Shown here: positions 1-34,548 of the stretch, piece after piece
Position numbering within the stretch: position 1 is the stretch's first letter
Layout of the letters: each line of letters begins with the position of its first letter
Source: an uncultured Eubacterium sp.
Lineage (GTDB): Bacteria > Bacillota > Clostridia > Lachnospirales > Lachnospiraceae
Assembly (NCBI GenBank): GCA_947089855.1
Contig: CAMUML010000044.1
Location: 1 to 34,548, forward strand
DNA length: 34,548 bases
Direction: 5' to 3'
Notes under the pieces: generated by a model
Seen by the model: the letters and a program-made list of their open reading frames with translations, nothing else
Told to the model about the DNA's origin: nothing
The model's database searches: none
Program-made: the position numbers and the translations under genes

Positions 1-84
1 GCTACATTTTCATACGGTCTGCGCAGTAAATGCGCAGGCCTGTCTGAACTGTTACCCGCAAGCTACAGTTGGCAGACAAAATAC

Positions 85-113
85 TTTACATCTGCTACTA
101 CGTTAGGTATACT
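85..113 (+). promoter_or_regulatory. Sigma-A-type promoter of the DUF6062-like gene
   Basis: TTTACA at 85-90 and TATACT at 108-113 are separated by 17 bases, a good fit to a housekeeping promoter. It points towards the gene that starts at 347. A mobile element now lies between this promoter and the gene, so the transcript would carry the element in its 5' leader. No other use of the promoter is visible. Nothing gene-like is seen in bases 1-84. Confidence 0.5.
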
Positions 114-115
114 AT

Positions 116-138
116 GAAATGAGAAATGAGAAATGAGA
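116..138. repeat. Short tandem repeat, unit GAAATGA
   Basis: A 7-base unit (GAAATGA) is repeated three times with a partial fourth copy, just downstream of the promoter at 85-113 and upstream of the mobile element at 167. It would be part of the 5' leader of the next gene. Repeats like this can vary by slippage, but no function can be read from the sequence. Confidence 0.6.
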
Positions 139-166
139 GAAAGTGGCATACCATATAGAAAACAAG

Positions 167-310
167 ATTACTATTCACGGGCCAGGAAGGCGCATAAACT
201 GCGCATTCCGTGAGAACATGATTCAGGAGTGAGGGGCGATTTTGCGAAGCAAACTTTCAATATCGCCCCGAATTGTTACTGTGAGCGGCCCCCAGGCCGT
301 GAATCGTAAC
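167..310 (+). mobile_element. MITE-like element, subfamily A, copy A1
   Basis: This 144-bp non-coding element is about 95% identical by eye to the copy at 32340-32483. Its ends are inverted repeats of the GTTACTATTCACGG type (the first base is A here). It is flanked by a perfect 8-bp direct repeat, AAAACAAG, at 159-166 and 311-318, which marks insertion by transposition. Inside are three hairpins: GGAATGCGCA-type arms near 187-211, GGGGCGAT/ATCGCCCC arms near 235-278, and a right-end hairpin GTTACTGTGAGCGGCC...GGCCGTGAATCGTAAC. The conserved core TGATTCAGGAGTGAG lies between hairpins one and two. It encodes no transposase. It separates the promoter at 85-113 from the gene at 347. Confidence 0.85.
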
Positions 311-346
311 AAAACAAGTATGGCTGCCCAAAATCAGGTGAAAAAC

Positions 347-1114
347 ATGAAGAAAAGTATCGCAACCCTCCCATTGATGGAAGCTTTCCGCGCTGGCAGC
401 GAATGTCCGTTCTGCTATCTGGAACGTGCGGTGGAGCAGCATTGTATTTCTTTTATTTTAGGCTCTGCATATATGGAAGACTATATCCGGGAACAGACTG
501 ACCAGGCTGGTTTTTGCCGCCACCATTACAAAATGATGTACGACTATGGCAACCGCCTGGGAAGCGCCCTTATGTTAAGCACGCACCTTAAAAAGTTTAA
601 TAAAGAATTAGAAACGCAGCTTCAAAATTTTACCCCTGGGAAGTCTTCTTTTTTGAAACGGGCCAAGCCGTCCCAGGCTGTAGGCGCTAAATCGAAAACA
701 CCGCTTGGCGCATGGCTTGACCACAAAAGCCAGTCCTGTTACGTGTGTGATTATTTTAACCAGACCTTTAACCGCTATTTGGATACCTTTTGTGACTTAT
801 ACCGTAAAAATGAAGAATTCCGCGAATTGTTTGAACAAGGCAAGGGGTTTTGCCTGCCGCATTTCCGGGATTTAATGGAATGTACACAGGACAAGCTGTC
901 CGATGCGGAAAAGCAGGATTTTTACCCAAAAGCCTGCGCACAAATGCTGGAACATATGAAACGCCTGGAAAGCGAGGTTTCCTGGTTTGTAGAAAAAAAC
1001 GACTACCGCAATAAAGAAAAAAGCTGGGGAAATTCCGCCGACAGCGTACCACGGGCTATGCAAAAATGCTGCGGGGGCTATCCGGCTGACCCGGTATTCA
1101 AACAGGATCCTTAA
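347..1114 (+). CDS. DUF6062-like protein with two Cys-rich half-sites
   Basis: A 255-residue cytoplasmic protein. The sequence shows two similar halves, each with a CxxC pair and a later FCxxH: CPFC near residue 20 with FCRHH near 59, then CYVC near 140 with FCLPHF near 180. This is the pattern I associate with the Clostridia family DUF6062; the Cys/His sets probably bind metal. The function is unknown. The start at 347 is chosen because CAGGTG stands seven bases upstream. Longer in-frame starts lie at 320 and inside the inserted mobile element, which cannot be native coding sequence. It is convergent with pgeF, with only six bases between the stop codons and no visible terminator. Confidence 0.75.
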   Translation: MKKSIATLPLMEAFRAGSECPFCYLERAVEQHCISFILGSAYMEDYIREQTDQAGFCRHHYKMMYDYGNRLGSALMLSTHLKKFNKELETQLQNFTPGKSSFLKRAKPSQAVGAKSKTPLGAWLDHKSQSCYVCDYFNQTFNRYLDTFCDLYRKNEEFRELFEQGKGFCLPHFRDLMECTQDKLSDAEKQDFYPKACAQMLEHMKRLESEVSWFVEKNDYRNKEKSWGNSADSVPRAMQKCCGGYPADPVFKQDP

Positions 1115-1120
1115 CACGCT

Positions 1121-2005
1121 CTAATACTGCAATTTTATAAAAGCACCTAAATTTCCCCGTTTTCCGTGGCTAGCGCGATGGGAAAACAACAGATCCGAAT
1201 TGCAGGATGTGCAGATATTGGCTACCGCTAAATGGGATGGCTGGATGCCTGCTTCTTTTAGCACGATTTCATTGGCTTTCCACAGGTTTAGCTGGTATTT
1301 GGCCGCCTGCTGCTGTGCCTGCTGTTTTTGTTGTGGGCGGCATAGTTCCTGGCCGCCTGCTGGAAATTCTTCCTGGAAACGGAGCGCCAGTTCCTCGCTG
1401 ACTTCATAGCAGGATTGGCAGATGGACGGGCCGATTGCGCAGTAAATATCTTCTGGGCGGCTGCCGAATGCCTGCCCCATTGCCTGTACCGTTGCCTGCC
1501 CGATGCGGGCAATCGTACCGCGCCACCCTGAATGGCTTAGGCCGGCTGCCCGGTGTATGGGGTCGACAAAAAACAACGGTACGCAATCAGCAAAAAAAGC
1601 GGACAGTACCAGGCCGGGTTCATCCGTTATCAGCCCATCTACATCGTGGTAATCGCGTTCTTTTAAGACCCCTTTCCCACGGTCAGCTTTTGTTGCAATA
1701 CGGATTACTGCCGTATGCGTCTGGTCGGTCAAAACAAAATCGGACACCTGCGCGCCGATAGAAACCGCTACACGGCGGAAATTCTCATCGACTGCAGATT
1801 TTTGGTCGCCCCGTATATAGCTTAGGTTCAGCGTGGAAAATATCCCGCTGCTGGCACCGCCGACGCGTGTCGTAAACCCATGTTCTACAACTCCGGTTTT
1901 TTGCAGCAGCGGAAATTTTAAAAGCGGTACCCCGCCTTCGGGCCGGCAGTCTTCCACGTAAACGGCGGGCTGCCCATTTGCTGTTTTAAAATCGTTTATA
2001 TCCAT
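1121..2005 (-). CDS. pgeF: Peptidoglycan editing factor PgeF / multicopper polyphenol oxidase family (YfiH/YlmD)
   Basis: A 294-residue protein, normal length for the family. Family signatures are VEHGFTTRVGGASSGIFSTLNL near 40-61, QTH (His97), FADC (Cys141) and HSGWRG (His158). The His-Cys-His set is the known metal/active site of YfiH-family enzymes, variously described as purine-nucleoside-processing or laccase-like, and in E. coli needed to avoid mis-incorporated residues in peptidoglycan precursors. The C-terminal NICTSC and SHRASHGKRGNLGAFI are also conserved. A Gln-rich insertion near 225-235 (QKQQAQQQ) is unusual. It follows the diguanylate cyclase gene by 27 bases and probably shares its promoter at 3160-3188. 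The ribosome site is weak (AGAAAG). Confidence 0.9.
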   Translation of the reverse strand: MDINDFKTANGQPAVYVEDCRPEGGVPLLKFPLLQKTGVVEHGFTTRVGGASSGIFSTLNLSYIRGDQKSAVDENFRRVAVSIGAQVSDFVLTDQTHTAVIRIATKADRGKGVLKERDYHDVDGLITDEPGLVLSAFFADCVPLFFVDPIHRAAGLSHSGWRGTIARIGQATVQAMGQAFGSRPEDIYCAIGPSICQSCYEVSEELALRFQEEFPAGGQELCRPQQKQQAQQQAAKYQLNLWKANEIVLKEAGIQPSHLAVANICTSCNSDLLFSHRASHGKRGNLGAFIKLQY

Positions 2006-2029
2006 ATCTGGCCATCTTTCTATGAATTT

Positions 2030-3103
2030 TTATACACATACACGGTTTTTGCCGCCAGCTTTTGCTTTATACAGCGCTTCGTCCGCCTTTTGGAAAAACT
2101 GGCTTGACGTTTTATATTTCGGGTGGTAGAATGCTATCCCGATACTGATCGTAAAACTGTTTATTACCCCATTTTCCGTAGGGATTTTTTTCTGTTCAAA
2201 ACATTTGCGGATCGTCTCCGCCTTGGTAATCGCATCGGACTGGTTTAATTCCATGATCATGGCAAATTCTTCCCCGCCGTAACGCGCTACAAAACATTTA
2301 TCGCTGGATTCTTCCGAAAAAATGCCTGCCAGCACCCGCAGCACTTTATCCCCATAGGCATGCCCAAAAGTATCGTTTACTTTTTTAAAATTGTCTATAT
2401 CCGCGATAAGGATACTCAGCGGCTTGGCGGCTTCCTGGAATTCTGACAGCTGCTTGTCCAGCTCCGTATAAAACGCCTCATGGTTAAACAGCCGGGTTAA
2501 GGAGTCAATTGTGGTCTGCGTATTTAACATCTGCGTATATTTGCGTATCTGTAGGATAAGCCGCGCCATCAGGACAATATCAAACACGATCCCTGATAAG
2601 TTCAGCAGCATACTGCCTTTCCACTGTGCCGTAGATTCCATTTCAATCGCAAGGAACTGGACGATCATCATAGCTGCCGATATGGCAACCTGTAAATCAA
2701 TCAGCCTAGGGTTCCCAATGATCAGCCCAAAGATCATCGGCAGGATACAAACTGCCTGCAGGCTGTGCGTCCATCGGTCCGATGTAATAATCAATGTTAC
2801 TGCAACGTTTAAAAGGATCTGTATTGTATAATCTGATAAAGGCAGTTTAAAATAGCCATAGCAAGCCTGGAACGCACCTGCCGACAACAGTAAGACTGCC
2901 GGTGCAATGGCAATCTCCTTTAATGTTGTAAATATGGGCGCATACCCTCCCCCTACCAGCACGATGTACCAGAATACATCCAGGCAGAGCAGGCATTTTG
3001 CAAAGATCCATAAAGAATGCTTTAAAATGTCATACCGGATGTTCCATTCTTCCTGGTTTATGGCTGGCACTGCATGTTTGTTATTCTTATCCTCAGTAAA
3101 CAT
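2030..3103 (-). CDS. Membrane-bound diguanylate cyclase (GGDEF)
   Basis: A 357-residue protein predicted to make cyclic di-GMP from two GTP. The N-terminal half has about five or six hydrophobic membrane segments (residues about 30-175). A GGDEF domain fills the C-terminal half, with DSLTRLFNHEAF, ADIDNFKKVNDTFGH and the active-site loop RYGGEEF. The usual inhibitory RxxD site just before the loop is not present (the aligned residues read SDKC), so product feedback at that site is unlikely. The start at 3103 is preferred over the upstream ATG at 3118 because GAGG lies nine bases before it. The sensory input is unknown. It is the first gene of a likely two-gene unit with pgeF, from the promoter at 3160-3188. 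Confidence 0.9.
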   Translation of the reverse strand: MFTEDKNNKHAVPAINQEEWNIRYDILKHSLWIFAKCLLCLDVFWYIVLVGGGYAPIFTTLKEIAIAPAVLLLSAGAFQACYGYFKLPLSDYTIQILLNVAVTLIITSDRWTHSLQAVCILPMIFGLIIGNPRLIDLQVAISAAMMIVQFLAIEMESTAQWKGSMLLNLSGIVFDIVLMARLILQIRKYTQMLNTQTTIDSLTRLFNHEAFYTELDKQLSEFQEAAKPLSILIADIDNFKKVNDTFGHAYGDKVLRVLAGIFSEESSDKCFVARYGGEEFAMIMELNQSDAITKAETIRKCFEQKKIPTENGVINSFTISIGIAFYHPKYKTSSQFFQKADEALYKAKAGGKNRVCV

Positions 3104-3159
3104 AGGTATTTTCCTCATGTGGCCATTAGCCGTTACTGCGTTAATTGCTATATACTCCT

Positions 3160-3188
3160 AGTATACCTTGAAACATCCTTTTTTTCAA
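3160..3188 (-). promoter_or_regulatory. Sigma-A-type promoter for the diguanylate cyclase-pgeF unit
   Basis: Read on the minus strand: TTGAAA (3188-3183), a 17-base spacer, and TATACT (3165-3160). The spacing is ideal. It lies between the yraN stop codon at 3196 and the cyclase start at 3103, giving a leader of about 50 bases. Confidence 0.6.
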
Positions 3189-3195
3189 TCAATTT

Positions 3196-3555
3196 TCAAT
3201 GTGGTATGAAATCAAATGCATTTTGGATGACCGTCCACTCCCCCTGCATATATGCCGCTACATCGAACCGGCAGGGCTGCTCCGGTGAAACTGCGTATTT
3301 TAGGCAGTAATACGAAGCTGTGCGGCTGATATTCCTTTGCTTTTTATAACCTACGGCTTCCTGCGGCAGCCCAGCCGAAGCATCCGTGCGGTATTTTACT
3401 TCGACAAACACAAGGTATTCCCCATCTTGTGCGACCAGATCGATTTCCCCTGCCCTGCACCGGAAATTCCGCTGCAAGATCCGGTATCCAAGGCCCTGCA
3501 GATAATTTGCAGCTTCCTGCTCATAGCAGGCGCCTGTTGCACGTTTATTCCCCAT
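3196..3555 (-). CDS. yraN: YraN family (UPF0102) putative endonuclease-fold protein
   Basis: A 119-residue protein of normal family length. The hallmark GEIDLVAQDGEYLVFVEVKYR near residues 37-57 supplies the D-ExK set of the PD-(D/E)xK nuclease fold, and the N-terminal G-x-x-YEQEAANYL helix is also typical. The family is near-universal in bacteria. Nuclease activity is assumed from the fold, and the cellular role is not settled. It follows the FlhB-C-like gene by 30 bases, as the tail of the rnhB-ylqG-ylqH run. AGGAAGG stands 12 bases before the ATG. Confidence 0.92.
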   Translation of the reverse strand: MGNKRATGACYEQEAANYLQGLGYRILQRNFRCRAGEIDLVAQDGEYLVFVEVKYRTDASAGLPQEAVGYKKQRNISRTASYYCLKYAVSPEQPCRFDVAAYMQGEWTVIQNAFDFIPH

Positions 3556-3585
3556 ACTGCTTTAAAACCTTCCTAAGCGGGCGTC

Positions 3586-3882
3586 CTACTTTTTGGAATC
3601 CCCCAGTTTTTGCCTGATCTTATCCATATCATTGACAAATACCAGTATCTCTGCCACAACCTGGTACAGTTCTGGAGGTATCATATCCCCGATTTCCAGG
3701 CGCGAAAGCGTATCCGCCAGCTTATCATCCTTATAAGTCGGGACATCCGCCTGTTTTGCCGCATCGATAATTTTTTCAGCCAGCACGCCTTTGCCGGTAG
3801 CAAGGATTTTCGGCGCCTGTTCCCCTGGCTCATAGGCAAGCGCCACTGCGGTTTTTGGTTTTTCGTCTTTTTTGCGCGTCAA
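3586..3882 (-). CDS. ylqH: FlhB C-terminal-domain-like protein (YlqH type)
   Basis: A 98-residue stand-alone version of the cytoplasmic C-terminal domain of FlhB/EscU. The conserved stretch runs from TAVALAYEPGEQAPKI to PPELYQVVAEILVFV. The NPTH autocleavage motif that precedes this region in true FlhB is absent; the protein begins where the cleaved fragment would. There are no membrane segments. B. subtilis has the same short gene, ylqH, next to ylqG and rnhB, as here. Its role is uncertain; in other bacteria FlhB-C-like fragments can replace the natural FlhB C-terminus. The start is a TTG at 3882 with AGGGGGTG five bases before it; no ATG fits. Confidence 0.85.
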   Translation of the reverse strand: MTRKKDEKPKTAVALAYEPGEQAPKILATGKGVLAEKIIDAAKQADVPTYKDDKLADTLSRLEIGDMIPPELYQVVAEILVFVNDMDKIRQKLGDSKK

Positions 3883-3975
3883 TGTTCCACCCCCTCATTT
3901 TTTACCGGTGCCGGTTCCATCGCTGGCTGACGGCAACGTAATACTGGCGGAAACAGCGGATGCTGGTACAACCAG

Positions 3976-5985
3976 TCAGGCACGCACATCAAAAGAGTAC
4001 CGCTGCAGCATCCCGCGCGCTGCGGTATGGCCTGCCGGCTGGTTTTTTTGTAAAAAGTCCTGTACAAAATCCACTTTTTCTTCCCGGTTTTCCACGCTAA
4101 CGCTGCAATGATAGCCCAGTTTGGACAGCCGTTCTTTCAACTGCGGCAAATGTTTTTCCACTAAGCCGTAAGACGCGTCGTCTTCCAAGTAAAATTTTGT
4201 ACTGACATTTTTATCCAACATTTTAATAGACACGTCGGTGGTACCAAGGTTTTCCAGCTCCAGGTGCAGGAACGCAGACAGCTCTCCCCCTTTTTTCCGT
4301 AAGTTCCGTTTGTTCGTATAGACATACAGGTCGCTGTGTGCATTCTGGTTAGCCATTTTTAACGGGATCTGCACATACGTATACGCCTGGTTGATCTGGT
4401 GCATAAATTCGATATTGTCGCGTACTTGTGCCGCCGACTGGGAAAATTGGCTGGTATCCATGCCTGCCTGCTTTGCAAGCTGCTCCATCTGGCCCATCTG
4501 GCGGTTCAGCCGCTGGTATAATTCTTCGACTTTATGTTCGGACTTTAAATCTTCCGGACGCAGCATCCACTGCTGCTCCATTACGTCTTTTAACAGGGTA
4601 TGGTACCCTTTGCCGGAAAACAGCTTTGACAGTGCCTCCTTATCAGAAGGCTGCTGCTCCGCCAGCTGGCGTGCCAACGCCTCCAAAAATTCGTTGGCCG
4701 TCAGCTGCCCATTCAATTTTAAGTGTTCCGCCTTTGGGAAAACGGCTTTTAGCTGCGCTTCCAGGTCAAACATCTGGTGCCTGTTTAATAAATCCGAAAT
4801 CTGGCGCTGCCCGCCTTTGGAACCTTCCTGTTCCGCCGCCTGGCTGGCCGCGGCATCCGCCCCCTGCAAAGCTGCCTGCTTACGGCCTGCCCCGGCTGCT
4901 GCTTGGCTGCCTGCACTTTCCACTGCCCCGGCTGCTGCTTCCTGGCTGCGGCCTGCCACTGCTTCCTGGCTGCGGCCTGCCGCCGCTTCCTGCCCGTCTG
5001 CCGTACGGCCCGCACCTGCCGCTTCCTGGCTGCCTGCCGTACCAGCTTCTTGGCCATTTGCCACGCCATCCTCCTGGCCTGGCACACCGCCTGCACCTGC
5101 CGTTTCCTGTGCAGCCCAAAGCACTGCCGCCTGTCCGGCCGATATGCTGCCGCCCTGGGCGGGTACCCCGCCTGGCATATCCGCTGCCCCGCCGCCTGCC
5201 TGGCCTGTGGCACTGCCTGGTGCACCGGATGCAGCGCCGCCTTCTTCCTGCCGCATTCCAGCCAGGCTTCCATCTGCACTGGCTTCCCCTGCCGCATGCA
5301 GGATAGCCAAGACCTGCTGGTTCAGCTGCAGGATGCCGGAAGCACTGGCGGCTTTTGCAAACACCGAAGGCAGGCCGTCCATCACCTGCTCCATCTGCCC
5401 CAGCACGGAATGGCGGTCATTGATATAATTTTCAAACTGCGCCGCCATACTGTCGTTGACCGGTATACCAAGCTTGTTCATCATAATGGCTGTATTCATG
5501 GAAATATGAGGGTTCTGCATCAGTATCTGGCGCATCGATGCAAGCGAATGCTTGTCGATTGGCATCCCCTCCTGCATCATGCGGTTTACCATATCCATCG
5601 TTTCTTTGGTCATCTCCATGCCTGCCGCATGCAATGCTTTTTGGATGGTCGGGTTAAAAAGCTGCCCGGTATATGGCTTAATGGCAATCATTTTTCCGTC
5701 ATTGGATTTGACCTGGAAAAATACGGACTGCCCCAGCATCAGGTTGACGCCGCTGTCCAGTTTTGCCGCGATCGTCTGCCCGTTGGAAAGCCCAAGCAGC
5801 ACTTTGGAACCTTCAATCGAGTGGATGCTCCCTTCAAATACCGTGCCTTCCTGCAGCTGCTCCGTAAGCGCCGACACCAGGTCCTGCGCCGCTGTACTGG
5901 TGCCCTGCGCATGTTCCGCCAACGCTTCTGACGCCGCATTGGCAAGCGTATTGGCATACTGCCCCAAATAATCTGTAATCTGCAT
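3976..5985 (-). CDS. ylqG: FliK-like protein with flagellar hook-length-control C-terminal domain (YlqG type)
   Basis: A 669-residue protein. The N-terminal part (1-230) is a conserved globular region. Residues about 235-385 form a low-complexity Gly/Ala/Gln/Ser linker with short repeats such as AGRSQEA. The C-terminal part (about 530-650) resembles the FliK hook-length-control domain: LHLELENLGTTDVSIKM, KFYLEDD and LKERLSKLGYHCSVSV. In B. subtilis the related ylqG sits beside rnhB and ylqH, as here, away from the main flagellar operon. The FliK match suggests work with the FlhB-C-like neighbour, since FliK and FlhB-C normally act together in export switching. GGGGG stands nine bases upstream of the ATG. 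The gap of 93 bases to ylqH holds no clear terminator. Confidence 0.8.
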   Translation of the reverse strand: MQITDYLGQYANTLANAASEALAEHAQGTSTAAQDLVSALTEQLQEGTVFEGSIHSIEGSKVLLGLSNGQTIAAKLDSGVNLMLGQSVFFQVKSNDGKMIAIKPYTGQLFNPTIQKALHAAGMEMTKETMDMVNRMMQEGMPIDKHSLASMRQILMQNPHISMNTAIMMNKLGIPVNDSMAAQFENYINDRHSVLGQMEQVMDGLPSVFAKAASASGILQLNQQVLAILHAAGEASADGSLAGMRQEEGGAASGAPGSATGQAGGGAADMPGGVPAQGGSISAGQAAVLWAAQETAGAGGVPGQEDGVANGQEAGTAGSQEAAGAGRTADGQEAAAGRSQEAVAGRSQEAAAGAVESAGSQAAAGAGRKQAALQGADAAASQAAEQEGSKGGQRQISDLLNRHQMFDLEAQLKAVFPKAEHLKLNGQLTANEFLEALARQLAEQQPSDKEALSKLFSGKGYHTLLKDVMEQQWMLRPEDLKSEHKVEELYQRLNRQMGQMEQLAKQAGMDTSQFSQSAAQVRDNIEFMHQINQAYTYVQIPLKMANQNAHSDLYVYTNKRNLRKKGGELSAFLHLELENLGTTDVSIKMLDKNVSTKFYLEDDASYGLVEKHLPQLKERLSKLGYHCSVSVENREEKVDFVQDFLQKNQPAGHTAARGMLQRYSFDVRA

Positions 5986-6114
5986 ATCCCTGCCCCCATT
6001 TTGCTGTTTACCTATTCCCAGTCTATGCCGTCAAATATACTGCTGGCCGCCAGAATGTACCGTAATGTAACCAAGGAAGCGCCTGGCTGGCAGTCCACGA
6101 GGTTATACTGTAAA

Positions 6115-6144
6115 TTTATACAAGCGTGCAGTAAACTTTGCCAA
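6115..6144 (-). promoter_or_regulatory. Possible promoter upstream of the FliK-like gene
   Basis: On the minus strand TTGGCA (6144-6139), 18 bases, then TATAAA (6120-6115). It lies in the 182-base gap between the rnhB stop and the FliK-like start, which otherwise shows no gene. The match is fair rather than strong. Confidence 0.35.
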
Positions 6145-6167
6145 TGCCTCAAGCTGTATGGCATACT

Positions 6168-6956
6168 TTACCGCTGTGGGTATAACTGGTGTGCCGTACA
6201 AAAATGTGTAAGAAACGTCCGCCTATGTATTTCACAAGGCCCAAACTGCTGCAAAGCTTCGATATGCCCTTTTGAGCCATAGCCTTTATTGGATGCAAAC
6301 CCATACGCCGGATATTGGCTGTCATACGCCTGCATGATCCGGTCCCTTGTTACTTTTGCAAGGATACTTGCCGCTGCAATGGAAATGCTCTTGGCATCCC
6401 CTTTGATAATCGGGACCTGGCGCACCGGCATATCCGGTATGGTAACAGCATCGTTTAACAATATATCGGGCATTACCCCAAGATTATTTATAGCTTCCCG
6501 CATCGCCTCATATGTGGCCTGCAGGATATTTACCTCGTCAATCCGCTGCGGGGACGCCATGCCAATGCCATAAGCAACCGCCTGGCTTACGATCTGCCCA
6601 TACAATACTTCCCGTTTTTTGGCAGACAGCTGTTTGGAATCGTTTAAGTATAAAATACTGCACCCTTTGGGGAGTATGGCCGCCCCCGCCACGACCGGGC
6701 CTGCCAGCGGCCCCCGCCCCGCTTCGTCTACGCCACATACATAAGTATACTGGGCATAGGTACGTTCATAGCTGCCCATTGCAAAGAGCCGCTCTTGTTC
6801 CTGCTCCATTTTAGCCAGCTGGGTGCCTGCCTGCTGCACCAGCTTTTTTACGCCTGCCCGCCCGTCCGTTTCATAGGTACGGATAAAATCAGGCAGCATC
6901 GATAACGCTGCTGCCTGGTATTCCTGCCGAATCTGCCCAATTGTTTTTGCTGCCAT
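6168..6956 (-). CDS. rnhB: Ribonuclease HII
   Basis: A 262-residue enzyme that nicks RNA in RNA-DNA hybrids and starts removal of misinserted ribonucleotides. The signature YVCGVDEAGRGPLAGPVV carries the first catalytic Asp-Glu pair; further acidic residues are seen in LLNDAV and near STAA-type ASILAKVTRD. An N-terminal extension of about 70 residues is typical of Firmicutes RnhB. The start at 6956 (MAAKTIGQIRQEY) has AGGGGG and AGAGG upstream and fits known N-termini; an in-frame ATG at 6983 has a poor ribosome site. It follows lepB closely in a minus-strand operon. Confidence 0.93.
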   Translation of the reverse strand: MAAKTIGQIRQEYQAAALSMLPDFIRTYETDGRAGVKKLVQQAGTQLAKMEQEQERLFAMGSYERTYAQYTYVCGVDEAGRGPLAGPVVAGAAILPKGCSILYLNDSKQLSAKKREVLYGQIVSQAVAYGIGMASPQRIDEVNILQATYEAMREAINNLGVMPDILLNDAVTIPDMPVRQVPIIKGDAKSISIAAASILAKVTRDRIMQAYDSQYPAYGFASNKGYGSKGHIEALQQFGPCEIHRRTFLTHFCTAHQLYPQR

Positions 6957-6997
6957 CCAGCCTCTTTGCCCCCTAACCTTCATAAGTAAAAAATTTC

Positions 6998-7531
6998 TCA
7001 GTGGATTTTCCCAAACGCAGAAAAAGGGTAGATGCGCAGGAATACTTTTCCGATGACCTCATCCCTGCGTACAAGACCCACCGAAGAATCCCGGCTGTCA
7101 ATACTGTCATTGCGGTTGTCCCCAAGAACGAAATACTCGCCATCCCCTAAAATCCGCGGCGTAGCTGCATAGCCCGGCTGGCGGATCGTTTCTGCGCCAT
7201 AGGTTTCCTCCAATGCTTCGTCATTGATAAAAATCGTCCCATTCGCGTCAATGCGCACCTTTTCCCCCGGCAGCCCAATGATCCGCTTCACATAAAAGGT
7301 ATCCTCCTCATACCGGTATGGGAACGCAACCACATCAAACCGCTGCGGTTCCCCAAACCGGTAGCTGACCTTATCGATCAGGACATTGTCCCCGCTGTTA
7401 AGCGTAGGCTGCATGGAACTTCCTTCAATTTCGGTGCGCTGCAATGCATAGTTAACGGCAAAATAAGTACACCCCACAACGACAGCCAAGTAAATGCACA
7501 GGCTGATGACCTCCTTGATAAACGCTTTCAT
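6998..7531 (-). CDS. lepB: Signal peptidase I (second of two)
   Basis: A 177-residue type I signal peptidase that removes signal peptides from exported proteins on the outer membrane face. One N-terminal membrane segment spans residues 8-28. The catalytic serine is Ser39 in EGSSMQP and the general-base lysine is Lys82 in FYVKRIIGLPGEKV; the C-terminal GDNRNDSIDSRD box is intact. The ATG overlaps the end of ylqF by four bases, so translation is coupled. It is short and of the Gram-positive (SipS) type. The locus has another lepB at 8663-9256, clearly divergent from this one. Confidence 0.93.
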   Translation of the reverse strand: MKAFIKEVISLCIYLAVVVGCTYFAVNYALQRTEIEGSSMQPTLNSGDNVLIDKVSYRFGEPQRFDVVAFPYRYEEDTFYVKRIIGLPGEKVRIDANGTIFINDEALEETYGAETIRQPGYAATPRILGDGEYFVLGDNRNDSIDSRDSSVGLVRRDEVIGKVFLRIYPFSAFGKIH

Positions 7532-8403
7532 CCGCCATCTGCACCGTCCTGCCCTGTTTCCTGCGGCGGCGCTTCTACCGTGATCCGCCCCAGCTTCCCA
7601 CTGCGGAAGTCATCGATAAAAAGCCCGCAGGCCCTGCTATAATCCAACCCGCTCCCTTTCTTTAAGCAGCCGCGTATCTGGGCCAGCTGCTCCAAGATGC
7701 CCACATCCCCTGCTGCTTCATCCAATGCATACCGTTTGGCCAGCAGGCCCGGATAAAGGGCTGTAAGCTCCCGGATCAACGCCAACGCCATATCATCCGT
7801 ATTTAAAATCTCATCTTTGATCGAACCGATAAACGCCAAATGCAGCCCAACGGATTCCCCTTCCAGTTTTGGCCACAAAATCCCCGGCGTATCCAGCAGT
7901 TCGACATTTTTATTGAGCTTAATCCACTGCCTGCCTTTGGTAACACCCGGTTTATTTCCGGTTTTTGCACACGCTTTCCCTGCAAATGTATTAATAAATG
8001 TAGATTTCCCCACATTTGGGATCCCAACTACCATTGCCCGCACTGGCCGGTTCAAAATGCCCCTCCTGCGGTTGCGTTCGAGCTTTTCCTTGCATGCTTC
8101 CTGTATCACAGCCTGCACCGCCTTCATGCCCGCACGGCTCCTGGAATCCAGTTTTACGGCAAATTTATCCTGTGTTTTATAATACTGGCACCATGCCTGG
8201 TTATATGCCTCATCTGCAAGGTCTGCCTTATTTAACAGCACCAGCCTTGCTTTATTTTTTCCAAGCCCGTCAATGTCCGGATTATGGCTGCTGGACGGAA
8301 TCCTTGCATCTACCAGTTCGATGACAAGGTCGACCAGTTTTATATCTTCCTGCATCTGCCTTTTTGCCTTGGTCATATGGCCCGGATACCATTGATACTG
8401 CAT
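7528..8403 (-). CDS. ylqF: Ribosome biogenesis GTPase YlqF/RbgA
   Basis: A 291-residue circularly permuted GTPase needed late in 50S subunit assembly. The motifs come in permuted order: NKAD (LLNKADLAD, about 56-64), then the P-loop GIPNVGKST (about 127-135), then DTPG (about 171-174). The N-terminus QWYPGHMTKAKRQ is a family signature. GGGAG lies four bases before the ATG. It overlaps the downstream lepB by four bases. Upstream, a mobile element at 8485-8659 now sits between it and the other lepB gene, so its promoter arrangement may have changed. Confidence 0.95.
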   Translation of the reverse strand: MQYQWYPGHMTKAKRQMQEDIKLVDLVIELVDARIPSSSHNPDIDGLGKNKARLVLLNKADLADEAYNQAWCQYYKTQDKFAVKLDSRSRAGMKAVQAVIQEACKEKLERNRRRGILNRPVRAMVVGIPNVGKSTFINTFAGKACAKTGNKPGVTKGRQWIKLNKNVELLDTPGILWPKLEGESVGLHLAFIGSIKDEILNTDDMALALIRELTALYPGLLAKRYALDEAAGDVGILEQLAQIRGCLKKGSGLDYSRACGLFIDDFRSGKLGRITVEAPPQETGQDGADGG

Positions 8404-8484
8404 ACGCTCCCATCCTTCCTGTCATATGTCATACTGGCTGCCCTCCTGTACCCATCCATGCAAGCTGGACGGCGGCACTTTAAT

Positions 8485-8659
8485 GTTACTATTCACAGCT
8501 AATTTTCTCTTGACAAACATTCTAAGTTATGAAGCTGTAAATAGTAACATTCGCAGGCTCATTTAAAGAATTTGCCTTGCAAATTGGAGCCTGCTCACTC
8601 CTGAATCAGCTTGGCAGCCACCTGGACAGCGGGGTGTCCAGGTGGCTGTGAATAGTAAC
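8485..8659 (-). mobile_element. MITE-like element, subfamily B, copy B1
   Basis: A 175-bp non-coding element whose minus strand matches the element at 14582-14757. Perfect inverted ends are GTTACTATTCACAGC and GCTGTGAATAGTAAC. The flanks are 8-bp direct repeats with one mismatch, ACTTTAAT (8477-8484) and ATTTTAAT (8660-8667). Hairpins include CAGCCACCTG/CAGGTGGCTG and a GCAGGCTC/GAGCCTGC arm pair, with the core TGATTCAGGAGTGAG between them. The right flank repeat covers the stop codon of the lepB gene at 8663, so the insertion was at the very end of that gene, inside an apparent operon. It has no coding capacity. Confidence 0.82.
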
Positions 8660-8662
8660 ATT

Positions 8663-9256
8663 TTAATGCAGCAGCCCGATCTTATCCCTTGGCGCTGTTA
8701 CAAACCAAACCCTTCCGATAATATATGACTCCTTCACGTTTCCTATATTGGCAAACCTGCTGTCCTCGCTGTTGCTGCGGTTATCCCCTAAAACAAAATA
8801 TTCATCTTCGCCCAGCGTGACCTGCTTTTGTGCCGTACCGGCATCTTCAATACTGGCAACTACAGTATCTGGGCCTTCTTCAAACGGCTCCCCGTTGACC
8901 AGCACTTCCCCATCTATAATCTGCACCGTATCCCCCGGCACGCCGACAATCCGTTTCATATAATAATGGGTATTGGTATTGCCATTTGGCAGAAACGCAA
9001 TCACATCCCCAGGCTTTGGCGATATAAATTTATACGAAAAACGGTCAATCAGCACCTCATCCCCGTCTTCCAGCTGCGGCGACATGGAAGGCCCGACCAC
9101 ATTGGAACGGACTCCGAAAAAAAAGGTAAAGACAGACGCTATCGCAATTGTAATTATAATTTCCGCCGTCCAGACAAGAATTTCCTGAAACAGCGGCAAG
9201 TTTACCTTCCGCTCCCGTTTTTTACCAAAATTAAGCCCTTTGACCCGTCTCCTCAT
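8663..9256 (-). CDS. lepB: Signal peptidase I (first of two)
   Basis: A 197-residue type I signal peptidase. A basic N-terminal tail (MRRRVKGLNFGKKRERK) precedes one membrane segment at about residues 27-48. Catalytic Ser57 is in GPSMSPQ and Lys101 in YYMKRIVGVPGDTV; GDNRSNSEDSR is the conserved C-terminal box. AGGAATGGGG precedes the ATG. Upstream is the rplS terminator, so it probably has its own promoter in the 9257-9335 gap, though none is clear by eye. Its stop codon lies within the duplicated target site of the mobile element at 8485-8659. Confidence 0.93.
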   Translation of the reverse strand: MRRRVKGLNFGKKRERKVNLPLFQEILVWTAEIIITIAIASVFTFFFGVRSNVVGPSMSPQLEDGDEVLIDRFSYKFISPKPGDVIAFLPNGNTNTHYYMKRIVGVPGDTVQIIDGEVLVNGEPFEEGPDTVVASIEDAGTAQKQVTLGEDEYFVLGDNRSNSEDSRFANIGNVKESYIIGRVWFVTAPRDKIGLLH

Positions 9257-9342
9257 AGCCCCATTCCTGAAATTATCATCAAACTATTGATATATCCTGA
9301 TTTCTTGCATTTTTCGGTTCTTCCGTTTCAGCATTTTGAAAA

Positions 9343-9368
9343 AAGAGACAATCTTGCAATTGTCTCTT
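9343..9368 (-). terminator. Rho-independent terminator after rplS
   Basis: On the minus strand, AAGAGACAAT and ATTGTCTCTT form a perfect 10-bp stem around a six-base loop, followed by a run of T. It ends the transcript just after the rplS stop codon. Confidence 0.85.
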
Positions 9369-9384
9369 CCTACGCAATGATAAA

Positions 9385-9738
9385 CTATTTTATTAATTCT
9401 TTTACTTTTGCACGTTTTCCTACGCGGTCCCTTAAGTAATTCAGCTTTGCACGCCTTACTTTACCGCGGCGGACTACTTCCACCTTTTCCACGTTCGGGG
9501 AATGCAGCGGCCATGTCTTTTCTACACCTACGCCGTTTGAAATCTTACGCACGGTAAATGTCTCACGGTTGTTATTGCCCTGCTTTTTCAACACAATCCC
9601 CTCAAATACCTGGACCCTTTCACGGTTCCCTTCTACAATCTTACCATATACCCGGACGGTATCGCCTACACGGAACTGCGGCGCATTTTCCTTCATCTGT
9701 GCCGACTCAATACTGTTCATAATTTCTTTCGCATTCAT
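9385..9738 (-). CDS. rplS: 50S ribosomal protein L19
   Basis: A 117-residue protein of normal length, located at the 30S-50S interface of the ribosome. Typical stretches are [32 protein letters not shown] and the basic C-terminal [20 protein letters not shown]. The start at 9738 is fixed by AGGAGG nine bases upstream; a longer reading frame upstream is leader sequence. It follows sfp after a 114-base gap and ends in the strong terminator at 9343-9368. Confidence 0.97.
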
Positions 9739-9852
9739 GTTTTGTGACCTCCTATTTTTTGATGTTCTTAATACTGCCGTACCAGAGGACCATCGCCTTT
9801 TCTTCACAACACTTCTAACTTATCACAAGATGGAGGGCAATGCAAGTATTTT
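9739..9852 (-). promoter_or_regulatory. rplS leader region, possibly an L19 autoregulatory leader
   Basis: The 114 bases between sfp and rplS are not coding. On the minus strand a GATGGTCCTCTGG...AAGAACATC segment can close with GATG/CATC arms just before the ribosome site. Many Firmicutes have an L19 leader RNA here, and position and size fit, but I cannot confirm the consensus by eye. Confidence 0.3.
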
Positions 9853-10677
9853 TTACCGTAAATAATAACAACACACGTCTTCGGATAAATACGAAACCGC
9901 AGGTGCAAAACTGGCGGCGGTACTGCATACCGTAATACAGTATCCCTGGCCACTGTATTCTTTCAAATGCAGCCTGCCATTTAACAATAGCCCTGCCGCC
10001 CGCCGTACTTCCCCTGCCTGCCCATCGCCTGGCGCTTCCTGCCATTCCATTATTTTTTTTTCATCCGCAGTTACCTGCCCGCTGCTAATATCAAATGCAT
10101 CCATCGGCAGCGCCATGCCAACCCCAACGGCTTTCATTACGCTTTCCTTGCGTGTCCAATAACGGCAGAACAATGCTGCCTGCCCCTCTTGGTCCATAGC
10201 TTCCAGGCAGGCATACTCTGTGCTGGTAAAAAAACGCCTGGCAATGCCTGCCTGGCAGCCCCTCGGGCGCTCTATATCGCAGCCAACTACTATGCCTTGT
10301 ACTTCCTCCTGCCCCTGCCAGACGCTTACGATCACATAATCCCCTGCATGGGACAGGTTAAACGCCACCCCTTCTATATATGGTTTGCCAAACGGGTTAT
10401 ATTGGACCGGAAGCGCGTTGCTGCCAAATACGCCTGGCACACCTTCTGTGAAAGCGCCTGGTATCCCCTGTACGCACGCCATACGGATTCCATAATCTAA
10501 TAAAAGCCCTGCCCCCAGGCACTGCTTCCTAGCCTGCGGCTGCCGGTAACGGCGTATCTTTTCTGCCCGTTCTTTTGGAAGCCAATGGAAAGCATCCAGG
10601 CTGTCCAGCCTGCCGGATCCTCCAGGGTTTAAAGGATCCGGCAGCATACTGCTGTCCAGCAAATAAGTTGCAATCAT
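9853..10677 (-). CDS. 4'-phosphopantetheinyl transferase, Sfp family
   Basis: A 274-residue enzyme predicted to attach the phosphopantetheine arm of CoA to a serine of acyl- or peptidyl-carrier proteins. Motifs: VVGCDIERP (Mg-binding Asp and Glu) and FCRYWTRKESVMKAVG, the WxxKEA-type motif of Sfp proteins, preceded by FFTSTEYACLE. It is longer than Sfp (about 224 residues) because of an N-terminal insert with Gly-Pro-rich short repeats (GIPGAFTEGVPGVFG). It is translated from an ATGA overlap with trmD and so is part of the trmD operon, an unusual place. No carrier-protein synthase gene is in the window, so the target is unknown. Confidence 0.88.
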   Translation of the reverse strand: MIATYLLDSSMLPDPLNPGGSGRLDSLDAFHWLPKERAEKIRRYRQPQARKQCLGAGLLLDYGIRMACVQGIPGAFTEGVPGVFGSNALPVQYNPFGKPYIEGVAFNLSHAGDYVIVSVWQGQEEVQGIVVGCDIERPRGCQAGIARRFFTSTEYACLEAMDQEGQAALFCRYWTRKESVMKAVGVGMALPMDAFDISSGQVTADEKKIMEWQEAPGDGQAGEVRRAAGLLLNGRLHLKEYSGQGYCITVCSTAASFAPAVSYLSEDVCCYYLR

Positions 10678-11390
10678 AAATACATTTCCCGCTCCTTTTG
10701 TGTCAGTTCTGCGTCCGCCAGCAAATCCGGACGCCGCTCAATCGTACGGCGTATGGACTGCTCCCTGCGCCATGCATCTACTTTTGCATGGTCGCCGGAT
10801 AAAAGCACCGGTGGCACCCGCCTGCCATTCCATTCTTCCGGCCGGCTATATTGCGGATATTCCAGCAAGTTCCCCTCCAGTGATTCCGTATGGCCCGATT
10901 CTGCATTGGTCAGCACGCCCGGAACCATACGCGCAACTGCATCCGCCACTACGACCGCAGCAGGCTCGCCGCCAGTCAGTACATAGTCCCCGATGGAAAC
11001 ATAATCCGTTACAATTTCCTCCAGCACCCGTTCGTCAATGCCCTCATAATGCCCGCATAACAAGATCAGCTCCTGCTGCGTGGCAAATTCTTTGGCCATC
11101 GCCTGGCAAAAAACAGGCGCCTGCGGGGTCAGGTAGACTGTCCGTACACGGTATCCGGCTTTATCCACTACCGCTTTCCATGCATCGTAAACCGGCTGTG
11201 CCTGCATCACCATCCCTGCCCCGCCGCCATATGGGTAATCGTCCACTTTCTTATGCCGGTCCGTTGTATAATCACGGATATTGACTGCTTCAATGGTAAG
11301 GATGCCATTTTGGACCGCACGTCCGATAATGCTTGAATGAAGCCCCTGCAAAACCATTTCCGGAAATAATGTTAAAATATGAAAACGCAT
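10674..11390 (-). CDS. trmD: tRNA (guanine37-N1)-methyltransferase TrmD
   Basis: A 238-residue enzyme that methylates G37 next to the anticodon to prevent frameshifting. Family motifs are FHILTLFPEM at the start, DDYPYGGGAGMVMQAQP, LCGHYEGIDERV, and SIGDYVLTGGEPAA, the trefoil-knot SAM site. Length is normal. AAGGAAA precedes the ATG. It lies 21 bases after rimM and overlaps sfp by four bases. Confidence 0.96.
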   Translation of the reverse strand: MRFHILTLFPEMVLQGLHSSIIGRAVQNGILTIEAVNIRDYTTDRHKKVDDYPYGGGAGMVMQAQPVYDAWKAVVDKAGYRVRTVYLTPQAPVFCQAMAKEFATQQELILLCGHYEGIDERVLEEIVTDYVSIGDYVLTGGEPAAVVVADAVARMVPGVLTNAESGHTESLEGNLLEYPQYSRPEEWNGRRVPPVLLSGDHAKVDAWRREQSIRRTIERRPDLLADAELTQKEREMYL

Positions 11391-11411
11391 TGTCTTGTTT
11401 CCTTCCCTGTC

Positions 11412-11969
11412 CTACTGTCCGCCCGCCTGCTGCGGCTTCCCTGCGTTCATCTCCCGAAGGCCCGGCAGCAGGCAGACTTCCATCCTGCCCCCTGCAAGGT
11501 CAATTTCTTTGATGCAGTCGTGGATAGCCGGGATCAGCAGTTCCTTTCCGCTGTCTGGACGGACTACATATACATCATTGGCCCCGGTACGCATCACGTC
11601 CTGGATAACGCCAAGTACCTCTCCCTCCTGTGTTTCCACACGCAGCCCGATCAAATCTGCGATAAAATATTCGCCTTCCTCCAGGCTGACCGCATGCTCC
11701 CTTGTCACATACAGCTTCGCACCTTTGTATTGCAGCACATCGTTAATATCATCGATGCCCTTAAATTTCATAAATACCATCTGTTTGAAAAATTTCACCC
11801 TGGCGACTTCCAGCACCGCCTGCTGCTTTCCGGTATCAGCGACCACTTCCTTCAGATCCAAAAACCTGGACGGATCATCGGTCGTCGGATATACTTTCAC
11901 TTCGCCGCGCAGCCCATGCGAATTGGTAATGGCACCGACCTGCAATAACCCTTCCATCCTATCTCCCAT
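11412..11969 (-). CDS. rimM: 16S rRNA processing protein RimM
   Basis: A protein of about 185 residues that helps mature the 30S subunit head by binding S19. The N-terminal domain has LLQVGAITNSHGLRGEVKVYPTTDDP; the PRC-barrel-type C-terminal part has YFIADLIGLRVET and GANDVYVVRPDSGKELLIPAI. Two starts are possible: 11969, with AGGAG ten bases upstream, and 11957 (MEGLLQVG), with GGGAG five bases upstream, which also fits relatives. It comes after an internal terminator, so its promoter must lie close by or transcription must read through. Confidence 0.93.
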   Translation of the reverse strand: MGDRMEGLLQVGAITNSHGLRGEVKVYPTTDDPSRFLDLKEVVADTGKQQAVLEVARVKFFKQMVFMKFKGIDDINDVLQYKGAKLYVTREHAVSLEEGEYFIADLIGLRVETQEGEVLGVIQDVMRTGANDVYVVRPDSGKELLIPAIHDCIKEIDLAGGRMEVCLLPGLREMNAGKPQQAGGQ

Positions 11970-12029
11970 AACGCAACCACTCCTATCTGTCCCTTTCTTG
12001 CATTTCATGGCCTTTCCTTGGCCCGTAAC

Positions 12030-12070
12030 AAAAAAAGCATTGTAAAACAGGCACCTGTCTTACAATACTT
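12030..12070 (-). terminator. Terminator-like hairpin between khpA and rimM
   Basis: On the minus strand AAGTATTGTAAGACAGG pairs with CCTGTTTTACAATGCTT with few mismatches around a two-base loop, followed by TTTTT. The long stem and T-run predict termination after khpA and partial uncoupling of ylxM-ffh-rpsP-khpA from rimM-trmD-sfp-rplS. Confidence 0.75.
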
Positions 12071-12087
12071 TTATCTGTGGATATTTG

Positions 12088-12318
12088 CTACTGCACGATC
12101 TCCACAATCACTTTTTTGTCTGCTTTTGAGGCTGCCGCTTTCACAACGGCGCGGATCGCTTTTGCAATACGGCCCTGTTTGCCGATCACTTTGCCCATAT
12201 CCGGCTGTGCTACACGCAGTTCGATCACAATTGATTTATCATTCTCAGTTTCTGTTACAACGACTTCCTCCGGATTGTCAACCAGTGATTTTGCAATCAC
12301 TTCTACTAAATCCTTCAT
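12088..12318 (-). CDS. khpA: KH-domain RNA-binding protein KhpA (YlqC)
   Basis: A 76-residue single KH-domain protein. The GxxG loop is GKQG in DMGKVIGKQGRIAKAIR, and the C-terminal VVKAAASKADKKVIVEIV is typical. In other Firmicutes KhpA pairs with KhpB (Jag) and affects cell elongation and RNA handling. It lies 12 bases after rpsP, a very conserved arrangement, and is followed by a strong hairpin terminator. Confidence 0.93.
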   Translation of the reverse strand: MKDLVEVIAKSLVDNPEEVVVTETENDKSIVIELRVAQPDMGKVIGKQGRIAKAIRAVVKAAASKADKKVIVEIVQ

Positions 12319-12330
12319 AAATCCACCCCA

Positions 12331-12576
12331 CTATTTCTCGATTCCTGCCGCCTTAAAAATCTTAGCAACCGTATCCGTAGGCTGCGCGCCATAGGACAGC
12401 CATTTCCTAGCTGCTTCTTCATTTACATGGAATTCGCTTGGATCCTTCATCGGATTGTACGTACCGATCTCTTCAATGCTCTTGCCATCCCTGGATGTCC
12501 TGGCATCTGCAACTACGATTCTATAAAAAGGACATTTCTTCTTTCCAAGCCTTTTTAACCTGATTTTAACTGCCAT
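12331..12576 (-). CDS. rpsP: 30S ribosomal protein S16
   Basis: An 81-residue protein of normal length. The N-terminus [29 protein letters not shown] is diagnostic, followed by [16 protein letters not shown] stands eight bases before the ATG. It sits 105 bases after ffh with no clear terminator between them, so it is probably co-transcribed. Confidence 0.97.
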
Positions 12577-12681
12577 TGTCTTTTCCTCCTAATATTTTGC
12601 TTTATCTATTTTATTTTTTATCTATGCGAAAAGAAAACCTGCACTGTGCGGATACCAAGGGCCGATACCCCTGCCTTGCTG

Positions 12682-14049
12682 TTAAAACGGCAGCTTCAGC
12701 CTTCCTCCGAACAAGCCTGCGCCTGCACGTTTTCCTTTACCGCCCATCATACCTGACATCTGCTTCATCATTTTGCGCGTCTGCTCAAACTGTTTGACCA
12801 GCCGGTTGACCTCTGCAATGTCCACCCCGGCGCCATTTGCCACACGCCGCTTCCTGCTTGGGTTTAACAGCGACGGGTTGCTGCGTTCCTGCGGCGTCAT
12901 CGAATAGATAATGGCTTCAATGCGCGCCATCTTCTTTTCATCCATCGCATTTTCTATTTCTTCCATCTGCGCGCCGCCGATACCCGGCATCATCGAAAGC
13001 ACACTTGCTAAACCGCCCATTTTCTTCATCTGGTTCATAGACTCTAGATAGTCGTCAAAACCAAATTCCGCCTTTTTAAACTTCTGCTCCATCTCCCGGG
13101 CTTTTTCCTGGTCGATTTCGGCTTCCGCCTTTTCAATCAGGGTCAGTATATCGCCCATGCCAAGGATACGCGATGCCATCCGTTCCGGATAAAACTGCTC
13201 CAGATCCGAAAGTTTCTCGCCCATACCGACATATAAAATCGGTTTGCCCGTTACCGCCCTTATGGATAACGCCGCGCCGCCCCTCGTATCCCCGTCCAGT
13301 TTTGTCAAGACCACACCGTCAATGCCGATCTTTTCCTCAAAATTCGTAGCAACGTTTACAGCATCCTGGCCTGTCATCGCATCCACAACCAGGATCGTCT
13401 GCGCCACATCCACCTGGCTTTTAATCTCCGCCAGCTCCTCCATCATGGCCTCGTCTACATGCAGGCGCCCAGCGGTATCCAAGATAACGATATTGTAGCC
13501 ATTTTTCGATGCATGCTCCACTGCCGCTTTTGCAATGTTGACCGGCTTATTTTTATCGCCCATCGAAAATACTTCTACGCCCTGCTTCTCCCCATTGATC
13601 TGAAGCTGTTCGATCGCTGCCGGGCGGTAAATGTCACAAGCAGCCAGCAGCGGCTTTTTGCCTTTCTGTTTCAGCTTGCCCGCTATCTTAGCCGTTGTCG
13701 TCGTCTTGCCTGCCCCCTGCAGCCCGGCCATCATGATAACGGTAGGCTCCGCACCTGGGCGGAGCGCCAGCTCCGTCGTTTCCGAACCCATCATTTTGAC
13801 CATTTCATCGTTTACGATCTTAATTACCATCTGCCCAGGGTTTAAGCCATTCATTACATCAGAACCGATCGCCTGCTCCTGTACAGCTTTTGTAAAATTT
13901 TTTACCACTTTAAAATTGACATCCGCCTCTAAGAGCGCCAGCTTGACTTCCTTTAACGCCGATTTCACGTCATCTTCCGTCAAGCGGCCTTTGCTGCGCA
14001 GGTTTTTAAATACATTCTGCAGTTTTTCCGATAAGCTTTCAAATGCCAT
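12682..14049 (-). CDS. ffh: Signal recognition particle protein Ffh
   Basis: A 455-residue SRP54 GTPase that binds signal sequences on the ribosome and docks with FtsY. The N domain starts MAFESLSEKLQNVFKNLRSKG. The G domain has GLQGAGKTTTTAK (G1), DTAGRLHVDE (G3) and TKLDGDTRGGAALS (G4 region). The M domain has the RNA-binding SNPSLLNPSRKRRVANGAG and the Met-rich tail MMKQMSGMMGGKG. The start at 14049 is chosen from the family N-terminus and the AAAGGAG eight bases upstream; the open frame extends further but that part overlaps ylxM. It follows ylxM by 35 bases. Confidence 0.97.
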   Translation of the reverse strand: MAFESLSEKLQNVFKNLRSKGRLTEDDVKSALKEVKLALLEADVNFKVVKNFTKAVQEQAIGSDVMNGLNPGQMVIKIVNDEMVKMMGSETTELALRPGAEPTVIMMAGLQGAGKTTTTAKIAGKLKQKGKKPLLAACDIYRPAAIEQLQINGEKQGVEVFSMGDKNKPVNIAKAAVEHASKNGYNIVILDTAGRLHVDEAMMEELAEIKSQVDVAQTILVVDAMTGQDAVNVATNFEEKIGIDGVVLTKLDGDTRGGAALSIRAVTGKPILYVGMGEKLSDLEQFYPERMASRILGMGDILTLIEKAEAEIDQEKAREMEQKFKKAEFGFDDYLESMNQMKKMGGLASVLSMMPGIGGAQMEEIENAMDEKKMARIEAIIYSMTPQERSNPSLLNPSRKRRVANGAGVDIAEVNRLVKQFEQTRKMMKQMSGMMGGKGKRAGAGLFGGRLKLPF

Positions 14050-14084
14050 TGCTGCGGCTCCTTTCCAAAATAGTGTTCGACTTC

Positions 14085-14453
14085 CTATAATTGATCCAAA
14101 ATGGCACTGGACAATTCTGCAATCTGCTGCAGCACTTGCGGATATTGCACTGGTCCTACACCTTCCGGCTGGCTGTCGCCCGGTACACCGGTCAAAGCAT
14201 GGATCTGCGCCACACATTCTTTGATCGAGAGGAACTTTTGCAAAAGATGCAACTTCTCTTCGTAGCCTTCGAGCGTTTTGGTACAACGCCTGACGACATC
14301 ATGCACTGCCTGGCGGCTGATGCCTTCTTCTTGGGCGATCTCGCCTAGGGACAGGTCATGGAAAATGACGTCTTCATATATTTTCTGCTGGTGTGCATTC
14401 AGCAGCTCTCCATAAAAATCGTATAAATAAGCCTGCTCGACCTTTTGTTCCAT
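14085..14453 (-). CDS. ylxM: YlxM/p13-like helix-turn-helix protein (UPF0122)
   Basis: A 122-residue protein with a sigma-70 region-4-like helix-turn-helix: [33 protein letters not shown]. The N-terminus [16 protein letters not shown] is typical of YlxM. In streptococci the orthologue binds SRP RNA and modulates SRP activity, which agrees with its place before ffh. The start at 14453 has AGGTGA six bases upstream. It is the first gene of the unit from the promoter at 14523-14551. Confidence 0.93.
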
Positions 14454-14522
14454 ATAATCACCTGCTTTTGGGGAATGCCTGCAGTTTTTGGTTCGGGATT
14501 TGGGGTTTTGCAAGCTTTGTGT

Positions 14523-14551
14523 ATCTTAACATAGGGGAGGGAGTGTGTCAA
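14523..14551 (-). promoter_or_regulatory. Strong sigma-A promoter of the ylxM-ffh operon
   Basis: On the minus strand TTGACA (14551-14546), a 17-base spacer and TAAGAT (14528-14523). The near-consensus -35, ideal spacing and 70-base distance to the ylxM start support it as the main promoter of the translation operon. The element at 14582-14757 lies 30 bases upstream of the -35. Confidence 0.75.
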
Positions 14552-14581
14552 GTATTTTTTCTTTACAATAGATGCTTGACT

Positions 14582-14757
14582 GTTACTATTCACAGCCACC
14601 TGAGCACCCCGCTGTCCAGGTGGCTGCCAAGCTGATTCAGGAGTGAGCAGGCTCCAATTTGCAAGGCAAATTCTTTCCATGAGCCTGCGAATGTTACTAT
14701 TTACAGCCTCATAACTTGGAATATTTGTCAAGAGCAAATTGGCTGTGAATAGTAACG
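14582..14757 (+). mobile_element. MITE-like element, subfamily B, copy B2
   Basis: A 176-bp non-coding element with perfect inverted ends GTTACTATTCACAGCC / GGCTGTGAATAGTAAC, flanked by a perfect 8-bp direct repeat GCTTGACT at 14574-14581 and 14758-14765. It folds as three hairpins: CAGCCACCTG/CAGGTGGCTG; GCAGGCTC...GAGCCTGC with an inner ATTTGC/GCAAAT; and a right module GTTACTATTTACAGCC...GGCTGTGAATAGTAAC that is itself bounded by the same end motif. TGATTCAGGAGTGAG lies between hairpins one and two, as in subfamily A. It sits between the divergent ylxM and marR promoters. Confidence 0.87.
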
Positions 14758-14871
14758 CTTGACTACCTCCACGTGCTTTTATCCGGCTGGTTTTCTTTGG
14801 TGTTGCCTGGATTTCGGGATATGCCGTGGCAAAGTAGTAGGCTGGTAGTTAAAAAAAATTCCAATCCCTTA

Positions 14872-14923
14872 TTGACATATGTATGATTTCGTACTATAAT
14901 CCAGCAATGTACGATTTCATACA
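14872..14923 (+). promoter_or_regulatory. Consensus promoter with two palindromic operator boxes for the MarR-MATE unit
   Basis: TTGACA (14872-14877), 17 bases and TATAAT (14895-14900): a perfect sigma-A promoter. Two 15-bp boxes flank the -10: TGTATGATTTCGTAC (14880-14894, filling the spacer) and GTACGATTTCATACA (14909-14923, at the transcription start). Each box is a near-palindrome (GTAYGA-TT-TCRTAC) and the second is close to the inverted copy of the first. A regulator bound here would block the polymerase. The MarR protein encoded just downstream is the obvious candidate. Confidence 0.75.
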
Positions 14924-14980
14924 ACTATACTCACGAGCGAGAAAGTTTACCATATGATTCAAGGTAATGACGCCAAACTT

Positions 14981-15040
14981 TAGGAACTGTAAAGAAATCA
15001 TCTGATAAAGTTACGCCGGATTTTTCTTTACAATTCCTTA
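14981..15040 (+). promoter_or_regulatory. Leader hairpin upstream of marR
   Basis: TAGGAACTGTAAAGAAA (14981-14997) pairs with TTTCTTTACAATTCCTTA (15023-15040) to give a stem of about 17 bp with one G-T pair and a 25-base loop, inside the roughly 165-base leader of the marR message. No T-run follows, so it is not a plain terminator. It ends 22 bases before the AGGGAGGGG ribosome site. Confidence 0.5.
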
Positions 15041-15074
15041 GTGTTTGCCAGTAACAATACAGGGAGGGGATCCT

Positions 15075-15512
15075 ATGAAGCCAACGGTAACAAATGAAAT
15101 GAAACGCCTAAACTACCTAACTAGCGAAATCGACGCCGCCTACCATGAAGCTGCCTTAAAATTTGGCCTGACTGACAGCACGATGCAGGTCTTGTACGCG
15201 GCGGGCTCTAATGGCGGGAACTGCCTGATCCGTGATATTTGCAGGCTATCCGGCATCAGCCGGCAGACGGTCAACTCTGCGCTGCGCAAGCTGGAAGCGG
15301 ACGGCGCCATTTACCTGGAAGCCGACAGCGGGCGGCGCAAAAAGGTATTTCTGACGCAAAAAGGGCAGGAGATCGCCAAAAACAGCGTCCACCGCCTGTT
15401 CCAAATAGAAAACGACATTTTTGCATCCTGGCCCGAAGCAGACCAGGAGAAATACCTTGAGCTGACACAGCGGTTCCTGCTGTCTTTTAAGGATAAGGTC
15501 AAGCGCCTTTGA
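15075..15512 (+). CDS. MarR-family transcriptional regulator
   Basis: A 145-residue winged-helix regulator. The DNA-binding part is CLIRDICRLSGISRQTVNSALRKLEADGAIYLEADSGRRKKVFLTQKGQEI, with helix-turn-helix and wing, flanked by dimer-forming helices. The start at 15075 has GGGAGGGG five bases upstream; a GTG-type longer start is unlikely. It precedes a MATE transporter by 95 bases on the same strand, an arrangement like S. aureus mepR-mepA, so it probably represses its own promoter and the pump. The ligand is unknown. Confidence 0.88.
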   Translation: MKPTVTNEMKRLNYLTSEIDAAYHEAALKFGLTDSTMQVLYAAGSNGGNCLIRDICRLSGISRQTVNSALRKLEADGAIYLEADSGRRKKVFLTQKGQEIAKNSVHRLFQIENDIFASWPEADQEKYLELTQRFLLSFKDKVKRL

Positions 15513-15607
15513 CGGAGGCGGCATTTTCTTAAGGCATTTTGGAAAACGCGGTACCTGCCTGTGGCATCTGCTTTCTGTAAAACACAATGCAAGTAGGAGG
15601 TTGCACT

Positions 15608-16942
15608 ATGAACCAGAAAATTCAATTATCGGACCATTTTAACTATCAAAAACTCATCCGTTTTACGCTTCCATCGATTATTATGATGGTTTTTACTTCT
15701 ATTTATGGCGTTGTCGACGGCTTTTTTGTATCCAACTATGTCGGAAAGACGCCTTTTGCAGCGGTCAATTTTATTATGCCATTTTTAATGGTGCCAGGTT
15801 CTGTCGGTTTTATGTTTGGTACCGGCGGCAGTGCCCTGATCGCAAAAACATTGGGGGAAGGGAAAAAAGAGGAGGCAAACCGGCTGTTCTCGCTGTTTAT
15901 CTATGCAGCTATCCTAAGCGGCATTGTGCTGGCAGTTTTGGGGATTGCATTTATCCGTCCGATCGCTGAAGCGCTTGGCGCCCAGGGCCAGATGTTGGAG
16001 CAGTGTGTGCTGTATGGCCGTATCTACCTTGCCGGGCTGCCGGCCCTAATGCTGCAGTACGAATTTTCGAGTTTTTATTCTACTGCTGAAAAACCGCAGA
16101 TGGGGTTAATCGTTGCAGCGGCTGCCGGGATTACAAATTTTGTCCTGGATGCTGTTTTTATTGCGGCCTTCCAATGGGGGCTGGCCGGTGCGGCGCTCGC
16201 TACGGTATGTGGGCAGCTTGCGGGCGGTATTTTCCCCCTGGTTTACTTTGCACGCAAAAATACCAGCCTGCTACAGCTGTCCAAAACAGCTTTTAACGGC
16301 TCCGCACTGTGCAAAGGATGCGCCAATGGCTCTTCGGAGCTTATGACCAATGTCTCCATGTCCGTTGTAAATATGCTTTATAATGTCCAGCTTATGAAAT
16401 ACATTGGGGAAGACGGGGTAGCGGCATACGGCGTTTTGATGTATGTCAACTTGATTTTCCTCGCAGCTTTTATCGGCTACGCGATCGGGATGGCCCCCAT
16501 TGCCAGTTACCACTACGGAGCCGGAAACCATACGGAGCTGTCGGGCCTGCTAAAACAAAGCCTGGTTATTATCGGGTTATTTGCAGTTGCTATGCTTGCC
16601 TGCGGACAAATACTGGCCGCACCGTTAGCAAACGTCTTTGTTGGATATGACCAGGCGCTTTTTACGCTGACACTGCAGGGGTTCCGGATCTTTTGCTTCT
16701 CCTTCCTGTTTGCGGGCCTTGCCATATTTGGGTCAGCCTTTTTTACGGCGTTGAACAACGGGCTGGTGTCTGCATTGATCTCGTTTTTGCGGACGTTGGT
16801 CTTCCAGGCTGCAGCTGTCCTGATATTCCCTATGATCTGGGACGTCGATGGAATTTGGATGTCAATCGTCGCCGCGGAATTAATGGCTGCTTCTGTTACT
16901 GTACTGTTTCTGGCCCTGATGCGCAAAAAATACCATTATTAA
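15608..16942 (+). CDS. MATE-family multidrug/cation antiporter
   Basis: A 444-residue membrane protein with about 12 hydrophobic segments, normal for MatE transporters. Typical sequences are FTLPSIIMMVFTSIYGVVDGFFVSNYVG in the first segments and FMFGTGGSALIAKTLGEGKKEEANRLFS after segment two, with a second half repeating the pattern (VAAYGVLMYVNLIFLAAFIGYAIGMAPIASYHYGAGN). It exports drugs or metabolites using an ion gradient; the substrate cannot be told. The start at 15608 has AGGAGG seven bases upstream. It is followed by the terminator at 16960-17001. Confidence 0.92.
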   Translation: MNQKIQLSDHFNYQKLIRFTLPSIIMMVFTSIYGVVDGFFVSNYVGKTPFAAVNFIMPFLMVPGSVGFMFGTGGSALIAKTLGEGKKEEANRLFSLFIYAAILSGIVLAVLGIAFIRPIAEALGAQGQMLEQCVLYGRIYLAGLPALMLQYEFSSFYSTAEKPQMGLIVAAAAGITNFVLDAVFIAAFQWGLAGAALATVCGQLAGGIFPLVYFARKNTSLLQLSKTAFNGSALCKGCANGSSELMTNVSMSVVNMLYNVQLMKYIGEDGVAAYGVLMYVNLIFLAAFIGYAIGMAPIASYHYGAGNHTELSGLLKQSLVIIGLFAVAMLACGQILAAPLANVFVGYDQALFTLTLQGFRIFCFSFLFAGLAIFGSAFFTALNNGLVSALISFLRTLVFQAAAVLIFPMIWDVDGIWMSIVAAELMAASVTVLFLALMRKKYHY

Positions 16943-16959
16943 GGAACTGCCCCAAAAAG

Positions 16960-17001
16960 AAAGGGCGGAAACCAATGAAAAATAATTGGTTTCCGCCCTT
17001 T
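16960..17001. terminator. Bidirectional terminator between the MATE and M13 genes
   Basis: AAAGGGCGGAAACCAAT (16960-16976) and ATTGGTTTCCGCCCTTT (16985-17001) form a perfect 17-bp stem with an eight-base loop. A T-run follows on the plus strand (GTTTTTTATT), and A-rich sequence on the other side gives T's on the minus strand. It serves both convergent genes. Confidence 0.9.
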
Positions 17002-17023
17002 GTTTTTTATTCCGTTTGTTTCC

Positions 17024-19507
17024 TTACCACACCTGGACCCTATCCTCTGGCGCTACATACATCGCGTCATTTTTGGTAACCCCAAATATATCGTAAAACT
17101 GCTCGAACAATGGCAGGATTGCATTAACCCGTACTTTGTTCTGGGAATGGACATCTACGGTCAGCAGGTAATCCCGGTACTGGTCGGTCTGGTTGGACGC
17201 CCAGATATTTGCATTGCTGTTAAATACTTCCATCTGCGCTTTTTTATCCGCCCCTACGATTTCCAGTACGCAGGCCATACCGCCCATATCCGCAACATTT
17301 TCCGTAACGGTCATATCGCCGTCCTGGAAAATTCCATTTGTAATCTCAATGCCATTATAGTAATCTTTTACTTTCTGCGCCTTAGCTGTGAACGCGTCCA
17401 TATCCCCTTGCGTCCACCAGTTGTTAAGGTTGCCGTTTTCATCATATCCCGCCCCGACAGGGTCAAATGCATGGGTGATCTCATGGCCAATTACGGTGCC
17501 GATGCCGCCAAGGTTTTGTGCATCGCTTGCATCCTTGCTGTAAAACGGCGCCTGTAAAATCGCTGCCGGGAACGTAATATCATTTGCCTGCGGGTTATAA
17601 CATGCATTGACTGTCTGCGGCGTCATTACCCATTCCGTTTTATCCACGCCGGAATCCAGTTTTTCCTGTGCCCCTGTATTTAGCGCTTCCTGGATATGGA
17701 TAATATTTTCTATCACACCTTTCGATGCATCAATCGTGATTCCGTCGAAATAAGATGGCCATTTATCCGGATAACCGATCTTTACTTTCATCGTATCCAG
17801 CTTTTTCACCGCTTTTTGTTTGGTTTCATCGGAAAGCCAGTCTAATTTCTGGATCCTGCCGCGGAACGTGCTAAGGAGCGTACGGGTCATCGCTTCAATA
17901 TCCGTTTTGCTTTCCTGTGAAAAATACCGGTCGGTATACAACTTCCCAAACTCCCAGGAAAACAGCCCCTGCGTCAGCTCCTTTGCCACCTCGTCCATAC
18001 TCGGGTTTTCGCCTGCACCGGTAAGTGATTCATTGACAGCCTTAAGCGCCTTGTAATGCTCTGTAGTCAGATAGTTGCTATAGCCCATGTACAGCGTAAA
18101 TTTCGTATAATTTTTCAACAGCTCCAGGTGTTCCGGCGTCAGGTAGCTGTTGATCTTTTTTGCGTTCTCCTCTTCGTATACGATGCACCGGTCAAACTGT
18201 GTAACGCCAGCTGCCCGCAAATACCCTTCAATATCACAGTTGCTGTACAGCGCCACTAGTTCTGCCTTCGTATAAGGATGGTAGAAATTCTTTATATCAT
18301 TCCGTTCCGCCAGGCTGGCCCCGGAAGACGCCAAGTCTTGTTCCAGCTGGAATACCTGGGAAGCGATTTCCCCAGCCCTGGTATCGTTTTCCCCGGCCAG
18401 GACAAACATCTGTTTGATAAAAGTAAGGACTGCCTGCTGCACCGGCTGCCCAGCTTCCCCAACCATATAGTCTTTTGGCATAATATAAGCCGGGCCTTGA
18501 TTGACGAGGACATACTTATTGGAATCCATAGAATCCTGCTGGATCTGGAAACCAAGCGCGCTGCCTACCCCAAACTTCGCCAGTTCCCCTAGCACTTCCA
18601 CAAATTCCGCTATTGTTCCTGCCTGGTCAATTTTATCCGTATAAGGCTTTAATGGCGTAACCCCCGCCTGGTCCCTTGCATCCATATCACGGGTAACAAA
18701 GTAAAAATCAATGATCTTTTGCTCGATGCTGCCTTTTGCATACTTATCTTTTTCCGCTGCCAGGCTGTCGATAATCGTATTTAAGTCCTTTGTAATATTT
18801 TTCTGAAGCTCTGAAAAACCATCCCACTGGCTCTGGTTTTCCTGCAGGGTATGTGCCTGTAAAGACGTAGCATTCACTGCCTGGTAAAAATCGTCCTGCA
18901 GCCGCACCACCGCGTCAGCCGCCCGGACAGTTATGGTAACCGTTTCACTTTTATTGGTCCCATCCGTGGATGTTACAGTTATTTTTGTCCTGCCAGCTGC
19001 TTTGGCAGTAACCACGCCCTTTTTTGACACTGTTGCAACTTTTGGATCCGCCGACGTAAAAGAAAGCGTTTGATTGGAAGCATCTTCCGGGGAAATGTCT
19101 GTTTTTAGCGTAGACTGCATCCCAACGGAAAGTGCAAGCGCTGGCTTTACAATATTAACCCCCGCTACTTTCGTACCGACCGTTACCTCAACGGACGCTT
19201 TGGCGCTTCCCGAGCCCGCAATAATGGTAGCCTTGCCCTCCTTGAGCCCTTTTAACTTTCCGGCCTTGCTTACAGTTACGACCTTTGGGTCGCTGCTTTT
19301 CCAGGCCACGTCTGAGCGGTCTGCTTTTAAAGTAAACGTTTCCCCTTTTTGGATCGTAAGCGTTTTGGTTGCCACATTTGTGATTTTGACTTTTTTTGCA
19401 GCCTGTACAACTGCCAGGTTCCTGCCGCCTGCATCTGCATACGGCACTGCCGGGATGGCAAGTGCAGCTGCAAGCAGCAGGGAAATGATTTTGTTTCGTT
19501 TCTTCAT
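17024..19507 (-). CDS. Secreted M13-family metallopeptidase with N-terminal Ig-like (Big_2) domains
   Basis: An 827-residue exported protein. Residues 1-26 are a signal peptide (KKRNKIISLLLAAALAIPAVPYADA). Residues about 38-195 hold two bacterial Ig-like domains with the VAWKSSDPKVVTVSKAGKLKGLKEGKATI pattern and its repeat LSFTSADPKVATVSKKGVVTAKAAGRTKI. The rest is a neprilysin-type M13 peptidase: the zinc site HEITH at about 675-679, then ENVADMGGM with the third ligand Glu, and the family C-terminus ending VQVW. It should cut peptides at the cell surface. The start at 19507 has GGGGG upstream. It has no lipobox or LPxTG motif. Confidence 0.92.
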   Translation of the reverse strand: MKKRNKIISLLLAAALAIPAVPYADAGGRNLAVVQAAKKVKITNVATKTLTIQKGETFTLKADRSDVAWKSSDPKVVTVSKAGKLKGLKEGKATIIAGSGSAKASVEVTVGTKVAGVNIVKPALALSVGMQSTLKTDISPEDASNQTLSFTSADPKVATVSKKGVVTAKAAGRTKITVTSTDGTNKSETVTITVRAADAVVRLQDDFYQAVNATSLQAHTLQENQSQWDGFSELQKNITKDLNTIIDSLAAEKDKYAKGSIEQKIIDFYFVTRDMDARDQAGVTPLKPYTDKIDQAGTIAEFVEVLGELAKFGVGSALGFQIQQDSMDSNKYVLVNQGPAYIMPKDYMVGEAGQPVQQAVLTFIKQMFVLAGENDTRAGEIASQVFQLEQDLASSGASLAERNDIKNFYHPYTKAELVALYSNCDIEGYLRAAGVTQFDRCIVYEEENAKKINSYLTPEHLELLKNYTKFTLYMGYSNYLTTEHYKALKAVNESLTGAGENPSMDEVAKELTQGLFSWEFGKLYTDRYFSQESKTDIEAMTRTLLSTFRGRIQKLDWLSDETKQKAVKKLDTMKVKIGYPDKWPSYFDGITIDASKGVIENIIHIQEALNTGAQEKLDSGVDKTEWVMTPQTVNACYNPQANDITFPAAILQAPFYSKDASDAQNLGGIGTVIGHEITHAFDPVGAGYDENGNLNNWWTQGDMDAFTAKAQKVKDYYNGIEITNGIFQDGDMTVTENVADMGGMACVLEIVGADKKAQMEVFNSNANIWASNQTDQYRDYLLTVDVHSQNKVRVNAILPLFEQFYDIFGVTKNDAMYVAPEDRVQVW

Positions 19508-19607
19508 GGTTACCCCCATTCGGCCGCTGGCGCCTGCGGCTTGATCCTGATAAATAAATGAGCTTTGGTATGCGCCTGTGCTGTTGATAAAAATATGTAC
19601 CAGGGAA

Positions 19608-19616
19608 ATTATACCA
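19608..19616 (-). promoter_or_regulatory. Extended -10 promoter of the M13 peptidase gene
   Basis: On the minus strand TGGTATAAT, an extended -10 element, lies just downstream of the chemoreceptor stop codon at 19630 and about 100 bases before the peptidase start. The -35 region is poor. Confidence 0.4.
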
Positions 19617-19629
19617 TACTTCCCAAACC

Positions 19630-21330
19630 CTATTCTGTTTTCAGCTTAAATTGCCCAATCAAATCGTCCAACACAATCGACTGCGAAGACAACTCCTGGC
19701 TAGTCGCAGAAGCCTGCTGCGCAGTTGCCGCGTTATTCTGCACGACCTCAGATATTTTATTTACCCCTATCTCCGCCTGGCGCATCGCTTCCGCCTGGTC
19801 GTCCACCATAATCTTCAAATTCTTAGAAAACTCAGCAATCTGCTTAATTCCATCTACCACTGCTTCAATAGCCCCGGAAGCCCGTTCCGCTGCCTGGTTG
19901 CCCTGTTCAATTTCTTTTACGGAACCTTCGATTAACTTTCTCGTATCAACCGCCGCTTTTGCACTCTGGTCAGCCAACTCACGGATCTGTGCCGCAACAA
20001 CTGCAAACCCACGCCCGGATTCCCCTGCCCGTGCCGCCTCGATCGAAGCGTTCAAAGATAACAGGTTCGTCTGCGAAGCAATCGACTCAATCTCGGAAAT
20101 AATATCCCCAATCCTTGCCGAAGCATCATTAATGCGTGTCATCGCACTCATCAACGTATCCATTTCTTCCCGGCTTTCATCCGCCTGGTTTGCATAATAC
20201 TGCGCCTGGCGGTAAGACTCATCCGCATTCTGCGCGCTTTTTTGCATTGTCTCGGTAATATCGCTGATCGTTGCATGCAGTTCTTCGACTGCACCGGCCT
20301 GCTCGGTCGCGCCTTCTGCAAGGCTTTGTGATGCTTCCGCCACATCGTTGGAACCGGAATTTACCTGGTTCGACGTCGCCCCGATTGCAACGAGCGTCTT
20401 TGTCATCTGGTCACGCAGCCCGCGCATCGATTCATACATCTTCTTAAAATCGCTTGTATACCTTTCGGAAATCTTTGACCTGACGGTATAGTTCCCGCCT
20501 GCCATCTCACCCAGCACTTCATCCATATCATGGATAATCGCACTTAGGTTTTCCGCCATATGTATGACATGTTCCGCCATATCTTCCACTTCATCGCCTG
20601 TATGGGTCTCAGGGAACGGCGTAGTCAGATCTCCGGATGCAAATGACTCCAGACGGTCGCCCAGCGACTTCAGCGGGTTTGCAATGCCCCTTGCAATATT
20701 TCTTCCAATCCACATAGAGGCCACTATTGCAAGAACAATTGCAAGGACCATTATAGCTGCCAAAATCCATTTTGTAATGTTAAGGCTCGTTGCCAAGCTG
20801 TTGCCTTCTGTTACTTTTACGCTTAAAAGCGAGTCCAGCTTGCTGTAAATATCGTTGTACACCCCGGCCAGCTGGTTTAACGCAATATCCTGCGCCTGCT
20901 TGCAAAGCTCCCGGTCAGTAGAAGCACCAAGCGTCATAACTTGGGAATCCAGCTCCCAATATTCGTCTAATTCCTGTTTTATTTCGTCATACGTTTTCCT
21001 GCCGTCCGTTGAGACAATTGTATTTTCTATATCTGCAAAATATTTTTCAAACAATACTTTTTTTTCATCATGCTGCTGAACTACCGTATCAATTGCCGAC
21101 TGCTCATCATAGCCAATTGCCGCCCGAAGCGATGACCTAATATCTGCGAATTCAAACATTGCCTTTCCTATATCGCCCTGCGCGAAACCAAAATTTTGCA
21201 ACGCATAAGAATATCTATTCGATATAGTCACAAGCGCGATCACACCAACAATCGCAGCGACCGCCGCAATTGACGATACAATAAAAAAAGACTTTACAAG
21301 CCTTTGCTCAATCTTTTCTTTTTTTGACAT
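19630..21330 (-). CDS. Methyl-accepting chemotaxis protein (membrane-bound)
   Basis: A 566-residue chemoreceptor. A first membrane segment (about 13-34) and a second (about 187-208) bracket an extracellular, mostly helical region of about 150 residues of the four-helix-bundle type. A HAMP domain follows ([26 protein letters not shown]), then a second HAMP-like stretch ([13 protein letters not shown]), then the signalling domain whose hairpin tip is [40 protein letters not shown]. There is no pentapeptide tether for CheR at the C-terminus. GGAGAAC stands about ten bases before the ATG. The ligand is unknown. It is divergent from the soluble receptor at 21736. Confidence 0.95.
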
Positions 21331-21361
21331 GATTTAAGTTCTCCTCTCCCTCTCTCAAAAA

Positions 21362-21403
21362 TCAGCAACTGGGCATGCTGTTTCCTGTTTTCTCTGGACG
21401 CAT
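21362..21403 (-). CDS. Possible upstream ORF 2 (13 aa) in the chemoreceptor leader
   Basis: A 13-codon frame (MRPEKTGNSMPSC) with AGGAGG eight bases before its ATG. It lies in the leader of the 566-residue receptor gene and ends 31 bases before that start. Its ribosome site overlaps the stop codon of the other small frame at 21416-21457. No homologue is known to me; it may be a chance pairing of frame and ribosome site. Confidence 0.25.
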   Translation of the reverse strand: MRPEKTGNSMPSC

Positions 21404-21415
21404 GGAAGCGCCCTC

Positions 21416-21457
21416 CTACAAAGACCCGGGGCGACCCCGACGATTGCCTGGCTGCAT
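21416..21457 (-). CDS. Possible upstream ORF 1 (13 aa) in the chemoreceptor leader
   Basis: A 13-codon frame (MQPGNRRGRPGSL), with GGAGGGGGGAG six bases before its ATG. Its TAG stop merges into the AGGAGG of the next small frame, as expected for coupled translation. Arg-, Gly- and Pro-rich content could slow ribosomes, but this is inference and the frame may be accidental. Confidence 0.25.
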   Translation of the reverse strand: MQPGNRRGRPGSL

Positions 21458-21544
21458 TTAACTCCCCCCTCCAATCATCCTGCAGCCACAAGCCAGAAAC
21501 GGTTCCTGTTAAAATTGTTGTAACAGCAGAATAAGCATATATAT

Positions 21545-21572
21545 AGTTTAGCATATATTCACAAATTTGCAA
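21545..21572 (-). promoter_or_regulatory. Promoter of the membrane chemoreceptor gene
   Basis: On the minus strand TTGCAA (21572-21567), a 16-base spacer, and TAAACT (21550-21545) with the TG of an extended -10. The start would be near 21538, giving a long leader of about 205 bases before the receptor ATG. Confidence 0.45.
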
Positions 21573-21636
21573 TTAAATTTTAAGAAAATTCACCACAAAT
21601 TTCCAGCAGAAAATGAAAAAATTTTGTTTAAAATAG

Positions 21637-21665
21637 TTGCAAAAAAATGAAAAAATCCTTATTAT
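21637..21665 (+). promoter_or_regulatory. Promoter of the soluble chemoreceptor gene
   Basis: TTGCAA (21637-21642), 17 bases, TATTAT (21660-21665), in an AT-rich region with poly-A tracts. It lies about 70 bases before the start at 21736 and back to back with the promoter at 21545-21572, so the two receptor genes share a regulatory region. Confidence 0.5.
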
Positions 21666-21735
21666 AAAAATATATACATAAAATCGGCGGCGCTGTCTGC
21701 AAATGCGGCACTGCTTCAAGATCAAGAGGTATCCA

Positions 21736-23103
21736 ATGAGAAGAAAAACTATGTCGCTCGTAAGAGCTGTCTCCCAACTGAAAGAGGCTGATTATTCAAA
21801 AGATCCGGAATTAAACGGCATTTACCAGAGGCTTTTAAAAGCAAAAAAGCAATTTGCAGAAATTTTTGAGAAAAATATCAAGGCGGTTATGCAGATAAGC
21901 TCCCTTGACCTGACGATGCAGCACCAGACCGAAAAAATCATGGACATTTCCCGTAAAGTATCCCAAGCGACCGAAACCATCTTTGGGGCTGCCACCGGCA
22001 ATGACATGTTTACCGGCACATCCAACAACCAGCATGAAGAGCTGGCCAATACGATTTCCAGTATTGCATCTGCTACGACGGAATTATCGGACAAAATTGA
22101 AACTGCCCAGGAGGACCTGACCCAGATCAAAACGCTTTCCGGCCAGACGATCGATAATTCCCGCAAAATGCAAAAAGATATGGATAACCTGTTTGAAATT
22201 ATCAGCCGTATGAACGACGTTATTTCAGGCATCGAAAATATTTCGCTCCAGACAAACCTGCTGGCTTTAAACGCCTCGATCGAAGCTACCCGGGCAGGCG
22301 AAGCTGGAAGGGGGTTTGCCGTTGTGGCAAATGAGATCCGCGACCTTGCGGAAGAGACCCAAAACCTAACCGGCAGCATGGGCAATTTTGTAGAAGAGAT
22401 CAAGGCTGCCTCCCAAAAAAGCATTAAAAGCGCAAACGGGACGATCGACGCCCTGGATTCTATGACAAATAAAATTGAACATGTATGGGAGCTTAACAAT
22501 GCAAACCATACACATGTATCGCATGTCAATGACTCTGTTAGTTCGATTGCCGCAGTCAGCGAAGAAATCAGCAGTTCTATGACCGAAATGGAAAACCAGC
22601 TCCGTGACAGTACGGACTTTATGCGCAACGTAGGCCAGGATCTGCGCAAAGCTGCCGAACCGGTCGTAAGCATCGAAAAAACGCTGGACGATTCGGTCAA
22701 ACAGATGGGGGCGCTGTCTAACGACCCATTTTTCCATCTCGAAAATGCGGATTTCGTAAAACACCTGCACAATGCTGTTACTGCACACCAATCCTGGCTG
22801 CGGAACCTGCGCAATATGGTCCGCCAGCGCAGCATTGTACCGCTGCAGCTGGATTCTTCCAAATGCGGGTTTGGGCATTTTTATTACGCCTTGACGCCTG
22901 GCAATGACGAGATCCGCAAAATCTGGGACGCGCTTGGCAAAAAGCACGAACGGTTCCACAAATTTGGCAGCGAAGCGATCGCCGCCCTAAAAAAAGGCGA
23001 CTATCCGCAAGCCGAACAGGTTTATAACCAGGCCGAGCACTACTCCAAGGAATTAATTGCCGACCTGGAAAAAATGATGGCAATTGCCCAAAACTATTCT
23101 TAA
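21736..23103 (+). CDS. Soluble chemoreceptor with C-terminal CZB zinc-binding domain
   Basis: A 455-residue cytoplasmic methyl-accepting protein with no membrane segment. The signalling domain tip reads [42 protein letters not shown] (about 165-205). The C-terminal 130 residues match the chemoreceptor zinc-binding domain: [11 protein letters not shown], then [13 protein letters not shown], then KKHERFH, giving the His-Cys-His ligand set. CZB domains sense zinc, and through oxidation of the zinc-bound Cys can sense hypochlorite in other bacteria. The start at 21736 has AGAGG seven bases upstream. It ends two bases from the stop of the convergent csoR-like gene. Confidence 0.92.
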
Positions 23104-23105
23104 AT

Positions 23106-23393
23106 TTATTTGACAAACTGGTCAATGGCACGGTTAAGATCCTCGATGGCCTGCTGGTCGCCGTGTTCTACGGCATCCACGATACAATGGCTGATATGCC
23201 CTTTTAAGATCAGTTTTCCGGTATTATTGAGCGCCGCCTTAACTGCAGCAAGCTGTACCAGCACCTCGCTGCAGTCGCGGCCCTGCTCTACCATACCCTT
23301 TACCGCCTCCAAATGCCCGATCGCTTTTGCCAGGCGGTTAATAATGGCTTTTGTTTCCCTAGGGTCATGGGTGTGGCTATGTTCCATATGCAT
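23106..23393 (-). CDS. csoR: CsoR-type metal-sensing repressor
   Basis: A 95-residue all-helical DUF156 repressor. The copper ligand set of CsoR is seen with exact family spacing: Cys41 (GRDC), His66 (KGHIS) and Cys70 (HCI), that is Cys-x24-His-x3-Cys. The N-terminus is His-rich (MHMEHSHTHD). KAIINRLAKAIGHLEAVKGM is the family helix one. Cu(I) binding is expected to release DNA and derepress export genes, but no copZ or copA is in the window. It lies six bases after the coiled-coil membrane gene, with its ribosome site GGAGGG overlapping that stop codon, so it is translated as the last gene of that cluster. Confidence 0.88.
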   Translation of the reverse strand: MHMEHSHTHDPRETKAIINRLAKAIGHLEAVKGMVEQGRDCSEVLVQLAAVKAALNNTGKLILKGHISHCIVDAVEHGDQQAIEDLNRAIDQFVK

Positions 23394-23399
23394 CGCCTG

Positions 23400-24569
23400 C
23401 TATCCCTCCTTTCCCAGTTCCGCCATCTGGTCGATCGATGCGATCATCCCCTGTATTTCTATATCCACATCTGTCCTGCCTTTTAGCATTCCATCCAATT
23501 CAACGCGCCCTTTTTTTACAATGTCCAAGTTATACGCGATCTTCGAGCGCAGTTTTTGCCTACGGACAATCAGGTTATGCTTGATCTCCACCATCTCCTT
23601 TGGTTCTGTCAGCGCCTGCGGCTGTTCCATCCAGACCCTGGCGTCATACAGGCTGCATTTTTTTAAAAGCCCGACTAACTTTTCATAATAATAGTTCAGA
23701 TCTTCATTCGTCCTGCGGTATTTTTCCTGTTCGCGCACCGCTTCCTGGTACATATCCCACAAATAAGAAAATTCCTTGGCATCACGGACATTATATTTTT
23801 TACATACATAATCAACGGCATTCGTGATATTTACATATTTTATCTTTACTTTATTTAACAGTGTGATCGCATAATTGATATTTACCTCCGCCTGGTGCAT
23901 ATCCCGCCTGCCGCTTTCGATGCAAAGCACGATCAACGCCGCGCCCAAAACGGCTGCGAGCATCGTACCGATCCATGCATTACGGGTATCATACGAAAAA
24001 CCAATGGACAGGATAACCAGCAGCACTGCTGCCGACGCCACTGATAAAAATAGAAAAAACGAAGCGCTGCGCAGCACCTTGCGCCTGTGCCTTAAATCCT
24101 TTTTTTGCAGTTCCCATTCTCTCTTTTCCCCTTCCAGGTACTGCATATCCCGTTTTACCACAGCCTGGTATTGTTCATTTTCCTGCAGCTTGCGGACAGC
24201 ATCCGGGATGGTATCCTCCTGCTGCTGGATCATATAAAACTGTGCGTCGGAAATCCGCTTGGACGTATTTAGAAACTGGTCCCTGGCACGGTTGAGCTTC
24301 GCCACATGGTCGGCCGCTTTTTTTATCTCTTCCGCCCGGTCAGGGGGCAGGTTTTCAATCGTTTCTATATCATTCAAATACGAGGTGACAATATAGTATT
24401 CTTTTTTGCCGTCGTCAATTTCCCTAGCATTTTCCAAAAGCTGCCCACAGCGGCCTGCCAATCCGTCCGGCACATCCTGCGGCAAGCTTTCCAGGCTTCC
24501 GCTGCCCTGCACGTCTTCTAATACTTTTTGTAATTTTTTTTGGTCTCTCCTGCGTTTTAAAAATCCCAT
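23400..24569 (-). CDS. Unknown two-TM coiled-coil protein (cluster gene 4)
   Basis: A 389-residue protein I do not recognise. Residues 1-165 are mostly charged helix with coiled-coil character (ERKREWELQKKDLRHRR at the end). Two hydrophobic segments at about 168-190 and 197-216 form a hairpin across the membrane, so both ends face the same side, likely the cytoplasm. The remaining 170 residues are again long charged helices. AAGGGATG stands before the ATG. It is gene four of a five-gene minus-strand cluster and could be the membrane anchor of the complex; that role is inference. Confidence 0.8.
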   Translation of the reverse strand: MGFLKRRRDQKKLQKVLEDVQGSGSLESLPQDVPDGLAGRCGQLLENAREIDDGKKEYYIVTSYLNDIETIENLPPDRAEEIKKAADHVAKLNRARDQFLNTSKRISDAQFYMIQQQEDTIPDAVRKLQENEQYQAVVKRDMQYLEGEKREWELQKKDLRHRRKVLRSASFFLFLSVASAAVLLVILSIGFSYDTRNAWIGTMLAAVLGAALIVLCIESGRRDMHQAEVNINYAITLLNKVKIKYVNITNAVDYVCKKYNVRDAKEFSYLWDMYQEAVREQEKYRRTNEDLNYYYEKLVGLLKKCSLYDARVWMEQPQALTEPKEMVEIKHNLIVRRQKLRSKIAYNLDIVKKGRVELDGMLKGRTDVDIEIQGMIASIDQMAELGKEG

Positions 24570-24593
24570 CTGACATCCCTTCGTTTCTGGACA

Positions 24594-25427
24594 TTACCCC
24601 AGGTACCCGATATATTCATCTTTCCACTGTTCTACCTGCCGCCCCATCTCGCTCCTTGCCTGCACCTGTGACACATACATCAGCCGCTCCAATTTGGTAA
24701 CCGGTTCAAACTCAGCGGACACTTCCGTCATCTGTTCTAACTCGCTTAAATTTTTTTTCATTGCCGCAAACTGCTGCGGCCCAATATGGTTTTGCTGCAA
24801 AAACCGCTGTACACGCTCCCCGTCGTCCAAAAAACAGACTGCCTGTGCCGCCGCCTTGATGGAATCCAGCCGGTGGCTTAATTCATACGCCTTTTCGTAA
24901 CAGCTCACTGCCCGTTCAAAGCAAAACATTTTTGCATAGGCAGTCCCCATATTATGCCAAATATCGCCGCTGACGCGTATATCAGACGGGCTGTCCGTCG
25001 CACTTAACAACAGGTTACGGTATTCCGCAATCGCCTCCAGATACTTTTCTTTCTCCATATATAAATCTGCTTTAATCTTGCGGTTTTCATAATTGCTCTG
25101 GTGGTCCATCTTCTGCAGCTTCATACCCAAAAACTGCATTTCATTTTTGGAAAAATAACCGGAGTCCGTAATAATGTGCATACAAAATTCCGGGAAACTC
25201 CCCTGCCTGGCAATCAGGCTGCGCAGTTTTTCAGAAAGCTCTGCCGCCCCCAGCTCAACTTCCACCCAGTCGCAGAATTCCGCCGTCATTATGTTTTCAT
25301 CCAGCAGATAAATATTATCCTGCAAGAAATAGCACAATTCTTCAATGGAATAGATATTCTGTTTTGCGCTTTCCAGATAATACGGCCTGGCAGCGCTTTT
25401 AAAACTACAGAAAATCAGTTCGCCCAT
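24594..25427 (-). CDS. TPR-like helical protein (cluster gene 3)
   Basis: A 277-residue protein with an N-terminal helical region (SIEELCYFLQDNIYLLDENIM) and, at about 125-205, tetratricopeptide-like helices: YLEAIAEYRNLLLSATD, then GDIWHNMGTAYAKMFCFERAVSCYEKAYELSH, a good TPR consensus. The C-terminal 70 residues are helical. TPR proteins bind partner peptides, often chaperones. AGGAGG lies six bases before the ATG. It is 64 bases after the Hsp70-like gene and 24 bases before the coiled-coil membrane gene. I cannot name a characterised family. Confidence 0.82.
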   Translation of the reverse strand: MGELIFCSFKSAARPYYLESAKQNIYSIEELCYFLQDNIYLLDENIMTAEFCDWVEVELGAAELSEKLRSLIARQGSFPEFCMHIITDSGYFSKNEMQFLGMKLQKMDHQSNYENRKIKADLYMEKEKYLEAIAEYRNLLLSATDSPSDIRVSGDIWHNMGTAYAKMFCFERAVSCYEKAYELSHRLDSIKAAAQAVCFLDDGERVQRFLQQNHIGPQQFAAMKKNLSELEQMTEVSAEFEPVTKLERLMYVSQVQARSEMGRQVEQWKDEYIGYLG

Positions 25428-25491
25428 TTCTATCCTCCTGCTTTTTCTTCCCGCCTGCCAACTTCCATGAATTTACAGGCTTTGCTGCAGT

Positions 25492-26730
25492 TTAATTCAC
25501 TTTCATCACATGTTCCCATACCATGCCGCTTGCCTTAAAAAATTCCCCCAGCCCAAGGTCGCGGATGGTGATCTTTACCGAACGGTCGGACAGCGGCTTT
25601 GCCTGGATATGCAGCCGGGTCGCCTTTTTCGGGCGCGACGGGAGGTTGGTCAGTTCTAAGGTTTCGATCCGTGCCTGCCGGCTGCGCGGCAGCTGGAGCC
25701 AAAAGTCAATCTCTCCAGGCCCGTCCAAAACCGTCTCGCACTCGCCCTGCGCCTCATACCAGTTATCCCCCGCCGAAATCAGCGTATGAAATGCCATTTC
25801 ATTATTTTTCCGCACTTTCAGGCTGATATTAAATTTCATTTCATTTTCGCCCATATAGGCATAATTCCAAGGCAACAGGCCATCGTAGATTTCCGCTGCA
25901 TAACAGGCCCCTTTGGTAAACAGGTTTTTCCCCAGGAACGCGCGCCTGCCCTGGCACATGACCCGCAGGGAATGCTTCATCCAGCCGCCTTCAAATCCGT
26001 CGCCCACCAGGTAGACCGACGAGATGATCTTCTTTTTAAATAGTTTCGGTATAATTTCCGCAAAATCCTGGTCTTTATTTTCGGTCAGATACCCGCAGTC
26101 TTTTTCTATGATCTGTATCAGCTGCGGCTGGGACTGTTTGGAACGCGTCAAATACCAGCACAGGATATTTTTTCCATAATACTGGAACATCACTACATCA
26201 TGCGTAGACAGCCCGTCTTTTTGGTTCAGCGCATAATAATAAAAGCTTTCCATATAATCCATAACGGTAATCCGTTTCCTTGCAACTGGAAGCTGCGCAA
26301 ACACATATTCCATCAGTTCCATCAGCTTTGGATTTAATTTGGAAAACGTAAATACAACCTTGCCAATTTCCATATGCGGGCCTAATTTTCCTGCCAAAAG
26401 CAGGAGTTTTTTAATAAACACAGCCAAAAGCGACCGTATTTCATAAGTCTGGTTTTGAATAATCGTAAAATCCCGTTCCAGCGCACGCGAAAGCAGGTTG
26501 CTTTCGCATTTCCCCATTTCCGCCTTTTCAAAACGGACTGCCTCGTCCCCATATACCCATTGTCCAGAAGATGCCGCCAAACAGACTGCCAACGGAATCT
26601 GGAACATCTCGCTGCCCGCTACGGTACTTACCGTTTCCGGCTCCAAATGCTGCGTCATGGCAAAACTGACCATTGCATAGCTGTCGTTTAAATCAATACC
26701 GATATATAACTGCTGCCCATATTCTGCCAA
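25492..26730 (-). CDS. Hsp70/actin-fold protein with degenerate ATPase motifs (DUF5716-like; cluster gene 2)
   Basis: A 412-residue protein. Residues 8-19 (YIGIDLNDSYAM) resemble the phosphate-1 loop of Hsp70/actin ATPases. SSVYLVGDGFEGGWM near 245 followed by FLGKNLFTKGACYAA resembles the adenosine motif. The expected phosphate-2 loop near 180-190 reads VVMFQYYGKN, lacking the usual DxG. The last 110 residues are beta-rich with TIRDLGLGEFF near the end, like a small substrate-binding domain. It may bind nucleotide without normal hydrolysis. The start is set at a TTG (26730) with GGGAGGGG seven bases upstream; an ATG at 26808 has no ribosome site. It resembles what I recall as DUF5716. Confidence 0.75.
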   Translation of the reverse strand: MAEYGQQLYIGIDLNDSYAMVSFAMTQHLEPETVSTVAGSEMFQIPLAVCLAASSGQWVYGDEAVRFEKAEMGKCESNLLSRALERDFTIIQNQTYEIRSLLAVFIKKLLLLAGKLGPHMEIGKVVFTFSKLNPKLMELMEYVFAQLPVARKRITVMDYMESFYYYALNQKDGLSTHDVVMFQYYGKNILCWYLTRSKQSQPQLIQIIEKDCGYLTENKDQDFAEIIPKLFKKKIISSVYLVGDGFEGGWMKHSLRVMCQGRRAFLGKNLFTKGACYAAEIYDGLLPWNYAYMGENEMKFNISLKVRKNNEMAFHTLISAGDNWYEAQGECETVLDGPGEIDFWLQLPRSRQARIETLELTNLPSRPKKATRLHIQAKPLSDRSVKITIRDLGLGEFFKASGMVWEHVMKVN

Positions 26731-26845
26731 AGCCGTCCCCTCCCCCTTTTCAAGTTCCCATATACACCAGTCCGCTCCCTGATTGCTCTGCGCAAAAAAG
26801 TATATCATACTATGTAGCAGAAAACAAACCTTAAATCGCTGCCCA

Positions 26846-29800
26846 TCAAATTGTCTTAAACAGTTTGCGTGTCAGAATATCCAGTTTTTCATACTCCTGC
26901 ATCATACGTATCAGCTCCTTTTCTTCGCCTTCTTTATGCAAGTACAGCATATGGTTGATGTATGCATAGCGCCCGCCGCTTTTTACATCCCGGTACGCGA
27001 TCCCTGCTACGCGCCTGCTCTGTGCCAGCTGCTGCGCCCCGTTTTCTGCTTCTTCTGTAATATAATACTCCAGCTCATCGTCCAAAAACAGCAAAAACTC
27101 CCAAGTAAAGATCCCATCGTAAATGTTGGGCATATTCTCAGTGGTAAACTCCTCCTGCTGTTTGGGCATCCGGTAATGGATCTGGATCCGGCTGTCGGGC
27201 CTGGCATGGTATTCTACCAAGATACGGTTGTGCAGCTGGTAGCGGCTGCACAGGCTTTCCGGCAGGTTTTTAAAAAATGCGAAGTTCATATTGCGGGAAA
27301 TAAATTCATTTAACAGCGTATCTGCCTCCCGCAGCTGGTAGCGGTCCAGATAGCTGCACTCTGAAAAATATTTTAAAAGCCCCAGCCTACATGCAACTCC
27401 GCGCAGCTTCCCTTCCTTTTGGAGCTGGCTTGCTTCCACAAACAAGTTTTCCGGCAATACCATGCCATGCACAACATACTCATGCATACAATAAGACCGG
27501 TATGCCTGCAAAATGAACCCGCGGCCATTGTGCATACGGTAGCTTTGGTAGACTTCCTGGATCTTACTGACATATTCCGTACTGTAAAGCGTCTGCACCA
27601 GCAGCCGTTCTTCCAATTCAGCGACATCCACAAGTTCGCTCATCTGCGCTGCCTCATAAACCAGCATCATCCGCTTGGAAGGGCCTTCGTAATATTTTGC
27701 CAGATAAGCCGTAACCGCTGAAGTGCGGGCTCCTGCCAGCGTCACCGCCATGCACAGCTCCAGCAAAAATGCATCTTCACCTATATCTTTCGTACGCAGC
27801 ATATAAGATGCAAGCTGTGACAGCCGCTGCCAGCTTATGCCGTCATACCCAAACCGGCTGGCCAGCTCATAGGCTTTTTCATTCCAGCCGGTTTCCACCA
27901 TCAACTCAATCAAAACATTTCGCTGCCCCCTGTCCATCGTGGCAAAATCAATCTGTGCAAAATATTCCTCAACATGCTCCTCTACCTGGTTTAACAGGCA
28001 GTAACGCACAAGCCCGGGGCCAATCTGGCTTTTAAATTTACGGCTGATCTGCGGCGCATCCATTAAGATGCATAAATATTCAATATCAGACTTTGCCGGT
28101 ACGCTTAACCCTGCTTTGCCATCCATATGGTGCATCAGGTATTGCAGTTTTTCCGGCGCCAGCTTTAAACACCTGCGGATATAATGCGACGGCTTCATCA
28201 GCTTTTCCAGTTCGCAAAAATCCGGCGAAACAAAACGCTGCCCCCTGTTATTTTCCAGCAAAACGGCATAGTCGTTGGAAAAAAGCTGGAAATAGGCAAC
28301 CTGCGAAGACAACGGCACCCGCTGCTCTTCTTTCATATGCTTTTGGACCACTACCACATAGGCCGCCGCCGGGTTATTGCAGTAAAATTTATGCGTATAT
28401 AAAATATCTGCCAGTGGGGCCGCAAGTTCCTGCGTCAAAATCCCTTTATCCAGCATTTCCTCATAAATAACCGCAAGGTTGTCGTCCATATTCCCTTTTA
28501 AAATCTCGTCGATTGCAAACTGCTTCATCGTTTCCGAATATTTTTCATAAATCGCCGGCTGTTCCTGTTTGTGGGCAATAATACTGACATACAGGGCCGC
28601 TTTGTATGGATAGGCCAGCTGGTTATTATACTGGAAATACATCTGTATCACTTTCGGCAACGGCCCTGGGCTGTGCAGGTCCATCGTCAGCAAAAACGCT
28701 TCGTACAGGCCCGTAATCTTTAAATTCTGCTGTACGCCCTGTACATACCAGGAATGGTACTTCGGATGGTACCGCTGCCCCTTGATCAAATAGGCACAGA
28801 CGCCTGCCAGCATATCTTCATCCGGATAACGCTTATAGCTGCGGAATAAGATCCGGCAGACCGTAGGATGGAACTGGCGCATATTATTGGCCAGGCGCAT
28901 CACCTGGTCTGCAAGGTCCCTCGTCAAAATCCCTTGCCTGGACGCCCAGTTCATCAGCAAAATCTCGTATTTATCCAACTTGGTCAATAAATATGGCTGT
29001 TCCTGATACGAGCGGAACGCCTCAACATACCAAAGCGGCGTGTACTGCCCCAGCATCACCCGCTCTTCGATCACACGCAGCTTGACCTGCGGCTGCGTGC
29101 GCAGGATGCCGTTGAGCCGCAGGGTCAGATAAAACATCATCGGGTGCGTGCTGTATTGCCTTGCGATCGTTTCAATTTCTGCTAAAAGCCGTTCGATCAC
29201 AACCGGTTCTTTTTCATTTTGCAGGCAGAGATAATTATAAAAAGCCCACTGAGGCTTTTTTTTGTCTTTGTATCTGCGCCTAAAATCATTCATCAGCCAT
29301 TCTGCATCCTGCCGCTGTTTATTCTGCTGCAGCGCATACGCCTTAAACAGCATATGCCATTCATCCTCCAGTTTCAGCTTCTCCAGCTGCCCGATCAATG
29401 CCAGCGTCTGCTTTGTCCACTCCCCGGTTACGATCTTATTCAAGCGGTACTCCACATAGCATGCCGTCAATAAAAACTTAACACGCTGCACCTGCTGGTA
29501 GGTCCTGTCTTTTCCGCCCTCTAAGCTGTCCGCAGATACCCACACCTGGAATTCCTCTTTTTGTACGTCGTTTTCAAAATAGATACTGGCAAAATTATTG
29601 CCTGCATGCATTTTCGCTGTATTGATCGTAAATGCAAACTGGCAGCTGCTGCCGATAAAATCACTGTCCGTCAGGCAGTATTTCTGCGGAACCAAAAATT
29701 CCGCACTGGAGGAAACCCGTATCTCCAAAAACCCCCACCCATCTTTTTGGATACTGACCTGTTCTTCTGCCGGCTTTTTTACAGAGAAATATTCTGCGCT

Positions 29801-30394
29801 GCGTTCTTCCAGAGAAAAACGTACCCGCCCTTTTTTCCCAATCCCGATCAGAAACTCTTCCATCGCCTGTTCCGTCAAAGATGTGCTGGAAAGGCCCAAA
29901 TATAATAAGGAAGCTTTATAGTCTTTTGGGCCCAATATATTTTTAAATGCCGTGGAACGGAAAATATGGAACGCTTCTTTCCAATCCTGTTTTGCAAGCT
30001 TTGCAAAATCCCTTAGGTTTTTAATCTTGCCCGTGGAAGCTTCTGCATAAAGCCTTGTTACCGTTACCGCAAAGGACAGCTGGTATTCCCCGCCGTTGCA
30101 TATCACATACAGCTCGCCGGTTATAATATCCCCTTCGCTTAAGCCATCTGCATGGAACCGCACCTGTACGTCTGCTTCTTCCCCTTCAAACTGCGGAACA
30201 AGGCATTCCATCCTTGCACTGGAAGAATAAATAATGCCCCGCATCCAAATCCCATTTTCACTTTTTATCCGGAAGCTTTCCATTACCGCCTGTCCTTCGA
30301 CCGCTTCTAACTCCAGCTTTTCTTTTGAAAATACAACCTGCGGATGTTCATAGGGTATCTTCCCTTCCGCCAGTTCTTCGATCCTCTTTCGCAC
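26846..30394 (-). CDS. Giant beta-sandwich plus alpha-solenoid protein (DUF5717-like; cluster gene 1)
   Basis: A 1182-residue protein without signal peptide or membrane segment. Residues about 15-140 and 190-290 look like two beta-sandwich domains (alternating hydrophobics, for example DIITGELYVICNGGEYQLSFAVTV). From about 300 to the end it is a long helical solenoid rich in Tyr and Leu with irregular repeats of 35-40 residues (VRFLLTACYVEYRLNKI, MLFKAYALQQNKQRQDAEWL). The start is a GTG at 30394 with AGGTGG four bases upstream. It matches what I recall of the Lachnospiraceae family DUF5717; no function is established. It is first in the cluster and reads from the promoter at 30483-30511. A large scaffold role is inference. 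Confidence 0.78.
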   Translation of the reverse strand: MRKRIEELAEGKIPYEHPQVVFSKEKLELEAVEGQAVMESFRIKSENGIWMRGIIYSSSARMECLVPQFEGEEADVQVRFHADGLSEGDIITGELYVICNGGEYQLSFAVTVTRLYAEASTGKIKNLRDFAKLAKQDWKEAFHIFRSTAFKNILGPKDYKASLLYLGLSSTSLTEQAMEEFLIGIGKKGRVRFSLEERSAEYFSVKKPAEEQVSIQKDGWGFLEIRVSSSAEFLVPQKYCLTDSDFIGSSCQFAFTINTAKMHAGNNFASIYFENDVQKEEFQVWVSADSLEGGKDRTYQQVQRVKFLLTACYVEYRLNKIVTGEWTKQTLALIGQLEKLKLEDEWHMLFKAYALQQNKQRQDAEWLMNDFRRRYKDKKKPQWAFYNYLCLQNEKEPVVIERLLAEIETIARQYSTHPMMFYLTLRLNGILRTQPQVKLRVIEERVMLGQYTPLWYVEAFRSYQEQPYLLTKLDKYEILLMNWASRQGILTRDLADQVMRLANNMRQFHPTVCRILFRSYKRYPDEDMLAGVCAYLIKGQRYHPKYHSWYVQGVQQNLKITGLYEAFLLTMDLHSPGPLPKVIQMYFQYNNQLAYPYKAALYVSIIAHKQEQPAIYEKYSETMKQFAIDEILKGNMDDNLAVIYEEMLDKGILTQELAAPLADILYTHKFYCNNPAAAYVVVVQKHMKEEQRVPLSSQVAYFQLFSNDYAVLLENNRGQRFVSPDFCELEKLMKPSHYIRRCLKLAPEKLQYLMHHMDGKAGLSVPAKSDIEYLCILMDAPQISRKFKSQIGPGLVRYCLLNQVEEHVEEYFAQIDFATMDRGQRNVLIELMVETGWNEKAYELASRFGYDGISWQRLSQLASYMLRTKDIGEDAFLLELCMAVTLAGARTSAVTAYLAKYYEGPSKRMMLVYEAAQMSELVDVAELEERLLVQTLYSTEYVSKIQEVYQSYRMHNGRGFILQAYRSYCMHEYVVHGMVLPENLFVEASQLQKEGKLRGVACRLGLLKYFSECSYLDRYQLREADTLLNEFISRNMNFAFFKNLPESLCSRYQLHNRILVEYHARPDSRIQIHYRMPKQQEEFTTENMPNIYDGIFTWEFLLFLDDELEYYITEEAENGAQQLAQSRRVAGIAYRDVKSGGRYAYINHMLYLHKEGEEKELIRMMQEYEKLDILTRKLFKTI

Positions 30395-30430
30395 GTTTCC
30401 ACCTGCTTTTCTCTTGCATTTTTCCAAAAT

Positions 30431-30456
30431 ACCGCTATAATTGACAATTAGGCGGT
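30431..30456. promoter_or_regulatory. Interrupted palindrome between divergent genes
   Basis: ACCGC-TAT-AATTG-A-CAATT-AG-GCGGT is a near-symmetric 26-bp site. It overlaps the -35 of the aminotransferase promoter and lies just downstream of the start expected for the cluster transcript, so a regulator bound here could control both directions. Confidence 0.4.
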
Positions 30457-30470
30457 ACGGTATCTATTAG
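30441..30470 (+). promoter_or_regulatory. Promoter of the aminotransferase gene
   Basis: TTGACA (30441-30446), 18 bases and TATTAG (30465-30470). The -35 is perfect and the -10 imperfect. The start at 30542 follows by about 65 bases. Confidence 0.4.
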
Positions 30471-30482
30471 CCTATCTTATGA

Positions 30483-30511
30483 ATTATAAACTATTTGGGG
30501 TTGCCACGCAA
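30483..30511 (-). promoter_or_regulatory. Promoter of the five-gene cluster
   Basis: On the minus strand TTGCGT (30511-30506), a 17-base spacer, then TATAAT (30488-30483). It lies within the leader of the divergent aminotransferase gene, so the two transcripts overlap. The leader to the GTG at 30394 would be about 80 bases and contain the palindrome at 30431-30456. Confidence 0.5.
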
Positions 30512-30541
30512 TATGTTGATAGAAATAAGGAGGATACTTAC

Positions 30542-31651
30542 ATGATACAGCATAAAGACCATTTTCATGGCAGTGACCTGGAAAAAATTGAACAAGTTTA
30601 TGGCATAAAAAAAGAAACCATTACCAGCTTTTCTGCAAATGTAAACCCGCTTGGCATTTCTCCGGCCCTGCGGCGCACCCTGGCGGAAAAGATCGATGCG
30701 ATTACCACTTACCCAGACCGGGATTATTTATCCCTGCGCCGCTGTATTGCACAGTATGTGGGGACAGATGCAGAAAATATCCTGGTAGGCAATGGCTCCA
30801 CCGAACTGATTTCCCTGTTTATCCAGACAGAACACCCGAAAAAAGCAATGGTTATCGGCCCTTCCTATTCCGAATACGAACGCGAAATCGCACTGGGCGG
30901 CGGCACGACGCTTTACTATCCGTTAAAGGAAACCGACGGCTTTGTGCTGGATACCAAAGATTTTATCGCACACTTAAAAGACGATATAGACCTGCTCGTA
31001 CTTTGTAATCCAAACAACCCAACTTCCACCTGCATTACCAATAAATCTATGCGGATGATCCTGGATGCCTGTAAACAGCACGGCATTTACGTAATGGCAG
31101 ACGAAACTTATGTAGAATTTGCCGATAATATGGAACAGATCACCTCTATACCGCTTACCAACTACTATAACAACCTGGTGATCTTACGCGGTACATCCAA
31201 ATTTTTTGCTGCCCCTGGGCTGCGGCTTGGATATGCCGTTACCGGGAACCGGGATCTGGCCAAGACCATCAATACGCGCAAAAACCCTTGGACCATTAAT
31301 TCCCTGGCCGCGATCGCCGGCGAAATCATGTTTCGCGACAGCGCCTATATCGAGGAAACAAAGGCGCTTATCTCTTCTGAACGCAAACGGATGTACACAT
31401 TATTTGACGCGCAAACAGATTTTAAGGCTTACCCGCCTTCCGGCAATTTTATGCTCGTAAAAATCCTGCGCCCAGGCCTAGACGCACAAGATCTATTTAA
31501 CCGCACGATACGGCGCGGGATGATGATACGGGATTGTTCGACCTTCCCATTTCTGGACGACAAATTTATCCGTTTTTGTTTTATGAAGCCAGAACAGAAT
31601 GACCGGCTGGCAGGCTGCATTTTGGGACAGGATGGCGAAGGAATCGGCTAA
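30542..31651 (+). CDS. CobD/HisC-like PLP-dependent aminotransferase or decarboxylase
   Basis: A 369-residue fold-type I pyridoxal-phosphate enzyme. Motifs: FSANVNPLGIS near the N-terminus, VGNGSTELI, NPNNPTS, MADETYVEF, and the PLP lysine in RGTSKFFAAPGLRLGY. The HGSDLEKIEQVYGI beginning plus FSANVNPLG is like threonine-phosphate decarboxylase CobD; the rest is equally compatible with histidinol-phosphate aminotransferase. No cobalamin or histidine genes are near, so the substrate is open. AGGAGG lies eight bases before the ATG at 30542; an upstream ATG at 30479 has no ribosome site. It is divergent from the giant solenoid gene. Confidence 0.85.
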   Translation: MIQHKDHFHGSDLEKIEQVYGIKKETITSFSANVNPLGISPALRRTLAEKIDAITTYPDRDYLSLRRCIAQYVGTDAENILVGNGSTELISLFIQTEHPKKAMVIGPSYSEYEREIALGGGTTLYYPLKETDGFVLDTKDFIAHLKDDIDLLVLCNPNNPTSTCITNKSMRMILDACKQHGIYVMADETYVEFADNMEQITSIPLTNYYNNLVILRGTSKFFAAPGLRLGYAVTGNRDLAKTINTRKNPWTINSLAAIAGEIMFRDSAYIEETKALISSERKRMYTLFDAQTDFKAYPPSGNFMLVKILRPGLDAQDLFNRTIRRGMMIRDCSTFPFLDDKFIRFCFMKPEQNDRLAGCILGQDGEGIG

Positions 31652-31725
31652 CCGGATATGGGCGCCCAAGAACAGTTGATAATAAAAACACATACAGGGC
31701 CGATCCCCATTTCCTAAATTAACGC

Positions 31726-31754
31726 TTGCAAATGAGCAAGGTGTCATTTATAAT
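31726..31754 (+). promoter_or_regulatory. Promoter of the antisense RNA of small-toxin module 1
   Basis: TTGCAA (31726-31731), 17 bases, and a perfect TATAAT (31749-31754). No coding frame follows; the transcript would run towards the converging 25-residue gene and meet the shared hairpin at 31834-31863. Confidence 0.65.
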
Positions 31755-31760
31755 CAGATT

Positions 31761-31870
31761 AGGAACAACCATAAGATTCAGCACGTCCGATGGTTGCCAC
31801 CGGAAACTTATTTGTGATAATTAATAAGTTATAGGCTATCCCCTATTGGCGTAGGAGATAGCCGTTTTAC
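31761..31870 (+). ncRNA. Putative antitoxin RNA of module 1
   Basis: A predicted transcript of about 110 nt from the promoter at 31726-31754 to the hairpin at 31834-31863 with GTTTTA. It has no credible reading frame. It contains a CAACCAT/ATGGTTG hairpin near 31766-31796. ACAACCAU can pair with GUGGUUGU, and CCGGAAA with UUUCCGG, both in the leader of the toxin message, and its 3' end is the exact antisense of the toxin message's 3' end. That is the layout of convergent type I toxin-antitoxin pairs. Ends are estimated. Confidence 0.5.
31834..31863. terminator. Shared bidirectional hairpin of module 1
   Basis: GGCTATCCCC and GGAGATAGCC form a 10-bp stem with one mismatch around a ten-base loop. 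GTTTTA follows on the plus strand. It lies three bases beyond the stop codon of the 25-residue gene on the minus strand. Confidence 0.65.
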
Positions 31871-31944
31871 TTGCGGTGGTTGTCGAGATAAGACAAAGCT
31901 GCAAAAATAACTAACAGCAACGTCAAAACTTCTAACGTATCCAT
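31867..31944 (-). CDS. Small hydrophobic peptide, putative holin-like type I toxin
   Basis: A 25-residue peptide. An acidic start MDTLEVL leads into one hydrophobic helix (LTLLLVIFAALSYL) and a charged tail DNHRK, which is the shape of the short holin-like/TxpA-type membrane toxins common in Firmicutes. The ribosome site is near perfect (AAGGAGG five bases before the ATG). An extended -10 (TGCTATAAT, 32027-32019) gives a leader of about 68 bases. An antisense transcript converges on its 3' end. Toxicity is inferred from form and layout. Confidence 0.7.
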   Translation of the reverse strand: MDTLEVLTLLLVIFAALSYLDNHRK

Positions 31945-32018
31945 AAGTACCTCCTTCCCGTTCCCGGAAAGTACAACCACCAGACTATCCCTACGCTGCC
32001 CTAATCTGACTATGGGAT

Positions 32019-32027
32019 ATTATAGCA
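32019..32027 (-). promoter_or_regulatory. Extended -10 promoter of the small toxin gene
   Basis: On the minus strand TGCTATAAT; the -35 region is weak. The message would begin near 32012, and the first bases include CAGATTAGG (32008-32000), the same nine bases that follow the antisense promoter at 31755-31763. Confidence 0.5.
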
Positions 32028-32339
32028 TATTTTGTGGGAATTGGTATAATATTTTAAATATAATTTCCTGCTACGTTTTCATTATCAACACATAATGCAA
32101 TTTAATTTCGATTTGTAATCTGTTCTACCTCAAAATCAGAAATAAGTTTGAATGCGTTATTTACGTCCGCCAATTTTGGCGAATGTTTCTTATACGTTCA
32201 ATATTTAAACACTAAAATAAAGGCACTGCCAACTGTATTTCTGCAATCAGCAAAGCCTTTATGCTAATGTCTAAATTATTTGCATCCTGTCAAAACGTAT
32301 GTTCTCCTTTCCTGTTATATAAGCCTTGACTGATGCCAG
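32028..32339. other. AT-rich stretch without genes
   Basis: No coding frame with a ribosome site is seen. There is a small CGCCA/TGGCG hairpin near 32168-32183. A longer hairpin (ATAAAGGC...GCCTTTAT) at 32215-32265 has a weak T-run on the minus strand, so it may end a small unknown transcript. Confidence 0.4.
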
Positions 32340-32483
32340 GTTACTATTCACGGGCCAGGAATGCGCATAAACTGCGCATTCCGTGAGAACATGATTCAGG
32401 AGTGAGGGGCGATTTTGCGAAGCAAACTTCCAATATCGCCCCGAATGGTTACTATGAGCGGCCCCCAGGCCGTGAATAGTAAC
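32340..32483 (+). mobile_element. MITE-like element, subfamily A, copy A2
   Basis: A 144-bp non-coding element with inverted ends GTTACTATTCACGG / CCGTGAATAGTAAC, nearly identical to the copy at 167-310. A perfect 8-bp direct repeat GATGCCAG flanks it (32332-32339 and 32484-32491), showing insertion. Its three hairpins are GGAATGCGCA/TGCGCATTCC, GGGGCGAT/ATCGCCCC with an inner TTGC/GCAA, and GTTACTATGAGCGGCC/GGCCGTGAATAGTAAC; the core TGATTCAGGAGTGAG is intact. It lies between the two small-transcript modules. Confidence 0.88.
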
Positions 32484-32521
32484 GATGCCAGATTAGGATA
32501 AAATATTTGAATAAAAGCACA

Positions 32522-32550
32522 TTGAAAAACATTTTTGCATATGCTATAAT
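32522..32550 (+). promoter_or_regulatory. Promoter of the small RNA of module 2
   Basis: TTGAAA (32522-32527), 17 bases, perfect TATAAT (32545-32550) with TG one base upstream. It drives a short transcript that ends at the hairpin at 32590-32639. Confidence 0.65.
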
Positions 32551-32556
32551 GCCAGT

Positions 32557-32646
32557 AGGCAAAAAGATGTAAGAAGTCCAACGTTGACGAAGAAGCAAAT
32601 CCCCCGACCGTACTGCAATACAGTCGAGGGATTCTTCTTTATTTTT
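32557..32646 (+). ncRNA. Putative antitoxin-like small RNA of module 2
   Basis: A predicted transcript of about 90 nt between a strong promoter and a strong terminator, without a coding frame. Its 5' end GCCAGTAGGC is complementary, but for one base, to GCCUAGUGG just after the stop codon of the small frame on the opposite strand (32670-32735). Layout matches module 1. Ends are estimated. Confidence 0.5.
32590..32639. terminator. Strong hairpin terminator of module 2
   Basis: AAGAAGCAAATCCCCCGAC pairs with GTCGAGGGATTCTTCTT, leaving a small bulge and a loop of about 15 bases; TTATTTTTA follows on the plus strand. It could also end a minus-strand transcript. Confidence 0.75.
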
Positions 32647-32669
32647 ATAGTGGCAAAGCATCCACTAGG

Positions 32670-32735
32670 CTAGCTGTTGCCCTTGTCGTCACCGCCTAAC
32701 CATTTGATGATGTAGTGACAGGCTACTCCGCCCAT
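32670..32735 (-). pseudogene. Decayed small Fst/Ldr-like toxin frame
   Basis: A 21-codon frame, MGGVACHYIIKWLGG then DDKGNS. The pattern of a Gly-Val start, a short hydrophobic stretch, Lys-Trp-Leu and a charged tail is that of Fst/Ldr/PepA1-like membrane toxins. Those normally have about ten more residues in front; here the upstream codons hit a TAG in frame, and a different frame carries MMKLA, as if a base was lost or gained. No ribosome site precedes the ATG. It is probably a broken toxin gene still opposed by its small RNA. Confidence 0.45.
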
Positions 32736-32825
32736 AACGGCATTATTTTGCGATAATTTACGCTAGTTTCATCATCAGGCGAAACCCACCCAATCCCTGC
32801 AAACCCAGCATTTATTACGTTTTCC

Positions 32826-33731
32826 CTACAGCTCGTATGGTGTGCTCTGGTATACATAATAATTCAGCCAATTGGAAATTAAAAGCTGGCCCGCAGACCG
32901 CCAATTTACAACCGGTGCATTCGCCGGGTTATCTTCCGGGAAATAATGGACCGGAAGATCTGGCTGCATCCCTTTTTCCATATCACGTTCATACTCCAGC
33001 TTCAGCGTATCGGAATCATATTCTGGATGGCAGGTTATAAAAAATTGCCTGCTGTCTGTACTTTTAACAATTGCCACGCCTGCTTCCGCAGATACCGCCA
33101 TAATTTCCAACTCCTGCCTAGCCAGTACCTGTTCCTCTGTAATCTCTGTGGCCCTGGAATGCGGCGCGTAAAATACATCGTCAAACCCACGGAACAATGG
33201 TGAATTTTTCTTCCTAATCTGGTGGGAATAAACGCCGGACAGTTTAGGGATATGGTCTTGTTTTTTTATCCCATAATGGTAATACAAACCCGCAAAAGAC
33301 CCCCAGCAAGAATGCAGCGTACAGTGTACATGTGTCTTTGTCCACTCCATAATTGCTTTTAGCTCTTCCCAATAATCCACGTCTTCAAATGCTACAAAAT
33401 CCAATGGCGCCCCGGTAATGATCATACCGTCATATTTTCTATGTTCCACTTCATCAAATACTTTATAAAAAGTATTTAAATGTGTCTGGTCCACATGTGT
33501 CGACACATGGCTTGCCATATGCAGAAATTCCACTTCCACCTGAAGCGGCGAATTTGACAGTTTACGCAGAAACTGCGTTTCCGTTACAATCTTTGTCGGC
33601 ATCAGATTCAGCATTAACACATTCAGCGGACGAATGTCCTGGTGCATGGCCCGGTACTCCGTCATAACAAAAATATTCTCATTTTCCAAAATCTCACGCG
33701 CCGGAAGCGCATCCTGAATCTTAATCGGCAT
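32826..33731 (-). CDS. metA: Homoserine O-acyltransferase MetA
   Basis: A 301-residue enzyme that acylates homoserine in methionine synthesis. MPIKIQDALPAREILENENIFVM is the typical N-terminus. The catalytic triad is Cys142 (LHSCWG), His235 and Glu237 (CHPEYD). Residue 111, which sets acyl-CoA choice (Gly for succinyl in E. coli, Glu for acetyl in B. cereus-type enzymes), is Asp here (GAPLDF). Acetyl-CoA use is more likely given the lineage. The start at 33731 has AGGAGAG nine bases upstream and lies after the promoter at 33786-33814, which rules out an upstream ATG at 33827. No SAM riboswitch or T-box is visible. Confidence 0.95.
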   Translation of the reverse strand: MPIKIQDALPAREILENENIFVMTEYRAMHQDIRPLNVLMLNLMPTKIVTETQFLRKLSNSPLQVEVEFLHMASHVSTHVDQTHLNTFYKVFDEVEHRKYDGMIITGAPLDFVAFEDVDYWEELKAIMEWTKTHVHCTLHSCWGSFAGLYYHYGIKKQDHIPKLSGVYSHQIRKKNSPLFRGFDDVFYAPHSRATEITEEQVLARQELEIMAVSAEAGVAIVKSTDSRQFFITCHPEYDSDTLKLEYERDMEKGMQPDLPVHYFPEDNPANAPVVNWRSAGQLLISNWLNYYVYQSTPYEL

Positions 33732-33785
33732 AAAACTTCTCTCCTGTTCTGCCAGGTTGTTTCTGGCTAATTTTCCTATTGTATT

Positions 33786-33814
33786 ATCATACCACATTTT
33801 GACGGCTGCCTCAA
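33786..33814 (-). promoter_or_regulatory. Promoter of metA
   Basis: On the minus strand TTGAGG (33814-33809), 17 bases, TATGAT (33791-33786) with an extended -10 TG. The leader would be about 45-50 bases, too short for a riboswitch. Confidence 0.55.
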
Positions 33815-33832
33815 TCTGCTTTTTCATATTTC

Positions 33833-33950
33833 GTTACTATTCATGGCCCAATGAATGCCATTTATTGAAGAAATGCCTAACCAGGAATGCCGTTAATTGT
33901 GGCCTCCCGGCCGCCCACTCCTAATCATGTTCTCACGGAATGCGCTAGTA
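33833..33950 (-). mobile_element. Degenerate MITE-like element, subfamily A-related, copy C
   Basis: The left edge reads GTTACTATTCATGGCC, the family end with one change. Further on, CACTCCTAATCATGTTCTCACGGAATGCGC (33912-33942) matches the reverse complement of the A core and first hairpin arm with one base missing. The expected outer end GTGAATAGTAAC after that is not recognisable, and no flanking direct repeat can be found. It is an old, decayed or truncated copy upstream of the metA promoter. Confidence 0.6.
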
Positions 33951-34014
33951 AAATTATCCGCATAGGCGATTACAGTCCTCAGTGGAATTAATTGCATTTT
34001 TTGAAATTTTTTAC

Positions 34015-34043
34015 TTGAAAAATTAGAAACAATCGGTTATACT
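34015..34043 (+). promoter_or_regulatory. Promoter of tRNA-Gly
   Basis: TTGAAA (34015-34020), 17 bases, TATACT (34038-34043), 35 bases before the mature tRNA end. Confidence 0.65.
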
Positions 34044-34077
34044 ATATTTAAAGATGTTGAGGAAAACATCGAGACTA

Positions 34078-34148
34078 GCAGGTATCGTATATCGGTAGTA
34101 CACCAGCTTCCCAAGCTGGTAGGGTGGGTTCGATTCCCATTACCTGCT
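34078..34148 (+). tRNA. tRNA-Gly (CCC anticodon)
   Basis: A 71-nt cloverleaf. Acceptor arms GCAGGTA/TACCTGC, anticodon stem CCAGC/GCTGG with loop TTCCCAA (anticodon CCC, reads GGG), T-arm GTGGGTTCGATTCCCAT. The 3' CCA is not encoded. A promoter precedes it and a terminator follows. Confidence 0.95.
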
Positions 34149-34171
34149 CTGACATGAAACTCAAATAAAGT

Positions 34172-34211
34172 CCCGCAGGCCCAACCGTAAAATCCTGCGG
34201 GGTTTTATTTT
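34172..34211 (+). terminator. Terminator after tRNA-Gly
   Basis: CCCGCAGG and CCTGCGGG form a perfect 8-bp stem with a 14-base loop, followed by GGTTTTATTTT. Confidence 0.8.
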
Positions 34212-34285
34212 GCATAAAAATAGAATTAATAAGAAAGACAAAAAACCTTATAAATACCGTTTACACAGCATTTATAAGGTATCAA

Positions 34286-34358
34286 TGAGACACGGGGGAG
34301 TCGAACCCCCGACAACTTGATTAAAAGTCAAGTGCTCTACCAACTGAGCTAGTATCCC
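34286..34358 (-). tRNA. tRNA-Lys (TTT anticodon)
   Basis: A 73-nt cloverleaf on the minus strand: acceptor GGGATAC/GTGTCTC with two wobble pairs, D-arm GCTCAGTTGGTAGAGC, anticodon stem CTTGA/TCAAG with loop CTTTTAA (TTT), T-arm GGGGGTTCGACTCCCCC, discriminator A. CCA is not encoded. Confidence 0.96.
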
Positions 34359-34379
34359 ATGCAACATAAAATTTCGAAA

Positions 34380-34451
34380 CTGGGCTAACCAGATTCGAAC
34401 TGGTGAATGCAGGAGTCAAAGTCCTGTGCCTTACCGCTTGGCGATAGCCCA
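34380..34451 (-). tRNA. tRNA-Gln (TTG anticodon)
   Basis: A 72-nt cloverleaf on the minus strand: acceptor TGGGCTA/TAGCCCA, anticodon stem CAGGA/TCCTG with loop CTTTGAC (TTG), T-arm CCAGTTCGAATCTGG, discriminator G as usual for tRNA-Gln. It is 21 bases from tRNA-Lys in the same direction. Confidence 0.96.
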
Positions 34452-34495
34452 TTAACTTGTCCTTCTGCGTATTGGCTGCTGTCCGCAACGCAAAG

Positions 34496-34548
34496 GGTGG
34501 ATACAGGGATTCGAACCCTGGGCCTCCAGAGCCACAATCTGGCGCGCT
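34496..34548 (-). tRNA. tRNA-His (GTG anticodon), cut by the window end
   Basis: The 3' part of a tRNA on the minus strand: anticodon stem CCAGA/TCTGG with loop TTGTGGC (GTG), T-arm CAGGGTTCGAATCCCTG, acceptor 3' arm TATCCAC and discriminator C, the mark of tRNA-His. The 5' part lies beyond the window. Confidence 0.92.

Follow-up and report, generated by a model that had tools for sequence, protein, structure and literature searches.

Bacterial MITEs are in general short, have inverted ends and target duplications and occur as near-identical copies, and the small elements described here resemble them in each of these respects. IS66 is mentioned nowhere in the main text of a review of prokaryotic MITEs (PMC10969869), and the available portions of PMC3189936 and PMC9769881, both of which list IS66 elements, describe no IS66 MITE; the corresponding portion of PMC8024623 lists ISBst12 copies and nothing further. 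In the ISBst12 group of IS66, ISDge4 has the ends GTGACTACTCAGCA/GTAACTGCTCAGCA and an 8-bp repeat, as given in the accessible part of PMC12898284. Our own literature search for the 12-base end of the present elements returned unrelated plant work only, and one combining MITE, Lachnospiraceae and transposase returned nothing related.

The elements were found in a stretch of 34,548 nucleotides, the whole of which is here called the window. Its source genome (G000) comprises 4.08 Mb in 101 contigs and is 89.7 percent complete. Taking the evidence as a whole, we consider it likely that these are MITEs which an ISBst12-group DDE transposase mobilizes in trans, with a three-hairpin plan, a fold that is probably selected and one hairpin, H2, that may be an RNA motif. 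This would give a likely parent family (ISBst12/IS66) to a mobile repeat that is very abundant in a genus of gut Lachnospiraceae.

Window elements and their mobility

Four elements were read directly in the window: A1 and A2, each of 144 bp, and B1 and B2, each of 175 bp (Table 1). Some lie beside genes that we take, by eye, to be lepB, rbgA, ffh and ylxM. The first base of A1 is mutated from G to A, so that this copy starts ATTACT. The target duplications of A1 (AAAACAAG/AAAACAAG), B2 (GCTTGACT/GCTTGACT) and A2 (GATGCCAG/GATGCCAG) are perfect 8-mers, while that of B1 (ACTTTAAT/ATTTTAAT) matches at 7/8 positions. A preliminary description of this DNA had reported the 8-bp duplications at all four elements and the absence of a transposase within them, and direct reading agrees on both counts. 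Its coordinates also stand for three of the elements; for B2 it placed the right end at 14757, and the true end is 14756, giving 175 bp. Beside the tRNA cluster, at 33833-33949, lies a fifth A-type copy that is decayed: its left end matches at 83 percent over 30 bases, and its core and H1, which are reversed, show 94 percent identity across 35 bases.

Table 1. Positions of the four elements, their parts and their flanking duplications in the window
Feature	Position	Strand
Target duplication AAAACAAG, left of A1	159..166	
Element A1, 144 bp	167..310	+
H1 hairpin of A1	185..209	+
Linker CGTGAGAA and core TGATTCAGGAGTGA of A1	210..232	+
H2 hairpin of A1, with 8-nt 3' bulge	233..269	+
H3 of A1, formed by the right end and the internal end copy	275..310	+
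Target duplication, right of A1	311..318	
Target duplication ACTTTAAT, one side of B1	8477..8484	
Element B1, 175 bp, in lepB-rbgA gap	8485..8659	-
64-bp H3 part of B1	8485..8548	-
H2 hairpin of B1	8553..8594	-
Target duplication ATTTTAAT, other side of B1	8660..8667	
Target duplication GCTTGACT, left of B2	14574..14581	
Element B2, 175 bp, upstream of ylxM-ffh	14582..14756	+
H1 hairpin of B2	14594..14625	+
Core TGATTCAGGAGTGA of B2	14633..14646	+
H2 hairpin of B2	14647..14688	+
64-bp H3 part of B2	14693..14756	+
Target duplication, right of B2	14757..14764	
Target duplication GATGCCAG, left of A2	32332..32339	
Element A2, 144 bp	32340..32483	+
H1 hairpin of A2	32358..32382	+
Linker and core of A2	32383..32405	+
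H2 hairpin of A2: stem GGGGCGAT, inner TTTGC-GAA-GCAAA, bulge CTTCCAAT	32406..32442	+
H3 of A2, formed by the right end and internal GTTACTAT	32448..32483	+
Target duplication, right of A2	32484..32491	

The exact 15-base end GTTACTATTCAYRGC occurs in 184 copies in the source genome compared with 0 for the reversed control, an abundance far beyond chance. At least 40 near-full A copies were found there, with identities of 97-100 percent, when 40 of 219 candidates were scored, and this near identity suggests recent activity. The same end was present in 7/12 congeners and in 1/18 other genomes tested, and a scan of IMG/VR with a 16-base end returned 11 stretches (L294-L304) with one match apiece. 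Repeat copies lie within the first 120 bases of five contigs (C11, C15, C16, C24 and C26), so that the repeats seem to break the assembly, a practical matter for genomes of this kind.

Sequence was read around 30 A copies and around 97 of 100 ends listed out of the 184. These loci hold at least 65 distinct insertions with an 8-bp duplication containing at most one mismatch, and the duplicated insertions measure 63-64, 143-145, 160, 164, 175, 206, 266, 327 and 407 bp. Among the complete A-length copies in the own-genome loci read, 48/59 had a duplication of 6-10 bp (36 perfect 8-mers, 7 at 7/8, 3 of 9-10 bp and 2 of 6-7 bp) and 11/59 had none. The B-length pairs had a duplication in 13/16 cases, one of the three misses being a mispairing with a nested A end. 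Perfect 8-bp duplications flanked 4/8 of the 64-bp units standing alone, and duplications were seen at 2/3 of the 160-bp elements and 3/5 of the 266-bp elements, where one miss belongs to a nested 407-bp unit. Insertion with an 8-bp duplication is established by these counts. In the insertions at L035, L039 and L185, judged by eye, a short run of additional bases (on one side, AAT or AAC) parts the duplicated flanks from the ends, as if the cut had been offset.

Nested and empty sites were also found. An A copy lies within a B copy (L041, 1501-1827) with TTGACAAA on each side, and excising it together with one TTGACAAA leaves a 175-bp B element that has 170/175 letters in common with B2. The site of B1 was examined in ffh-region loci where both lepB and rbgA were found (34 of 80 fetched, one genome per species), and it was empty in 34/34, the lepB-rbgA gap measuring 5-100 bp vs 262 bp in the window. 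Both the removable nested A copy and the short gap in relatives are thus evidence of empty sites. The mobility claimed by the preliminary description is confirmed by the duplications, the nested insertion and the empty orthologous site. It had asked for further copies in the source genome and for empty sites in relatives, and had named as contrary outcomes a lack of either or of covariation; many further copies, an empty site at every testable ortholog of the B1 locus and covariation (see below) were all found.

Several copies are composites. Those of 266 bp (L044 1250-1515, L050 1250-1515 and L148 2767-3032) consist of an A element with a palindrome of ~115 bp (AATGTCATT...AATGACATT) inside its left end, and the three different 8-bp duplications at these loci indicate that the composite moves as a unit. 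In L034 (1210-1515) and L186 (2453-2616), palindromes (TAGTACACCGTAAAATAAATAAC... and TATACTGCAG...) are nested in an A and a 64-bp element.

Element ends and the candidate parent

IS66 transposases were sought in the genus, and the flanks of 30 fetched loci were checked for ends. One locus, L206, holds a 2314-bp IS66-type element with GTTACTTTTCACACCCACGCCAG at both ends and a 7-bp duplication, AACAGGA. Its protein of 575 aa matches PF03050 with 43 bits (cut-off 23) and the NCBIfam IS66 model over nearly its full length with 120 bits, below the cut-off of 180. Related transposases occur in 10/299 family genomes (E <=1e-30) and also in G004, and the elements that carry them have ends such as GTTACTGTTCA, GTTACAGTTCA, GTTACTTTTCACGGGG and GTAACTGTTCAG. 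Among 26 loci examined, eight distinct IS66-type elements (L206, L247, L254, L221, L226, L230, L234 and L239) combine GTTACT, GTTACA or GTAACT ends with 7-8-bp duplications; others had ends without duplication, or one end only, and ends of this kind were absent from seven loci of this genus whose IS66 transposases belong to other groups. ISBst12-type elements of Lachnospiraceae have GTTAC/GTAAC ends and 7-8-bp duplications.

The A and B ends are of the ISBst12 type (GTTACT[T/G]TTCA, GTAACTGTTCAG, GTAACTGCTCAG), and the length of their duplication, 8 bp, fits as well. The preliminary description had stated that the ends do not clearly match IS66, a statement that no longer holds for the ISBst12 group. 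Sibling 160-bp elements in the source genome share 16 end bases, GTTACTTTTCACACCC, with the L206 element, and a 58-bp copy in L027 shares 22 bases with it at one end; the A and B ends match those of L206 over the first 12 bases only, with one mismatch. On the strength of the end type, the duplications and the ends that the 160-bp elements and L027 have in common with L206, we assign the mover to the ISBst12 group, and the parent of A and B is best assigned, from sequence comparison, to ISBst12-type IS66 transposons.

A search for a transposase gene bounded by the same ends, which had also been suggested, found none bounded by GTTACTATTCAC[A/G]GCC among the loci inspected from 13 congeners. Likewise, no IS66-type element with an identical A/B end was present in the loci from the 10/299 family genomes with a match. 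In the incomplete assembly of the source genome, the search for an autonomous partner with the same ends gave fragments only: a 66-aa piece akin to the L206 transposase, and four IS66 matches that are broken. Apart from those in G004 and G005, the other matches to these transposases in the genus are fragmentary too. With 90 percent completeness and with contig breaks at these very repeats, the assembly may have missed an autonomous copy. As no transposase with the exact A/B ends was found, it is by inference that we attribute movement to an ISBst12-type enzyme. We propose that a DDE transposase of this group would recognize GTTACT-type ends and act in trans on A and B, with insertion at an 8-bp stagger. 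The right end could be used with either the left or the internal end, which would yield a full-length element or a 64-bp unit.

Two other candidates were discarded. ISL3 was rejected as parent, PF01610 having 0 matches in the own genome, and a 2024-bp candidate in L181 has flanks without duplication and an ORF that is, by eye, hemerythrin/response-regulator-like, with no transposase. Separately, contig C13 of the source genome carries a 2007-bp unit (L183, 1102-3108) with IS66-like ends (GTTACTTTTCACGGGGTAGGG/TTTACTTTTCATGGGGTGGGG), the flanks CTGGTATT/CTGGTATC and a 434-aa ORF without significant match to the L206 or L249 transposase; this unit is possibly a mobile cassette. A 590-bp element in G008 (L276, 1240-1829) has the ends GTTACTTTTCATGGGG and a perfect duplication, TACAGATC, and probably derives from an IS of the L249 type.

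Hairpin plan and constraint on the fold

A single plan is common to A and B, the 160-bp family, a family of 145 bp in G008 and, in G009, an old copy (L305): end, H1, linker (CGTRAGAA), core, H2, internal copy of the end, H3 and end. The loop of H1 is bounded by CA and TG. In H3, which has two ends of its own, the right end is paired with the internal end copy (GTTACTAT). The H3 unit of B measures 64 bp, and such units are also found alone. The core TGATTCAGGAGTGA can pair with the left end; this pairing is nearly perfect in the G008 family and weak in A, where 90.7 percent of cells are paired and double changes are absent. Thus the conserved blocks that the preliminary description had called unpaired are partly complements of the ends, GTTACTAT pairing with the right end and TGATTCAGGAGTGA, weakly, with the left.

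The same description had portrayed the hairpins as modules that differ completely between A and B. The modularity is upheld by L315 and L316, which are the same at 90/99 positions from core to H3 and at 18/31 in H1 (ungapped counts), the H1 of L316 being A-type; this pattern indicates that modules have been exchanged. The complete difference is not upheld, as H2 keeps its inner hairpin and 8-nt bulge in both A and B. In G299, a rearranged copy (L353, ~373-411) has H1 and the linker after H2 in reverse, unlike its siblings.

Covariation was assessed in two main sets. The A-type set contained 16 elements from five species, 15 of them distinct, and was scored against the three hairpins plus the core-left end pairing. 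In this set 97.2 percent of cells were paired, and double-change cells numbered 16 vs 6.2 in shuffled and at most 1 in slid controls. These double changes were confined to H1 (3 pairs) and H3 (1 pair), and pair types were not in excess (15 vs 16.8 shuffled). The second set comprised 12 H2 hairpins from 5 element families, one row of which came from a descriptor demanding stems. Here pairing reached 99.4 percent, 11/13 pairs had double changes, and the covariation score was 0.952 vs 0.273 shuffled and at most 0.279 slid. What is conserved in H2 is the inner hairpin together with an 8-nt one-sided bulge, mostly CTTTAAAT-like, while the stems change in step. Bulge positions 2, 7 and 8 have the same letter in 40/40 hits of the H2 model, and the inner loop is GNA in 33/40 aligned hits. 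Compensating changes exceed the controls in the A-type set (pair types excepted), in the H2 set and in a further H2 alignment (A3) that was fitted to its own model.

A descriptor of stem, inner hairpin and 8-nt bulge gave 139 hits in 1.7 Mb of fetched loci, counting overlapping loci more than once, vs 1 in the reversed control. Of these hits, 136/139 adjoin GTTACT ends; the other three are an A-type H2 without a recognized end, a member of the L305 family and a hit in L102 that is probably due to chance. The folds are conserved: in H1 and H2 the two sides of a stem change together and the fold persists, so it is probably under selection. The selection on shape that had been suggested earlier is in line with the constraint found in A-type elements and H2. 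These results point to inner hairpins of transposons that are kept for shape and not for sequence, with the same hairpin found in gene leaders.

H2 outside the elements and comparison with known systems

A model of H2 (R1) identified hits in 56/397 family genomes and 50/334 genera (E <=0.01), lower bounds given the strict filters. In a phylum-wide draw, R1 was found in 2/398 genomes (E <=0.001), both from the same family. By reading, 30 R1 loci divided into 20 IS66-type elements of the same plan and 10 that were not. Of the 20, 18 were in other genera, and L310 and L329 had an end missing. Among 23 loci tried, 8-bp duplications were found in L308, L315, L322, L324 and L352 and a 7/8 match in L331, and the automatic search found none at the other 17.

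The remaining H2 hairpins, which we call leader-type, stand mostly after a hairpin and CGTAG or ATGCAGC and before TCTC or GTTC. The leader-type set was made up of 26 loci, namely the 10 above and 16 more that were drawn from four of these genomes. Downstream in sense, 15/26 of these loci have both an ORF start and a Shine-Dalgarno-like site, compared with 0/26 in antisense; the loci come from few genomes (8 from G355, 6 from G216) and so are not independent. The distance to the start was 21-33 nt in 14 of the 15 and 60 nt in one. The same count for IS66-ended elements gave 1/22 in sense and 0/22 in antisense, and, when made beyond the element ends, 1/22 and 2/22. The placement in sense before start codons thus argues for RNA in leader-type loci and not for H2 inside mobile elements. 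Units before start codons (L307, L312, L318, L326, L333, L334, L336-L338, L341, L342, L344 and L346-L348) are alike within a genome, and their stems differ between genomes. In L317 and L335, leader-type H2 units occur in tandem.

Because H2 stands in sense before Shine-Dalgarno-like sites in other Lachnospiraceae, we treat it as a candidate RNA motif, and the evidence favors selection on H2 that would act on RNA. Whether H2 might be read at the RNA level by a host factor, and be carried and spread by the elements, is a more tentative matter, and we regard this as plausible without leaning toward it. Somewhat more doubtful again is the full proposal that H2 (stem, inner GNA-type hairpin and 8-nt CTTTAAAT-like bulge) would be an undescribed Lachnospiraceae RNA motif with a dedicated host factor. 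In this proposal it would act as an mRNA leader immediately before Shine-Dalgarno sites and would also be the cargo of a modular MITE superfamily, driven by IS66, by which RNA modules are dispersed and recombined through genomes. If a factor does bind H2, regulatory RNA parts would be distributed by small transposons as their vehicles.

The strongest alternative is that the fold is selected as single-stranded DNA, its hairpins acting in replication or transposition and being read by the transposase or another DNA protein, with RNA irrelevant. This would suit the GNA triloop of the inner hairpin (33/40), as GCGAAGC, of GNA type, is reported to be extraordinarily stable in DNA. It would also suit H3, which pairs the right end with an internal copy and whose 64-bp relatives move alone, so that hairpin ends may matter. 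DDE transposases act on duplex ends, however, and a role in DNA alone does not account for the bias of 15/26 sense vs 0/26 antisense before start codons or for the match of L321 to GA-cis, an RNA whose hairpin 1 has the layout of H2. We therefore consider selection as single-stranded DNA unlikely, if the most serious competitor. Selection on the fold might instead be lacking altogether, the elements being ordinary palindromic MITEs whose hairpins arose by insertion of nested palindromes and whose remaining similarity reflects common descent. Nested palindromes are indeed common (composites of 266, 164, 306 and 407 bp, and one A in B), and the H2 model hits were chosen for pairing. Nevertheless, unrelated H2 stems keep 8 outer pairs, the inner hairpin and the 8-nt bulge in five families and across genera, three bulge positions are constant (40/40), and the replacement of both stem strands in step is not explained by descent alone, all of which makes this reading improbable. 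Least credible of all is the view that these are REP-like elements and that a Y1 (RAYT/IS200-type) transposase moved them. In leader-type copies the H2 stem often follows GTAG or GCAG, reminiscent of the guide tetranucleotides of REP. The IS66-ended elements, however, carry inverted repeats at their termini and are flanked by 8-bp duplications, and Y1_Tnp (PF01797) was found in 6/15 genomes tested and is absent from several H2-rich ones (e.g. G216 and G200); Y1/RAYT is not supported as mover of the leader-type units.

We return to the reading of the elements as MITEs of probable ISBst12 origin with an H2 that may be an RNA motif. The known RNA closest to H2 is Rfam GA-cis (RF02987), whose hairpin 1 has an outer stem, an inner stem and an 8-nt unpaired 3' strand, as H2 does. 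The leader-type locus L321 matches GA-cis above the gathering score and was the only match at E <=1 among 13 loci searched. In contrast, the window elements give no gathering match to it (in the window, only tRNAs do so for any family), and GA-cis lacks IS66 ends. A literature search pairing 'GA-cis' with 'RNA motif' found nothing.

Pneumococcal BOX elements are built modularly. Judging by the portion of their description available, they are, like the window elements, small stem-loop repeats that cluster and insert into one another; the host differs, and the likeness is one of description. With the ISBst12 group, such as ISDge4 as far as the accessible text describes it, the window elements have in common the end type GTNACTNNTCA and the 8-bp duplication. 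L206 carries one long transposase with a DDE_Tnp_IS66 domain, with a relative in L249, whereas the window elements are 144-175 bp long, have no transposase and agree with L206 over approximately the terminal 12 bases. They are also not a simple internal deletion of any IS found here. With terminal inverted repeats, target duplications, many dispersed copies and no transposase gene, they belong with the MITEs. Unlike MITEs in general, they keep a three-hairpin plan across several sequence families and genera, in which a bulged hairpin is conserved and the end is repeated internally, and they are a new, modular variant of this class.
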